Shown here: positions 1 to 64,000 of the stretch, piece by piece | Layout: each line of letters begins with the position of its first letter | How positions within the stretch are numbered: position 1 is the stretch's first letter | NCBI GenBank assembly: GCA_019456165.1 | Contig: VRUJ01000007.1 | Span: forward strand, 48,597 to 112,596 | From: Chloroflexota bacterium | GTDB lineage: Bacteria; Chloroflexota; Anaerolineae; Anaerolineales; UBA11579 | Length of the DNA: 64,000 nt | Direction: 5' to 3' | Made by a program: the position numbers and the translations under genes | The notes under the pieces: model-generated | Told to the model about the DNA's origin: nothing | Database searches by the model: none | Seen by the model: the letters and a program-made list of their open reading frames with translations, nothing else

Positions 1-939
1 TGTACATTCAAATTCCGATTCGAAGCTGCTGCCGCTGGACAAAGAGGTTGGTTCGGAGGGTGGGCTGTCGTCTACCCAACTGCTGATCTGGTATTCACCG
101 GGGGGCAGTTCTCCACTGGCCATTGTTCCAGGAGGGAGGTCGATCTGGCGGGTTTCTTGCCCGTCTATTAACCAGTGCCAGGTTTTTGTGCTACAGGTAT
201 TGGAAAAACTGAACGGGATGGGTTGGTTATCGAATTCTTGCCCCGATCCTCCTGAGCCATAACCGGACGTAATGCCGGGAGAGAAATCATCGGCTTCAGG
301 GGTTTCCGTTTCCCAGCGATCAAACTCTTCGTGGGTCATTGGGCGTGCCTGGCCAGGGGGCTGGTTAGGACCGGGTATCTCGGCCGCCTGCCCACCGATA
401 AGTTCGGTTATGCCAAGAGCATTGCTGAGTTCACAAAAACCTTCCAGGCAGGTGGCCAACATGGATTCGATTACATCATCGAAAGCCACACCCATCATGC
501 TGCCGCGTACAGCAGCTTTCCCTGAAGATGTCTCGACTTCAATATCACCGCCTCGCAATATTATCCATAATTCACCGAGGGCGAGTTGAATACGTGTGAT
601 TGGGTCATCTGGCTCAGGGCTTAGTTCGGATAATGTAAAAAGTGAATTACTGGACATACGCACGATTGTCCCCTCTGGCATTACATCTATGCGTGCCCGC
701 CCATTATCTAGAGTTTTAGCTTGACCCCCGACGTTAAGAGTTTCTCCTTCAACTGCTGGGCTAAAATCCGCATATTCCGAATCTCGTGCTTGAACTTCGT
801 CTTCGACCTCAAAAAAGACTGCGCTGCGTCCAGCTTCCCCAGTTTGGCTTTGCACCCCGATAACTCGGGTAGAGTCAGAAGTGCCGCAAGCGGACAAAAG
901 CAAGAGCATAATAATTGACAATTTGATTTTGAAAGTCAT
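1..939 (-). CDS. FecR-like domain lipoprotein, truncated by the window edge
   Basis: Manual reverse-strand reading from ATG 939: MTFKIKLSIIMLLLLSACGTSDSTRV... (lipobox LSAC) ...GGQAKTLDNGRARIDVMPEGTIVRMSSNSLFTL...GELWIILRGGDIEVETSSGKAAVRGSMMGV, a FecR-like pattern; open to base 1, so absent from the ORF track. Confidence 0.75.
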   Translation of the reverse strand, partial: MTFKIKLSIIMLLLLSACGTSDSTRVIGVQSQTGEAGRSAVFFEVEDEVQARDSEYADFSPAVEGETLNVGGQAKTLDNGRARIDVMPEGTIVRMSSNSLFTLSELSPEPDDPITRIQLALGELWIILRGGDIEVETSSGKAAVRGSMMGVAFDDVIESMLATCLEGFCELSNALGITELIGGQAAEIPGPNQPPGQARPMTHEEFDRWETETPEADDFSPGITSGYGSGGSGQEFDNQPIPFSFSNTCSTKTWHWLIDGQETRQIDLPPGTMASGELPPGEYQISSWVDDSPPSEPTSLSSGSSFESEFECT

Positions 940-1047
940 ATCAGTTCTTCCTTTTCCCTTAATAATAGATCGACAACTTATTTGCTGTTTCATCGGTGAA
1001 AAGACCTTAATATCTTGTCTATAACTTGATTATATATTAAAACAAAA

Positions 1048-1073
1048 ATGAGCTGCAATACTTTACAGCTCAT
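1048..1073 (-). terminator. Rho-independent (bidirectional-looking) terminator after ino1
   Basis: ATGAGCTG-N10-CAGCTCAT stem with T tracts on both sides. Confidence 0.75.
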
Positions 1074-1092
1074 TTTTTTGAATTGAAAGGTA

Positions 1093-2175
1093 TTATTTCC
1101 CTTTGGCGATAAAATCCTCAGTCATCTGTCTTGCGACATCATCTGTGAATTGTTTTGGCGGAGTTTTCATGAAGTAAGATGAAGGCGCGATCAGAGCTCC
1201 AGACATTTTTCGGTTCAATGCTAATTTTGCGCAGCGTACTGCGTCGATTACAACCCCGGCTGAGTTAGGCGAATCCCAGACTTCAAGTTTGAGTTCAAGT
1301 TGGAGGGGTACATTTCCAAAAGCGCGGCCTTCCATGCGAATATGGCACCATTTCCGGTCGGTCAACCAGGGCACATAATCGCTCGGACCGACATGCACAT
1401 TTTCATCTCCAAGGTCATAGGGTAATTGACTAGTTACAGCATTGGTCTTGGATATCTTTTTTGATTCTAAGCGCTCGCGTTCCAACATGTTGTAGAAATC
1501 CATGTTTCCACCGAAATTCAACTGGTAAGTGTGATCAAGATGAACTCCCCGGTCATGAAATAAGTTTGTCAATACACGGTGGGTGATGGTTGCCCCAACT
1601 TGGCTCTTGATATCATCCCCAATGATTGGCAGGCCATGTTCTTCAAAGCGGTTGGCCCAATATTCTTGGCTGGCGATAAAAACTGGAATACAGTTGATGA
1701 AGGCGCATCCAGCCTCCAAAATTTGTTCCACGTACCATTTTGTAGCCATCTCCGAACCAACTGGTAAATAGCTGACGACAACGTCAGTAGAAGTATCCTT
1801 TAATATTTTTATAATATCGTCCGTGGGACCAGGGGCTTTATCGACTACTTTATAAAGGTATTTCCCCAGGCCGTCGTGAGTCATTCCTCGGTGCACTGGG
1901 ACTTTCAAGTGGGAGACATCCGTAAATTTGATCGTGTTATTGGGCTCTGCCCAGATTGCTTCGCTCAGGTCTTTGCCAACTTTACCGGCAACAACATCGA
2001 AAGCTGCCGAGAATTCAATATCTCGGATGTGATAGCCCCCTAAGTTAGCGTGCATTAAACCGGGGACGTCTGCATCTTCAGCCGCATCCTTATAAAATTC
2101 AACGCCTTGTACTAGCGAGGAGGCGCAGTTACCAACACCTATGATTGCGACGCGGACCTTGTCGTTCTTTGCCAT
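1093..2175 (-). CDS. ino1: Inositol-3-phosphate synthase
   Basis: [30 protein letters not shown]...[13 protein letters not shown]; start moved from 2286 to ATG 2175, preceded by GAAAGG. Confidence 0.88.
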
Positions 2176-2341
2176 GTAGTTTTTCCTTTCAGCTATAAGA
2201 TAGCGGATATTATAACTAATTACGTAGAAAATTAGGGAAAGGTTAGTAATGAAATGAAGGGGTAAGACTAATGAAGTTTTGAGCAACTAAAACTGATACT
2301 AGAAGAGATTCTCGATTTTATTGCGCATAGCCATAAAGCAA

Positions 2342-3430
2342 ATGATAATTGAACCTAAAATTTTCTTGATATTAAGTTTTGCAGTAGTCATCTCAAACTG
2401 TGGAATCGCGGATGGTCTTGTTGATGAGCAGAGCGATGCTTCCACGGAAAATAACCCTGAAACAAACCTGCAAACCCCCACGTTGTTGGGTGATACTGCT
2501 CCTGGGGAAACCACGCCTGGAAGCGCGACTCCAGTCCCGACTAATGCAAGGGTTGAAGATCCCAACGAATACAATTTTCCATTTTTGATACCTTTTGATG
2601 GCATTCGCCCAATCTACGATCCGGAATTCGTTAGCGCTGATCAATCCCCCTTGATCGATGAAGAATTAATTATTGGCGTTGCCTGGGGTGGAGAGGCTAA
2701 AGCGTATCCCATCACCGTCCTGCGTTTCCGTGAGATGGTGGATGATGAGCTGGCGGGTATTCCAACCCTGGTAACGTGGTGACCACTTTGCTACACCGGT
2801 CTCGTGCATGACCGGCGCATAGATGGTGAAACGCAAGTGTTTGGTAACGCGGGGGCGCTCTTCATGAATGCCATGACCTGGTATGACCACGCAACAGAAT
2901 CGATCTGGTCTCAACCTTGGGGACGTGCAATTCAGGGAGAAATGAAGGGAGTGCAATTGCACCTACTTCCCTCACAAGTTACTACTTGGGCGGCCTGGAA
3001 GACAGAACATCCGGAAACCCTGGTGATGACAAACGATGTAGATAAGGTAAGTTTTAGACAGGGGTTTAACGAAGACTTTGTTATTGGACTGCTGCTGGAT
3101 GGCTACAGTAAGGCCTATTATTATTTAGATGTGCAGGAAGTAGTTGTGGTCAATGATATGTTAGGGGATATTCCGGTTGTTATCTGGGCTGCAGATAATA
3201 ATTTTCACGCATTCGTCAGGCAGGTTGGGGATATGGTTTTAACTTTCGATCCCGTAGATGGTGGATTAAAAGATAGGGAAACGGGTACAATATGGAATGT
3301 AGCTTTGGGAATCGGGATGGCAGGATCGCTAGAAGGCGAGTTTCTCCTGCCTGTGCCCAGTACATCATCTTACGACTGGGCTTGGTTTGATTTTTATCCT
3401 GAAGCAGAATTCTATACTCCGGAAGGTTAA
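2342..3430 (+). CDS. DUF3179-family lipoprotein, predicted selenoprotein (UGA 2780-2782 read as Sec)
   Basis: ORFs 2321..2782 and 2804..3430 are in one frame, separated by one TGA inside LVTW-U-PLCYTGLVHDRRIDGETQVFGN; lipobox ISNC; SECIS-like hairpin just downstream. Confidence 0.85.
2796..2815 (+). promoter_or_regulatory. Putative bacterial SECIS hairpin
   Basis: CCGGTC-TCGTGCAT-GACCGG, starting 14 nt after UGA; loop matches that of the second DUF3179 gene. Confidence 0.65.
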
Positions 3431-3442
3431 ACCAGGAATATT

Positions 3443-4144
3443 ATGAACGATGCTGATTTGATTGCGCGCTACAACTATGATGAATTTGTCCCTGAAAAGT
3501 TTGGCCCTTGGATGAGGTTTGGGGAAAGTCCCCCGCTGGGTGAACCGGCCCCGGATTTCCACTTATGGGATTTGGAAGAAAAAGAGACATCATTAAAGGA
3601 GATCTGGTCTCAAAGCAAATATACAGTCGTCGAATTTGGCAGCTTTACTTGACCATATTGCGGGATGGCGGCGCCGTCCATGAATACAATCGCGGAGAAA
3701 TATGCCGATCAGGGGGTTGGCTCGATTTTTCTTTACACCCACGAGGCACATCCTGGTGAGATTTATCCACATCACACTTCTATGGAACAAAAACATCAAT
3801 TTGCGCGTGATTTACGAGATATCTTAGGTGTCACCCGTCCAATTTTCTTGGATGTTCTTGATGGGGTATGTCACCGCGCTTACGGCTCAATGCCTAACAT
3901 GACCTGGGTTTTCAACCGCAGCGGTATACCGGTATATAAAAGCGATTGGACGGATGTGAACAGTGTTGAACAGGCGTTAGAATATTTTATAGATGTTGCC
4001 AGGCGGCGCAGGGATGGGCAGCGCTTGGCTCCATTTCATGCAGAACGTCTGGATTACCGTGAGCAAGACCGGGAGGCATTCTACAAAGGGTTAGAGCGCA
4101 ATGGGCCAAAAGCGGTGACAGAATTTAAGGAAGCGTTTGGGTAA
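3443..4144 (+). CDS. Deiodinase-like/thioredoxin-fold protein, predicted selenoprotein (UGA 3650-3652 read as Sec)
   Basis: ORFs 3443..3652 and 3665..4144 are in one frame: VVEFGSFT-U-PYCGMAAPSMNTIAEKYADQGVGSIFLYTHEAHPGE, resembling the deiodinase GS(C/F)TUPP motif; 12 nt after the DUF3179 gene. Confidence 0.85.
3663..3681 (+). promoter_or_regulatory. Putative bacterial SECIS hairpin
   Basis: GC-rich foldable segment GGATGGCGGCGCCGTCCAT, 11-29 nt after UGA, G in the apical loop; alternative foldings exist. Confidence 0.5.
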
Positions 4145-4212
4145 ATAACCCCATAATCATCTTTATGAAGATGGAATCATCATAGTAGAATTTCCTGATC
4201 GGATTTCTCCCA

Positions 4213-5226
4213 TCATTCTGCTATTTCCCGTATCAATCTAGGACCCCGAAATACCAAGCCGCTAAATATCTGAACCAGGATTGCTCCTGCCTCAAGTTTT
4301 TCTTTGGCTTCATTCGCGCTCATAATCCCGCCAGCCGCGATGATTGGCAGCCTGCCTTGTGAGCGTAGGTGAATTTTCTTAATGATTTCTGTACTGGATG
4401 AAGTAAGGGGCTTTCCGCTTAACCCTCCTTGCTGATTACGTTCAGACGATATTAAGTTTCCTCGCGCAGTAGTCGTGTTCGTTGCGATGATACCATCCAC
4501 ACCGCTACCTAGGATTGCTTCAAGCGCATCTTCTAATTCTTGATCTGTAAGATCCGGTGAGATCTTGACTAATAGGGGAATATTTTTATCAAGGTCCTTG
4601 GATTTTTGATCTCGCGCTATTACGATATCGGCTAATAAGCTATTTAGGTGATCGCGATTTTGGAGACGACGCAAGCCAATTGTGTTAGGCGAACTGATGT
4701 TGATGGCTAAATAATCTGCTATGGGGGCAAACGTGTTTATTAAAGTTACATAATTTAAAGCTGCATTTTCGATGGATGTCTCTTTTCCCTTACCGATATT
4801 CACTCCAAGTATCAATCCCCGGGGCTTTCCGCCTTGAAGTTGGCGGAGCACAAACTGCGCGCCGCGTCCCGGAAATCCCATACGATTGATAATTGCATGA
4901 TCTTCAGGGAGACGGAAAATACGGGGTTTTGGGTTGCCTTCTTGGGGTAAGGGAGTGATAGTTCCGATTTCGATGTGGCCGAAGCCCAGACAGGCCAATC
5001 CCCGCCATGCTAATCCGTCTTTATCGTATCCCGCAGCCAGACCAATTTTATTCTTGAAGGTTAGGCCAAAAGCTTGAACGGGTTTAGTCGCTTGCGGAGC
5101 AAATAACTGCCGTACAAAACCGCGCAGGGGAGCTAGAGCCCCAACCAAACGCATTAGGCCAAGCGTGTAGTTATGTACTTTTTCAGGATCAAACTTAAAA
5201 AGGATCGGTCGTAGGAGTTGGTACAT
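4213..5226 (-). CDS. pyrD: Dihydroorotate dehydrogenase (quinone-type, class 2)
   Basis: FGLTFKNKIGLAAGYDKDG, GFGHIEIGTITPLPQEGNPKPRIFRL, INISSPNT, GLSGKPL. Confidence 0.92.
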   Translation of the reverse strand: MYQLLRPILFKFDPEKVHNYTLGLMRLVGALAPLRGFVRQLFAPQATKPVQAFGLTFKNKIGLAAGYDKDGLAWRGLACLGFGHIEIGTITPLPQEGNPKPRIFRLPEDHAIINRMGFPGRGAQFVLRQLQGGKPRGLILGVNIGKGKETSIENAALNYVTLINTFAPIADYLAINISSPNTIGLRRLQNRDHLNSLLADIVIARDQKSKDLDKNIPLLVKISPDLTDQELEDALEAILGSGVDGIIATNTTTARGNLISSERNQQGGLSGKPLTSSSTEIIKKIHLRSQGRLPIIAAGGIMSANEAKEKLEAGAILVQIFSGLVFRGPRLIREIAE

Positions 5227-6635
5227 TACCGATTTGATGCAGATTCTTTAATAAAATTAATAACTTTTACCATTTCATCAGCGGTTATTTGTCCTTGGTT
5301 CTTTAGATAGGTTACGAGTTCTGCCAAGCCGAATACTGCATGCAGCCGGTAGCCAGCCTCAGCCAAAGCCTCCTTAGCGCCGGACTCACGGTCGATGAGG
5401 ACCACAATATCTTTTACCTTCAATCCAGCATTTTCAAGTTTTTCAAAAGCTTCAAACTTGGTGCCGCCTGTAGTTGTCAAATCGTCGATGACTACAACCT
5501 TTTCACCTGTTTTAAATTCCCCTTCAATTTCCGCTTTGGCGCCATATTCCTTTACTTCTTTGCGCGGATATATCATCGGCCAATTACCTCCCAAGCTCAC
5601 CGCAGTCCCGATAGGTAAGCCGGCGTATGGTATAGCCGCAATCCTATCAAATGTAAATCCCTTTAGAATATCTTGGTAGGCTTTTGCAACTTGCGTGAGC
5701 AGGTTTGGGTAGCTGGCGAGTTGGCGTAAATCAATATAAATTGGCGATTCGAGGCCTGATTTGAGGGTAAATTGGCCAAATTTGACGCATCCAGCCTCAA
5801 ATAAGTTTTGAGCAAGTTTCCCTAGAATTTTGGGTTCAGCTTTTGAGCCTCTGTTTTTGCGTGCTTGGTTTATGGCCTCTCGAATTGAATTCGCTGCCTC
5901 TCCAGGGTCTTCCGCTCTTGATATCCCACGTGATACCGGAACGAGCAGACCTAAGCCATCTGTTCGCAGTCCAGCTTGAACCGCGGTTAGTAAATCAGCT
6001 CCCTGTGCGCCAACTCCTGGGGCCAATATCCACATATTTGGAGCTAAACCGCGAATTTCTGAGAGAGCCTCAGGGTGGGTGGCGCCTACGACCAATCCTA
6101 AATTATCCTTGGTGTTCCAGCCTAGGGCAAGTTGCGCGATGTGTTCGTATAATTTCAGTCCAGATTGCAAGGTTTCTGTTTGTATATCGTTGGAACCAGG
6201 ATTTGAGGTTTTGCAGAGCAGGAACACCCCTTTTTCCGAGTCTTGCAAGAAAGGTGAAATCGAATCTGCTCCCAGGTATGGACTGATAGTAACTGCATCG
6301 GCTTGGATGATCTCAAAAACGGCCTGAGCATAAGCCTGCGCTGTTGATGAGATATCGCCTCGTTTTGCGTCAAGGATAACTGGGATTTCATCGGGGACAG
6401 CTGCGATCACATCTAGCAAAGCAGTCATTCCGCCTGGGCCAAGAGCTTCAAAGAAGGCGCTGTTTGGTTTGAATGCAACTGCGAGCCCTGAGGTAGCTTC
6501 AATTAGATTGAGACAAAACTCTTTGGCTGCCTGAGGGGTATTTTCTTTTAAATCTGCCGGATGGGGATCTAGACCGACGCATAATAATGAGTCAATCTTG
6601 CTAGCGCGCTCTTCCAATCGAGAGAAAAATGACAT
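5226..6635 (-). CDS. pyrFE: Fused OMP decarboxylase (PyrF type 2, N-term) and orotate phosphoribosyltransferase (PyrE, C-term)
   Basis: SLLCVGLDPHPADL...ILDAKRGDISSTA (PyrF); FGQFTLKSGLESPIYIDLR...VVVIDDLTTTGGTKFEA (PyrE). Confidence 0.92.
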   Translation of the reverse strand: MSFFSRLEERASKIDSLLCVGLDPHPADLKENTPQAAKEFCLNLIEATSGLAVAFKPNSAFFEALGPGGMTALLDVIAAVPDEIPVILDAKRGDISSTAQAYAQAVFEIIQADAVTISPYLGADSISPFLQDSEKGVFLLCKTSNPGSNDIQTETLQSGLKLYEHIAQLALGWNTKDNLGLVVGATHPEALSEIRGLAPNMWILAPGVGAQGADLLTAVQAGLRTDGLGLLVPVSRGISRAEDPGEAANSIREAINQARKNRGSKAEPKILGKLAQNLFEAGCVKFGQFTLKSGLESPIYIDLRQLASYPNLLTQVAKAYQDILKGFTFDRIAAIPYAGLPIGTAVSLGGNWPMIYPRKEVKEYGAKAEIEGEFKTGEKVVVIDDLTTTGGTKFEAFEKLENAGLKVKDIVVLIDRESGAKEALAEAGYRLHAVFGLAELVTYLKNQGQITADEMVKVINFIKESASNR

Positions 6636-6650
6636 CTTCTAATTCACTAT

Positions 6651-7634
6651 CTATGCTTTTCCCAACACCAAAGCCAATAATGCCATACGGACATACAGAC
6701 CATATTCCATTTGGCGGAAATAAGCGGCGCGTGGATCATCGTCAAATTCCATGCTGATTTCGCCAACACGGGGCAGGGGATGCATTACGATCATTTTTTC
6801 TTTTGCTTTCTTCATAATATCGGGATCAATCACGTAGGAGCCTTTTATACTCTCGTAGTCTTTTTGATCTTCAAAGCGTTCCTTCTGTACCCGAGTGACA
6901 TATAACACATCCGTCTCTGGGAGGATCTCATCAAAATTCTCGGTCTCATTCTGGGGAATATTCTTTTCGTTGATTTCTGCGATGATCTCCGAAGGCATGC
7001 GCAGGATGGGGGGAGAAACATAGTTGAGTTTGACATCGAAGAGGGAGAGCAGCCTGGAAAGTGAATGGACGGTCCTGCCATATTTAAGGTCGCCCAGCAT
7101 GGTGACGGTTTTCCCATTCGGATCTCCGAGTTCCTCGAAAATGGTATATAAGTCCAAGAGCGCTTGGGTGGGGTGTTCTCCAACCCCGTCTCCAGCATTG
7201 ATAATGGGCTTTTTGGCATATTTTGCCGCCAAAGCCGAAGCTCCGACTTCAGGGTGACGCAGGACAATTACATCCACGTAACATTCTAAAGTCCGGATCG
7301 TATCGGGGAGCGATTCGCCTTTGGAAACGGATGAGTATTTGACCTCATTTATTGGAATTAGGCTGCCCCCAAGCCTTTCCATGGCTGCCGTGAAGGATGA
7401 TGAAGTGCGCGTAGATGGTTCGTAGAATAAATTTGCCAGTATTTTTCCTTTTAGTAAGTCAAAAGTTCCAACTCGAGCGACCATTTCTCGCATTTCATGC
7501 GCTACCCCGAAGATATAGATCAAATCTTCTTGGGAGAATTGATTTACCGAGAGGATATCCTGTTTGTAAAAACGTGTTCCTTGATGGTCGCCAAATGGTA
7601 GGTATATATTCTGAGCGGATTTTTCTAAGACCAT
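6651..7634 (-). CDS. pyrB: Aspartate carbamoyltransferase catalytic subunit
   Basis: [55 protein letters not shown]. Confidence 0.93.
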
Positions 7635-7643
7635 GATTTTCTC

Positions 7644-8714
7644 CTAGGTTGATTGGGTGCGTAAGTTTCTTCCTGTTCCAGGCTTTGCGGATATTCTTCC
7701 ATCTTTAAAAACCTCGTGATTGCGCAACACGACTCTAAACACGCGTCCCCTAACCTGCATACCCTCAAAGGGTGTCCATCCGCAGCGAGTAAATGTCTCG
7801 TCAGCGCGGATTTCCCAAGTTGTATCTGGATCTATTTCAATGAAAGTTTCGGGTTGTTCAGCGAGATTGAATATTTTTCGAGGATTGGTATGCAGCTTAT
7901 TAATCAAGTCATCGATTGACAGCCGCCCCTCATGAACGGCAGTTAAAAGGAGCGGCAAAGCAGTTTCAAGACCTGGAAAACCAGGAGGTGGATTGGCGCC
8001 GTCTTTTTCCTGGAGGGTATGTGGTGCATGGTCGGTTGCAAAGCAGTCGATCACATCCATGTTTTCCCAGAGTGCATCTCGGTCGGTTGGACTGGCAAGA
8101 ACTGGACGCACCTCACTCCTTCCTGGGCCGAGATGGTTTATATCCTCAGCGGTGAGGAATAAATGATGTGGGGTTACCTCGCACGTGACCGGTAAACCGC
8201 GCTCCTTGGCCGTCTTAATTACCAGAATTTCATCTTTCCTCGAGACGTGACATATATGGATGGGCCGATCATATAAATGTGCCAATAAAATTGAGGCTGC
8301 CATTGTCGGACCTTCGGCATGCACTGCAATTGGTAATTCCTTCGGCCAATATTGAAAGTGGGATATCCATTGAGCCATGTCACCAAGTTGCAATTCACCG
8401 TAGGTCGAATCAAGGTACATTTTTAGCCCTGCTGTTTTGGGAGAAAGTAAAGAAATTTTTTCAGCATTGTCTGACCCTGCACCAATAAATTGTGCGAAGT
8501 CACATCTTGCTTTATTCTCAGCTTCCTTTAGCGACAAATTTAGGGTTTTATTATCCATCACCGCAGGATTTGTATTCGGCATAGCAAAGATTGTGGTAAA
8601 TCCTCCAGCCAGCGCAGCTGATGTCCCTGAATCCCAATCCTCTTTATGAATAGCGCCTGGCTCGCGCATATGGGTATGTATATCAATTAATCCGGGAAGT
8701 TTTAATTTGCTCAT
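7644..8714 (-). CDS. pyrC: Dihydroorotase
   Basis: LPGLIDIHTHMREPG, ALAGGFTTIFAMPNTNP, DCFATDHAPHTLQEK. Confidence 0.92.
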   Translation of the reverse strand: MSKLKLPGLIDIHTHMREPGAIHKEDWDSGTSAALAGGFTTIFAMPNTNPAVMDNKTLNLSLKEAENKARCDFAQFIGAGSDNAEKISLLSPKTAGLKMYLDSTYGELQLGDMAQWISHFQYWPKELPIAVHAEGPTMAASILLAHLYDRPIHICHVSRKDEILVIKTAKERGLPVTCEVTPHHLFLTAEDINHLGPGRSEVRPVLASPTDRDALWENMDVIDCFATDHAPHTLQEKDGANPPPGFPGLETALPLLLTAVHEGRLSIDDLINKLHTNPRKIFNLAEQPETFIEIDPDTTWEIRADETFTRCGWTPFEGMQVRGRVFRVVLRNHEVFKDGRISAKPGTGRNLRTQST

Positions 8715-8720
8715 CGTAAT

Positions 8721-8748
8721 AAAAAAAAAGAGCCTTCAAAAGGCTCTT
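8721..8748 (-). terminator. Attenuator-like intrinsic terminator directly upstream of pyrC
   Basis: Minus strand AAGAGCCTT-TTG-AAGGCTCTT followed by a T run, ending 6 nt before the pyrC ATG. Confidence 0.8.
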
Positions 8749-8846
8749 GGTGAAATCAGTATTATTACCGCTGGTTTGAGAGTTTGCGGTCCACCTGGAT
8801 GTTGGTGTTTGGTGGTTTTTGGAGACCAATATTTATGAGTTTCCAT
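8736..8846 (-). CDS. Putative 36-aa pyr leader peptide
   Basis: METHKYWSPKTTKHQHPGGPQTLKPAVIILISPRAF-TGA; starts a few nt after the predicted TSS and stops in the terminator loop. Confidence 0.5.
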   Translation of the reverse strand: METHKYWSPKTTKHQHPGGPQTLKPAVIILISPRAF

Positions 8847-8854
8847 TTTGCACT

Positions 8855-8882
8855 ATTGTAATGAGGAATAATAATCTGTCAA
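8855..8882 (-). promoter_or_regulatory. Sigma-70-type promoter for the pyr operon
   Basis: Minus strand TTGACA (8882-8877), 16-nt spacer, TACAAT (8860-8855). Confidence 0.75.
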
Positions 8883-8958
8883 GTAAATATGCATACTCAA
8901 AAATAACCGTAATTTGTTTTTGGTCGCCAGCCTATTTAAAAATACTCGAGCGAAAACT

Positions 8959-9090
8959 CTAAAACTCGTACAACTCTCCATATTTAGTGCGCAGATATTT
9001 GATGTAAGGATCGATGCTGAGGGGCGCGCCGGTGACGCGTTCGATCAGTTCATCCGCAGTGAATTTAGCGCCGTGGCATCTTTTTTTATC
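8959..9090 (-). pseudogene. Remnant of the 3' end of an M32 (Taq-type) carboxypeptidase gene
   Basis: DKKRCHGAKFTADELIERVTGAPLSIDPYIKYLRTKYGELYEF-stop, resembling the M32 C-terminus; no upstream gene body. Confidence 0.55.
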
Positions 9091-9206
9091 CTTTGAATGC
9101 TAATATCAATAACATATTTGTAATGTATATTATTAATTTTTGGTTGCGTCCTGATAATATGGGGAATCAACTATTTATTAATATACAATTCGAAAGGAGT
9201 TAATAT

Positions 9207-9629
9207 ATGGAAATCACAGCACGAAGCGTGGAAAATTTTCAAGTCGAAATTCTGTCTGGCAAGCATACTTTTTTTGCTGATGAGCCTGTATCTGTTGGCG
9301 GTGATGACAGTGGGCCAGACCCTTATGGATTACTGCTCGGATCTTTGGCAGCTTGTAAGATCATAACTGTGCAGATGTATGCGCTTAGAAAAGGCTGGCC
9401 TCTAACGGGGGTTGATGTAAGCGTGAGCACCAAAAAGGTGCATGCAAAAGATTGTGAAGATTGTGAAAGCGACCCAAATGCACGAGTGGATATCATCGAT
9501 ACGGAGATCAAATTCCATGGGGACTTGGATTCTGAGCAGTTGGAGCGGTTGAAAGACATATCCACCAATTGCCCAGTTCACCGTACGTTAACTAGTGAAA
9601 CAAAAATATATACGAAAATGATCCTCTGA
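9207..9629 (+). CDS. OsmC-family protein
   Basis: GPDPYGLLLGSLAACKIITVQMYALRKGWPLTGVDV ... NCPVHRTLTSETKI; RBS AAAGGAG. Confidence 0.88.
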   Translation: MEITARSVENFQVEILSGKHTFFADEPVSVGGDDSGPDPYGLLLGSLAACKIITVQMYALRKGWPLTGVDVSVSTKKVHAKDCEDCESDPNARVDIIDTEIKFHGDLDSEQLERLKDISTNCPVHRTLTSETKIYTKMIL

Positions 9630-9666
9630 TTTAATATCTTGGGGATTTATATAATTTGGAGTAACG

Positions 9667-9704
9667 AAAAAGAACTTCCTCATTGACTTGAGGAAGTTCT
9701 TTTC
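9667..9704. terminator. Bidirectional terminator between osmC-like and the second DUF3179 gene
   Basis: AAAAGAACTTCCTCATTGACTTGAGGAAGTTCTTTTCT inverted repeat between convergent genes. Confidence 0.85.
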
Positions 9705-9733
9705 TGTTATTGTTTTTGGTACTAAATTATTTA

Positions 9734-10879
9734 TCAGTTTTCCAGCCCGTAAACTTCTGTCTCTGGGAACCAATCTGACCAACCGAACCAGAAGATTCCA
9801 GTGCTTTTGAGCCGGGTCAGAGTTTCACCCGCCAGTGGTCCATCGATGGCTGTTCCAGTGAGACCATCCCATGTTGAACCAGTTTGGTCATCAGTTATTG
9901 TCAAATCAGAAACGATTGAGAAAGTGAGAGTTTCGCCGTTGAGATTGCGATCGAATACAACTCCGGTACTTGTAAAATAATTGAAAACAACTAGCACGCT
10001 CGTATCGGCGATTAAGTCATTTACGATTGGTTCATCATTCAACACGCTGAAAGGATAAGCGGTGGCCTGACCATCTATTTCTACACCAATTACGAATTCT
10101 TTAACATACAATAAATTATTACGTACCGCTTCTCCAATTACGCCAGCTGAGTCGGATTCGTAATACCCAGCATAAGGATCACGAAAACCTGAGTAGCCTT
10201 TACGCAGGGCTAAGGTATCAGGATGTTGTGTTTTCCAATCCTCCCAGGTGGTTTGCCAGGAAGGTAAATATTCAAGTTCGCTGCCCGCCAAGGGGCCTTC
10301 CACGGCTCGACCAAGCAACTGACTCCATAGGGAATTAGTCTGCCGATCGTACATCACAAGGATGTTCATGATCAGTTTACCGCTAACGCCAAAAGTATAT
10401 TCTTCACCGTCAATTATTCGGGAATACACGATTCCCGTGTAGCAAAGCGGTCACCAAGTTACTGATAGTTTTACTCCGCCAACGGTATCATTTACAATTT
10501 CATGTCTGGATAACAATCCCGTAGAATAGGCCCTGGCCTCACCATTGAATACTATTCCAATGACTTGCTCATATGGGTCGTATTCCTGATCAGCTTCTTC
10601 AACTGAGTAATATTCTGGGTTATCAATCGCAGGAATCGCGTCTTGAGGCAGCAAAGTAATAATTCGATAGTTTTCAAGGGGATCCTCTACTGGGAGGGGA
10701 GTGTTGCTTGGATTAGAAGATTCTTCAGCCATTTCTTCTCCAGAAGATGATTGGGAACTCTGGTTTTGACCTTGCTGCCCTGTGGATGCTGTAGCATCGC
10801 TAGAAACCGAAGAGCAGGCAGTTAATAATAGGATGGTACCTGTGATGAGGATATATATCCGCAATTTTCGCGGGATCAT
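9734..10879 (-). CDS. DUF3179-family lipoprotein, predicted selenoprotein (UGA 10453-10451 read as Sec)
   Basis: ORFs 10451..10879 and 9734..10429 are in one frame across TGA: LSVTW-U-PLCYTGIVYSRIIDGEEYTFGV; lipobox LTAC; same UGA position as the gene at 2342. Confidence 0.86.
10419..10437 (-). promoter_or_regulatory. Putative bacterial SECIS hairpin
   Basis: CGGGAAT-CGTGT-ATTCCCG, starting 14 nt after UGA. Confidence 0.65.
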
Positions 10880-11070
10880 ATTTACTCCTTTTGATAGGCT
10901 TAATTAACCTATACATGGTAATCTGATAGAAAACTAATATGATAATTTTCTCCGGTTAGCGCAAGAAAATTTTCTGTATTATTTTGAGTAAAATATAATG
11001 AAATTCCTTACCCCCATAAGTTAATCCTAGCTTAAGAATTCAGATATCTAAATGGTTATTTCTGCCTAAA

Positions 11071-11268
11071 TCAACCACCCAAGCTATCGTTTTCACATGG
11101 TTCGCAAAGGTCGCAGCACTTGCTGTCATTCGGAATGGCGTAATCGTACTCAGAAAAGAAATTTTCCTTGTGATAAGAGCATACGTAAAAAGAAGCTGGC
11201 CAATTTCCCGGTCTGGAATCATCTCCCACTGAAACAATATCGTGTTCTTTCCCTGTTTTGACGTTCAT
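11071..11268 (-). CDS. Small Cys-containing protein, function unknown
   Basis: MNVKTGKEHDIVSVGDDSRPGNWPASFYVCSYHKENFFSEYDYAIPNDSKCCDLCEPCENDSLGG; metal-binding-like CCxxCxxC. Confidence 0.5.
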   Translation of the reverse strand: MNVKTGKEHDIVSVGDDSRPGNWPASFYVCSYHKENFFSEYDYAIPNDSKCCDLCEPCENDSLGG

Positions 11269-11332
11269 CGCTGCGCCTCCCGGAATTATTGCTTGATTTT
11301 TGAGCTTATTTTATCATACCACAATAGAAATA

Positions 11333-11367
11333 GGACAAATGTCCCTCTTTTTACATGACATTTGTCA
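11333..11367. promoter_or_regulatory. Two tandem operator-like palindromes
   Basis: GGACA-AA-TGTCC (11333-11344) and TGACA-TT-TGTCA (11356-11367) in the divergent intergenic region. Confidence 0.4.
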
Positions 11368-11584
11368 CAATTTTATAATAGTAGTTTGGTTTAAAATGAT
11401 TAAACTAATAAATAGGATAAATCCGTGTTATCGGATTAATTTATTTTATACTCAAAAATAACATTGGAGCAATTATTTTGATTAATGTTCCAGCATTGCT
11501 GATGATTAATTGGGGGACTTATCATGATATAAGTACCGCTAAGTCAAATTTCTACATTAGAAAATTTAAAAGGCAGGAGGGCGT

Positions 11585-11854
11585 ATGAAAGCTTTTACAC
11601 GTACACCCATCGACCTAAACGAAGTTTTGGTTCCCATAGGTCAAGTGTATATCATTCCGGAACGATGTAAGGAGTGTGAACTTTGCATCGAATTCTGCCC
11701 AAAGGATGTCCTCCAAAATTCCGCTGAGACGAATGCAAAAGGATATCATTATCCTGAGGTCATCGAAGGAATGGAAGGTGAATGCGTAAATTGTGAATTC
11801 TGCATGATAGTTTGCCCAGAATTCGCAATTTTTTCTTTGGAGGTGGAACAATGA
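11585..11854 (+). CDS. korD: 2-oxoacid:ferredoxin oxidoreductase delta (ferredoxin) subunit
   Basis: CKECELCIEFCPKDVL ... CVNCEFCMIVCPEFAI two 4Fe-4S motifs, next to korA. Confidence 0.85.
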   Translation: MKAFTRTPIDLNEVLVPIGQVYIIPERCKECELCIEFCPKDVLQNSAETNAKGYHYPEVIEGMEGECVNCEFCMIVCPEFAIFSLEVEQ

Positions 11855-13008
11855 GTAATCGAAGGGTTTTGACCGGAAATCATTTTATGAATGGCGATAT
11901 TGCAACCGCAGAAGGTGCGATGGCAGCGAGGATCGGTTTCTTCGCTGGTTATCCTATCACGCCATCCACAGAAGTAGCAGAACGTTTGGCGCGAAGAATG
12001 CCTGAAGTGGGCGATACATTCATTCAAATGGAAGATGAACTTGCCAGCATGGCCGCGATCATTGGTGGTTCTTTGGCTGGAAAGCGGTCCATGACCGCGA
12101 CTTCCGGACCTGGGATTAGCTTGATGATGGAAAATTTGGGATTGGCAGCCATGATGGAGGCCCCTTGCGTGGTGGTGAATATCCAGCGGGGAGGACCTTC
12201 AACCGGTTTACCAACATTGGCTGGACAATCGGACATTATGCAAGCCCGTTGGGGTTCGCATGGCGATTATCGGATTATCGCATACTCACCCTGGTCGCCG
12301 CAAGAGGCTTTTGATCTCACTGTACTTTCCTTCAATATGGCGGATCGCTATCGAGTTCCAACCTTGCTTTTGGCTGACGAAGTTATCGGCCATATGGTTG
12401 AGCGAGTTGTGATCCCGGAAGAGAGCGAGATCGAACATTGGGAACGAAAAAAACCAACCAAACCCCCAAATGGAAGGTTTAAACCTTTTGAAGCGCTGGA
12501 TGATGACTTAGTTCCGCCGATCGCTCATGCCGGAGAAGGTTATAAGGTGCATTTTACCGGGCTGACACATGACGAACGCGGCTATCCCGACATGACCCCA
12601 GACACTCACCAAAAGCTAGTTACCCGCCTGGTTGAAAAAATACGAGTGAATGCGGATGATATCATCCGCACGGAAGATTACCAATTGGATGATGCAAAAA
12701 TTGTCTTGATCTCATTCGGGTGCACCGCCCGGTCTGCACGGCGTGCGGTGCGTGATGCAAGAGAACAAGGTATCCCTGTGGGCTTGTTACGCATGATCTC
12801 CATCTGGCCATTCCCTAAGAAAATTATCAAAGAGCTGGCTTCAAATGCAGATACATTCATTGTGGCTGAAATGAACCTTGGTCAGATGAGTCGTGAAGTT
12901 GAACGCCACGTTTCACAGCCTGTGGTTGGTGTCAATCATGCGGGCGGTGAGATGATCTCTCCAGAAAAGATATTGAAGGCAATAAAGGAGGTGGCAGGTG
13001 ATGTCTGA
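11851..13008 (+). CDS. korA: 2-oxoacid:ferredoxin oxidoreductase alpha subunit
   Basis: From ATG 11851: GNHFMNGDIATAEGAMAARIGFFAGYPITPSTEVAE ... TATSGPGISLMMENLG. Confidence 0.9.
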   Translation: MSNRRVLTGNHFMNGDIATAEGAMAARIGFFAGYPITPSTEVAERLARRMPEVGDTFIQMEDELASMAAIIGGSLAGKRSMTATSGPGISLMMENLGLAAMMEAPCVVVNIQRGGPSTGLPTLAGQSDIMQARWGSHGDYRIIAYSPWSPQEAFDLTVLSFNMADRYRVPTLLLADEVIGHMVERVVIPEESEIEHWERKKPTKPPNGRFKPFEALDDDLVPPIAHAGEGYKVHFTGLTHDERGYPDMTPDTHQKLVTRLVEKIRVNADDIIRTEDYQLDDAKIVLISFGCTARSARRAVRDAREQGIPVGLLRMISIWPFPKKIIKELASNADTFIVAEMNLGQMSREVERHVSQPVVGVNHAGGEMISPEKILKAIKEVAGDV

Positions 13009-13837
13009 AATGATTGTTGTACAAGATCACCCTCTTGATAATATTATTCGAAAGGATCGCATGCCCCATATTTGGTGCCCAGGATGCGGCATCGGAATTG
13101 TCATGCGGGCATACGCTACGGCCATACAAGAAACAGGCATACCGCTTGACCAACACGTTGTCGTTTCCGGAATCGGCTGCACCGGGCGTGTGGCTGGATA
13201 TATGGATATTGATTCGTATCATTCTACTCACGGCAGGGCGCTCCCGTTCGCTACTGGAATAAAACTTGGCAATCCTGATCTAACCGTAACCGTGATTAGC
13301 GGAGATGGAGATTTGGCTTCGATTGGCGGAAATCACCTGATCCATGCTGCACGACGAAATATTGACCTCAAAGTGATTTGTGTGAACAATTTCAACTACG
13401 GTATGACAGGCGGCCAGGTTGGACCGACTACCCCCACTGGGGCTTTTGGCACCACTGCACCATACGGCAATCCAGAGCTGCCTTTTAATTTACCATTCCT
13501 GTTAGCAGCCTCGGGCGCTAATTATGTTTCTCGCTGGACGACGATGCACATTCGAGAAATGAAAAAGGAATTTCTTTATACTTATTCAAAACCGGGATTC
13601 ACTTTCACTGAAATCATTTCTCCTTGCCCAATCGGCTTTGGAAAATCAAACAATATTGACACAGGACTAGAAGAGATGGAGTTGTACCGGCGCCGTTGTG
13701 AGCTAGTTAGGCCTGGAGAATTGCCGTTGGATGATCTTGATATCAACTTAATTGAAGATAAACCTATTTATGTGGGAAGATTTGTTGACCGGGATAATCC
13801 GCCGTTCAGCCCAGCAAAACCAAAGGAGGAAAAATGA
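12998..13837 (+). CDS. korB: 2-oxoacid:ferredoxin oxidoreductase beta subunit
   Basis: HIWCPGCGIGIVMRAYATAI ... VISGDGDLASIGGNHLIHAARRN (ThDP motif). Confidence 0.92.
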   Translation: MMSEMIVVQDHPLDNIIRKDRMPHIWCPGCGIGIVMRAYATAIQETGIPLDQHVVVSGIGCTGRVAGYMDIDSYHSTHGRALPFATGIKLGNPDLTVTVISGDGDLASIGGNHLIHAARRNIDLKVICVNNFNYGMTGGQVGPTTPTGAFGTTAPYGNPELPFNLPFLLAASGANYVSRWTTMHIREMKKEFLYTYSKPGFTFTEIISPCPIGFGKSNNIDTGLEEMELYRRRCELVRPGELPLDDLDINLIEDKPIYVGRFVDRDNPPFSPAKPKEEK

Positions 13838-14373
13838 GAACTGAAATTCGATTTTCTGGTTTTGGCGGCCAGGGTGTTGTCTTGATGGGATACATCATGG
13901 GTAATGCTTTGGCGCTGCATGAGGCTTTGGAATGTGTCATGACTCAAGCATACGGCCCTGAAGCAAGGGGTGGAGCTTCCAGTTCGAATATCGTGGTCTC
14001 TAAAGAGCCAATCGATTACCCCTTCGTTCAAGAACCAGATATTTTAGTAGCGCTCTCTCAAGAAGCGTATACAAAATTCCGTCCTACAGCCAAAGACGGA
14101 GCAACAATTATTATTGATAATGGTTTGGTGGACCCTTCTGCGGAGGATAATACTCATGGAATCCCTGCAACCCAATTTGCAGAATACCTGGGGAGACGTA
14201 TTGTGACAAATGTTGTCATGATGGGGTTTGTTACCGCAGTGACTGGCATCGCAAACCGGGAATCAGTTGAGAAAGCGATTGAAGCTACAGTAAAAACAAA
14301 AACCATACCATTGAATTTGAAAGCATTTGCAGCAGGTTTTGATTATGCCCTCGAGAAGGAGCTGGCAAAATGA
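13834..14373 (+). CDS. korC: 2-oxoacid:ferredoxin oxidoreductase gamma subunit
   Basis: IRFSGFGGQGVVLMGYIMGNAL ... QAYGPEARGGASSSNIVVS. Confidence 0.92.
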   Translation: MRTEIRFSGFGGQGVVLMGYIMGNALALHEALECVMTQAYGPEARGGASSSNIVVSKEPIDYPFVQEPDILVALSQEAYTKFRPTAKDGATIIIDNGLVDPSAEDNTHGIPATQFAEYLGRRIVTNVVMMGFVTAVTGIANRESVEKAIEATVKTKTIPLNLKAFAAGFDYALEKELAK

Positions 14374-17300
14374 GCGATTCGGTAGTAGTTATCGGTGGGG
14401 GTATTGCTGGTATTCAGGCGTCTCTAGATTTAGCAGATGCGGGCGCTCGAGTGACAATCGTTGAACGCGAGGTGACCATTGGGGGCATAATGGCAGTTCT
14501 AGATAAAAATTTCCCCACGCTGGATTGTTCGATTTGTATTGAAGCTCCAAAAATGTCAGAAGTTGATTTACACCCAAATATCGAAATCCTATCTATGGCA
14601 GAGGTGGAATCGGTAACTGGAACGGCAGGTGATTTTCAGGTAACTATCCGTCAGAAAGAGCGATTTGTAACTGATGAGTGCACTCGCTGCGACCTGTGCA
14701 CCGAGGTTTGCCCGGTTGTGTTACCGAACGAATTTGACGCTGGAATGGCCACGCGCCGGGCAATTTTCACGCCCATCCCTCAATCGGCTCCAGGGGAGTA
14801 CGCCATTAATATTGATGACTGCTTAAACGACCCCCCAAATTATGTCCCTTGCAATCATTGTATTGAGATTTGTCCTCCGGACTGCATAGATTTCATGCTA
14901 CCCAGGGAAAAGACGATCACACAAGAAGCAGGGTCGGTCGTTGTTGCGGTGGGTTACGATACCATTGATCCCCAATTGATAAAGGAATATGGCTACGGGA
15001 GCCACCCAGATATATTAACTGCTCTAGAATTCGAACGCTTAGTGAATTCTGCAGGCCCGACCGAGGGGGAGATACTAAAACCATCCAATGGTGAACATCC
15101 CGAAAATATACTCTTTGTGTTGTGTGTGGGTTCACGTGACCAGCGTTACTATTCTTACTGCTCCAGGTTCTGCTGCATGTATTCTATCAAGCATGCTTAC
15201 CAGGCACTCGACCATGGCGTTGAGGATGTCACCGTAATGTATATGGATATCCGCTCATACGGTAAAGGCTTCGATGGCTTTTGGCAGCGCACACGCGATG
15301 AAAACGCGAAATTTATTCGGAGTAAACCTTCGCGCATCCAGGCGAACGGCAATGGGCGTATAAAAGTTACTTATGAGGATACTCAGAACGCTACTAGGAT
15401 GGTTGCCGATTACGATATGGTTGTCTTAGCGACGGCGGCGACTCCTTCCGATGGTTTGGCTGACTTAGCGGTTAACCTGGGGGTGGAATTAGACGAAGAC
15501 GGCTTTATCAAAACAAACGAGGTTGAAGGTGGCTTAATTGTTACCACCCGGCCTGGTATTTACGGGGCTGGGTGTGCCACGGGTCCTAAAGATATTCCAG
15601 ACAGTGTGGCTGAAGGCAGCGGGGCAGCTGCAATGGCCTTGGGGCTTCTAACTAAGCGATATTTTCCAGAGCCCCCAGATATTGAGCTGATAACAGACGT
15701 TGAAACTCCCAAAATCGGTGTCTTTGTTTGTCACTGCGGCAGCAACATCGCTGGAGTAATAGATGTCGATAAAGTGACTGAGTACGCAAAAGGCCTGCCG
15801 GGTGTTGTATTTGCCTCTAACCAATTATTTTCTTGCGCTGGCAATACTCAGAAAGAGATTGAAGATGCTATCAAAAAAGAGGGTATCAACCGTGTTGTAG
15901 TAGCAGCATGTTCGCCAAAAACCCACCAGGCGATTTTCCGAGGAGTAATGACCAGGGTTGGACTTAATCCATACTTGCTAGAAATGTCTAACATTCGCAA
16001 TATGAATTCATGGGTTCACAAAACGGACAAACAAGCGGCAACGATGAAAGCCATGGATATGGTCTGGATGAGCGTGGAAAAAGCACGCCGCTTAGTTCCA
16101 TTGGAGATTAACCAATTACCGCTCACCCAAAGCGCATTGGTGGTTGGAGGCGGAATAGCTGGAATGACTGCAGCTGCTGCACTGGCTCGCCAGGGTTTTG
16201 AGACTCATCTGGTTGAGAAGAACGACTATCTGGGTGGTATGTTAACCCAGTTAGATGATATCGCACCGGCGAGTATTAAAGCCTCTGATATTATCCAAGC
16301 GAAAACAAAAGAATTAATCCAAACTGGGGTTAAAGTTCATAAATCTACTTCTATCGAAACAATCGGTGGGGTAGTAGGTAGCTTTAATGCAAAACTGGAC
16401 AATGGTAAAGAATTAAAAATTGGGGCTATAGTTATGGCAACGGGTTCAGAGGCTTACAAGGCTGAAGAATTTAATAATTCCGAAGATCCTAAAGTCATCA
16501 CAAACTTAGAATTAGAAAAATTGCTTGAAAATGGCGACTTTGAGGCTGATACCATCACCTTTATTTCTTGCATCGGTTCTCGTCAAGGGAAAATGGGATG
16601 TTCGAGATATTGCTGCACATCCATGATTGGACAAGCTCTAAAATTACAAGAGATGGGTAAACATGTGAGAGTCGTAAGCAAAGATATACGTACATACAGC
16701 CGTCAGGCTGAAGAATTGTACGAGCAGTCGATGCGGGCTGGTGTCAAGTTCTTCCGTTACGACTCCGACCAACCGCCACAAGATGTAATCAGTGTAAAGG
16801 ATGGCAGGGTTGATGTTTATGACCAATTCTTGGGTGCCAATATTGGCTTACCGACGGATATGGTGGTTTTAGTATTAGGTTTGCAACCCAGCGTAAATGG
16901 AGTTGCCGAGCAATTGAAACTATCGAAGAGCGAAGATGGCTTCTTGATGGAACTTCATCCTAAACTTGGCCCAGCAGAGACAGCCTCCCAAGGTATTTAC
17001 TTGGCTGGATCTTCTCAAGGTGCAAAAGATGTACGAGAATCTATGGCCCAGGCAATGGCTGCGGCGGGCAAAGCAGGCGCTTTACTCTCTCGAGGGGTGA
17101 TCGAGAAAGAACCGCTAACTGCCAAATTGATCGAAGATCTATGTATCGGCTGTATGCGCTGCGTTAGGGTGTGCCCATACACTGCGATTGAACAGATCGG
17201 AGAAGTAAAAGAGGGAACCGTCCGCATTATCGAAGCGGCTTGTTTGGGATGCGGCACTTGTGCGGCAGAATGTGAGTACGATGCCATAGAAATGCCCTAT

Positions 17301-17768
17301 TTTACAAAAGATCAAATCTTATCTCAAATAGATGCAGCCTTAGCTAAAGACCCAGAAGAAAAATTCATCGTTCTGACATGCAACTGGTGTTCATATGCCG
17401 GGGCTGACCTCGCAGGGATTGAGAAACGCCAATACCCACCTTCAGCTCGAATTATCCGCACTATGTGTTCTGCGAGATATGAAATGGATTTCGTGGGTCA
17501 TGCTTACGATAAGGGAGCGGGAGCCGTACTCGTTACCGGCTGTCGTCTGACAGATACCGGCTCTGATTGCCATTACAACTACGCCAACAAGCATACCTGG
17601 AAGCGGTTTAAGTTCTGGCAGAGGAAATTCAAACGCCAAGGTATTGCGCCTGAACGTCTCCAACTGCGCTGGATATCAGCCGCAGAAGGTAAAGAATTTG
17701 CAGAAAAGATCACCGAGATGGATGGAATCGTTCAGGCATACGCCAAAGATCTAAAGGCAGAAGCTTAA
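14370..17768 (+). CDS. hdrA: Duplicated HdrA-like protein with C-terminal ferredoxin and MvhD/FlpD-like domain
   Basis: Two FAD GGGIAG motifs (VVIGGGIAGIQ, LVVGGGIAGMT); several CxxCxxCxxxCP clusters; C-term FIVLTCNWCSYAGADLAGIEKRQYPPSARIIRTMCSAR...DCHY. Confidence 0.88.
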   Translation: MSDSVVVIGGGIAGIQASLDLADAGARVTIVEREVTIGGIMAVLDKNFPTLDCSICIEAPKMSEVDLHPNIEILSMAEVESVTGTAGDFQVTIRQKERFVTDECTRCDLCTEVCPVVLPNEFDAGMATRRAIFTPIPQSAPGEYAINIDDCLNDPPNYVPCNHCIEICPPDCIDFMLPREKTITQEAGSVVVAVGYDTIDPQLIKEYGYGSHPDILTALEFERLVNSAGPTEGEILKPSNGEHPENILFVLCVGSRDQRYYSYCSRFCCMYSIKHAYQALDHGVEDVTVMYMDIRSYGKGFDGFWQRTRDENAKFIRSKPSRIQANGNGRIKVTYEDTQNATRMVADYDMVVLATAATPSDGLADLAVNLGVELDEDGFIKTNEVEGGLIVTTRPGIYGAGCATGPKDIPDSVAEGSGAAAMALGLLTKRYFPEPPDIELITDVETPKIGVFVCHCGSNIAGVIDVDKVTEYAKGLPGVVFASNQLFSCAGNTQKEIEDAIKKEGINRVVVAACSPKTHQAIFRGVMTRVGLNPYLLEMSNIRNMNSWVHKTDKQAATMKAMDMVWMSVEKARRLVPLEINQLPLTQSALVVGGGIAGMTAAAALARQGFETHLVEKNDYLGGMLTQLDDIAPASIKASDIIQAKTKELIQTGVKVHKSTSIETIGGVVGSFNAKLDNGKELKIGAIVMATGSEAYKAEEFNNSEDPKVITNLELEKLLENGDFEADTITFISCIGSRQGKMGCSRYCCTSMIGQALKLQEMGKHVRVVSKDIRTYSRQAEELYEQSMRAGVKFFRYDSDQPPQDVISVKDGRVDVYDQFLGANIGLPTDMVVLVLGLQPSVNGVAEQLKLSKSEDGFLMELHPKLGPAETASQGIYLAGSSQGAKDVRESMAQAMAAAGKAGALLSRGVIEKEPLTAKLIEDLCIGCMRCVRVCPYTAIEQIGEVKEGTVRIIEAACLGCGTCAAECEYDAIEMPYFTKDQILSQIDAALAKDPEEKFIVLTCNWCSYAGADLAGIEKRQYPPSARIIRTMCSARYEMDFVGHAYDKGAGAVLVTGCRLTDTGSDCHYNYANKHTWKRFKFWQRKFKRQGIAPERLQLRWISAAEGKEFAEKITEMDGIVQAYAKDLKAEA

Positions 17769-17829
17769 AGGTATCAAAATGAAATATTACTGGTATAAAC
17801 CTACGGAGTAGAAATCCGTGGAGGTATAA

Positions 17830-19008
17830 ATGGAACAAACGGAACAGACGACCAAAGATCAGATATACATCATTGATGATGCCAAATGGGATGAACTAAT
17901 TGAGATCACCCATGGGGCTGCCGCAGTTTGCTACCAATGTGGAGTCTGCACCGCTACCTGTCCTTGGGGTATTGTTAAGGATGAAACCGTTTCTGTGCGT
18001 AAATTCATGCGCCAGGCCCAATTGGGAATTGATAATGGCAGCGAGCAACTTTGGTTGTGCACCACCTGCGCTCAATGTGATGCATCCTGCCCACGGGGAG
18101 TTGTGATCTCCGATGTATTCCGAGGACTTAGGCAAGTTGCCTGGGATCATGGAAAACCGGAAGAAGGGCTTCCCTCTGTACTGTGGTCAGTTTTTTGGAA
18201 CCAGAATCCGTGGTCACAAGCTCCATCTCAACGATTTGCTTGGGCCAAAGACCTGGATCTGCCTAGTTTTGACCCGGAGAATCATGAAATATTATTCTAC
18301 GTGGGTTGCACAGCATCATTCGATAAGCGCGCCCAAAAAGTTTCTCGATCTCTGGTTCAAATCCTCAATGCAGCTGGTATTTCGTTTGGAGTGCTGGGTG
18401 ATGACGAACCATGTTGCGGTGAATCAGTGCTAAACGTGGGTCATAAACCATATTTTCTGGAAATCGTAGACGAAACTATGAAAGTATTTCAAGAAAGAGG
18501 CGTGACGAAATTCTTAACCGTATCCCCACACTGTTACGATGTTTTTAAAAATCATTACCCTCAAATGGATGGTTTTGAACCTGTCCACTATACCCAATAC
18601 TTAGCGGTGTTGATCGATGAAGGCAGGCTCAAATTTGAAAAGAAACTGAAGCACAAGGTTACATTCCAAGACCCGTGTTATCTGGCCCGGCATAATAACG
18701 AGTCACAGGCGCCGCGGAAAGTACTCGGCGCGATCCCCGGGATCACGCTTGAGGAAATGGAAAATAATGCATCAGACACATTGTGCTGCGGCGGTGGAGG
18801 TGGGCGAATGTTTCTGGAAACTGCTGCAGGTGAACGTTTTTCAGACCTGCGCGTTGATGATGCCCTATACACAAAAGCCGACATTCTAGTTACCGCCTGC
18901 CCAGCATGTATATCCTGCCTCGAGGATAGTGTGAAATCTAAGAAGCTGAAAGACTTTGCCGTTATGGATGTGGCTGAGTTGGGCGCGCAAGCGTTGAGAG
19001 CTAAATGA
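17830..19008 (+). CDS. HdrC-HdrB fusion-type (HdrD-like) Fe-S protein
   Basis: CYQCGVCTATCPWG, LCTTCAQCDASCPRG plus two CCG domains (GDDEPCCGE; DTLCCGGGGGRMF). Confidence 0.85.
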   Translation: MEQTEQTTKDQIYIIDDAKWDELIEITHGAAAVCYQCGVCTATCPWGIVKDETVSVRKFMRQAQLGIDNGSEQLWLCTTCAQCDASCPRGVVISDVFRGLRQVAWDHGKPEEGLPSVLWSVFWNQNPWSQAPSQRFAWAKDLDLPSFDPENHEILFYVGCTASFDKRAQKVSRSLVQILNAAGISFGVLGDDEPCCGESVLNVGHKPYFLEIVDETMKVFQERGVTKFLTVSPHCYDVFKNHYPQMDGFEPVHYTQYLAVLIDEGRLKFEKKLKHKVTFQDPCYLARHNNESQAPRKVLGAIPGITLEEMENNASDTLCCGGGGGRMFLETAAGERFSDLRVDDALYTKADILVTACPACISCLEDSVKSKKLKDFAVMDVAELGAQALRAK

Positions 19009-19057
19009 AAAACCTTAGAAATGTAAAATCAGAAGCTTTTCGGCAGGAGGCCGTTTA

Positions 19058-20080
19058 ATGGTCGCTTCCCTTTACGGAGTTAAGCAAGCAAAAAAAGCAA
19101 TATGGATCTTTCTTGAGCAGGAAGGTGGAAAGCTTGAAGGTGTTTCCCTCGAACTTTTGGACAAAGGTCGCCAAATGGCAGACAATGCAAATTGGTCATT
19201 GGTCGGTCTATTGATTGGTAAAGATGTATCGGAAATTGCTGACGAAGCTTTTAGTTATGGAGCTGACGTAGTTGTCTTGGCTGATGATCCGCTCCTGGAT
19301 GTTTTTACAGTAGATGCCTACACACAAGTAACGTATGACGCGATCATGGAGCATAAACCGAGTGTTTTCCTGCTTGGCGCGACACCAAACGGTAGAGACT
19401 TAGCAGGGCGTCTAGCCGTCCGCGTGCGCACTGGATTAAACGCCGATTGCACGAATCTAAATCTTGATAAGAAACGCGGCATCCTGGTCAGCGAGGTGAC
19501 TGGTTTTGGAGGCGGAATCGCTGCATTAATCGAGATGCAGAATCACCGTCCCCAGATGGCAACCGTCCGGCCTGGTGTTTTCCCTCCCGGGGAACCGGAT
19601 AAAAAACGCAAAGGCAAGGTAATCAAACTGCCGATTAAATTGGAGGCAGATACCATCAAGACAAAGGTGGTTGAACGCGTTGTTGGGGAGGGAGTGGACC
19701 TCACCCAAGTACCCGCATTGGTTGTTGGGGGCAGAGGTATTGAAGGCGACTTTGGTTTGATGAGAGAATTAGCTGGTTTAATAGGCGGCGATGTGGGGGC
19801 AACCCGCCCGCCGGTGGACGATGGATATATTGAGCGCGAGCGGCAGATTGGCCAAACCGGGGTGGTTTGCAGACCAAAGGTGTCGATAAATTGCGGTGTT
19901 AGCGGGGCATTCCATTTTGTAGTGGGTGTTCAGGAGTCGGATATAGTGATCTCGATAAATACCGATCAAGAAGCTCCAATTTTCGATTTCACTGATTATT
20001 GTATCGTCGGGGATGTGTTTGAAATAATTCCCGCTCTTACTGCTGCTCTTAGCTCAGTGAAGGAGCTGGCTCATGGCTAA
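19058..20080 (+). CDS. etfA: Electron transfer flavoprotein alpha subunit
   Basis: ALVVGGRGIEGDFGLMRELAGLIGGDVGATRPPVDDGY...QIGQTGVVCRPKVSINCGVSGAFHFVVGVQESDIVISINTDQEAPIFDFTDYCIVGD. Confidence 0.92.
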   Translation: MVASLYGVKQAKKAIWIFLEQEGGKLEGVSLELLDKGRQMADNANWSLVGLLIGKDVSEIADEAFSYGADVVVLADDPLLDVFTVDAYTQVTYDAIMEHKPSVFLLGATPNGRDLAGRLAVRVRTGLNADCTNLNLDKKRGILVSEVTGFGGGIAALIEMQNHRPQMATVRPGVFPPGEPDKKRKGKVIKLPIKLEADTIKTKVVERVVGEGVDLTQVPALVVGGRGIEGDFGLMRELAGLIGGDVGATRPPVDDGYIERERQIGQTGVVCRPKVSINCGVSGAFHFVVGVQESDIVISINTDQEAPIFDFTDYCIVGDVFEIIPALTAALSSVKELAHG

Positions 20081-20870
20081 TTTACATATGGTTGTATGTT
20101 TGAAAGTTGTCCCGAAGCCGGAAGAAATCCGTGTAGATAAGAAAACCAACAGGTTGGAAAGAACAGATGCGCGCTCAGAACTCAATCCACCTGATATGAA
20201 CGCAATGGAAATGGCTCTGTCCATAAAAGAGCGATATGGAGGCAAAATAAGCATATTGACAATGGGGCCGCCGTACTTTGAACCTTTATTGCGAGTCGGT
20301 TTAGCGATGGGCGCTGACCATATCTACCTTTTAAGTGACCGAGATTTTGGAGGCGCGGATACCTTAGCAACTACTTATACCTTGGCTAAAGGTGTGGAAA
20401 AAATTGAGGGTGTTGATCTAATATTTTGCGGGGAGGAATCCTCCGATGGCGCGACCGGTCAAGTGCCTCCTGGATTGGCTGAATGGCTTGATTTTAACCA
20501 GATAACCATGATTAACAACATTGAACTTGCCCCAAGGAAAAAAACCATTCGCGGCCGTCGGGAAATAAAAGCTGGACATGAAATCCTCGAAGTTCCCCTT
20601 CCAGCGGTTGTATCAGTAGCTGTAGCCTCCAATGAACCCCGTTTCATGGATTACCGTATTAAGGATTGGGCCTTTGAGGAAGAAAGAATGACGGTCTGGA
20701 GTAAAGACGATCTAGATGTTGATGCAGAATATATTGGGGTTTCAGGATCACCGACAATTGTATCCGATCTGGCACAAGCGGCCACACGCGAGAGAAAGAG
20801 AGAGTTTTTAACCGGAACCCCTGAGGAGATTGCCGATAAGCTGAAGGTTATTCTGCAAGACGCACTCTAG
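20073..20870 (+). CDS. etfB: Electron transfer flavoprotein beta subunit
   Basis: MVVCLKVVPKPEEIRVD...LNPPDMNAMEMALSIKERYGGKISILTMGPPYFEPLLRVGLAMGADHIYLLSD; overlaps etfA. Confidence 0.92.
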   Translation: MANLHMVVCLKVVPKPEEIRVDKKTNRLERTDARSELNPPDMNAMEMALSIKERYGGKISILTMGPPYFEPLLRVGLAMGADHIYLLSDRDFGGADTLATTYTLAKGVEKIEGVDLIFCGEESSDGATGQVPPGLAEWLDFNQITMINNIELAPRKKTIRGRREIKAGHEILEVPLPAVVSVAVASNEPRFMDYRIKDWAFEEERMTVWSKDDLDVDAEYIGVSGSPTIVSDLAQAATRERKREFLTGTPEEIADKLKVILQDAL

Positions 20871-20909
20871 AACCTTGTTTGTCTAGGTCTTTTAGAATGA
20901 CCTGCCGCG

Positions 20910-21638
20910 ATGGATGGGTTAATTATGGTACTTAATATTAATTCCAAAGCATTTGTCTCTGAACTATTCGATTATTTTGCCTCGTTTAGGGAAGAAAATG
21001 AAGGAATTGATCAGCTGCCTTCGATGAGGGAGTTGAGCAAAAAATTTGGGGTAAGTGTGACGAAATTGCGAGAGCAGCTGGAGGTGGCAAAAGCAATGGG
21101 GGTTGTAGAAGTAAACCCACGCACTGGTATGCGGCTATTGCCATATAATTTTTTGCCTGCCGTGCGGCACAGCCTGATGTATGCACTGTCATTAGATTGT
21201 TGGAATTATTTTGCGGATTATTCAGAACTGCGCAATCATCTCGAGGAAACCTTCTGGCATCAGGCTGTCAGAAAATTAGACTCGCAAGATCACGAGGAAT
21301 TGCGCCGCCTGGTGGACCAAGCCTGGGAAAAATTACGCTCTCATCCAGTACAAATCCCTCATTATGAGCATCGCGACCTTCATTTGAAGATTTACAGCCG
21401 TCTGGAGAACCCTTTTGTTTTTGGTATATTTGAGGCTTATTGGCATGCTTACGAGAACGTGGGATTGAATTTGTTCGCGGATTACAACTATCTGGAGCAG
21501 GTCTGGGAGTATCATCGGCAGATAGTGGAAGGAATCATCACAGGGAATTATGATTCAGGTTATGAAGCTTTGGTGGCTCACAAAGACTTACTTTATCACC
21601 ATCCAAGATTAATTGAAAAACCAGTCGAAGAACCATAA
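20910..21638 (+). CDS. GntR/FadR-type transcriptional regulator
   Basis: LPSMRELSKKFGVSVTKLREQLEVAKAMGVVEVNPRTGMRL wHTH followed by helical FCD-like domain. Confidence 0.75.
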   Translation: MDGLIMVLNINSKAFVSELFDYFASFREENEGIDQLPSMRELSKKFGVSVTKLREQLEVAKAMGVVEVNPRTGMRLLPYNFLPAVRHSLMYALSLDCWNYFADYSELRNHLEETFWHQAVRKLDSQDHEELRRLVDQAWEKLRSHPVQIPHYEHRDLHLKIYSRLENPFVFGIFEAYWHAYENVGLNLFADYNYLEQVWEYHRQIVEGIITGNYDSGYEALVAHKDLLYHHPRLIEKPVEEP

Positions 21639-22008
21639 AAGCAAGGTTGATATTTTTCTTATTTCCAGGGGAGTCAGTTTTCAATCATACTTATTTGCCC
21701 TCATTCATAATATTTAATAATTTAGTAGTTCACAAACATATTTCTTCTAGTTTCTGTTGAAGGATTTAATACAAAATACATTTTATGATATACCTTAGAA
21801 CCAAGATGTATCGATTTTCTGCAAAAAGACCATGTAATAAAGTTATATGAAACTTAAATTCTCCCTCATTCTGTAAATTAATTAGTAATTAGCGATTGGT
21901 ACTGAACCTGTAGCTACTGCGCATAGCCAAGAAGGTGGAGGACCTAACCTTCCCCAAAGTGAATGTCAATCAAACCAAGCCACAACTTGCGGCCGATGAG
22001 CGATACCG

Positions 22009-22130
22009 TTCAACTGCTACCTCGCTTGACCTAATAATCGGTGGGACTGAGCTAGGTATTGGTGGAGTTTTATTTGCAGTAGGTTCTGGGTTCTAATATC
22101 TCAGAAAAAAACGTAGGAAGAGGCAGGTTT
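22009..22130 (+). pseudogene. Possible remnant of a surface-protein C-terminal anchor
   Basis: STATSLDLIIGGTELGIGGVLFAVGSGF-TAA-YLRKKRRKRQVWI: hydrophobic span and basic tail interrupted by TAA. Confidence 0.35.
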
Positions 22131-22153
22131 GGATATAATTTAGGAGATCTTTT

Positions 22154-23290
22154 ATGCCGCAAGAAAAAATTAATGGTCCAGAAAATACCTCACGCTTGGT
22201 CTCACTAGATGCCTTGCGCGGTTTGATTGTGATTCTGATGGCTGTAGATCATGCCAACCATTTCATTGCTCATAAGCATTCAACCGGGGAGTATTGGGGT
22301 GGGGGTTTTCCGGTTTATCCTGACGCGATTGCATTCCTCACTCGCTTTATTACCCATCCTGTAGCGCCTGGCTTTTTTTTCTTGATGGGGGTTGGAATGT
22401 TCCTTTTTGCCCGCTCGCGGCGTGAACGCGGTTGGAGTGAGTGGGAGATAATGCGTCATTTCCTTATTCGAGGAACATTCCTGGTCGGTCTACAATTCCT
22501 GGTAGTTAACCGCGCTTGGGTTTTGGGTCCAGGTGAATTTCCACCGATTTACTTTGGGGTTTTATTTGCGTTGGGGGAAGGGATGATCTTAGGGAGTCTC
22601 TTTTTGAGATTAAAACCTTCTTATCTGATTGGATTGGCAATTTTCTTATTTGTGGGTACTGAGCTACTTACTCCAAACCCCAGCCAATGGGGGCTGATCT
22701 TTGACCAACCTCTTGGCCTGTTATTGGTATACAGTGGAGGAAATCAGGTTATATGGGTGAATTACCCTGTCTTACCCTGGTTGGAGTTGGTAACGTTTGG
22801 CATGTATTTCGGGTCTCTGCTTGTGAAAGATTCTCGGAAGGCTTTCAAACGCGCAACCCAGCTAGGCGTTGGTTTTATTTTGGCTTTCTTAGCAATAAGA
22901 TACCTGGATAGCTTCGGGAACATTCGTCCCCGCGCAGGTGATAGCTGGATCGATGTTCTCAATGTTGTCAAATATCCGCCAGCCATGACCTTTACGCTTC
23001 TGACCATGGGATTTAACCTGATCGTTTTAGGTTTGTTCTTCCAGGCGAGGGAAAAAATACAACCAATCATCGAAAAATTGGTAGTGTTTGGAAGGGTGCC
23101 GATGTTCTTCTACATCCTGCATCTCTACCTTTATGCTTATCTTGGCCGCTGGTTGACTCCTGAAGGCACCAGCATCCCCGCTATGTATCCATATTGGCTT
23201 TTGGGTTTGGTTATTCTTTACCCCCTGTGTCGTCGGTATGGTGATTTCAAACGGCGTTCAGCCCCGAATTCTCTTATCCGCTTCTTATAG
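22154..23290 (+). CDS. DUF1624/heparan-alpha-glucosaminide N-acetyltransferase-like membrane protein
   Basis: RLVSLDALRGLIVILMAVDHANHFIAH ... FFFLMGVGMFLFARSRRERG; multiple TM segments. Confidence 0.8.
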   Translation: MPQEKINGPENTSRLVSLDALRGLIVILMAVDHANHFIAHKHSTGEYWGGGFPVYPDAIAFLTRFITHPVAPGFFFLMGVGMFLFARSRRERGWSEWEIMRHFLIRGTFLVGLQFLVVNRAWVLGPGEFPPIYFGVLFALGEGMILGSLFLRLKPSYLIGLAIFLFVGTELLTPNPSQWGLIFDQPLGLLLVYSGGNQVIWVNYPVLPWLELVTFGMYFGSLLVKDSRKAFKRATQLGVGFILAFLAIRYLDSFGNIRPRAGDSWIDVLNVVKYPPAMTFTLLTMGFNLIVLGLFFQAREKIQPIIEKLVVFGRVPMFFYILHLYLYAYLGRWLTPEGTSIPAMYPYWLLGLVILYPLCRRYGDFKRRSAPNSLIRFL

Positions 23291-23360
23291 AGGCTGGAAC
23301 GCTTTGACGATCCAAAGAATCAAAAGAGAGAGCATTTATTTTCTAGCTCGCTCTTTTTGG

Positions 23361-23864
23361 TTATTTGTAATTTTTTTCACCAGCCTTGATGGGAACTCTT
23401 AAACGATTTTCGGCTGGAGGAATCGGGCAGGACCACATCTCGTTATATGCGCAATATGGGTTATATGCTACGTTGAAGTCAATATTAAACTTACCATTTG
23501 GTAGTTGTTCTGGGTCTAGATAACGGCCAGCTCCGTAAGTCTCCGTACCAGCTTGCGAATCGACGAATGGCAGGAAATATCCGTGATGGCTGGCATAAAG
23601 TGTTAATTCAGTTTCTTCGCCCTCAACATCGAATTTAAAAAGACCGAAACGCGTATAAGTTTGAACATCCCCAGTTGAGGTTTGCATTTGCAATTGGACC
23701 TGCTCGGGGAATTTTTCTACATCTACCTCGAGGCGCAGCTCTTCTGTTTCTGGAAAATATTCTAAACCATTGAAATCGCTTTTCTGTTCAGTAGTTAAAG
23801 GACTGTGCTCATCGTTTGCGAAAAAATCATCTTTCATTTTACGAAATTCAGTTAATTTACTCAT
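23361..23864 (-). CDS. DUF1684-like protein
   Basis: YGAGRYLDPEQLPNGKFNIDFNVAYNPYCAYNEMWSCPIPPAENRLRVPIKAGEK; RBS GGAG before ATG 23864. Confidence 0.75.
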   Translation of the reverse strand: MSKLTEFRKMKDDFFANDEHSPLTTEQKSDFNGLEYFPETEELRLEVDVEKFPEQVQLQMQTSTGDVQTYTRFGLFKFDVEGEETELTLYASHHGYFLPFVDSQAGTETYGAGRYLDPEQLPNGKFNIDFNVAYNPYCAYNEMWSCPIPPAENRLRVPIKAGEKNYK

Positions 23865-24034
23865 AAATTTCTCCTGCAATGTAAATATGTGGCAATAATT
23901 CTGGTTAACTGACGATGAATATTAGTCCACTCTTACTTCAATAAAATAAAATTGGATCTATGCCTCCAGATATGTGTGGAAATCTGGAATTGATGCCAAG
24001 ATTATTCTGAGTTTATATTTATTCGGCTGCCTGG

Positions 24035-24349
24035 TTAGCCCCATTTTGTTCCCTCGATAAATTTTACGCCTGCTGGGCCAACCATCAAGCCGTGATTAGC
24101 TCCTGCAGGTATATCCAGACGATCTCCCGCCATTAAATCATGATAATCATCGGCTGAATCTGGTAATGTGATGCGCGCCATGCCCTCGATTACACATAGA
24201 GATAAGTCTTCCCCTGCTGGTTCTGGGTCTTTCATTGTCCCCGCCTCCTCAGACCAACTTTTAGTTTTCAAACCTTCGCTTTCCAGAATTGATTGAATTT
24301 TATCTTCAGTTGGCTTGTCCCCTACAAGCCACTTTGTGATCTTAACCAT
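24035..24349 (-). CDS. Cupin-domain protein
   Basis: ITLPDSADDYHDLMAGDRLDIPAGANHGLMVGPAGVKFIEGTKW. Confidence 0.7.
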   Translation of the reverse strand: MVKITKWLVGDKPTEDKIQSILESEGLKTKSWSEEAGTMKDPEPAGEDLSLCVIEGMARITLPDSADDYHDLMAGDRLDIPAGANHGLMVGPAGVKFIEGTKWG

Positions 24350-24477
24350 TTCTGCAATACCTGAATCTTAATAATAAATATTGAAAATCTTGTTTGCAAT
24401 CTTGGATGTATTCTATTTATTATAATACAATGTCGATAGCGATTTAAACAAAAAATGTTTCATCATAGTAGATATGA

Positions 24478-25281
24478 TTAGGGTACTCGACCGCAGGCGT
24501 AGAAAGTAGGAACAAATAAAACGCGCTCACCTCGCTCCCATGCACCATCGTCAATGATTTGCAGCCTTCGCATTTCTCTTGGTTCAACCTTGCTTTCGAA
24601 ATCAGCTTCCAACACTTGCCATTCTAAATCGCGCGCTTGTTTACTTGTGACACCATTCTGATAGCTGCTTAGCACTCCAGTTTCCACGTCTTGCAAATCT
24701 GCATTAGAAAAAAGGGCTGCTAATTCCCGCCCCATCAGTGGATTTGCTCCTTGGTCTCGCAAGGCTTCTCGCTGCCACTCCCCAAGTTTGGTTAACTCCG
24801 GGGGGTAATCTATGCGCCCTCCATAATCTGGTTCAGCGAAAGTGATCACAACTCCCCCTTGTTTTGTGATTCGGACTAGTTCCTTCAGGACTCGCTCGGG
24901 ATCAAATACCCAAAGAAAAAAGAAATGGCAGAATGAGATATCGAATGAATGTGGAGCATAGGGGAGACTATGTGCATCGCCACAGATTAAAGCTGCATTC
25001 GGGGAATTGGATTGTGCTAAGCGTAAACGAGTTAGGTCGATATCCAGCCCACAGGTTTTCTTTGATATCTCCATGAGCAACGCCCCGGTTCCACAGCCGA
25101 TCTCGATAATATTTTCGGCAGTTTCAAGACTTGCTTTCTCGAAGAGGTAGGCGCGCAAATCGCGCGTCCATTCAGCTTGTTGGCGGAATCGAATGTGCCA
25201 TTCTTCTGGAGTTAAACTCATCTTGTTATTATATCCCCAAGATGTGAAAGATAGTGTTCTCTCATTTTTATTAATATCCAA
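24478..25281 (-). CDS. Class I SAM-dependent methyltransferase
   Basis: NIIEIGCGTGALLMEISKKTCGLDIDLTRL ... FDISFCHFFFLWVFDPERVLKELVRITKQGGVVITFAEPDYGG. Confidence 0.85.
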   Translation of the reverse strand: MDINKNERTLSFTSWGYNNKMSLTPEEWHIRFRQQAEWTRDLRAYLFEKASLETAENIIEIGCGTGALLMEISKKTCGLDIDLTRLRLAQSNSPNAALICGDAHSLPYAPHSFDISFCHFFFLWVFDPERVLKELVRITKQGGVVITFAEPDYGGRIDYPPELTKLGEWQREALRDQGANPLMGRELAALFSNADLQDVETGVLSSYQNGVTSKQARDLEWQVLEADFESKVEPREMRRLQIIDDGAWERGERVLFVPTFYACGRVP

Positions 25282-25352
25282 AACAATACTTTACGAGGCT
25301 CTTTAATACACGTATACTATAACTACACTCGGTTAAATCAGGAGATTTTTGA

Positions 25353-26978
25353 ATGGCAACTGTCACGCAGAAAAGATCTATACGAGGGCGGTTGTGGGAT
25401 AGTGTAAGGGCTGATTTTAGTGACCTTCTAAATGTCTATCGGCCCATCGAAAAAGCCCCCTCCGGATTGTATGCATACAATATAGTCTTGCCAAATGAGG
25501 GCACGTTGCGCATTCATTTGCGCATTGAAGAGGGCGGTCAGGGTGTGATATTTGTTGATGTGACCGATGTAGTTCACTTAAATCCTTCCGCGGCCATGAT
25601 TGCAAAAATGGCCCTAGAAGATATCCCCATGCAAGTTGCGCGGGCACGGATACATGCCAAATACACTGGGGTCAGAAATGGAAGGTTATCTTCAGATTTG
25701 GCAAACATTTATGAGATGATTGACCAATTCAGAAATCCAAATGGAGAATGCCCAACGTGTTTATTAGATGGCTCGTTGGAAAAATCTCCTTTGTTCAGTA
25801 TTGATGTTAATGCGCCATATAAAGTTGATATAGCTCTCACGTATGGGTGCAACAATGAATGTCCGCATTGTTACAATGAAGTTGACCGGCTGCCTATGGC
25901 CTCGTTGCCGCTCCACGAATGGAAAATTGTTTTAGATAATATTGCAGCAAGGGGCGTTCCTCATGTAATCCTGACCGGGGGTGAGGCTACGCTGCACCCA
26001 GACTTAGCTGAAATAATAAATTACGCAGACCAGCTAGGCATGATCGTTGGTTTAAACACTAATGGGAGGCATATCGCTCACAAGCCCTACATGGAGAACC
26101 TCGCAAATTCAGGACTCAACCACGTTCAGATCACTCTGGGCTCCAATTACCCGGAGATCCATGATGCTGTGATGGGTGCAAAATCATTCACCCAAACTGT
26201 TCGGGGAATAGAAAATGCCATAGCCAGCAAGGTATATGTAATAACTAATACAACGTTGATGCGCAATAATATGGATCACGTAGAAGAGATTTTAGACTTC
26301 ATCTATGATCTGGGAATTCGCACTTTTGCAATGAATGGCATGATCTACTCTGGAGGAGGCTTTTCGCACCCCTTTGCAATTCATGAAAAGGAAATGCCAG
26401 CTTTATTGGCACGGGTACGTGATTTAGCCCTGGAACGGGGAATGCGTTTCTTATGGTACACACCTACAGAGTACTGCCGCATGTCTCCTATAGAGCTAGA
26501 AATTGGAGCAAAACGCTGCAACGCGGGCGAGTATTCCTTTTGCATTGAACCAAATGGAGACGTACTGCCTTGCCAATCTTATTACGTCTCTGCAGGAAAT
26601 ATCCTGAATGACACTTGGGAACAAATTTGGGGTGGAGAACTCTTCCGTAGTTTTAGAGATAGGGAGACTGATCCCCAGATGGCAGGATTGCCAGAAAAAT
26701 GCTGGAACTGTCCTGATTTGGCTTTATGTGGGGCGGGTTGCCGGATCGAGAGAGAAGCGCGTGAGGGAAATAGGGTTTCCACTGGGGCGGGAGGCGGCTG
26801 TATTGGCTGCAGCGGGAGTTTTGATACTTCTCGGATCGCGAAAGTAGAAATTTCAGACCCGCTTCCTACTGCTAATCTCTCCTCAGATGGTTTTGTTCCA
26901 AACGCTAGTATGACCAATACCACTCTGCGTTCAAGCGGTAATATGCCGATTATCACCTTAGAAGAGGTGGGCAAATAA
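25353..26978 (+). CDS. Radical SAM/SPASM protein with N-terminal PqqD/RRE-like region
   Basis: CNNECPHCYNE rSAM motif, HVILTGGEATLHPDL, C-term CNAGEYSFCIEPNGDVLPCQS...CWNCPDLALCGAGC; N-term VVHLNPSAAMIAKMALED is PqqD-like. Confidence 0.85.
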   Translation: MATVTQKRSIRGRLWDSVRADFSDLLNVYRPIEKAPSGLYAYNIVLPNEGTLRIHLRIEEGGQGVIFVDVTDVVHLNPSAAMIAKMALEDIPMQVARARIHAKYTGVRNGRLSSDLANIYEMIDQFRNPNGECPTCLLDGSLEKSPLFSIDVNAPYKVDIALTYGCNNECPHCYNEVDRLPMASLPLHEWKIVLDNIAARGVPHVILTGGEATLHPDLAEIINYADQLGMIVGLNTNGRHIAHKPYMENLANSGLNHVQITLGSNYPEIHDAVMGAKSFTQTVRGIENAIASKVYVITNTTLMRNNMDHVEEILDFIYDLGIRTFAMNGMIYSGGGFSHPFAIHEKEMPALLARVRDLALERGMRFLWYTPTEYCRMSPIELEIGAKRCNAGEYSFCIEPNGDVLPCQSYYVSAGNILNDTWEQIWGGELFRSFRDRETDPQMAGLPEKCWNCPDLALCGAGCRIEREAREGNRVSTGAGGGCIGCSGSFDTSRIAKVEISDPLPTANLSSDGFVPNASMTNTTLRSSGNMPIITLEEVGK

Positions 26979-27044
26979 AACAGTGAAAATATTATTTCTC
27001 AGTATTTGTTTCCATAATTTAATTAGGAATAAATCCTGGATAGT

Positions 27045-28070
27045 GTGATTTTTTTCGTGCAGTGGTTTGCAGGGCAATCATACCTGCGTCTTTTTTCGGG
27101 GGTTCTATTCTGGGGAATTGCCGGCTTCTTATATTTTCGCCGTTCGCAAGGGTTGGGGAAAGTTTTGTTTGTTTTGCTGTCAGTGGTTGTTGCGGCACTC
27201 TTTTATCTCAGTCCTTGGATCCAAATAATTAGCTCCTGGTTATTGATGTTGTCTTTAGCAATATCTTATCTAAACAGCAGGAGACCTCGAGAGGAATATC
27301 AGCCTGCGGTGGCGCTTGTCGAGGGGGGAGGTATCAAGCGCGGTTTATTGCCGCCTGAAGCTGCTATTTTGCTTGGCGCCCCTTTCAACTTGATAATTGT
27401 AATAGTTCTGTTTGGTATGCTCAAGAGAGGAATACTTAAAGAAGTTAATGGTATGCCCTGGCAGTTGGAAGTTGAAGAGAGATTCCGGACCCACGAAGCT
27501 TCTCTAGATCACAAACGCAAGATGGGAATTCGGCAGGAAGCAGCCCTAAATGCAAATATTATCCTGCAAAAGTATGAGGAACTTTTTTTAGAATTATTTG
27601 AAGAGGCTGAGGGAAAAGAGGCAAAAGTAATGGATTTTGGTATTATCGTAAAACCATTAGTTAAACACGTTGTGGAACGTGTCGCGGGGTATGATCTTGA
27701 AAAAACGCGGGAGTATTACGACTTGATTATTAACCGGGCACACATCGAAGCCCGTGAAGGAGGTGAATTGTTGTCTGATAGAGAGGCTATCTTTGATCGC
27801 AATTTGGAATGGATAATGCTGAACGAAAACCTGGGAACAGTCTTTGAAAACAATGATTTTTCCTGTATGCCTATTTGGAAACGAGATCGGGAAAGCCTTG
27901 CTAAAAAGCTGAGTGGGGAGAAAACTTTTAGCGCTTGGATATTGAGAATTATTGAAGAAATGAAAGGTAGCGTACCTCCTGAAGCGCTGGATATCAATAT
28001 AGACGGGGAATCCGAAAATGTTTTAGCTGGTTTACTTAGCGAAATTTCAAGGGCGACTTTCTACGGCTGA
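27045..28070 (+). CDS. Membrane protein sharing a cytoplasmic domain with the 30275..31942 protein
   Basis: TM segments then LVEGGGIKRGLLPPEAAILLGAPFNLIIVIVLFGMLKRGILK, parallel to IEGHGIKRGLTAIEAAILLEHPMDKILTMMLFAVIKK. Confidence 0.65.
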   Translation: MIFFVQWFAGQSYLRLFSGVLFWGIAGFLYFRRSQGLGKVLFVLLSVVVAALFYLSPWIQIISSWLLMLSLAISYLNSRRPREEYQPAVALVEGGGIKRGLLPPEAAILLGAPFNLIIVIVLFGMLKRGILKEVNGMPWQLEVEERFRTHEASLDHKRKMGIRQEAALNANIILQKYEELFLELFEEAEGKEAKVMDFGIIVKPLVKHVVERVAGYDLEKTREYYDLIINRAHIEAREGGELLSDREAIFDRNLEWIMLNENLGTVFENNDFSCMPIWKRDRESLAKKLSGEKTFSAWILRIIEEMKGSVPPEALDINIDGESENVLAGLLSEISRATFYG

Positions 28071-28092
28071 AAACTGAGGTTGCGAGATACTC

Positions 28093-29076
28093 TCAGCGAA
28101 AAAACAAGAAGCGTGGTTTGCGCTCATCTAAACGCCAGAGACCTGCTTCTTTTGCAGCCCTAATCCCGTCTGCGTACTCTTGATTAGAGATTCGCTGATT
28201 GATTTCTGGGTACTTATCTGCGCTTACTTTTCCCGCTGGGTGGTATTGCGCCATGACATTAATGTAGGTGTCAGCCGAGATTTCCTGTGCTAGAAACTGT
28301 GCAATTTTTTCGGTCCCGGCGATATTTCCAGGCATAATCAGATGACGTACTAGAACCCCGCGCATGGCGATGCCATGCTCATCGACTAATAATTCTCCTA
28401 CTTGCCTATGCATTTCTTTAATTGCCTGCCTGGCAACCTCAGGGTAATCCTTTGCCTTCAAATAGTGCAGTGAAAGCCGCTCGTCCCAGAACTTGAAATC
28501 GGGCATGTAGATATCTACAATCCCATCCAGAAGCCGTAAACTTTCGAGTGAATCGTATGCCGAAGTGTTGTAAACGATTGGCAATCGCAACCCAGCTTTA
28601 ATTGCTATCGGCAGCGCTTCTAAGATTTGAGGTACTACATGTTCAGGAGTGACAAAATTTATGTTATGGCAGCCCATAGCTTGCAGTTCAAGCATCATGG
28701 CGGCTAATTGCCGAGGAGATGTTTCAATTCCTTGGCCGGATTGGCTGGTATCAAAATTCTGGCAGAAAACGCAGCGCAGATTGCACTGTGAAAAGAAGAT
28801 TGTTCCGCTTCCCTTCCAACCACGTAAGCAGTCCTCTTCTCCGAGATGAGCAAAGTGACTGGTTACTTGAGCATATCGACCGATTTTACAGGTCGCTGTT
28901 CTATTCGCCAGCCGGTCAACAGCACAATCACGGGGGCAGACAAAACAACTCCTAAGATTTTCGACAGCTTGTTTGGCTCTTTTTTGTAATTCCCCAGTGC
29001 GGTAAAGTGACAGATATGCCGGTTCGAAATTATTCCCTGATAGAAAAAAACTATTTGTATTTTCCTCCGGGACCAT
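28093..29076 (-). CDS. Radical SAM protein (COG1313 / PflA-like)
   Basis: CFVCPRDCAVDR...TCKIGRYAQV...GSGTIFFSQCNLRCVFCQNFDTSQ. Confidence 0.85.
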   Translation of the reverse strand: MVPEENTNSFFLSGNNFEPAYLSLYRTGELQKRAKQAVENLRSCFVCPRDCAVDRLANRTATCKIGRYAQVTSHFAHLGEEDCLRGWKGSGTIFFSQCNLRCVFCQNFDTSQSGQGIETSPRQLAAMMLELQAMGCHNINFVTPEHVVPQILEALPIAIKAGLRLPIVYNTSAYDSLESLRLLDGIVDIYMPDFKFWDERLSLHYLKAKDYPEVARQAIKEMHRQVGELLVDEHGIAMRGVLVRHLIMPGNIAGTEKIAQFLAQEISADTYINVMAQYHPAGKVSADKYPEINQRISNQEYADGIRAAKEAGLWRLDERKPRFLFFR

Positions 29077-29082
29077 GGAGAA

Positions 29083-30270
29083 CTATTTAAACTCGCTTGC
29101 TGATTTCCAAATTTTCTCCCATGAGTCTGTCAAGAGATTTCCCAATATTTTGTTGATACCTTGGGCTGGAAGAACGTCGCCGTCTGGTTCAACGTACAAC
29201 CATCCACGCCCTGCGCCGTCTGGGTGGGCTTCGTTCTCCTCGTCAGCAAGTTCTAATGAAACCGGGTTGATATTTGAATAGGGCACTGGCAAGTCCCATA
29301 CGAGCGCGAGATCGAGATCGTCTGCGTAAGAGCGTGCCTCTTGCAATTCATTCACCAGGGATTTGTGGTTCGCACTGAGCGATACACCTGAAACACTAGC
29401 AACCGCTAGTTTGTCTAACAATTGCATAGCTTGCGCTGAACTTTCGGGTGTCAGGGTTAAGTGAGCGGCAACGAATATATCCTCGTCAAGAGCCTCAGCC
29501 CAATATGCAAAGCTTGCCAATGACTCCCAGGTCTGGTCATCATCCGGGTGCAAGATTATCATGGCGTGGTCTAAACCTGCTAATAACAAACTATTCAGAT
29601 ATGCGCTGTCTGAGAGTTTAAGCCCATCAGTTAATAGACCTGTGACTTGCCCATTAGCTTCAGCATAAGCGATCAATTCGGCTAAATCTTCACGCAGTGT
29701 CGGTTCTCCACCAGTGAATGTAATATGGGGAATACCCGCAGACCAAGCTTTGTCAATTATGGTTTTCCATTCAGCTGTAGTCAACTCACGCTCAACCCTC
29801 TTTGTTGGTGCCGCCTGGGAGTCAGATTCATTTGGGAGCTGATACGTCAGGGCGCAATCCAGGCGGTAGGGGGCAGAAATCTCATCTGTGTAAGGTGTGT
29901 GGCGGTCAAAATGTAAGAACGAGATCGGGTCAAGGTCTGGGGTTGTGATGAGAATCTCAATCTGTTCTTTTAGTTCTGTAAAATCTTGCGAAGCAGTATC
30001 TGAATCAACCCGATAGCGTTTGGCTACCTCATCAGGGATTTGATTTTCAGGAGTTTCATTTACCAGATGATAGGCGTATTCTGCCGCCGTCGAGTTTAGA
30101 TGCAAAATGGTGGATGCATTGACGATCAGTACACCTTTACGACCTGGTTCAATGCGTAAATGCAGTCTGTAATTCAACGGGTTATCCGGTGGGGATTGAA
30201 AGTGGTATATACCAACAGGGAGTTGCTCTGGGGTTGAAAATAGCTGTTGGATGGTTTCTCGAATGCCCAT
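29083..30270 (-). CDS. Cysteine-stripped radical SAM/SPASM-like paralogue retaining PqqD/RRE-like N-term
   Basis: ALTYQLPNESDSQAAPTK replaces ALTYGCNNECPHCYNE; PDGDVLPAQG replaces PNGDVLPCQS; HITFTGGEPTLREDLAELI retained; start placed at ATG 30270, 4 nt after the previous stop. Confidence 0.8.
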   Translation of the reverse strand: MGIRETIQQLFSTPEQLPVGIYHFQSPPDNPLNYRLHLRIEPGRKGVLIVNASTILHLNSTAAEYAYHLVNETPENQIPDEVAKRYRVDSDTASQDFTELKEQIEILITTPDLDPISFLHFDRHTPYTDEISAPYRLDCALTYQLPNESDSQAAPTKRVERELTTAEWKTIIDKAWSAGIPHITFTGGEPTLREDLAELIAYAEANGQVTGLLTDGLKLSDSAYLNSLLLAGLDHAMIILHPDDDQTWESLASFAYWAEALDEDIFVAAHLTLTPESSAQAMQLLDKLAVASVSGVSLSANHKSLVNELQEARSYADDLDLALVWDLPVPYSNINPVSLELADEENEAHPDGAGRGWLYVEPDGDVLPAQGINKILGNLLTDSWEKIWKSASEFK

Positions 30271-30274
30271 AATA

Positions 30275-31942
30275 TTACCTGCCTCCCCCCGCGCATGCAC
30301 AGGCGCAACCTGCACAGGCACAGGCGCAGGCACACGATCCACCGCCACCACCGCTGCGCCCGCTGCTGGTGGAAACTGGAGGCGGGTTGGTTACTTTAGT
30401 AACTCCACCAGTAAAATCTGTCAGGCTGCCAACTACCCCTGCAGAGAAATCCTGCACACCACTAACAATTGAAGCCGCGAAGTCAGACCCGGGTAAGTGA
30501 GGCAGCGCTGGAGCGCCGCGGCTGGAGGGCGTTGAGGTTGTCCGGCGAGCTGACGTACCTCGATAGCCGGGGTCATAGCGTCCCCACCACATGGGTATGA
30601 ATACCGGGTGGTGCTGGAAAACATCACGCGTACGGTCCTCATATTCGCCATCCAGCATGGTCCATTCCATGACCTCATCGTATTTCTCACTGCGAACTTC
30701 TGGTGTATCCGCGGCTTCAACCTGTCCCCAGGCTCGCCTGACAATGTCTTTGTAGTATGCTACAGTTTCTTTATTGCTGAAACCTTTCATTTTGCGAGTC
30801 ACACTTTTGACAAGGGTAACCATCATTTTCTGCAGCCCCCGACGGCGTTTCGCCTTCCCACCTTTCTGTAAAGCTTCCAGGAATTCGAGCTCATATTTGC
30901 GTAAATTCTTGGGTGGTGGTTCGGCGATGATATTGATTTTCAACGGTTTTTTCTTGACGACTTTAGCTGCGTTCTTTTTAATCACCGCGAACAACATCAT
31001 GGTCAATATTTTATCCATAGGGTGTTCGAGTAGAATCGCGGCTTCAATAGCTGTTAATCCCCTTTTTATTCCATGGCCTTCAATGGCGATCTTCGGAGGC
31101 AAGTATTTAAGCTTGCGACGCCTACCGCCATATACTACGAGAGCTGGGATCGAAAAGAAAACCAAGAAGAATCCACAGGTGACGAGTATAGGAATTAGAA
31201 CCTCTAGATCGATTCCCAATGTCTGCCAGAAGCTTGGCCGGGCAATAGCGCTTTCAGGAACGTAGGTTTTGGGGAAGGATGCGCCAAATTTGTATTCTGT
31301 AGATGCATCGCCATCTAGGTTGCGCCAGCCATAGGTGATGCGTCCTTCGTTGTCAAAATCGAAAATTGGGACCGAGGGGAAACCGGATGGCGAGTAATCG
31401 TGGTACCGCGGTTCGTCCACTTGTACACCTGGCGGTAAATGGAATGTAACTGAAACGTCGGTGGTTCCATCGATGTATTGAGACCCAAACCAGTTTGGGA
31501 TAAAGACGGCGCTGGCGTAGCTCTCGTCACTGGAATCTGGATAAAGGACTCCCTCAATACCTTGGATCCAAGCAGTAATTCGGCCTGAATTTCCAGCAAA
31601 GATCGAGTTCTCTTCCAGGCCTAATTCAATGCCAATATCCACAAAGCTTGAATTTTGGATGTGGTTGATATTTTTTCCATCAATCTCAGCGGTGATATTA
31701 CTTATGTGGTAATTGTTGTTAGGAAGACCAATATCAACATACTCGACCGGAGGGGAAAAGGAAAGATTGGTGATTAATAATTCATAAAATATGGTTAATG
31801 TGCCGTCCTCTTCCCAGTAAACGTGCACATTCTCCTGATCAAGGGAAAAGTAGTAATCTTGCGCGAATACCGGGCTGGTTACAAGCAGCAAGGCGATTGC
31901 GAGGATCAAGAAATATAGAACTCGTTTTCTCACCATTAACTC
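30275..31942 (-). CDS. DUF2207-like membrane protein with C-terminal Cys-Ala repeat tail
   Basis: Signal peptide MVRKRVLYFLILAIALLLVTSPVFAQ, central TM, C-term SSGRSGGGGGSCACACACAGCACACAGGGR. Confidence 0.75.
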   Translation of the reverse strand, partial: ELMVRKRVLYFLILAIALLLVTSPVFAQDYYFSLDQENVHVYWEEDGTLTIFYELLITNLSFSPPVEYVDIGLPNNNYHISNITAEIDGKNINHIQNSSFVDIGIELGLEENSIFAGNSGRITAWIQGIEGVLYPDSSDESYASAVFIPNWFGSQYIDGTTDVSVTFHLPPGVQVDEPRYHDYSPSGFPSVPIFDFDNEGRITYGWRNLDGDASTEYKFGASFPKTYVPESAIARPSFWQTLGIDLEVLIPILVTCGFFLVFFSIPALVVYGGRRRKLKYLPPKIAIEGHGIKRGLTAIEAAILLEHPMDKILTMMLFAVIKKNAAKVVKKKPLKINIIAEPPPKNLRKYELEFLEALQKGGKAKRRRGLQKMMVTLVKSVTRKMKGFSNKETVAYYKDIVRRAWGQVEAADTPEVRSEKYDEVMEWTMLDGEYEDRTRDVFQHHPVFIPMWWGRYDPGYRGTSARRTTSTPSSRGAPALPHLPGSDFAASIVSGVQDFSAGVVGSLTDFTGGVTKVTNPPPVSTSSGRSGGGGGSCACACACAGCACACAGGGR

Positions 31943-32016
31943 CTTATTTAGCAAGCGGTATCTTTTTTATAATTGTAAATTAAAAAAATTATTCTTGGGT
32001 AATATATCTATATCGA

Positions 32017-32406
32017 TTACCATTTTGGCTCTTCAGTTAATTGGTAAACTTGGCCGCAGTAGGGACAATTTACCGTTGGCGCGCCAGCAACTATTTTTAT
32101 ATCGTTTTTAGATAGCGGGTTACCGCAATTTTGGCAGGTGATTTTTTCTAATTGGACATTTCCAGGAAGGTCAACATTCAAAGTTACATTTTGTTGAAAA
32201 TCCGCTGGAGCAGCAGGCTTACTGCGCGATGCAAAAAAGATCAAGATCAAGCCAGCTCCGACGATCGCTATACCCGTAAATAGAGTACCCCATTGATTGG
32301 CAGTATCCGGGCTGAAGGCTGCCCACATAAATAGGACTCCGAAGAGGATGAGGATTGCCGCGGCGACAAAACCGATGAGTTTTCCAGCAGACATATATAC
32401 CTCCAA
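32017..32406 (-). CDS. Two-TM zinc-ribbon protein
   Basis: Two hydrophobic spans then CQNCGNPLSKNDIKIVAGAPTVNCPYCGQVYQL. Confidence 0.65.
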   Translation of the reverse strand: MEVYMSAGKLIGFVAAAILILFGVLFMWAAFSPDTANQWGTLFTGIAIVGAGLILIFFASRSKPAAPADFQQNVTLNVDLPGNVQLEKITCQNCGNPLSKNDIKIVAGAPTVNCPYCGQVYQLTEEPKW

Positions 32407-32443
32407 CCTAAGTGTATCCGAAAATCACGTTTTCGACTATATA

Positions 32444-33733
32444 TTATCGATCAATCTCAATTGATTTTTCCAGCTTGGGTGCGGGTAAACGAATGGCAGC
32501 AACCGTGCTCAATATGTAGAATAAGACTGCGATGGCATATAAAGATAAATATCCCGCGGTATTGGAATCATAATATCTATTAAGCGGATCAACGATCGCG
32601 CCGCCTAAAAGACGGGCTAATGCGCTACCGCTTGCCGTTGCAATACTAGCAACACCAAGATACCGAGCAGCCTCCTTTTTGGGAACAATGTCCGTGATTA
32701 ATGCGAAGTTAGCGCTGATAAAAACACCTGCCGCTAAACCGATGAGACCGCCACCTAGGCTGAGGATTATGACATCACGGGAAATTAATAAAATATAAGT
32801 TCCGCCAGCTGCAAGTAAACCGGCGAAAATCAATAATGGTTTCCTTCCAATTCGATCTGCTATTACGCCTGCGGGGAGTGAAATTATCAAGATTGCACCT
32901 CCCAAAATGATAGCTAGATTTCCAAGATATACCTGGGCCTGGGCTTCTTCAACGCCAATTACATCAATTACGAAGAAAAGCACGAAAGTACCTACAATGG
33001 TAAATGCGCACCAAAAGAAAAACCGGTTTGCAAACCACCAAATAAAAGCAGGATATTTCTTGTAATCAATCTTAAAGTAATTTTTTATACTCTTATTTTT
33101 TACTTGTTGATCAACCTGTTTGCTAAAGCTTTGAGCTTCCTGCCGAGTTGCAACAATTGTAGCTATTAAACTAATTAGCAGTGCAGCTGCGGGGATTGCT
33201 ACGGCAACAACCAGAGCGATTGGGCCTAATTCCTGCGAATGGCCGACCAATTGACCTGCTGCTTGGCGGCCAATTATTAGGCCCAAAATGTCTGCCATAC
33301 CTTTAATTCCAGCCGCCTTTCCTCGCTGGTGTTGGGGTACATGATCTGGATACAATGCCTGCCATGGACTGTAAATTATATTTTCTGTGAAACGATAAAA
33401 CAAAACACCCAAAACGAATACGGCCAGACTAGGAGCTGTCCCAATCAAAAATAGAGTAAAGACTAAACCTGCCGTTCCAATTATAAAGAAAGGGATACGG
33501 GAACCCCAGCGCGAATGTGTACGGTCTGAAAGAGCTCCAACAAGAGGCGGAAGAATCATTGCAATGATTGAACCCGCGAAGGTGGCGAATCCCAACACCG
33601 TGTTGGGGCGGTCGGGTGCTAATGCTAAAACCTGGTGGCCGAATAGAGCTGGTTCGAGAGTGTTCGTTGTCAGTGTCAGCGCGAAGCTGAAAGATGATAG
33701 GGCTAGTAGGCGAATCAGTGATAATGTTTTCAT
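32444..33733 (-). CDS. MFS transporter
   Basis: About 12 hydrophobic segments; ALSDRTHSRWGSRIPFFIIG, GVIADRIGRKPLLI. Confidence 0.85.
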   Translation of the reverse strand: MKTLSLIRLLALSSFSFALTLTTNTLEPALFGHQVLALAPDRPNTVLGFATFAGSIIAMILPPLVGALSDRTHSRWGSRIPFFIIGTAGLVFTLFLIGTAPSLAVFVLGVLFYRFTENIIYSPWQALYPDHVPQHQRGKAAGIKGMADILGLIIGRQAAGQLVGHSQELGPIALVVAVAIPAAALLISLIATIVATRQEAQSFSKQVDQQVKNKSIKNYFKIDYKKYPAFIWWFANRFFFWCAFTIVGTFVLFFVIDVIGVEEAQAQVYLGNLAIILGGAILIISLPAGVIADRIGRKPLLIFAGLLAAGGTYILLISRDVIILSLGGGLIGLAAGVFISANFALITDIVPKKEAARYLGVASIATASGSALARLLGGAIVDPLNRYYDSNTAGYLSLYAIAVLFYILSTVAAIRLPAPKLEKSIEIDR

Positions 33734-33743
33734 GTTTGAGTAC

Positions 33744-34295
33744 TTAAATTGGCTCCATTATTGCCAACCAGTTGTTGGTTTCGCGTGGTGATTTTAGGCG
33801 CAGAGATGAAAACTGATTATTTTGTGGATTATCGAGCAGCATTTGATATCGCTTTCTCCTACGTTTGTAAATTTGCAGTGCATAAAGTAAAATTGATTCC
33901 CGGCTGAAAAAAGCCATCATCAAACTTTCTCGGTTTCAGCTCCAAAGTAGTTCCCAGGTGAACGAGCGCTTTAAAGTTCGCCTAATTAGCTGGGACATAA
34001 TGGACAATAAGGAGTAATCCAACCAAACAAGCGTATCCAACTGCCGCCAAATAATATCGCGCCCTTGACCATAATTTCCATTTTCCACCCAAGCCTGTTC
34101 CCTCAAAGCTTCTTTTACTTTTCCTCGAAATTCGCTTGAAGAGGGCTTGCTCCAATTTGGCCCCCAATGGATCGCGTCTAATTCAATGTGTTCAATCCCC
34201 AGAACTTCGCTTATTTTTTTAGCTGTGTAAGTTTTACCCGATCCCGTTGTGCCTACCACGTGGATACGATTTCCGATGGGATTAATTTCCGTCAT
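33744..34295 (-). pseudogene. P-loop NTPase (topology-modulation/adenylate-kinase-like) with in-frame TGA at 33938-33936
   Basis: HVVGTTGSGKTYTAKK ... RRTLKRSFTWELLWS-TGA-NRESLMMAFFSRESILLYALQIYKRRRKRYQMLL...SLRLKSPRETNNWLAIMEPI; family-typical sequence continues in frame after TGA. Confidence 0.65.
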
Positions 34296-34331
34296 TAAGT
34301 TAGGTAAAATGAATCTATCAGGTTTGTAGGA

Positions 34332-35909
34332 TTAGATATTTTTCAATATCTCCCGAGCAGCATTATACCCAGGTGCAGCGGTAACTCCACCGCCAGGATG
34401 GGTTCCTGCGCCACACAGATAGAGATTTTCTATTGGAGTTTGGTATTGTCCGTATCCAGCAATTGGGCGCATAAAGAGCAATTGATCTAAACCCATCTGG
34501 CCGTGATAAATACTTCCCTCGGTCAGGCTGTATTCGCGATCCAAATCTAGAGGCGTAAGCATCTGGCTGTGGAGCATGATATCTTTTAATCCTGGGGCGT
34601 ATTCAGCAATAGTGTCAATGATGTTTTCTTCTAGCGTTTGGCTGTGCTTTTCCCAATCCCTACCGCGTAAATTATAAGGAGCGAACTGCATAGTGACGGA
34701 CATGACATGCTGACCAGTTGGCGTTAAAGAATTATCTGTTTTCGAAGGAATAACAATATCTAAATATGGCTTGTCGGAAAAATTCCCATATTTGGCGTCA
34801 TCATAAGCGCGTTCCAAGTATTCCAAGTTTGGGCAAATGATGATGTGTCCGCTCAGTTGTTCATCGTGCTGTGTCCCAACAAATTCTGGCAGCTCCTGTA
34901 ATGCTAAATTTAATTTGGCGGTGCTGCCGCGGAACTTGATATTACGCACACGACGCATCTCCCGAGGTTCTAGCTTTGCTGGTCCTAGCATCTCTAGCAA
35001 AGTTCTTTGAGCATCGGTATTGGATACGACAATCTTGGATGCGATCTTTTCGCCTGTGGAGAGCATTACGCCGGAAGCTTGAAAATTCTTAACCAAGATC
35101 TGCTCAACGTGTGTATCTACCTGTATTTCAGCCCCATATAGTCGCGCAGCTTTGGACAATGCTGCGGACAGATTACCTATTCCACCCCGCACGAAGCGGC
35201 AAGATTTGAAACCGCCGCCAGGAATTCCCATCTGCTGGTAAAGCATCATAAACGCGGTTCCAGATGATTGCGGACCTTGCATACTTCCACTCACGCCTTG
35301 GGCTCCCAAAACACCTTTCAGCAAATCGGATTCGAACCACTCGTCTAGTAACTCAACGGCTGTCATGGGTAAAATGCGTAGCAATTCAACCATGTCTTTA
35401 TCCCCCAGGCGTTTAATATTCAATGCTGTTTTGACCCAGGGTAACAGACTGTTAAGACTGGCTTGTGTAATGTTTGGCGGGGTTAGAGTTGTGATGCCGC
35501 GTAACGCTGATACTAATTTCTCAATCAGATTTGCATAATCAGGGAATTTATTTGCATCAGATTCAGAGATGTGGGCAAGATCGGATGCGGTTTTGCGAGG
35601 ATCTCGCCAAATTGTAAGAGAATTGCCCTTGACTTGAGGAGCATACCCTAGAACTGGGGGTAAGATAAATTCCAGACCATACTTTTTTAAGTTGAGCTCT
35701 GCGATCACTTCCGGTTGCAATAGACCAGCATCAACTGCGCCTGTATTGAATTTAAATCCTGGAAAGATCTCCTCTGTGCCAGCGGAGCCTCCAAGCGAAT
35801 TCCTCTGCTCGAGAACTAATATTTTTAAACCCTGCTTTGCAAGCAATGCAGCCGTGGTCAATCCATTGTGACCAGCACCGATGATTATTACATCGTAATC
35901 TTTGGTCAT
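34332..35909 (-). CDS. FAD-dependent oxidoreductase, CrtI/PYROXD2-like
   Basis: DVIIIGAGHNGLTTAALLAKQGLKILVLEQRNSLGGSAGTEEIFPGF ... LCGAGTHPGGGVTAAPGYNAAREI. Confidence 0.85.
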   Translation of the reverse strand: MTKDYDVIIIGAGHNGLTTAALLAKQGLKILVLEQRNSLGGSAGTEEIFPGFKFNTGAVDAGLLQPEVIAELNLKKYGLEFILPPVLGYAPQVKGNSLTIWRDPRKTASDLAHISESDANKFPDYANLIEKLVSALRGITTLTPPNITQASLNSLLPWVKTALNIKRLGDKDMVELLRILPMTAVELLDEWFESDLLKGVLGAQGVSGSMQGPQSSGTAFMMLYQQMGIPGGGFKSCRFVRGGIGNLSAALSKAARLYGAEIQVDTHVEQILVKNFQASGVMLSTGEKIASKIVVSNTDAQRTLLEMLGPAKLEPREMRRVRNIKFRGSTAKLNLALQELPEFVGTQHDEQLSGHIIICPNLEYLERAYDDAKYGNFSDKPYLDIVIPSKTDNSLTPTGQHVMSVTMQFAPYNLRGRDWEKHSQTLEENIIDTIAEYAPGLKDIMLHSQMLTPLDLDREYSLTEGSIYHGQMGLDQLLFMRPIAGYGQYQTPIENLYLCGAGTHPGGGVTAAPGYNAAREILKNI

Positions 35910-37486
35910 TAATTAATTTCCTTGAGTATTTTCAATGCAGCCAAGCGACCGGGCGTGCCGGTGATGCCCCCGCCGGGGTGGGTTCCAGAACCGCATTGAT
36001 AGTAACCTCGGATGGGGGTGTTATACTTGGCATAACCGGAGGCTGGGCGAAGAAAGAATAGCTGAAATAAACTTAATTCACCCTGGAATATATTCCCTTG
36101 AGACAAGCCGATGGATTGTTCAACGTCCCAAGGTGAAAGCACCTGCCGGTGTAGAATAATATCCTTAATATTTGGCATGAATTCGGAAAGTGCGTTAACG
36201 ACGTTGTCGCCGAGTTCCTCGCGGCGCTGCTCCCAAGTCCCTTCCCTTAGCTCATAAGGCGCATACTGCACAAAACAGGACATAACGTGCTTGCCAGGAG
36301 GGGCCATATCGGGATCAATCATGGAGGGGATGATGACGTCAATATAGGGTTGCTTCGAGATTTCTCCGTACTTAGCGTCATCGTAAGCACGCTCGATATA
36401 ATCGACGCTGGGGCTGATCGAGATTGCGCCACGCAGGTGTGGGCCTGGCCCGGGTATACAGGATAAATCCGGTAGAGCATCAAGAGCCAAATTCACTTTT
36501 CCGGAAGAACCGCGAATTTTGAATTTGTGGATCGATTCGACGAGATCGCTGGGCAGGTCGTTTTCTTCCACCAACTTCAAGAAAGTGAGTTTTGGATCCA
36601 GGCTGGAGATAATTATGTCTGCAAGAAACTCATCCCCATTTTCCAATGCAACTCCAGTAGCCTTCCCATTTTTAACAATAACATTGCTAACGGGAGCATT
36701 AGTTCTGATTTCTGCGCCAAACTCGCGGGCAGCTCCAGCGATAGAATTGGAGATTGCTCCAGTTCCACCTTTGGCGAAGCCCCAGGCTCGGAAAACTCCA
36801 TCAATCTCGCCCATGTAATGATGTAGCAAAACGTAAGCTGTTCCGGGAGAACGCGGACCGAGGAAGGTGCCGATGATGCCGCTGGCCGACATGGTGGCGA
36901 TCAATGGATCGGTCTCAAACCATTCTTCGAGAAAGTCGGCGGAACTCATGGTCATCAGTTTAAAGAGTGTGAAAAATTGTTCTTCTCCGATACCCAAAAA
37001 ATGTTTGCTCATTTCTAGCAAGCCTAAAAGATCCTTTGGTTTCAATGATGTGGGATCTGGCGGGATAATGCCCAGGATGTATTTCACAGCTTTGGCCATA
37101 AAATACATGCTTCTGCTGTACTCTTCATATGCTTCGGCATCGCGCTCCGAGAACCGGGCGATGTTGCGTAAAGTGCGGTGGTGGTCGATATCTCGATAGA
37201 GGTAGTCTCCGTCCGGAAGAGGGGTGATCGTGCTTTCTAAGGGTAGGATAGTGAGACCGTGTTTAGGAAGATTTAGATCACGTACAATTTCTGGGCGCAA
37301 CAAACTTACTACGTACGAGAATACGGTGAATTTAAATCCTGGATAAATTTCTTCGGTAGCTGCCGCTCCCCCAAGTATATGACGCCGCTCCAGGACAATG
37401 ACCTTTTTACCAGCTTTGGCTAAATACGCGGCGGCTACTAACCCGTTGTGGCCCCCGCCAATAATGATCGCGTCGTATTTATTCAT
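35909..37486 (-). CDS. FAD-dependent oxidoreductase, CrtI/PYROXD2-like (tandem paralogue)
   Basis: From ATG 37486: MNKYDAIIIGGGHNGLVAAAYLAKAGKKVIVLERRHILGGAAATEEIYPGF ... QCGSGTHPGGGITGTPG. Confidence 0.85.
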   Translation of the reverse strand: MNKYDAIIIGGGHNGLVAAAYLAKAGKKVIVLERRHILGGAAATEEIYPGFKFTVFSYVVSLLRPEIVRDLNLPKHGLTILPLESTITPLPDGDYLYRDIDHHRTLRNIARFSERDAEAYEEYSRSMYFMAKAVKYILGIIPPDPTSLKPKDLLGLLEMSKHFLGIGEEQFFTLFKLMTMSSADFLEEWFETDPLIATMSASGIIGTFLGPRSPGTAYVLLHHYMGEIDGVFRAWGFAKGGTGAISNSIAGAAREFGAEIRTNAPVSNVIVKNGKATGVALENGDEFLADIIISSLDPKLTFLKLVEENDLPSDLVESIHKFKIRGSSGKVNLALDALPDLSCIPGPGPHLRGAISISPSVDYIERAYDDAKYGEISKQPYIDVIIPSMIDPDMAPPGKHVMSCFVQYAPYELREGTWEQRREELGDNVVNALSEFMPNIKDIILHRQVLSPWDVEQSIGLSQGNIFQGELSLFQLFFLRPASGYAKYNTPIRGYYQCGSGTHPGGGITGTPGRLAALKILKEIN

Positions 37487-38684
37487 CGGTTCCCAGACTC
37501 CTCTTGCGTTTTGGGTTGAAAAATTTGGGCTTGACGATGACGGCATCCACTGCTTGCCGGGTGTACTCCACAGTTACCTCTAGCTTGACCGGTGTACCTA
37601 TTTTTGCGGCATTTGTTCTTACGCTTCCAAGTGCAATGTATTTTTTCAGAAGTGGGGAAAACGTAATACTTGTTGCTTGCCCGATATGGTCGCTTTGCAA
37701 GTAGATTGGTAAAGCAGCTCTGGAGGCTCTACCGGTTACCTGTGGGGGCAGGTTTTTGCGGCTAAATAAACTCTCAAGGTCAACCCAATCAATTTCTAAA
37801 CCAATAAAAGTCCATTCTGGTTCCTGAACCTTCTCTTCTTCTAAAGCCCGGCGGCCAATAAACTTATTCTCCCCAAATTTTACAGCCCAACCTAATCCGA
37901 TTTCATACGGGGAAGATTTTTGAGATTCTATAACCGCTTTATGTGACGAGTTGTAGTCTACTTCGATCAAGACCAAACCTGCTTCTATGCGGGCCATATC
38001 CAGGGCGGCCAAACCAAAAGGTGAAAGCCCATAATTCGTTCCTGTTTCAAATATGATATCCCATAATCTTTCAGCTTGTTTTGGATGCACCCATAACTCG
38101 TAGCCCAAATCGCCTGTATAACCTGTCCTGGTAATCGTAATAGGAAAATCATCGATTTTTGCTTCAGTCAGCCAAAAATACTGGAGCTTATCCAAATCAG
38201 CGCCCACGACAATTTCTTTGAGAATTTTCCGGGAATTTGGACCTTGCAATGCCAGGGCGGCTAATTCATCTGATACATTGACCACTTCTGACTCTAATCC
38301 ATATCCACAATCTTGGAACCAACGCAAATTTGGATCTGCGGCTGTGATGCGAAAATGATCCTTTCCTAGACGAGCGATGTTGCCATCGTCGATAACCTTG
38401 CCGTCTTCGTCACACCAGGGCGTGTACATGATCTGTCCTATTTCACATTTTGTTATGTCGCGGGTCATAATGCGGTCAGCATGGAACACTGCATCTGGAC
38501 CTTTGATCTCATACTTATAGAGTGGGGATACATCTAACAAACCAGCCGAGTTGCGAATTGAGTAATATTCGTGCTCGTGGTAAGGCTCATACATAACCGC
38601 GGCTAAGAAACCCGACCAGTTGGACCACTCATGGCTTGCAGTCAGCGCAGAAGTCTTTGCGTGAAACGGGGTAGGAATAGGCAT
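37479..38684 (-). CDS. Aminomethyltransferase (GcvT-like) family protein
   Basis: YYSIRNSAGLLDVSPLYKYEIKGPDA ... ITRTGYTGDLGYELWVHP. Confidence 0.85.
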   Translation of the reverse strand: MPIPTPFHAKTSALTASHEWSNWSGFLAAVMYEPYHEHEYYSIRNSAGLLDVSPLYKYEIKGPDAVFHADRIMTRDITKCEIGQIMYTPWCDEDGKVIDDGNIARLGKDHFRITAADPNLRWFQDCGYGLESEVVNVSDELAALALQGPNSRKILKEIVVGADLDKLQYFWLTEAKIDDFPITITRTGYTGDLGYELWVHPKQAERLWDIIFETGTNYGLSPFGLAALDMARIEAGLVLIEVDYNSSHKAVIESQKSSPYEIGLGWAVKFGENKFIGRRALEEEKVQEPEWTFIGLEIDWVDLESLFSRKNLPPQVTGRASRAALPIYLQSDHIGQATSITFSPLLKKYIALGSVRTNAAKIGTPVKLEVTVEYTRQAVDAVIVKPKFFNPKRKRSLGTDE

Positions 38685-38831
38685 TTAAGTCCTTTTTTAT
38701 CAGATATTATTGAATATTGGGATATCCTGCCGGAAGGATTATAGTATAGTTTTCGCTTGAGTCAATTCGTCTGCGCTATGTGTTTACGGGGAGATGCGTT
38801 AGAATTATGGGAATTATTAGGCCAAGACAAT

Positions 38832-39503
38832 ATGGAAGATATTATTGAGCTACGAGATGAAGTAATTCGCGTTATTGAAACCTTGAATGAGGTCATCTCA
38901 GTCAACAACGAGTTGTTTCATATTGGTTTAATCACTTCTACAGGTGGAAATATCAGCGCCAGGATTCCCGGTAGAGAAAACGAAATATGGATCACACCTA
39001 GCGGAATTTACAAAGGTAGTCTGCTTCCCGAATTGTTAACATTGATAGATATTGATGGGGAAGTGTTGGCTGGGGATTTTCCTGCTTCGAGTGAACGCTT
39101 AATGCACTGTGCGATATTAAACGAACGCCCGGAGATCGGGGCGGTAATTCACACACACGCTCCCCAGGCTGCTAACCTGGTTTTAGCTGAATTGCCTTTC
39201 CTGCCAATATCTACTGAAGCTGCTAGTATTGGAGACATACCCCGGATTCCGTTTTTCATGCCGGGCACCCCAGAACTTGGAAAAGCTGTGGTTGAAGCAT
39301 TGGGGAAAGGCGTCGCCGTGTTCATGCAGAATCACGGCCTGGTCGTAGCTGGGCGAAACCTGCGACAGGCGGCTGACTACACTCAAATAATCGAGCAGAC
39401 AGCCGAGAAAATTCTTACGTGCTATGCACTGGGGAAGGAGCCGCCAGTCCTTCCTAAAGACGTGGTTGAAGATATCCGCGGCAGTAATGAGCTCGTTGGG
39501 TAA
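38832..39503 (+). CDS. Class II aldolase/adducin-family protein
   Basis: LITSTGGNISARIPGRENEIWITPSGIYKG ... AVIHTHAPQAANL ... AVFMQNHGLVVAGRNLRQA; start among several candidates. Confidence 0.85.
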   Translation: MEDIIELRDEVIRVIETLNEVISVNNELFHIGLITSTGGNISARIPGRENEIWITPSGIYKGSLLPELLTLIDIDGEVLAGDFPASSERLMHCAILNERPEIGAVIHTHAPQAANLVLAELPFLPISTEAASIGDIPRIPFFMPGTPELGKAVVEALGKGVAVFMQNHGLVVAGRNLRQAADYTQIIEQTAEKILTCYALGKEPPVLPKDVVEDIRGSNELVG

Positions 39504-39530
39504 AGGATAAATATTATAAAAGCAAAGTTT

Positions 39531-41084
39531 TTAAGGGGCCTCGCGACGTTTTTTCCGTCTGGATCTCCGGCCGCGGCGCATCAAGCGCTCAATGAATGCG
39601 GCAAAGGTTTCCGGCTTAGGGTATTCAAGGTGAGGCCATTGTTCAAGTCCACGTGATTCTAAGACTGCATTGGCAGCGAACAAACCTGTAACGCAAGCGC
39701 GCTCAAGGAAGAATGCTGGCGTTGGGTGTCTGACCCAGTCCCCACAGCAGAAGATGTCAGTCCAAGGAGTGTTTATACTTAGATGGCGTTCTTTTGAGCC
39801 TAAACCAAATAATGTTTGGGTGGCGTCATTGCGTTCAATAATTTGGTGGATACGATGGCCGCGCAATTCCGGGAAAGCGCTTTGCACATCCGAGATGGCA
39901 CGGGTTAACAATACCGCATCGGATTGCTCTAATAATTCTGGCGGGCCGTATATATGAACCTCAATGGCGCTGCCACGAGTTGCCCTATGCCAGCGGCGGT
40001 ATTGGTCCTGGATTATGTGCAGCCAGAAGAAGTTATGAATTACGAAATCACCGCTGAAAATACCGCCCTCCGCACCTGGGGTTGGGGATTTATCAAACCA
40101 AATCCGCACCACCGCGGTTGCCATGCCCCTGGGCCAGAATAGCTCTTCTTTTGTTGCCATATCTGGACTATTTGCTACGATTTTGGACGTATTAGGCGCA
40201 TCCGTTGCCAGGACAATTTGCTTGGTTAACGAATAACCCATTATCGCAGTCTCTTCGCTTTGCCAATCGATGCGCCAACTGTCTTCCCGCTTTGTGATCT
40301 TTAAGACACGCGTACCCATTTGGATTTCACTCCCCATACTTTCAAGTTTTTGGATAAGCGGTTCGACTAGGGAGCTGCCGCCATCGGCAGGCATATATGA
40401 ATATGCCCACGAATCCCTACGCAACAAAGTGTAGAAGCGTAAGAAAGCGATGAAGCCAGATAATGGGATTTCCTCTGGTTCGGCAGCCATGCCATTGCGC
40501 GCCAGTCCGACGAAAAAAGCTCGCACCGCTGGTGACCACCTTTTTACCAAATAGCTGAGACGTAGATCTTTCAAGGGTTGATCCTCAGCAAATGGATCGA
40601 TGCCGACTCCCCAGAGAAGACTCCACCAAACCAAAGGCAGCGAGAGCCAATCGCGAATCCCTAACATACCCAAAAATCTAGGCCGCATAAACAAATTGAG
40701 GTAATGTAAGGGCGCAGGCAGGGGGCTGAAGCGAATTGCTGTTCCTACACGGGCTCTTTTTACTTTGCTTCCGCGTTTATATATCCAAGTTTCTTCAAGT
40801 GCGGGAACAAACATTGGGCGGATTTTGTGGCGAGCGAGGAGCGCCTGGAGATTGCGATAAGGTGACCAAATTCCATGGACTCCGTGTTCGCCTCGGAAGC
40901 GCCAGCCGTCGATCTCGACCTCAACTCCCCCGGATACACGGCCGCCGGCGAACTCTGGATGTGCTTCAAGTACGAGAGGTGGTATGCCGCGTTCGGCGAG
41001 GTGTATTGCGGTGGATAAACCTGCCAAACCTGCTCCAACAACGATCACTTCGGCAAGGTTATCTAGATTTTGTCTGACTGGCAT
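39531..41084 (-). CDS. FAD-dependent amine-oxidase/desaturase-like protein
   Basis: EVIVVGAGLAGLSTAIHLAERGIPPLVLEAHPEFAGGRV ... DIFCCGDWVRHPTPAFFLERACVTGLFAA. Confidence 0.85.
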   Translation of the reverse strand: MPVRQNLDNLAEVIVVGAGLAGLSTAIHLAERGIPPLVLEAHPEFAGGRVSGGVEVEIDGWRFRGEHGVHGIWSPYRNLQALLARHKIRPMFVPALEETWIYKRGSKVKRARVGTAIRFSPLPAPLHYLNLFMRPRFLGMLGIRDWLSLPLVWWSLLWGVGIDPFAEDQPLKDLRLSYLVKRWSPAVRAFFVGLARNGMAAEPEEIPLSGFIAFLRFYTLLRRDSWAYSYMPADGGSSLVEPLIQKLESMGSEIQMGTRVLKITKREDSWRIDWQSEETAIMGYSLTKQIVLATDAPNTSKIVANSPDMATKEELFWPRGMATAVVRIWFDKSPTPGAEGGIFSGDFVIHNFFWLHIIQDQYRRWHRATRGSAIEVHIYGPPELLEQSDAVLLTRAISDVQSAFPELRGHRIHQIIERNDATQTLFGLGSKERHLSINTPWTDIFCCGDWVRHPTPAFFLERACVTGLFAANAVLESRGLEQWPHLEYPKPETFAAFIERLMRRGRRSRRKKRREAP

Positions 41085-41089
41085 ATATT

Positions 41090-42175
41090 TTAGTTTCCTT
41101 GAGATCGTGAAATTTGTAAACCCCAATGTTTTTCTCCGTAATTGAGCAGCGCATTGGGTTCAAGAGCGATAGATGGAGCCAATACTCCTGACTTATTGTA
41201 ATTCGGCTGGGTCATTTGATGGGCGGCATATGCAACGATCTTTGCTGTGGTTTCGTATACTCCGCGACCTTTGATGGCAATGCTATGTGCGTTATTGTTC
41301 GTTTTAGCATCAATTTTTATCCTGAAAACAGGATTAATCTTGCCGCCAAATGGAGATGAGGGGAAGAGAGTGGAGCTGGCGAAAAGCATCAGCTTGCTTA
41401 CAGGTCCCTGTGCTATGATTGCTAATAATGGCAATAATAAAGGAGCCCAAAGACGAGCATGAGAAGGAATTGCCAACCATGCGGTTACGTTGTCAACTTG
41501 CAAATGACTGGGGATGGTGATAATTTCACTGCTGGGAAAAGAAATGAATGATTTTGAGTGGTTGTTGTGCAACTCTTTGAGGGTTTCACGGCAAGGAAGC
41601 GAACTTTTCAGTCGACCTTCTCTAAAATTAAGCCAAGATGTGCCTAAAGATCGAATTGCTGAACGGCGGGTTCCTCGGCTTGTAACGGTTCCACCAAGGG
41701 TATATTTGATATCTACTTGATGAATTCGGGAATCCGTGTCTCTTGCCAAGAGTGAAGCTGCGCAATCAGCTAAGGTCACTTCTAAGCCGCAAGCGGGGAT
41801 TATGGCCGCATTATTTTTCTCGGCCAATTCGTTATAGCTTTGGACCCGGTATACATAACCAAGTTCGTTGGTAATGTCAAGGTAGTGGACACCGCGCAGC
41901 GCAGCTCGGGCTAATACAGGTTCGCCCATGTCGGTGAATGGGCCAACACAGTTGATCACTACTTGTGTGCCTTCAAATAAAAGTTCTAGGGAACTGGGGT
42001 CATCTGCGTCTGCAACCACATAAGGAATATGTCGTGGAAAGGAGCTGGATAAGGCGGCAAGTTTTTCTTCAGAGCGTCCGGCCATTCTGAGTCTGTCTGA
42101 CGATAGTTTAAAACGAGAAAGTTCTTCTATGATCAAACGACCTGTGTAACCTGTGGCTCCAAAGACGGTAATCAT
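41090..42175 (-). CDS. Saccharopine dehydrogenase-like NAD(P)-binding protein
   Basis: MITVFGATGYTGRLIIEELSRF ... VVINCVGPFTDMGEPVLARAALRGVHYLDITNE. Confidence 0.85.
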   Translation of the reverse strand: MITVFGATGYTGRLIIEELSRFKLSSDRLRMAGRSEEKLAALSSSFPRHIPYVVADADDPSSLELLFEGTQVVINCVGPFTDMGEPVLARAALRGVHYLDITNELGYVYRVQSYNELAEKNNAAIIPACGLEVTLADCAASLLARDTDSRIHQVDIKYTLGGTVTSRGTRRSAIRSLGTSWLNFREGRLKSSLPCRETLKELHNNHSKSFISFPSSEIITIPSHLQVDNVTAWLAIPSHARLWAPLLLPLLAIIAQGPVSKLMLFASSTLFPSSPFGGKINPVFRIKIDAKTNNNAHSIAIKGRGVYETTAKIVAYAAHQMTQPNYNKSGVLAPSIALEPNALLNYGEKHWGLQISRSQGN

Positions 42176-42186
42176 TGATGAGTTCT

Positions 42187-43257
42187 CTAGCCGGGTGAAT
42201 AGGTTGAAAGTTTTGCTTTGCGACTAGAAGGGAAGAGCAACAACTCGCGTAAATGAGAAAAAGGGCGGGCTTGCATGAGAGATGGTTCGGCGAAACATTG
42301 TTGAAAGCAGCTTGTACAAACCCTTGGAGGGGGGCCGAATTGATCGTATGCAATATTCAATGCCTCTTCCCATGAGTTAACCTCTAATAGATTACAGGGA
42401 CGCCCCCCATGTGTGCCGTTCTCTTTCTCAATTGGTCGGCAGGGATAAATCAGATCTCCATTAGGCATCACCCTGGGAACCAAGGATGGGTAGCATTGAA
42501 ATGGGTTGAAATCCTCCAAAGTTTTGAGATATGCATAGCTTCCTAAAATTGGCGCACCGCGTTTTTTTAGCTCTTGAAGTTTAGCGATAAATAATTTAAA
42601 CTCTGAGGAAATTAGCAATTCGTACCGCGGCCAATTATTAACTGCCTGGGGAGAGAACGAAATGATGAGATTATGTTCCAAGCAAAATTCTAAGAGTTGC
42701 TCTGCTTCTGAGATTGTCTCTGGAGTAAGCACACAATTAATGATCATCACGAAACCGAGTTCTCCCTGACGCTTAGAGTAATGTTTTATGTTATCGATTA
42801 TCTTCTCTGTAATTTTAGAGGAAGCATTTGTCACTGATTGTAATGAAGCTTGATCGGAACTTTCCAGGCTAATGACCAGACGATCAATATAGACTAATAA
42901 GGATTCGTGCTGATCTAACAATGACCCGTTTGATAAGATTGAGATGGATTCGAAACCTAAATCTAATTTAGCTTTGGCTACCAGTTCATCAATTTGAGGA
43001 TACAGCATTGGCTCTCCTCCAGTGAAAACAATGTTATCGGTTGCCTGGCGGATGATCTCCATCACCCGCATAGAATCTTTGAGGGGCAGGGGAGGCGGCA
43101 GTTGTGAATTCAAGCGAGCGCCAAAATCCTCGCAATAGAAACAATTCAGATTGCAAGCTGAGGTGATATGAAAAGTTACCACCAAGGGGTTGAGGATTTG
43201 GTCGTGGCGTGCCAGTTTGACTAAATTTTTAATATAATTTTTATCAGAAGCGCGCAT
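42187..43257 (-). CDS. Radical SAM protein with SPASM-like C-terminus
   Basis: SACNLNCFYCEDFGA, NIVFTGGEPMLYP, C-term YPCRPI...CTSCFQQCF. Confidence 0.85.
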   Translation of the reverse strand: MRASDKNYIKNLVKLARHDQILNPLVVTFHITSACNLNCFYCEDFGARLNSQLPPPLPLKDSMRVMEIIRQATDNIVFTGGEPMLYPQIDELVAKAKLDLGFESISILSNGSLLDQHESLLVYIDRLVISLESSDQASLQSVTNASSKITEKIIDNIKHYSKRQGELGFVMIINCVLTPETISEAEQLLEFCLEHNLIISFSPQAVNNWPRYELLISSEFKLFIAKLQELKKRGAPILGSYAYLKTLEDFNPFQCYPSLVPRVMPNGDLIYPCRPIEKENGTHGGRPCNLLEVNSWEEALNIAYDQFGPPPRVCTSCFQQCFAEPSLMQARPFSHLRELLLFPSSRKAKLSTYSPG

Positions 43258-43451
43258 AGGTTTTTCGGTTTTATTTAAAACTAGAGATTGCGCATAGCCA
43301 TGAAATCAACGATTTTACCTGAAATTTCTCCAATGTATTTTATGATATCTAAAGGTTGGACAAGATCAACATTGCATGACAGATTTCGCGACATTAAAGA
43401 ATAGATGAGTTAATAATGATTGATGTTTAACCTAGCTTCGTAATTATCTAC

Positions 43452-43488
43452 TAAAAAGACCTGGATGGCAAATCATCCAGGTCTTTCT
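43452..43488. terminator. Inverted-repeat terminator next to tRNA-Asp
   Basis: AAAGACCTGGATG-GCAAAT-CATCCAGGTCTTTCTTTT. Confidence 0.8.
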
Positions 43489-43493
43489 TTTGG

Positions 43494-43567
43494 CGGTCCC
43501 GACGAGATTCGAACTCGCGATCTCCGCCTTGACAGGGCGGCGTGTTAAGCCACTACACTACGGGACC
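43494..43567 (-). tRNA. tRNA-Asp (anticodon GTC); CCA encoded at 43493-43491
   Basis: GGTCCCG...CCGCC-CTGTCAA-GGCGG...GTTCGAATCTC...CGGGACC-G-CCA cloverleaf. Confidence 0.93.
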
Positions 43568-43733
43568 AAAGTGCGCAGCAGTGTACCATACGGGAGAATT
43601 AGCGTCAAGTTTTGGAAAAATATATTACCACAATCAACAATCTTTATCACCCAATTTTCTGGATATTATTAGAATTTCTTCCTCTTGCTCTAATCAAAAC
43701 GCGTGGTTATACTAGACTATATTTGAGGTATCA

Positions 43734-45971
43734 ATGCGTATTGAGAATATTGTCGAAACCTTATCGGAGAAATACGATCAAGCGGATCACGAACTGATCC
43801 TTCGGGCTTATCGTGTTGCATCAAAAGCACATAAGCGTCAGAAGCGCGCCTCTGGGGAGCCATACATCAATCACTGTATCGCCGTTGCAGCTATCCTAGG
43901 AGAAATGCATGTCCCGCCAGCAGTTATCGTAGCGGGATTATTGCATGATACCGTAGAAGATACAAAGACCACTCTTGAAGATATCGAGCGAGATTTTGGA
44001 GGCGAGGTAGCAAGTTTGGTTGATGGGGTTACAAAGCTTACACAATTACCTCGAGTTTCACGTGGAGATCAGCGCTCGAATGGAAAACCGGAGAAAGCCG
44101 GAAAGGGCAAATTATCCAGCAGAAAGACCACAGTTCGAGATAATGAATCTGGTACCTCAACCAAAAGCCGGCGTGCGGATTTGGCTTCCGAAACATTGCG
44201 AAAAACCTTTATGGCGATGGGTGAAGATGTTCGCGTTGTATTGATAAAACTAGCTGACCGCTTGCACAATATGCGCACGCTTGGCCATGTTCCTCAAGAT
44301 AAACGCGTTCGCGTTGCTCGCGAAACGCTTGATATTTTTGCACCTTTGGCTAGCCGTTTGGGTATCTGGCAAATGAAATGGGAGTTGGAGGATTTATCAT
44401 TCCGCTATGTAGACCCAGAGACTTACAAAGAAATCGCTGAAAATTTAGCCTCCCGGCGATCTGAGCGTGAACGCCAGATGTTAGAAATAGTCAGTGCCTT
44501 AGATACACTTTTTAATCAAAATAATATCAAAGTGGATATTTCAGGCCGCCCCAAACATATATATTCTATTTTTCGAAAAATGATGCGTAAAGGGGTTCCA
44601 TTTGACATGGTTCACGATGTCCGCGCCGTGCGGATAGCGGTTGAGGATATTCCTTCTTGCTATACAGTACTAGGGATAATTCATACGCATTGGAGTCCTA
44701 TCCCAGGGGAATTTGATGACTACATTGCTTCTCCAAAAGATAATTTTTACCAATCTTTACATACCGCTGTCATTTACGATGATGGAAAAACTTTAGAAGT
44801 CCAAATTAGAACACCGGACATGCATCAAAGTGCCGAGTATGGAATCGCTGCTCATTGGCGTTATAAAGAAGGAGTGGCCAGAGACGAAGATTATGAGCGA
44901 CGCATTGTTTGGCTAAGACAGATAATGGAATGGATGCAAGATGTTGAGGATGCCGCTGAGTTTGTAGATAGTATGAAATCGGACGTTTTCAGCGATCGAG
45001 TTTACGCGTTCACACCGCTAGGGGATATCATTGATTTACCGGTAGGGTCTACGCCTATTGATTTTGCCTATCACGTGCATACCGAGATTGGTCATAGGTG
45101 TCGTGGGGCGAAAGTGAACGGTAAATTAGTTTCCCTGGATTACCAACTTCAGACCGGTGATCAAGTGGAAATCTTGACTGCAAAACGGGGAGGCCCAAGC
45201 CGGGATTGGTTGAATCCGAATCTTAAATTAATCAATACTCAGAGAGCGCGTTCAAAAGCACGTCGCTGGTTCAAATTACAAGACCGGAAACAAAATGTTA
45301 GTTTAGGGAAACAGCAACTGGACCGTGAGCTGCGCAGATTAAGTCTTACTGATGTTGATTTGGGGTCTTTGGCAAAAGACCTAAATTTGCGCAACGTAAA
45401 CGAAATGTATATGTCAATTGGGATTGGGGATCTTTCCTTAGGCGGGATAATTAACCAGCTTACATTAGAAGAAAAAATATTAGATGAATTTACTTTCGAG
45501 ACTGAGGACACTGAAGCTGCACCGGTAATTGATGATTCGATTACGATCCAAGGATTAAAAGGATTGATGACTACAATGGCTAAATGTTGTAAACCAGCGC
45601 CTGGGGATGAAATCATTGGTTATATAACACGAGGTAGAGGAGCAACAATCCATCGCCAGGATTGCCCCAACGTACTCCGGGTGCGTGACCGCGAACGTTT
45701 GGCCCAGGTCTCTTGGGGAGAATCGAAGCATACTTATCCAGTTGCCGTAAGAATCAAAGCATATGATAGGGATGGTCTTTTGCGAGACGTTTCAACATTG
45801 ATCTCAGAAGAGAGGATTAATATGCGTAATGTGAATATCACTGTCCGGCAGAGTCAGGCCGTATTCGACTTGATTCTGGAAGTAGGGAATATCAACCAAT
45901 TGAGCCGAGTGCTAACCAGGGTGGAATCACTCCCTAATGTGATGGAAGCCAGGCGAGTGAAACCAGGATAA
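43734..45971 (+). CDS. RelA/SpoT (p)ppGpp synthetase/hydrolase
   Basis: HD domain GLLHDTVEDTKTTLEDIE, synthetase, TGS AFTPLGDIIDLPVGSTPIDFAYHVHTEIGHRC, ACT domain. Confidence 0.93.
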   Translation: MRIENIVETLSEKYDQADHELILRAYRVASKAHKRQKRASGEPYINHCIAVAAILGEMHVPPAVIVAGLLHDTVEDTKTTLEDIERDFGGEVASLVDGVTKLTQLPRVSRGDQRSNGKPEKAGKGKLSSRKTTVRDNESGTSTKSRRADLASETLRKTFMAMGEDVRVVLIKLADRLHNMRTLGHVPQDKRVRVARETLDIFAPLASRLGIWQMKWELEDLSFRYVDPETYKEIAENLASRRSERERQMLEIVSALDTLFNQNNIKVDISGRPKHIYSIFRKMMRKGVPFDMVHDVRAVRIAVEDIPSCYTVLGIIHTHWSPIPGEFDDYIASPKDNFYQSLHTAVIYDDGKTLEVQIRTPDMHQSAEYGIAAHWRYKEGVARDEDYERRIVWLRQIMEWMQDVEDAAEFVDSMKSDVFSDRVYAFTPLGDIIDLPVGSTPIDFAYHVHTEIGHRCRGAKVNGKLVSLDYQLQTGDQVEILTAKRGGPSRDWLNPNLKLINTQRARSKARRWFKLQDRKQNVSLGKQQLDRELRRLSLTDVDLGSLAKDLNLRNVNEMYMSIGIGDLSLGGIINQLTLEEKILDEFTFETEDTEAAPVIDDSITIQGLKGLMTTMAKCCKPAPGDEIIGYITRGRGATIHRQDCPNVLRVRDRERLAQVSWGESKHTYPVAVRIKAYDRDGLLRDVSTLISEERINMRNVNITVRQSQAVFDLILEVGNINQLSRVLTRVESLPNVMEARRVKPG

Positions 45972-46012
45972 TTTTTATATTATAAAACTGTCAAAGGATT
46001 GAAAATCGTCTT

Positions 46013-47251
46013 ATGCTTAGCGTATCTGAAGCTCAGAGAAAACTATTAGAAACTCTAATACCTGTCGAAACAGAGATCACAACCTTAACGCAAGCTGCGG
46101 GAAAAGTATTGGGCGAAGCGATTGTGGCTGATTTAGATTACCCTCCTTTTTCAAATTCAAGCATGGATGGATTTGCTGTTAAGGCCGCAGATCTCAGAGG
46201 TGCAAGCACGAATCGGCCTAAGAACTTGAAAGTTGTGGATGACCTTGCGGCAGGTTATATTGCTGGTGTAAGTTTAAAAGAAGGGGAGGCAATCCGGATC
46301 ATGACCGGCGCTCCAGTACCAAAAGGTGCAGATACAGTAATACCAGTTGAAATGACTGATTTCAACACACGAGATAGCGGCTCTCCTCTACCTGGCAGCG
46401 TGAATGTGTTTCAATCCGTGGAATATGGCAGTTTTGTGCGCCAAGAGGGAGAAGATTTTCAAAAAGGCACATCCTTAATTTCTCCTGGGCATCGTTTACG
46501 ACCGCAGGAAATTGGTCTTCTGGCTATGCTAGGAAAACAAGAAATAGTTACATACCGAGTTCCAAGAGTTGGCTTGTTCTCAACAGGGGATGAGCTTTTA
46601 CCATTGGATGCAAATTTAGAACCTGGAAAAATCAGAGAAACTAATTCCTATACCTTAGGCGGATTAGTTGCAAGTTGTGGGGCAGAACCAATCTATCTGG
46701 GAATAGCAAAAGATCGACAGGATGCGGTTAAAAATTTATTGGATGACGCAATTGCAAAGGGTGTAGATTTAATCGTTTCCTCTGCTGGGGTGAGTGTCGG
46801 GGCTTTTGATTTTGTCCGTAAAGTGATTGAGAAATTTGGAAAACTTGGTTTTTGGAAAGTCAACATGCGGCCAGGCAAACCAATCGCCTTTGGAAGTTAC
46901 CAGCAGGTTCCATTTGTGGGGCTGCCGGGGAATCCGGTTTCCGCTTTTGTAGGGTTTGAGGTATTTTTACGTCCAGCTTTATATTTGCTGGCTGGATTAA
47001 AAGATTGGTCTCGAAAAGTCCAAAAGGTCAGGCTGTTGGAACCAATTGAATCGGATGGCCGGGAAAGCTATTTGAGGGCGATAATTACATTCAAAGATGG
47101 CGAATGGGTTGCAAGACCGTTAAGGAGCCAAAGTTCTGGAAATCTATTTTCATTAACGCAATCGGATGGATTGATTGTTTTGCCTGCAGAAGAAAGCAAT
47201 TTGCAAGCCGGGGCAGAGATTGATGCGTGGTATTTCTCATTTGTCCCTTGA
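46013..47251 (+). CDS. moeA: Molybdopterin molybdenumtransferase
   Basis: DLDYPPFSNSSMDGFAVKAAD, IMTGAPVPKGADTVIPVE, GLFSTGDELLP, GKPIAFG...GLPGNPVSAFV. Confidence 0.93.
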   Translation: MLSVSEAQRKLLETLIPVETEITTLTQAAGKVLGEAIVADLDYPPFSNSSMDGFAVKAADLRGASTNRPKNLKVVDDLAAGYIAGVSLKEGEAIRIMTGAPVPKGADTVIPVEMTDFNTRDSGSPLPGSVNVFQSVEYGSFVRQEGEDFQKGTSLISPGHRLRPQEIGLLAMLGKQEIVTYRVPRVGLFSTGDELLPLDANLEPGKIRETNSYTLGGLVASCGAEPIYLGIAKDRQDAVKNLLDDAIAKGVDLIVSSAGVSVGAFDFVRKVIEKFGKLGFWKVNMRPGKPIAFGSYQQVPFVGLPGNPVSAFVGFEVFLRPALYLLAGLKDWSRKVQKVRLLEPIESDGRESYLRAIITFKDGEWVARPLRSQSSGNLFSLTQSDGLIVLPAEESNLQAGAEIDAWYFSFVP

Positions 47252-47293
47252 TAAATATTGTGATATTGGCTATTATTTGAGTTAGACTTAGAC

Positions 47294-47527
47294 ATGCCTA
47301 GAATAAAATGTCACTATGAGAATTGTAAATTTTTGGATGTCAGCTACTGCAGCGCGCCAAAAGTTGAAATAGATCCCTTCGATGGGTGTATGACCTATGA
47401 AGAGGTAGGCGCTCTTGTCCGCGAGGGAGTGATTGAGGATGATGGGGATACTTTAGAAGATGGATGGGAGGATATGGGGTTTGAAGACGATGATGATTTC
47501 TGGCTGGATGATGACGATGAATCGTAA
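47294..47527 (+). CDS. Small Cys-containing protein with very acidic C-terminus
   Basis: MPRIKCHYENCKFLDVSYCSAPKVEI...GFEDDDDFWLDDDDES. Confidence 0.6.
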   Translation: MPRIKCHYENCKFLDVSYCSAPKVEIDPFDGCMTYEEVGALVREGVIEDDGDTLEDGWEDMGFEDDDDFWLDDDDES

Positions 47528-47652
47528 TTTGTCTGCCTGAGAAGTTGCCGAAGATTTATATTCAGAAATTACATACTAATATTATTTATCGCTGTATAAT
47601 TAGCAATAATCATTTGTAAAGGAATTAATCAAGTTAAGCGTTTTACAAAATC

Positions 47653-48432
47653 ATGGCAAATAACGATGAATCAACCACACAGGATTTACGCAAAGCTCTC
47701 GACCTATTAAAGGCGGGTAATTCTAAGGCGGCTAGGCCAATCCTGGTCCGATTGCTCAAAACCCACCCAGAACTTGAACAGGGTTGGTATATGCTGAGTT
47801 TTACTGTGCAGGATTCGCGCAAACAGATTTACGCGCTTGAACAGGTTTTGAATCTCAATCCTGAAAACGAGAAGGCTAGAGAGAGGCTGGCAAAGATTTC
47901 CGGGGATGCTGAACTCGAGGCTGAAGCGCAACCGGCGGTCGATAGCTCCAACCTTTTGGACGAACGCATGGGCTCCTTTGGCGGTTCGGATAATGCAGCT
48001 GAGGAGTCAGTATCTTCTGAGCCAGATTTGGAAACAGATCAAGTAACTGAAATACCTCCATTCAAACCTCCTGCCAGGCCAATAGAAGAAGAGCCGATAA
48101 CAACGCCAACTGATGACTACAGCTTCGAGGAAAAACCCAGCCGTAGGAGATTATTAATTCTTCTGTTATTGATCGTGGTGGTTGTGGGTGGAAGCGCCGT
48201 GGTCTATTTTGGCAGAAATCTAATATCATCAGATGTTGTTAGCCCAGAAGGTGACGAAACGTCAGCGCCTGTGGCCACACCAACTGAGGAACCAACTGAG
48301 AGAGGGGTCAGGCAGCTTGCTCCCACGTGGACGCCCACAGTTACGCCTCTGCCCACACAAACTCAAACACCGACAAGCACTTCAACTCCATTGCCTACAT
48401 TAGCGCCTATAACTGGGGTGCCAGAAACCTAA
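47653..48432 (+). CDS. TPR-like membrane protein with Thr/Pro-rich C-terminal tail
   Basis: TPR-like LLKAGNSKAARPILVRLLKTHPELEQGWYMLSF, TM RRRLLILLLLIVVVVGGSAVVYF, tail APTWTPTVTPLPTQTQTPTSTSTPLPTLAP. Confidence 0.65.
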   Translation: MANNDESTTQDLRKALDLLKAGNSKAARPILVRLLKTHPELEQGWYMLSFTVQDSRKQIYALEQVLNLNPENEKARERLAKISGDAELEAEAQPAVDSSNLLDERMGSFGGSDNAAEESVSSEPDLETDQVTEIPPFKPPARPIEEEPITTPTDDYSFEEKPSRRRLLILLLLIVVVVGGSAVVYFGRNLISSDVVSPEGDETSAPVATPTEEPTERGVRQLAPTWTPTVTPLPTQTQTPTSTSTPLPTLAPITGVPET

Positions 48433-48539
48433 CAATTTAGAAATTTTGAAAAAGCTTCGTTTCCCTTGATGGGATTCATAACATCATTTGAGATTTTGTT
48501 GACAAAAGATAAGGGGCATAGTAAACTTTTTTTATTATT

Positions 48540-48611
48540 GGCGAGGTAGCTCAACGGTAGAGCAGTGGACTCATAAGCCATTGGTTGTGGGTTCGATTCC
48601 CGCCCTCGCCA
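48540..48611 (+). tRNA. tRNA-Met (anticodon CAT; tRNA-Ile2 cannot be excluded by eye)
   Basis: GGCGAGG...CTCATAA anticodon loop...GGTTCGATTCCC...CCTCGCC-A cloverleaf. Confidence 0.9.
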
Positions 48612-48640
48612 CTAAGAGAATCGTTTTTAAAAACCAAACG

Positions 48641-48668
48641 AAAACCCGTGAGAGTCACGGGTTTTTTC
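48641..48668 (+). terminator. Rho-independent terminator after tRNA-Met
   Basis: AAAACCCGTGA-GAG-TCACGGGTTTTTT. Confidence 0.85.
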
Positions 48669-48906
48669 TTTTTACTCAAAATTGATTCTTTTGGATTTAC
48701 CTTATAAACAAGTGGAAATACCCGCTACCATCCCCAATAATTTTTGTTTAATAAAACCTATTTGTTGTAAATTGGATAATTGGGGAGCAGCCAATACTTT
48801 CCAATTGTATCCCAACGTTAATTCTTCCCGTATCCAGTAAAATTTCAAGTACTGGATTCTACAAATTGTATTTAATGCTCGATTGGTTTACTAAAGGGCA
48901 AAATTA

Positions 48907-49767
48907 ATGATGACCAAAAATATTCTAATTGTTGAAGATGAGGACAACCTGGCCAGTACTCTTGCCCGGGCTTTAAGGCTGGGATCAAATGGAGGCTTTG
49001 AAGTGGTAGTGTGTGAATCGGGGGAAGATGCACTATCCAGGGCCGCGAACGAGAAATTTGACTTGGTGATAAGCGACCTGCGTTTACCGGGAATCGATGG
49101 ATTGGAAGTAATTGCCCAAATCGTAGAGACCTCCGGCAATACGCGCTCCATTCTGATGACCGGTTATGGTTCAGATGAAGTGAAGCAGCGTGCCAGTAAA
49201 ATCAGCGATGGTTATCTGCCCAAACCATTCGATATGTTAGATCTCTTGGTTTTGGTTCAGAGGGTGATCGATAAAACGGGAGAATTAGTGTCGGCCAAAA
49301 AAGAAGGTAATGGAAAATCTAACGATATGGGCACAAAGCCCCAAGTCCTGATCATGGAGGACGACCCTGGGCTGCGCAGAATCTATTCAAAAGCCCTTAC
49401 CAAGGGAAGCTTCGACGTACATCTGGCACCTACGGTCCAGGAAGCGCGTGAGGCGCTTGAAAACAATATCTTCAATATTTTTATCTGTGATATCCACATG
49501 GGCAGCGAGCGCGGTACCGATTTGCTCACCGAATATGGCGATAAGCTCAAGGAAAATAATACCGAGGTGATCATGGTATCGGCTTATGGGCAGTACCGTA
49601 CCCTGACTGAAGAAATGGGGGCAGATTTCTTTCTCGAAAAACCGATCTCATTGGGAACTTTAATTACCCTAATAGGTCGCTTGATTAACGATAACAAAGA
49701 TAAAGTGTCCCTCGAGAATACCAATGGGTCAAATTCAAACGATTCCCCGAAAACGGAGGCGCAATAA
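48907..49767 (+). CDS. Response regulator with two REC domains
   Basis: ILIVEDEDNLAS...LVISDLRLPGIDGLEV; VLIMEDDPGLRR...IFICDIHMGSERGTDLL; no obvious DNA-binding output. Confidence 0.88.
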   Translation: MMTKNILIVEDEDNLASTLARALRLGSNGGFEVVVCESGEDALSRAANEKFDLVISDLRLPGIDGLEVIAQIVETSGNTRSILMTGYGSDEVKQRASKISDGYLPKPFDMLDLLVLVQRVIDKTGELVSAKKEGNGKSNDMGTKPQVLIMEDDPGLRRIYSKALTKGSFDVHLAPTVQEAREALENNIFNIFICDIHMGSERGTDLLTEYGDKLKENNTEVIMVSAYGQYRTLTEEMGADFFLEKPISLGTLITLIGRLINDNKDKVSLENTNGSNSNDSPKTEAQ

Positions 49768-49829
49768 ACTATGTATGAACCTAATTTTGTAATAATCCAG
49801 TTTATTCAGACTAACCAAAGGATGATGCT

Positions 49830-52800
49830 ATGACTACACCCGAAACCCCTGATATGCCCGGTCCTCAAGAGGATCAAAGACGCGACTCAATGCCCGTACC
49901 GGAGAATCTCCCGGTACCAGAGCAAAGGACTGCCGTAGACCAAACGCCGGCAGCTATTCCAGTACCGCAGCAACAGGCTGCCGTAGATCCAACCCCTGCA
50001 GCGATTCCCAAGGAGGAACCTATGACTGTTTTGTCAGAACTGCCGGAGACCCCCCCGGAAAAACCAGTAAAGAAGAAACGCGGCAAGCCCAGAAAGAGCA
50101 AAAAAGAAAGCGGCCCAGGCTTCTTCGCCAGGCTGCGCACTGCACCCAGCACCTCGATTGGCGCGAGGTTGAATCTATCATTTATTTCAATCTCTGTGGT
50201 GCCGCTAGTTTTAACGGCCGTTTTCATGGGCGTTCTGGCCTTCGTCCAATCACGAACCGCATTACTAGCCGATGCTTTTGATGCGTTGGAAGCGGTAGAA
50301 ACCCTCAAGGTGGGCCAGCTTACTTCTTGGATCTCCGATCGTAAAGGTGATATTGTTTTTGCCAGCAACCTGGTGGTTGTCAAAGGTACAGCTGGTGTGA
50401 ATGAAGGTTTACCAACCATAGCAAGACTAAAGGATGACCCAACTGATCCGGGTTACATAGAGGCATATGCACGTGCTGAAGGTGTGTTGGGTTCTTTTTC
50501 CGCTGAAATTGCTGACGGTGTTTATGAGGACATAATGATGATCAACCTGGAGGGAGAGGTTGTATTTGCCCTAAACCCGCAGGATGTTGGAGATGATGTA
50601 TCCGCAGAACTCGTATTTCAAAATGGGCTAGAACAAACCTACGTCGCAGATATTGGATTCAACGTTGCGCACGGCGAGAATGACCTTAGGCTGGCCACTC
50701 CGGTGACGGACAGCCTGGGTGAAACTGTGGGTGTGCTCTTGTTCGAAATTGACATCCACAAATTTTTTGCAGACCTTTTGCAAGAACGAACCGGTCTGGG
50801 AGAAACTGGTGAAACTTACCTGGTGGGACAAGACAACCTGTTCCGCAGTGACTCCCGCTTTAGCGCTGACTTGGGTGTTGAAACCACTCTCTTGAACCCC
50901 GATATTCCTGTAAATACAGTAGCTGCTAATTCATCCTTGGCAGGCGAGCACGGTACCGAGATCATTGATGATTATCGCGGCCTACCGGTGTTGAGTTCTT
51001 GGGGACCTGTAGTAGTCCAGGAAGCTACAGACCTGGATGAAGATGGTGTTATCTGGGCGTTCATGGCTGAAATTGATGAGCCTGAAATTCTCCTTCCCGT
51101 AAATTCCCTGGCTAGCACAATCGCAATCGTGGCGGTGGCGCTTACGATAACTGTGGGTATTGTCGCTACTTTTATTTCCACCCGCTTATCAGCTGGCTTT
51201 ACCAACCCGGTGATTGCGCTTACCGACGCAGCCCAAAAGTTTACCGGCGGCGACCTAACTGCTCGTGCTCCTGTAACTACACAGGACGAGATCGGAACCC
51301 TGTCCACTGCGTATAACGAACTATCCGAACGAGTGGAAAACCTGCTAGAGGACTTGGAAGCAAGAGCTATTGAGATGGAGGCTTCTCAGAGAGTTACATT
51401 TGCAGCTTCCGAGCGTACCACACCTGAGGACTTCCTCAACCTGCTGGTGAACTTGATCAAGGATCAATTCGACGTTTACCACACGCAGCTGTACCTTACT
51501 GATGATGCGGGCGAGAATGCGGTGCTTACAGAAAGTACCGGATATGCCGGCCGCCAGCTGCTCGGCCGCGGCTTTTCACTGCCGCTAGACCAGGCTTCCC
51601 TGGTGGCTACCACGATCAACTCCGGAAAATCGGTTTTGGTTGAAGACGTTGCAGACGACCCCAACTTTGCTCCCAACCCATTGCTCCCGCTAACCAAATC
51701 TGAGTTGGTTGTGCCGCTGAAACTGGAAGACAGAATCCTCGGTGCGCTGGACATTCAGGATCGTGTAGCCCACCGCTTTACTGAAGACAGTATCCCGGTG
51801 TTTGAGAGCATGGTTGAGCAGGTAGCCTTCCTGTTTGAAAACGCTGAGCTGCTCGAGCAGATCACTTCTCAGACGACTGCGCTGGAAACCTTCGCTGAGC
51901 AGCTACGTGCTGCGGCAAGTGTTGCTAACCAGCTAGGCTCCATCCTGAACCCGGAGCAACTCTTGAACGAAGCCGTGGTTATCATGCAGAGCCGTTTTGG
52001 TCTGTATCACGTGCATATCTATCTAATGAATGAAGAAGAAACTGATCTGGCAGTCGAGGCTGGTTCTGGACAGGTTGGCGTTGTATTGAAGGAACGCCGC
52101 CACAGTATCGCTGTAGACAATGAAACCTCTGTGGTTGCCAAGGCGGCCCGTGATCTGTCACCAGTGATCGTTGAGGATTCCGAGACCTACGCCGGCTACG
52201 TTATGAATCCGCTTCTGCCGGATACTCGTTCTGAGTTGTCCGTACCGCTGGTGGCTGCCGGTAAAGTCCTAGGAGTGCTGGACATCCAGGACGAAAAACC
52301 CAACCGCTTCAGCCAAGAGGACGCCGACACGTTCTCCACACTGGGCGGACAAATCGCCACCACACTGCAGACCGCGCGTGTATTCGCCGAACAGGTTGCA
52401 ACTCAGGAAGAGCTCAAGGAACGCGAAGCTCAATTCCGCACCCTGGTCGACTACGCTCCAGAGGCCATCGTGGTGCTGGACGTAGACGCCGGCTTATTCG
52501 TCGAGGTCAACGACAATGCTGTCGAGATGTTTGGTTACAGCAAAGAACAATTTGAAAGGATGTCTTTCGCAGACATCAGCACACAAAACCAGGCGAGTGG
52601 AAAACCATCCGCGGATGCGATCTGGGATTACGTACAAACCACAACCGCAGGCGGAGCCCCGATCTTCGATTGGAGGCACAGGAAATCCGATGGCGAAACC
52701 TTTACTGCTGAGATCCGTTTGGTACGCCTGCCTGCCGTAGGACGCAACCTAGTGCGTGGCAGCATCACCGACATCACCGAGCGCAAAGAAGCTGAAGAAA

Positions 52801-53729
52801 CCATCATACAGGGCGACCGCTTGAAGAGCGAATTCCTGGCCAACATGAGCCACGAACTGCGCACTCCGCTAAACTCCATCATTGGATACACTGACGTATT
52901 ATTGATGGGCATGGATGGAGACCTCGATGACGAAACTGTGGTCGATGTTCAAGCCATTCATGACAACGGACAGCACCTGCTGCGCATCATCAATGATATC
53001 CTCGACCTGGCCAAGATCGAAGCTGGCCGCATGACCCTGGAGTTATCCGATGTGGATGTGGCTTCGTTGATCCGCCACGTCGTCAAAGGCAACGCCAGCT
53101 TGTTGGTGAATAAACCCGTAGAGTTCAAAACCGAAGTGCAAGACGGTCTTCCAACCGTCTTCGCGGACCGCGTGCGCCTAAATCAAGTGCTCAATAACCT
53201 GGTTTCCAACGCAGTCAAATTTACTGATCAAGGATCGATAACACTACGAGCCTCTGACAGGAGCGGCATGTTGGAATTACAAGTTGTAGATACCGGCGCA
53301 GGTATGAGTGAAACTGACATGCAATTGATCTTCGAAGAGTTCCAGCAAGCCGATGCCTCCAGCACCCGCGTGGTTGAGGGTACCGGCCTGGGTTTGACCA
53401 TTACCCGCCGATTGGTGCAAATGCACGGCGGCACCATTAAGGTAACCAGCGAACTTGGGAAAGGGTCTATCTTTACCATCCTCTTACCAATGGAAGCCAA
53501 AGTACCCAGCACAATTGTTACCAAGATCAAGAAAGACAGTAAAAGCCTAGCGGCTCCGGTGGCTGTTACTGCGGAAGGTAATGGACAATCAGATACTGGT
53601 AGTCTCGCATCAGGAAATGGCGGCCTTATTAAAAAAGTCACCGATGCGTTGAAAGCAAAAGTAGGCAATGGTAGGAAGAAAAAGGCTTCCAAGGAAATTG
53701 TATCTGAAGATGGAGGCGAGAAAAAGTAA
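49830..53729 (+). CDS. Sensor histidine kinase (TM/Cache-like, HAMP, GAF x2, PAS, HisKA, HATPase)
   Basis: FLANMSHELRTPLNSIIGYTDVLL H-box; NLVSNAVKFT N-box; GTGLGLTITRRLVQMHGG G-box; two GAF repeats. Confidence 0.92.
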   Translation: MTTPETPDMPGPQEDQRRDSMPVPENLPVPEQRTAVDQTPAAIPVPQQQAAVDPTPAAIPKEEPMTVLSELPETPPEKPVKKKRGKPRKSKKESGPGFFARLRTAPSTSIGARLNLSFISISVVPLVLTAVFMGVLAFVQSRTALLADAFDALEAVETLKVGQLTSWISDRKGDIVFASNLVVVKGTAGVNEGLPTIARLKDDPTDPGYIEAYARAEGVLGSFSAEIADGVYEDIMMINLEGEVVFALNPQDVGDDVSAELVFQNGLEQTYVADIGFNVAHGENDLRLATPVTDSLGETVGVLLFEIDIHKFFADLLQERTGLGETGETYLVGQDNLFRSDSRFSADLGVETTLLNPDIPVNTVAANSSLAGEHGTEIIDDYRGLPVLSSWGPVVVQEATDLDEDGVIWAFMAEIDEPEILLPVNSLASTIAIVAVALTITVGIVATFISTRLSAGFTNPVIALTDAAQKFTGGDLTARAPVTTQDEIGTLSTAYNELSERVENLLEDLEARAIEMEASQRVTFAASERTTPEDFLNLLVNLIKDQFDVYHTQLYLTDDAGENAVLTESTGYAGRQLLGRGFSLPLDQASLVATTINSGKSVLVEDVADDPNFAPNPLLPLTKSELVVPLKLEDRILGALDIQDRVAHRFTEDSIPVFESMVEQVAFLFENAELLEQITSQTTALETFAEQLRAAASVANQLGSILNPEQLLNEAVVIMQSRFGLYHVHIYLMNEEETDLAVEAGSGQVGVVLKERRHSIAVDNETSVVAKAARDLSPVIVEDSETYAGYVMNPLLPDTRSELSVPLVAAGKVLGVLDIQDEKPNRFSQEDADTFSTLGGQIATTLQTARVFAEQVATQEELKEREAQFRTLVDYAPEAIVVLDVDAGLFVEVNDNAVEMFGYSKEQFERMSFADISTQNQASGKPSADAIWDYVQTTTAGGAPIFDWRHRKSDGETFTAEIRLVRLPAVGRNLVRGSITDITERKEAEETIIQGDRLKSEFLANMSHELRTPLNSIIGYTDVLLMGMDGDLDDETVVDVQAIHDNGQHLLRIINDILDLAKIEAGRMTLELSDVDVASLIRHVVKGNASLLVNKPVEFKTEVQDGLPTVFADRVRLNQVLNNLVSNAVKFTDQGSITLRASDRSGMLELQVVDTGAGMSETDMQLIFEEFQQADASSTRVVEGTGLGLTITRRLVQMHGGTIKVTSELGKGSIFTILLPMEAKVPSTIVTKIKKDSKSLAAPVAVTAEGNGQSDTGSLASGNGGLIKKVTDALKAKVGNGRKKKASKEIVSEDGGEKK

Positions 53730-53781
53730 GTAGGTATGAGTCGATAGCCATAACAATACACTTTCAATGAATCGGCTTTTT

Positions 53782-53812
53782 GGGGGTTGGAGATATTATG
53801 TCTCCAACCCCC
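53782..53812. promoter_or_regulatory. 12-bp perfect hairpin without T tract in the thrC-like 5' region
   Basis: GGGGGTTGGAGA-TATTATG-TCTCCAACCCCC between stop 53729 and ATG 53844. Confidence 0.5.
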
Positions 53813-53843
53813 GCTATTGGTTTATAGTAACCAGAGGATAAGG

Positions 53844-55946
53844 ATGCCTTCACTATTCAATCAAGCAACTTGTTTGGAATGCGACCAAGAGTTAGAATTT
53901 GGGTTGATTCCTGGAAAATGCCCCGAGTGTGGAAGCACCTGGTTGAATGCAAAATATGATCTAGATTCTCTGCCACCGAACTGGGTTGAACTAATTTCCC
54001 AGAGGCCTACGAATATGTGGCGTTACGAGGAACTACTCCCATTCTCGAATGATCAGAAAATCATATCTATGGGGGAGGGGTGGACGCCATTAAGCCGCGC
54101 AGAGGGATTTGAGCGTGAATTAAGCCTGTTAGAAATTTGGATTAAAGATGAACGCCAACAACCAACAGGGTCTTTCAAAGACCGCCAGGCAGCCAGTGCT
54201 GTGAGGGCGATGAAAGCGAATGGCATCAAGGAGCTAGTGCTGGCATCTACCGGAAACGCTGCTGCCGCGTATGCTGCATACTGCGCGCGCGCAGAAATAA
54301 AATTGTGGGTTTTTCTAACCAGCAGTGTTCCAGCCGAAAAAATGCGAGAGCTGGCTCTGTATGGCGCTGAAGTTGTAAAAATCACCGGGACGTACGACGA
54401 GGCAAAGCAGATCGCCTCTGACTTCGCGGCTCGACGAGGGATTCACGTAGATAATGGAGCGAAGGGGATTCCAAATAAAGAGAGTATGAAGACTGTAGCC
54501 TTCGAGATTGTTGAACAATTAGGCTGGAAAGCTCCTGATTGGTATATTCAGGCAGTATCTGGTGGGTTAGGGCCATTGGGTGTCCTAAAAGGTTTTGAAG
54601 AACTCAAACAAGTTGGTATCATCGACAAAGTGCCAAAATTCGGCTTGGTCCAGGCAGCCGGTTGTGCACCTATGGTTCGTGCTTGGGAGGCGGGTTTGGA
54701 TGAAGCTGAACCTGTAATTCCAGATACTCTTATCACGGTACTTTCAACCGGAAATCCAGGCTTAGCTTATAAAACACTCAAGCATGCCAACGATAAATAT
54801 GGGGGCGCTATGGTAGCAGTAACTGATGGGGAAGCATTCAGGGCAATGCGGCGAACAGCCAGGATTGAGGGTTTTTCAGTTGAACCTGCAGCCAGTGTTG
54901 CCTTCGCAGGCCTGGAAAAACTTGCGAATGATAATTTCATTCAAACCACCGAGTTAGTTGTGGTGAATTGTTCTGGGCATACATTTAGCGCAGAGAAACA
55001 CGCGTTAGAGGATCAATATACTTTTGATTTACAAATCCCGGTAGAAGAAGGCGCTCCACGCAGACCTGAAGGTCTGTCGGCCGCTCTTGCGCAGCTAGAC
55101 GAACAGGTTACGACGATTGCTATTGTAGACGATAACCTGCAATACAGCCGCATGCTGCGCCGTTTATTGCAGCGGCGAAAGAAATACCGCATTTTTGAAG
55201 CACACAATGGTCCTGATGGCATAGACTTGATACGCCAACGGGAACCTGATTTGGTTATGCTCGACCTCACCCTTCCGAAAATGGACGGCTTCTCAATTAT
55301 TGAAGCTCTTAAGCGGGATGAAAAAACCAAAGATATTCCAGTGATGATCATTTCGGGTAAAGATTTAGATTCCGAACAACAAGAGTTCTTGCAGAGCCGC
55401 GCCCAATCAGTCTGGCAGAAGGGGAACTTCAGCAGTGACGAATTGGTAGATTATGTTATTGATGTGCTTGGAGATGATAATATCATTCCACCAAATCCGG
55501 AAGTTAACGTCAGCATCTTTGACGCAAATGAAAAAACAGTGGAAGTGGGTGGCAACAATTTCGATGACCATAACCGACCGCGAATCCTCGTGGTGGATGA
55601 TAATGCGGTAGACGCACGTTTGATGCGCCGCCTTTTTCAAACCCGCCACAATTTTGTGGTTGAGGAAGCTAATTCGGGCGAGAAGGCTTTAGAAATTCTA
55701 AAGGAAACAATTCCAGACCTGATCATTTTGGATTATGTTCTTCCTGGCCTGAATGGGCTGGAATTGTTAGAGGTCCTCCGCCAGAATGATAAGACCAAGG
55801 AAATTCCCGTCATCATCATCTCCGCCAAAGACTTTGAACCTAGCACGCGCGCTGAACTCGCCAATCATGCTGATTCTGTGTGGCCTAAAGCTATGTTAGA
55901 TCGTCGTAGTCTTTTAGAGCGTGTTGAAAATATCCTGACAGAGTGA
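53844..55946 (+). CDS. Threonine synthase-like PLP enzyme fused to two C-terminal REC domains
   Basis: CLECDQELEFGLIPGKCPECGSTW; IKDERQQPTGSFKDRQAASAVRAM; LASTGNAAAAYAAYC; then IAIVDDNLQYSRML...LVMLDLTLPKMDGF and ILVVDDNAVDARLM...LIILDYVLPGLNGLE in one uninterrupted ORF. Confidence 0.9.
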   Translation: MPSLFNQATCLECDQELEFGLIPGKCPECGSTWLNAKYDLDSLPPNWVELISQRPTNMWRYEELLPFSNDQKIISMGEGWTPLSRAEGFERELSLLEIWIKDERQQPTGSFKDRQAASAVRAMKANGIKELVLASTGNAAAAYAAYCARAEIKLWVFLTSSVPAEKMRELALYGAEVVKITGTYDEAKQIASDFAARRGIHVDNGAKGIPNKESMKTVAFEIVEQLGWKAPDWYIQAVSGGLGPLGVLKGFEELKQVGIIDKVPKFGLVQAAGCAPMVRAWEAGLDEAEPVIPDTLITVLSTGNPGLAYKTLKHANDKYGGAMVAVTDGEAFRAMRRTARIEGFSVEPAASVAFAGLEKLANDNFIQTTELVVVNCSGHTFSAEKHALEDQYTFDLQIPVEEGAPRRPEGLSAALAQLDEQVTTIAIVDDNLQYSRMLRRLLQRRKKYRIFEAHNGPDGIDLIRQREPDLVMLDLTLPKMDGFSIIEALKRDEKTKDIPVMIISGKDLDSEQQEFLQSRAQSVWQKGNFSSDELVDYVIDVLGDDNIIPPNPEVNVSIFDANEKTVEVGGNNFDDHNRPRILVVDDNAVDARLMRRLFQTRHNFVVEEANSGEKALEILKETIPDLIILDYVLPGLNGLELLEVLRQNDKTKEIPVIIISAKDFEPSTRAELANHADSVWPKAMLDRRSLLERVENILTE

Positions 55947-56321
55947 ATGGCAATGGATAATAATACTGTTTTGTATATTGAAAAAGATTATCATAACCGT
56001 CGTTTTGTTCGCAAAATCCTCAATTCGAGGGGATTCGAGGCGCTAGAAGCCGAAGACGGTGTCATTGGGTTTGATATGATAAATGATCTCCATCCTACAA
56101 TGGTGCTAATCGAAATGAATTTGCCTGGTATGGATGGTTTGGAAGTTGTAAAAAGAATGAAATTAAAAGAAGAGGTGTGTACGATCCCAGTGATCGCCTT
56201 AACTGCATCAAATATGCCAGGTGATCGAGAGCGCTTTATTGATGCGGGTTGTGATGATTACCTATTCAAGCCTGTCCGGGCTCCAGATTTAGTTAGTATG
56301 GTGTTGAATTATGAGCAATAA
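55947..56321 (+). CDS. Stand-alone REC domain with Glu at the phospho-acceptor position
   Basis: VLYIEKDYHNRRFVRKIL...MVLIEMNLPGMDGLEVVKRM. Confidence 0.88.
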   Translation: MAMDNNTVLYIEKDYHNRRFVRKILNSRGFEALEAEDGVIGFDMINDLHPTMVLIEMNLPGMDGLEVVKRMKLKEEVCTIPVIALTASNMPGDRERFIDAGCDDYLFKPVRAPDLVSMVLNYEQ

Positions 56322-56694
56322 AACAGTCTTATATATCGAAGATAATTTTCATAACCGCCGTATCGTCCGAAAAATTCTAGGTTCGCGCGGTTATAAAGTA
56401 ATCGAAGCCGAGGATGGTATATCTGGGTTTAATATGATTGGCCACCTAAGACCACCGCTTGTACTCCTAGATATTGCACTTCCAGGCATGGATGGATTGG
56501 AAATCGTTCAAAGGGTTAAAGCAGACGAGGAATTACGCTTAACACCTGTTATTGCTCTTACGGCGTCTGCAATGCGGGGTGACCGCGAACGTTTCCTTGA
56601 AGCTGGGTGCGATGATTATCTCTCTAAGCCTGTAAGAGCATTAGAATTAATTGAATTGGTAGACGGCTATTTCAACGGGGTGAATGGTGGTTGA
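56311..56694 (+). CDS. Stand-alone REC domain, canonical
   Basis: VLYIEDNFHNRRIVRKIL...LVLLDIALPGMDGLEIVQRV. Confidence 0.9.
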   Translation: MSNKTVLYIEDNFHNRRIVRKILGSRGYKVIEAEDGISGFNMIGHLRPPLVLLDIALPGMDGLEIVQRVKADEELRLTPVIALTASAMRGDRERFLEAGCDDYLSKPVRALELIELVDGYFNGVNGG

Positions 56695-56725
56695 TTTTCA
56701 ATAATAGCATTATCTATTTTTATTA

Positions 56726-56766
56726 AAGCATCTCAATGGTATCATGACATTGAGATGCTTTTTTTT
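56726..56766 (+). terminator. Rho-independent terminator
   Basis: AAGCATCTCAATG-GTATCATGA-CATTGAGATGCTT-TTTTTT. Confidence 0.9.
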
Positions 56767-56875
56767 ATGCTCAAAACATATATTAATATAACAGAAAATA
56801 TGGATTACATGATAAACTATTTTGTGGTTTTAGTATTGGAATAATTATGTTCTCAAAGAGAAAGGTTTTATTAGG

Positions 56876-59287
56876 ATGGTAGTTGAGAAAACAAAAAAGA
56901 ACCAAATTAGGATTACCAAAAAAGAAGTATTAAAAGATTATAAACTGGCGTATAAGAGCAGACAAGCCAGTCTTATTGGAAGGCGGGAAGTATTAAGTGG
57001 AAAAGCAAAATTTGGTATCTTTGGTGATGGAAAAGAAATAGCCCAGATCGCAATGGCGAAAGCATTCCAAAAAGGTGATTTTCGGTCCGGGTACTATCGC
57101 GACCAAACTTTCATGTTTGCCCTCGGAATCCATAGTATCCAGGAATTTTTCGCTCAATTATTCGCCCATACCGACCTGGAATCCGAACCAGCTTCTGGGG
57201 GGAGAATGATGAATGCACATTTTGCTACTCGCAGTTTGAATTTGGATGGTAGTTGGAAGAACCTTAGCAAGATGTTCAACTCTTCGGCTGACATTTCTCC
57301 AACAGCTAGCCAAATGCCGCGGATGGTTGGATTGTCCTATGCATCGAAGATATATCGGGGAGTTGAAGCGCTCAAGGATATGACACAGTTTTCGAATAAA
57401 GGCAACGAAGTTACTTTTGGCACTATCGGAAACGCGAGTTGTGCAGAAGGTATGTTTTGGGAGACAGTCAATGCGGTTGGTGTTTTGAAAGCCCCGATGG
57501 TATTATCAATTTGGGATGATGGATACGGCATCTCAGTCCCAAATGAATATCAAATAACCAAAGATCTCTCAGCACTACTTTCAGGATTCCAGCGGGAGCC
57601 AGGCACCGATAAGGGGTACGATTTATACACTGTAAAAGCCTGGGATTACCTAACCCTTATTGAAACGTATTTGAAAGCGGCCAAAACTGCGCGCCAAGAT
57701 CATATTCCTGCGATCATACACGTGATAGAAGTTACACAACCTCAGGGGCACTCGACATCTGGAAGTCACGAACGATATAAATCAGAAAAACGATTGGAAT
57801 GGGAATTAGAATTCGACTGCATGAAGATATTCCGCGAGTGGATCATCGATCAGGGATTGGCGTCTGACGGTGAATTGCATGATATTGAAGAATTAGAAAG
57901 AAAATCCGTGGAAGATATTCGAAAGGTAGCCTGGGAGGAATATAAAACCCCAATTCGTTCTGAAATCACTGAATTCGGTGAAATCCTTGATGAAATCGCA
58001 ACCGTCATACCAAATGGTAACGGTTTAATTGGAATCAAAAAAAAATTAGCAAATTTACATAATCCAGTTCGGCAGGATATTATGGTGGCTGTAAGAGATG
58101 CATTATTCTCTTTGCGCGGTGTTGATAATCCGACTAAACAAGTACTTATTCAGTGGAAACAGAAAATGAATAACCTCAGTGAGGAGCGTATTAGTTCCAA
58201 TTTGTACAGCACTTCTTTGGAAGCGGCGTCAAGGGTACCCGAAGTTAAATCAGTGTATTCTGATAATTCAGAAATTGTTAATGGCTTCGAAGTACTCAAA
58301 CGAGGTTTTGACGCCATGCTTGGGCGAGATGCTCGTGTGATTGCGTTTGGCGAGGATTTAGGATACCTTGGTGGAGTCAATCAAGGGTTTTCTGGACTCC
58401 AAGAAAAATATGGTGAATTGCGAGTTACCGATACCGGTATTCGTGAGACTACAATCATCGGACAGGCTATAGGTATGGCCATGCGAGGCCTAAAACCGAT
58501 AGCCGAACTTCAATATCTGGATTATGTATTATACGGTTTACAAATAATGTCAGATGACCTGGCGACCTTAAGCTGGCGCACCAAAGGCGGGCAAAAAGCG
58601 CCGGTAATCATTCGGACTCGTGGGCACAGGTTAGAAGGGGTTTGGCATTCGGGTTCTCCCATGGCTGGGTTAATTCATTTGGTAAGAGGCATGCATGTCT
58701 TGGTACCAAGAAATATGGTCCAGGCGGTTGGATTTTATAACACATTATTACTTTCTGATGAACCTGGAATTGTGGTTGAAGTGTTGAACGGCTACCGATT
58801 AAAAGAAAAATTACCTGATAATATTGGAGATTTTACTTTACCTTTAGGTGTGCCTGAGGTGATTCGCGAAGGAAAAGATTTAACCGTAGTGACCTACGGT
58901 CCTTTGTGCAGGATTGCAGGCGAAGCTGCCGATCTACTTGATGAATTGGACATCCACATAGAGATCATAGATGTTCAATCATTACTTCCGTTTGACATTC
59001 ACGGTCAGATAATTGAGTCACTTAAGAAGACCAACCGAATTATCTTTTTGGACGAAGATGTACCTGGGGGGGCTTCGGCATATATGCTGCAAGAAGTAAT
59101 TGAAAAACAAGGTGGTTATTATTGGTTAGATTCGGAACCTCGCACCCTTTCTGCAAAAGAGCACAGACCGGCTTATGGAACTGACGGAAATTACTGGTCA
59201 AAACCCAATGTTGAACAGATTCTCGAAACGGTTTATGAAATCATACGTGAAGTTGAACCTGGAAGCTACCCAAGAATTTTCAATTAA
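56876..59287 (+). CDS. 2-oxoacid dehydrogenase E1 alpha-beta fusion
   Basis: E1alpha FGTIGNASCAEGMFWETVNAVGVLKAPMVLSIWDDGYGISVP; E1beta AFGEDLGYLGGVNQGFSGLQEKYGELRVTDTGIRETTIIGQAIGMAMRGLKPIAELQYLDY. Confidence 0.9.
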   Translation: MVVEKTKKNQIRITKKEVLKDYKLAYKSRQASLIGRREVLSGKAKFGIFGDGKEIAQIAMAKAFQKGDFRSGYYRDQTFMFALGIHSIQEFFAQLFAHTDLESEPASGGRMMNAHFATRSLNLDGSWKNLSKMFNSSADISPTASQMPRMVGLSYASKIYRGVEALKDMTQFSNKGNEVTFGTIGNASCAEGMFWETVNAVGVLKAPMVLSIWDDGYGISVPNEYQITKDLSALLSGFQREPGTDKGYDLYTVKAWDYLTLIETYLKAAKTARQDHIPAIIHVIEVTQPQGHSTSGSHERYKSEKRLEWELEFDCMKIFREWIIDQGLASDGELHDIEELERKSVEDIRKVAWEEYKTPIRSEITEFGEILDEIATVIPNGNGLIGIKKKLANLHNPVRQDIMVAVRDALFSLRGVDNPTKQVLIQWKQKMNNLSEERISSNLYSTSLEAASRVPEVKSVYSDNSEIVNGFEVLKRGFDAMLGRDARVIAFGEDLGYLGGVNQGFSGLQEKYGELRVTDTGIRETTIIGQAIGMAMRGLKPIAELQYLDYVLYGLQIMSDDLATLSWRTKGGQKAPVIIRTRGHRLEGVWHSGSPMAGLIHLVRGMHVLVPRNMVQAVGFYNTLLLSDEPGIVVEVLNGYRLKEKLPDNIGDFTLPLGVPEVIREGKDLTVVTYGPLCRIAGEAADLLDELDIHIEIIDVQSLLPFDIHGQIIESLKKTNRIIFLDEDVPGGASAYMLQEVIEKQGGYYWLDSEPRTLSAKEHRPAYGTDGNYWSKPNVEQILETVYEIIREVEPGSYPRIFN

Positions 59288-59295
59288 AAATGCTC

Positions 59296-59781
59296 ATGTC
59301 TGAAACGCCGAGCAATCAGGAGGGAGGTTTGTGGGTAGGTTTATTGGTAATCGCCATGGGTGGGTTTATTATTCTGGTTTCCGCAGATATCATTCCATCA
59401 GACGATTCTTCTTTTAACGCCCCGCGATGGATTTCTTGCATGGCTGGAGTTGCTTTCTTCTCAGCAGGTGTAATTTTATTATTGCGCGATTATCGCTTTG
59501 CATTCTTTCGCGACACATTAATTTTTCGATTATTACAATTCATTGTCATAGGTGCGTTACTAACTGCGTTTGGCATTATTCCTACCTGGATTGCGTTCGG
59601 TCCTGGAGAACGGGAGTTTAGTGGAGGTATTTCAATTCCATTTATCTCTGGAACAACTAATCAAGGTGAGGTGTCAGGTCGTGTGGTTTTCGGTTGTGGA
59701 GCCATCATAATTGACGCCATTGCACTTGGATATTGGATTACAGGATTGAGACGATTGATAATAAAACAAGATATCGAATAA
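59296..59781 (+). CDS. Small multi-TM membrane protein, unknown function
   Basis: Four hydrophobic spans; no family recognised. Confidence 0.55.
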   Translation: MSETPSNQEGGLWVGLLVIAMGGFIILVSADIIPSDDSSFNAPRWISCMAGVAFFSAGVILLLRDYRFAFFRDTLIFRLLQFIVIGALLTAFGIIPTWIAFGPGEREFSGGISIPFISGTTNQGEVSGRVVFGCGAIIIDAIALGYWITGLRRLIIKQDIE

Positions 59782-59817
59782 TGCCATGAGACACTAATTG
59801 AGATCTAGGAGTTTGTA

Positions 59818-60690
59818 ATGTCAAGTATAGATGTAAGTCAAGTATTGGGTTATGAATTTGAGCCCCGCACATTTACATATTCGCCAAGAGATGCTTGCCT
59901 TTATGCCTTGGGGATTGGAGCAGGCCAAGATCCACTAGACCAGGGTGATTTGCAGTTTGTTTATGAACTATTTTCGGGTGGCTTCAAGGTAATACCAACA
60001 TTTAGCGTGAATTTTGCATTTGGCTTTTTAACGAAAATATTAGCAATTCCGGGAATAGATTTTAACCCTATGATGTTATTACACGGAGAGCATTACTTTG
60101 AACGGATTAATAATTTGCCTCCTGAAGCTACGATCACAAATTATGCGAAGATAGCCAAAGTTTACGATAAAGGATCTGGGGCGGTTTTGATCATTGAAGC
60201 AAATAGCATGGATGAGAGCGGTAACAAATTAGCAATAAATGAATATACAATTTTTATTAGAGGGTTAGGCGGGTTTGGCGGAGACAGGGGACCTTCCAGC
60301 AAAACCAGTTTACCACCTGAACGTGAACCGGATGCGATCCATAAAGATACAACATTGGCCAATCAGGCATTACTTTACAGATTATCTGGAGATAAGAATC
60401 CTTTGCATGCAGATCCGGAAATGGCGGCGATGGGTGGATATGAACGTCCAATTTTACACGGATTATGTACCTTTGGATTTGCTGCGCGCGCAGTAATAAG
60501 GCATTTCTGTAATAACGAGGTGGAAAAATTTCGGAGTATGCGAGTTAGATTTTCCAAACATGTTTTTCCAGGCGAAACGCTAATCACAGAGATGTGGAAG
60601 GTAAGCGATCACCGAGTTGTTATTAAATGCAGGGTTGATGAGAGAAATGTGGATGTACTTACGAACGCAGTGGTTAAAATAGGAGAATAG
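59818..60690 (+). CDS. MaoC-like enoyl-CoA hydratase (double hotdog)
   Basis: LYRLSGDKNPLHADPEMAAMGGYERPILHGLCTFGFAARAV. Confidence 0.88.
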   Translation: MSSIDVSQVLGYEFEPRTFTYSPRDACLYALGIGAGQDPLDQGDLQFVYELFSGGFKVIPTFSVNFAFGFLTKILAIPGIDFNPMMLLHGEHYFERINNLPPEATITNYAKIAKVYDKGSGAVLIIEANSMDESGNKLAINEYTIFIRGLGGFGGDRGPSSKTSLPPEREPDAIHKDTTLANQALLYRLSGDKNPLHADPEMAAMGGYERPILHGLCTFGFAARAVIRHFCNNEVEKFRSMRVRFSKHVFPGETLITEMWKVSDHRVVIKCRVDERNVDVLTNAVVKIGE

Positions 60691-60747
60691 AATGGAAAAT
60701 AAAAGTAATCCGGTGGTTATTATTATTTTAGAAAGGAAGGTCTTGGG

Positions 60748-61779
60748 ATGAAACTTGGGATCATGACGGGTTACTCTGGCGCTAAAATTGAATTGCCGAT
60801 GGATATCATCCTCGAAGCAGACCGATTAGGTTTTGACGCGGTTTGGACCGCCGAAGCATATGGGTCCGACTGTATTACTCCGCTTGCTTGGATTGGAGCT
60901 CAAACTAAAAATATTCGTCTTGGCACTGCAATAATGCAAATGCCAGCGCGGACTCCAGCAAATACAGCAATGACCGCAATGACGCTTGACCAACTTTCTG
61001 GAGGCCGCTTCATTTTGGGCTTGGGTTTATCTGGGCCTCAGGTGGTTGAAGGTTGGCACGGTGTTCCTTATGGGAAGCCTTTGGGCAAAACACGCGAATA
61101 TGTCAGCATTATTCGGAAAATATTCCATCGGAAAAAACCTCTCGTGCATGATGGAACTCATTATCAAATACCATACCAAAGCGAGGATGCGACGGGTCTC
61201 GGAAAACCACTAAAAAGTATCTTACACGGCCGTCCAGATATTCCGATATTTCTTGCTGCTATTGGTCCAAAAAACGTGCAGTTAACTGCAGAAATTGCAG
61301 ATGGGTGGCTGCCTATATTTTTTTCACCAAAACATTATGCTGAGGTTTACAAAGAAAACCTTGAAATCGGATTTGTCAAGGCTGGAGAAGGGAAAAGTTT
61401 GGAAAATTTTAATATTGCCCCGAATGTAATTGTCGTTGTAGGGGATGATGTCGAAGCATGTCGGAATACAATAAAACCTATCCTTGCTCTGTACATCGGC
61501 GGTATGGGGGCAAAAGGAAAGAATTTCTATTTTGACCTTGCCTGTCGATTTGGTTATGAGGGGGCGGCTAATACGATACAAAAACACTACCTTGTCGGGG
61601 AGAGAATGGAGGCGGTGATGGCTGTTCCAGATGAAATTGTGGACGATATTGCATTGTGCGGACCCAAAGAACGTATTAAAGATCGTCTCGAACTATGGAA
61701 AAACAGCCCTATAACAACAATGAATATTAGTGTGTACGATATGCTGGGATTAACTACTATGGCGGAGTTAGTGCTTTAG
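60748..61779 (+). CDS. LLM-class (F420-dependent-type) oxidoreductase
   Basis: [84 protein letters not shown]. Confidence 0.88.
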
Positions 61780-61813
61780 CGAGTTAATTTCTCAGGGGAG
61801 GGGGGATCCCGAT

Positions 61814-63934
61814 TTATTGCTCTGTTTCCTCAGGAGTCTCCTTCTCGTTTACATTCTCTGGGATAATAACAGAAAATTTGCTACCTTCACCGAGAACACT
61901 CTGTACTTTGACTTCTCCACCATGGGTTTCAATAATTTCTTTTACCAAGGCGAGTCCTAATCCTACGCCGCCATAACGATGTCCTGAGTTACTTTTAATT
62001 TGGAAAAATCGCTCGAAGATTTGATCGAATTGATCTTCTGGGACTCCGAGGCCGTTGTCCGCGACCTCTAGAATCATATTGGGAATATCTCTCCGCAGAT
62101 TGACAGTAATTGTTCCATTAACAGGCGAAAATTTTATAGCATTATTAAGTAAGTTGTCGATTACAAGTCTTATTAGTTTTTCATCTCCCCAAATTTTTGG
62201 GAGATCTTCTTCGATATTTTTTTCAATAGAAAGATTTTCGGTTTCGGCGGTTAGTTCAAAACCGTCAAGAATTGTGGTAGTAATTTCGGTTAAGTCGATG
62301 TGCTCCCTCTTGATCCCTAAAGCTTGGGTCTCGAGAATCGCTGTAAGGTTTTCGATCAAATAGTCGAGTATATTAATATTTCGAGTTATAGTTTGAATTG
62401 GTTGCTTATAATTATCGGGCGTTTCTCCCAATTCTCCATTGTTCAACAATTCTATATAGCCTTTGACGATACTTATTGGTGTGCGTAGCTCGTTGGAAGC
62501 TTTTTGGATGAATTCATCCTTTAGACGGTCAAGCTCTTCCTGCCGTGTCAACGCTATGGCTAACTCTTTAGTACGCTTTTGAGTATCAGCATACAGACGG
62601 GCGTTGACTATAACCGTTCCAGTTTGATTCGCGAAAACACTTAATAATCTGGCATCATTTTCAGAAAAGCCCCCAGATTTATTCGCAACGAAAACGGCGC
62701 CAAGAATTCGTCCCTCAGATATGATTGGAGCAACAATGATTGATTCCACTTTAAATAAATCAGCCATAGCATCAAATAATGGTGGAATTTCTTTTCTGCT
62801 GTTGGCTCTATAAACTCCTTTTTCGCGATAGTCCCAAACCTGTTTTGCTTCTTGTGCTGAATAACGGGTAGCCAAAATAATTTTATCGCTTACACCATAA
62901 CCTGGCGCTTCGGCAACAAACTCTTTTGTTTTAGGGTCGTATAGTGTCACAATACACATACTGGCATCAATCAATTTGGCTAGCCGTTCTGCTATTGCTC
63001 CATAAGTTTCCCTCACGTCAGTCAGATTGCCAAAAGCTTGAGCAATATCATGCAGCCCGGCCAGTTCTTCTATCCTTCTCTGTTCTACTTCAAGAAGCCG
63101 GCTTTTCTCAATTGCGGTACCAAGTTGAACTGCCACTGTTGTCAAAAGTTGCTCGTCCTTCTCGTTAAATGCTCCTACCTTGTGGCTCTCGGTATTGATC
63201 ACACCAATTATATTATTCCCAATTCGCAAAGGAACGCATAATTCGGCGCGCGTACCTGTATCAACCTCAAGGTAGTGGGGATTTTTAGTTACGTCGGGGA
63301 CAAGCATAGGCTCACCAGTGCGAGCAACGGCACCGGTGATGCCATCATCCAAATGGATGGAAGGTTGGTTGGGTACGATGTCTCCCCAATAAGATGGATG
63401 GTGGATTAGTGTATCTTCTTTTTCGTCCAAAAGTAAAACCCCGAAATTATTAGGGTATAGTGTTTCTCCGATCAATTGAGTTGTGTTTTTAATGATTTCG
63501 TCTTCATCTGTGGCTTGGACACTGACCAAAGCAGTGTTATGCAGCACAGTCAATTCTTCGATCTGACGATGTGTAGCTTCGAAAAGCCGAGTGTTTTCGA
63601 TAGCGGCAGCAAGTTGGTCTGCAAGAACTCGGATGACATCAATATCTGTTTTATTGAAGGCATCCTTTTCGGTGCTCTGAACGTCTAAAACACCAGAAAG
63701 ATTGCCTGCTGCCATAAGCGGCATTGCAATTTCGGATTTAGTTTCAGATAACAGCGGGTTATCTTTGTATAAATAATCTTGTTTTGTGTCCAAAGAAAGA
63801 CGAGATTTACCCGTTTTTGCTACCTGTCCAATAATCCCAAGTTCTCCAATGCGGCATTTGTAGCCTTCAGCTAATAATTGCTTTCCGGGTTCACTATTAG
63901 ATGCTCTTAGAACAGCATATACACTAGTACTCAG
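61814..63934 (-). CDS. GAF-domain sensor histidine kinase; 5' end uncertain
   Basis: FIQKASNELRTPISIVKGYIELL, NLLNNAIKFSP, GGVGLGLALVKEIIETHGG; tandem GAF repeats; frame open beyond the track start to a TGA at 63937-63935 with GAF-like YAVLRASNSEPGKQLLAEGYKCRIGELGIIGQVAKTGKSRLSL. Confidence 0.8.
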   Translation of the reverse strand: MSTSVYAVLRASNSEPGKQLLAEGYKCRIGELGIIGQVAKTGKSRLSLDTKQDYLYKDNPLLSETKSEIAMPLMAAGNLSGVLDVQSTEKDAFNKTDIDVIRVLADQLAAAIENTRLFEATHRQIEELTVLHNTALVSVQATDEDEIIKNTTQLIGETLYPNNFGVLLLDEKEDTLIHHPSYWGDIVPNQPSIHLDDGITGAVARTGEPMLVPDVTKNPHYLEVDTGTRAELCVPLRIGNNIIGVINTESHKVGAFNEKDEQLLTTVAVQLGTAIEKSRLLEVEQRRIEELAGLHDIAQAFGNLTDVRETYGAIAERLAKLIDASMCIVTLYDPKTKEFVAEAPGYGVSDKIILATRYSAQEAKQVWDYREKGVYRANSRKEIPPLFDAMADLFKVESIIVAPIISEGRILGAVFVANKSGGFSENDARLLSVFANQTGTVIVNARLYADTQKRTKELAIALTRQEELDRLKDEFIQKASNELRTPISIVKGYIELLNNGELGETPDNYKQPIQTITRNINILDYLIENLTAILETQALGIKREHIDLTEITTTILDGFELTAETENLSIEKNIEEDLPKIWGDEKLIRLVIDNLLNNAIKFSPVNGTITVNLRRDIPNMILEVADNGLGVPEDQFDQIFERFFQIKSNSGHRYGGVGLGLALVKEIIETHGGEVKVQSVLGEGSKFSVIIPENVNEKETPEETEQ

Positions 63935-64000
63935 TCAGGGTGAATAAGATGGAATAAAACTTGCATCCATGAGAACTAAAAAGCAGGAGGTTCTGAAGAT

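Follow-up and report, generated by a model that had tools for sequence, protein, structure and literature searches.

A predicted DUF3179 selenoprotein gene and its deiodinase-like selenoprotein neighbour in an Anaerolineae-type Chloroflexota genome

We analysed a stretch of 64,000 nucleotides (the window) from the genome of an Anaerolineae-type Chloroflexota bacterium, which is assembled into 63 contigs and 94% complete. Near its beginning lies a gene of the DUF3179 family with an in-frame TGA (gene A), which is followed on the same strand by a deiodinase-like gene that also contains an in-frame TGA (gene B). A further DUF3179 gene of this type (A2) is located on the opposite strand. The features are as follows.

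2342..3430, + strand: predicted DUF3179 selenoprotein gene (gene A), 362 amino acids with U147, TAA stop
2390..2401, + strand: lipobox ISNC after the hydrophobic signal stretch of gene A (lipidated Cys20), predicted from sequence; the Asn at -1 is non-canonical
2780..2782, + strand: UGA, predicted selenocysteine codon of gene A (U of W-U-P-L-C), in a column that holds only Cys or TGA
2796..2815, + strand: SECIS-type hairpin of gene A, CCGGUC-UCGUGCAU-GACCGG, apical loop beginning 21 nt after the UGA
3443..4144, + strand: predicted second selenoprotein gene (gene B), deiodinase / AhpC-TSA-like, 233 amino acids with U70, no signal peptide
3650..3652, + strand: UGA, predicted selenocysteine codon of gene B (U of F-T-U-P-Y-C), TGA in 46 aligned genes
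3663..3679, + strand: SECIS-type hairpin of gene B, GGAUGGC-GGC-GCCGUCC, loop beginning 19 nt after the UGA
9734..10879, - strand: predicted second DUF3179 selenoprotein gene (A2), 381 amino acids with U143, lipobox LTAC
10419..10437, - strand: SECIS-type hairpin of A2, CGGGAAU-CGUGU-AUUCCCG, from hairpin score and folding comparison
10451..10453, - strand: UGA, predicted selenocysteine codon of A2 (W-U-P-L-C), in the Cys-or-TGA column

The reading frame of gene A is open from ATG to TAA save for the single TGA, across which it translates to ...GIPTLVTW-U-PLCYTGLVHDR.... With the TGA counted as a residue, the product matches DUF3179 (PF11376) at 5e-58 and with 197.3 bits (Pfam gathering cut-off 27). 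The best stretch, residues 86-233, spans U147, which agrees with the family and the conserved protein on both sides of the TGA that had been proposed from the sequence. As was also anticipated for automatic callers, an open reading frame listing that is blind to selenocysteine (Sec) splits gene A in two at the TGA. The same happens to gene B and would happen to A2, so that three predicted selenoproteins within approximately 8.5 kb would be mis-annotated by such a caller. The gene B TGA and A2 were not listed in the original prediction. Its description of the gene A product as a lipoprotein holds only in part: a signal stretch is present and the lipoboxes of most close homologues and of A2 are canonical (LAAC/LVAC/LTAC-type), but the lipobox of gene A itself deviates by its Asn from the pattern used for the lipoprotein call ([LVI][ASTVI][GAS]C).

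Homologues of gene A, fetched from the same class for the codon comparison, continue past the UGA column. The codon in this column was TGA in 38 and TGC or TGT in 32 of 70 homologous genes and nothing else, a count from which a few other codons, representing alignments to the second repeat of the protein, were set aside. The alignment suggested as a check of the original prediction therefore yielded the expected picture. Furthermore, both columns of the UxxC/CxxC pair (C147 and C150) were invariant in 46 DUF3179 sequences, while the His of the HEIVND motif of the Cys forms is replaced by Arg in the gene A clade. Among the DUF3179 matches listed in 298 genomes of the class, exactly one internal TGA was found in 32, an internal TAA in one and an internal TAG in none. 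In comparison with four related loci (L050, L062, L113 and L115), pN/pS of gene A ranged from 0.21 to 0.31 before the TGA and from 0.26 to 0.30 after it. Judged by these ratios, purifying selection acts with equal strength before and after the codon.

SelB-GTP-Sec-tRNASec binds a SECIS hairpin and decodes UGA. The search for sel genes that had been put forward along with the original prediction recovered the whole machinery in the host genome, namely tRNA-Sec with the anticodon UCA (70.6 bits), SelA (536 bits), SelB (347 bits) and SelD (357 bits), whose gene itself contains an internal TGA. The co-occurrence of SelB with TGA-type DUF3179 genes was discarded as evidence, as it is uninformative with a SelB match in 266 of the 298 genomes of the class. 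Three genomes with TGA-type DUF3179 genes were without a listed SelB (G251, G190 and G186). G251 contains a tRNA-Sec; G190 and G186, both incomplete bins, had no tRNA-Sec match either. Other window genes that appeared to contain one TGA were also rejected as selenoproteins, since those checked proved to be genes ending at a TGA or spurious extensions.

The hairpin of gene A lies 14-33 nt downstream of the UGA. Hairpins were detected at a nearly constant site in the Sec-type DUF3179 genes, with the apical loop 21-24 nt past the UGA in most rows. The 36 Sec genes differed from the 30 Cys genes in hairpin score (Mann-Whitney p = 3e-5) and in folding z-score (p = 0.0045), although the z-scores against synonymous shuffles were modest (mean -1.05). 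In the alignment of the Sec genes, both the percentage of pairing and the covariation score were above all 500 shuffles (0/500 as high), a control that is inflated by related sequences, and above all slid registers, which keep this relatedness. The same structure on the alignment of the 30 Cys genes, which served as a separate negative control, revealed no covariation, so that covarying counterparts of the gene A hairpin are present in the 36 Sec genes and not in the Cys genes. One common structure imposed on the Sec alignment was paired to 75.8%, which is an underestimate because the helix register of the gene A clade is one base longer than that of the A2 clade and no single model fits all rows. 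For the hairpin of gene B, 96% of the cells were paired, with 25 double changes and 0/500 shuffles as high.

These observations bear on two other explanations of the internal TGA. A sequencing or assembly error would typically show itself as a single internal stop, and so would a nonsense mutation in a pseudogene. Yet 38 genes, drawn from many independent assemblies, have TGA at this same codon, two of them in the window and a third elsewhere in the genome; the internal stops are TGA rather than TAA or TAG, and selection is unchanged beyond them. We therefore consider this explanation extremely unlikely, and the read error that might have overturned the original prediction is excluded because independent genomes carry the identical TGA. 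A reading of UGA as Trp or Gly by an altered code, or ordinary suppression readthrough, could be considered since reassignment of UGA is known in other bacterial lineages. However, UGA is the ordinary stop of several other window genes, which speaks against a global reassignment, and A2 uses it both internally and as its terminator (TGA, immediately followed by TAA). The homologous residue is Cys rather than Trp or Gly, the genome encodes tRNA-Sec and SelA/B/D, and hairpins follow the TGA which are missing from the Cys genes. Altered decoding can hardly account for this combination. Since the Cys/TGA-only column, the hairpin and the Sec machinery agree, the TGA at 2780-2782 (VTW-U-PLC) very probably encodes selenocysteine, as originally predicted, and gene A would be a DUF3179 selenoprotein. 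Since Sec occupies a CxxC column that is strictly conserved, this pair is the likely redox-active site of DUF3179.

The host genome contains a third DUF3179 gene of this kind on another contig (L112, G000:C24:2551-3423) with the divergent motif VTYUVVC, and all three genes have exactly one TGA each. In a tree of 46 DUF3179 proteins, calculated without the trait column, one branch separates Sec from Cys forms. Its Cys rows were picked among the best Pfam matches, so that a single exchange is not demonstrable from this sampling, and long branches lead to a few divergent rows. The three copies of the genome fall into three separate parts of the Sec side.

Gene B starts 12 nt downstream of the stop codon of gene A and translates across its TGA to ...EFGSFT-U-PYCGMAAPS.... 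Its product shows profile matches to AhpC-TSA, Redoxin and T4_deiodinase, structure matches to the deiodinases 4tr3 (DIO3, 4e-15) and 9h48, a thioredoxin-type fold and a conserved deiodinase-type YTxEAHPGE motif. The TGA was conserved in 46 aligned genes from Chloroflexota, a Planctomycetota, a Latescibacterota, an Acidobacteriota and Deltaproteobacteria assemblies, and none of the 46 had a Cys codon in this column. Since some loci represent one genome fetched twice, the number of independent genes is at most 46. Two loci (L075 and L077) are frameshifted near the motif, and their codons CTG, GTA and GAC were left out as sense replacements. Compared to the same four loci as above, pN/pS of gene B was 0.14-0.40 before and 0.20-0.25 after the TGA. 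Some loci of Deltaproteobacteria and Syntrophobacter, L076, L078, L079 and L080, contain deiodinase-like paralogues whose motif TUPPF has Sec but lacks the second Cys, and in one L076 copy (4044) TGG (Trp) takes the place of the TGA.

Genes A and B are probably co-transcribed. The order A-B is found in the window and in L050, L061 and L062, and L113 shows the order A-A-B (four other Chloroflexota assemblies). Nevertheless, a functional link between the two genes is weak outside one clade, because most B genes do not adjoin a DUF3179 gene. Apart from gene B, no gene was found to recur widely in the neighbourhood of Sec-DUF3179 genes. The neighbours of gene B relatives at 43 loci included VTT-domain membrane proteins (11), NAD(P)H-hydrate epimerase (9), a MerA/lipoamide-dehydrogenase-type flavoenzyme (7) and glucose-6-phosphate dehydrogenase (G6PD; 6, some of them from one genome). 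This suggests an NADPH-linked reductive role of gene B. In L064 and L067, an epimerase gene is followed by the B relative, a VTT membrane protein and the flavoenzyme, and in L067 G6PD precedes this run.

Two further observations concern the rest of the window. At 14370-19026 (+), a gene for an HdrA-like flavoprotein with an FlpD/MvhD domain is followed by a CCG-domain (HdrB-like) gene, which suggests a heterodisulfide-reductase-type cluster. Genes of this type exist elsewhere in Sec form; neither of the two genes in this cluster contains an internal TGA. A small Cys-rich open reading frame (CCDLCEPC) at 11107-11268 (-) had no Pfam match.

The AlphaFold model of gene A shows a confident core (pLDDT ~97 per block). 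The protein arose by tandem duplication, its two halves matching each other at 99.8% in a profile comparison (E 3e-30), and the UxxC/CxxC pair is present in the first half of DUF3179 only. With part of the model, Foldseek retrieved Rieske ferredoxins (PF00355) as nearest structures (probability 0.97-1.00 for the best matches, E 0.03-0.1; TM ~0.6 when normalised by the length of the Rieske chain). Each modelled half resembles a Rieske domain, a metal-cluster fold. The likeness is one of fold, without a sequence relation: when the DUF3179 profile was compared to 20 Rieske proteins from relatives, the probability was below 3%, and the cluster ligands CxH...CxxH are absent from the conserved DUF3179 columns. 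A Rieske-type metal-cluster role was therefore rejected. Sequence searches returned no relative of DUF3179 with a solved structure.

Taken together, SelB-GTP-Sec-tRNASec would bind the gene A hairpin and decode the UGA, and the exported and lipidated product would be a duplicated beta-domain protein at the outer face of the cytoplasmic membrane. The UxxC pair of its first repeat may cycle between selenol/thiol and selenenylsulfide, and the second repeat, having lost the pair, may have a structural role. Gene A could hence be an extracytoplasmic selenol/thiol oxidoreductase; we give redox chemistry of this kind as its function slightly less than an even chance. Gene B would be a cytosolic thioredoxin-fold selenoprotein with UxxC, probably a peroxidase or reductive enzyme that is fed by NADPH-dependent disulfide reductases, and both proteins would probably contribute to one redox task, each on its own side of the membrane. 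It may be speculated that they form a two-selenoprotein redox relay, in which NADPH-fed cytosolic B is connected with outward, lipid-anchored A, an oxidoreductase of Rieske-like beta fold outside the thioredoxin fold, but this complete picture is quite improbable.

The selenoprotein could also be real but use its Sec-Cys pair as a ligand for a metal or metal(loid), for instance mercury or copper, instead of for thiol-disulfide exchange. A UxxC/CxxC motif in an exported protein would suit a ligand pair, MerA-like flavoenzymes are encoded at some B loci, the modelled halves recall a metal-cluster domain, and in passages of a 2026 review (PMC13188914) several Sec clusters are given roles related to heavy metals. 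On the other hand, gene B alone recurs widely beside Sec-DUF3179 genes, the Rieske ligands and a profile relation are missing, and the gene A clade has Arg where the Cys forms have the His of HEIVND. We regard metal binding as rather unlikely and keep thiol/selenol redox chemistry as the tentative reading.

The original prediction supposed that selenoprotein forms of DUF3179 may already be annotated elsewhere, which is indeed the case. DUF3179 (UxxC/T) and deiodinase-like (UxxC) selenoproteins are included in the lists given in two reviews (PMC9312934; PMC13188914), and a RefSeq plasmid record at NCBI carries the product name 'DUF3179 domain-containing (seleno)protein'. According to Table 1 of PMC9312934 and to PMC13188914, Zhang and Gladyshev were the first to list such a protein, in 2007, in the Delta symbiont of Olavius algarvensis. 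Gene A belongs to the same Pfam family, has Sec in the same kind of motif (UxxC/T) and relies on a bacterial Sec system. As far as the Olavius protein is described in the citing papers, gene A differs by its Chloroflexota host, the three distinct copies per genome and the adjoining second selenoprotein gene. No activity or function of any DUF3179 protein was found in the searched portions of the literature. Sec forms of DUF3179 are thus already published and gene A is a well-supported new example, the novelty of which is lowered by these annotations.

A bacterial deiodinase-like selenoprotein (PF00837, UxxC) was reportedly part of the Sargasso Sea selenoproteome in 2005. Gene B is likewise above the Pfam cut-off (29.9 bits, cut-off 27), contains UxxC and matches 4tr3 and 9h48. 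However, it remains far below the curated cut-off of the NCBI deiodinase family protein NF038285 (50.6 bits, cut-off 250), and activity on iodothyronines is not implied.

The DUF3179 and deiodinase-like pair is not among the operons named in the operon passages of PMC13188914, and neither this pair nor a duplicated Rieske-like beta structure without ligands was found in the literature searched. Known two-selenoprotein operons comprise grdA-grdB, prdB-prdC, Prx with a SELENOW-like gene and Prx-like with an AhpD-like gene, as given in those passages. Like these, genes A and B lie side by side in one direction, and each of the two selenoprotein genes has a SECIS hairpin of its own. The A-B operon and the structural lead are modestly new, and the function of DUF3179 may be approached from this operon, which recurs, and from the duplicated fold.
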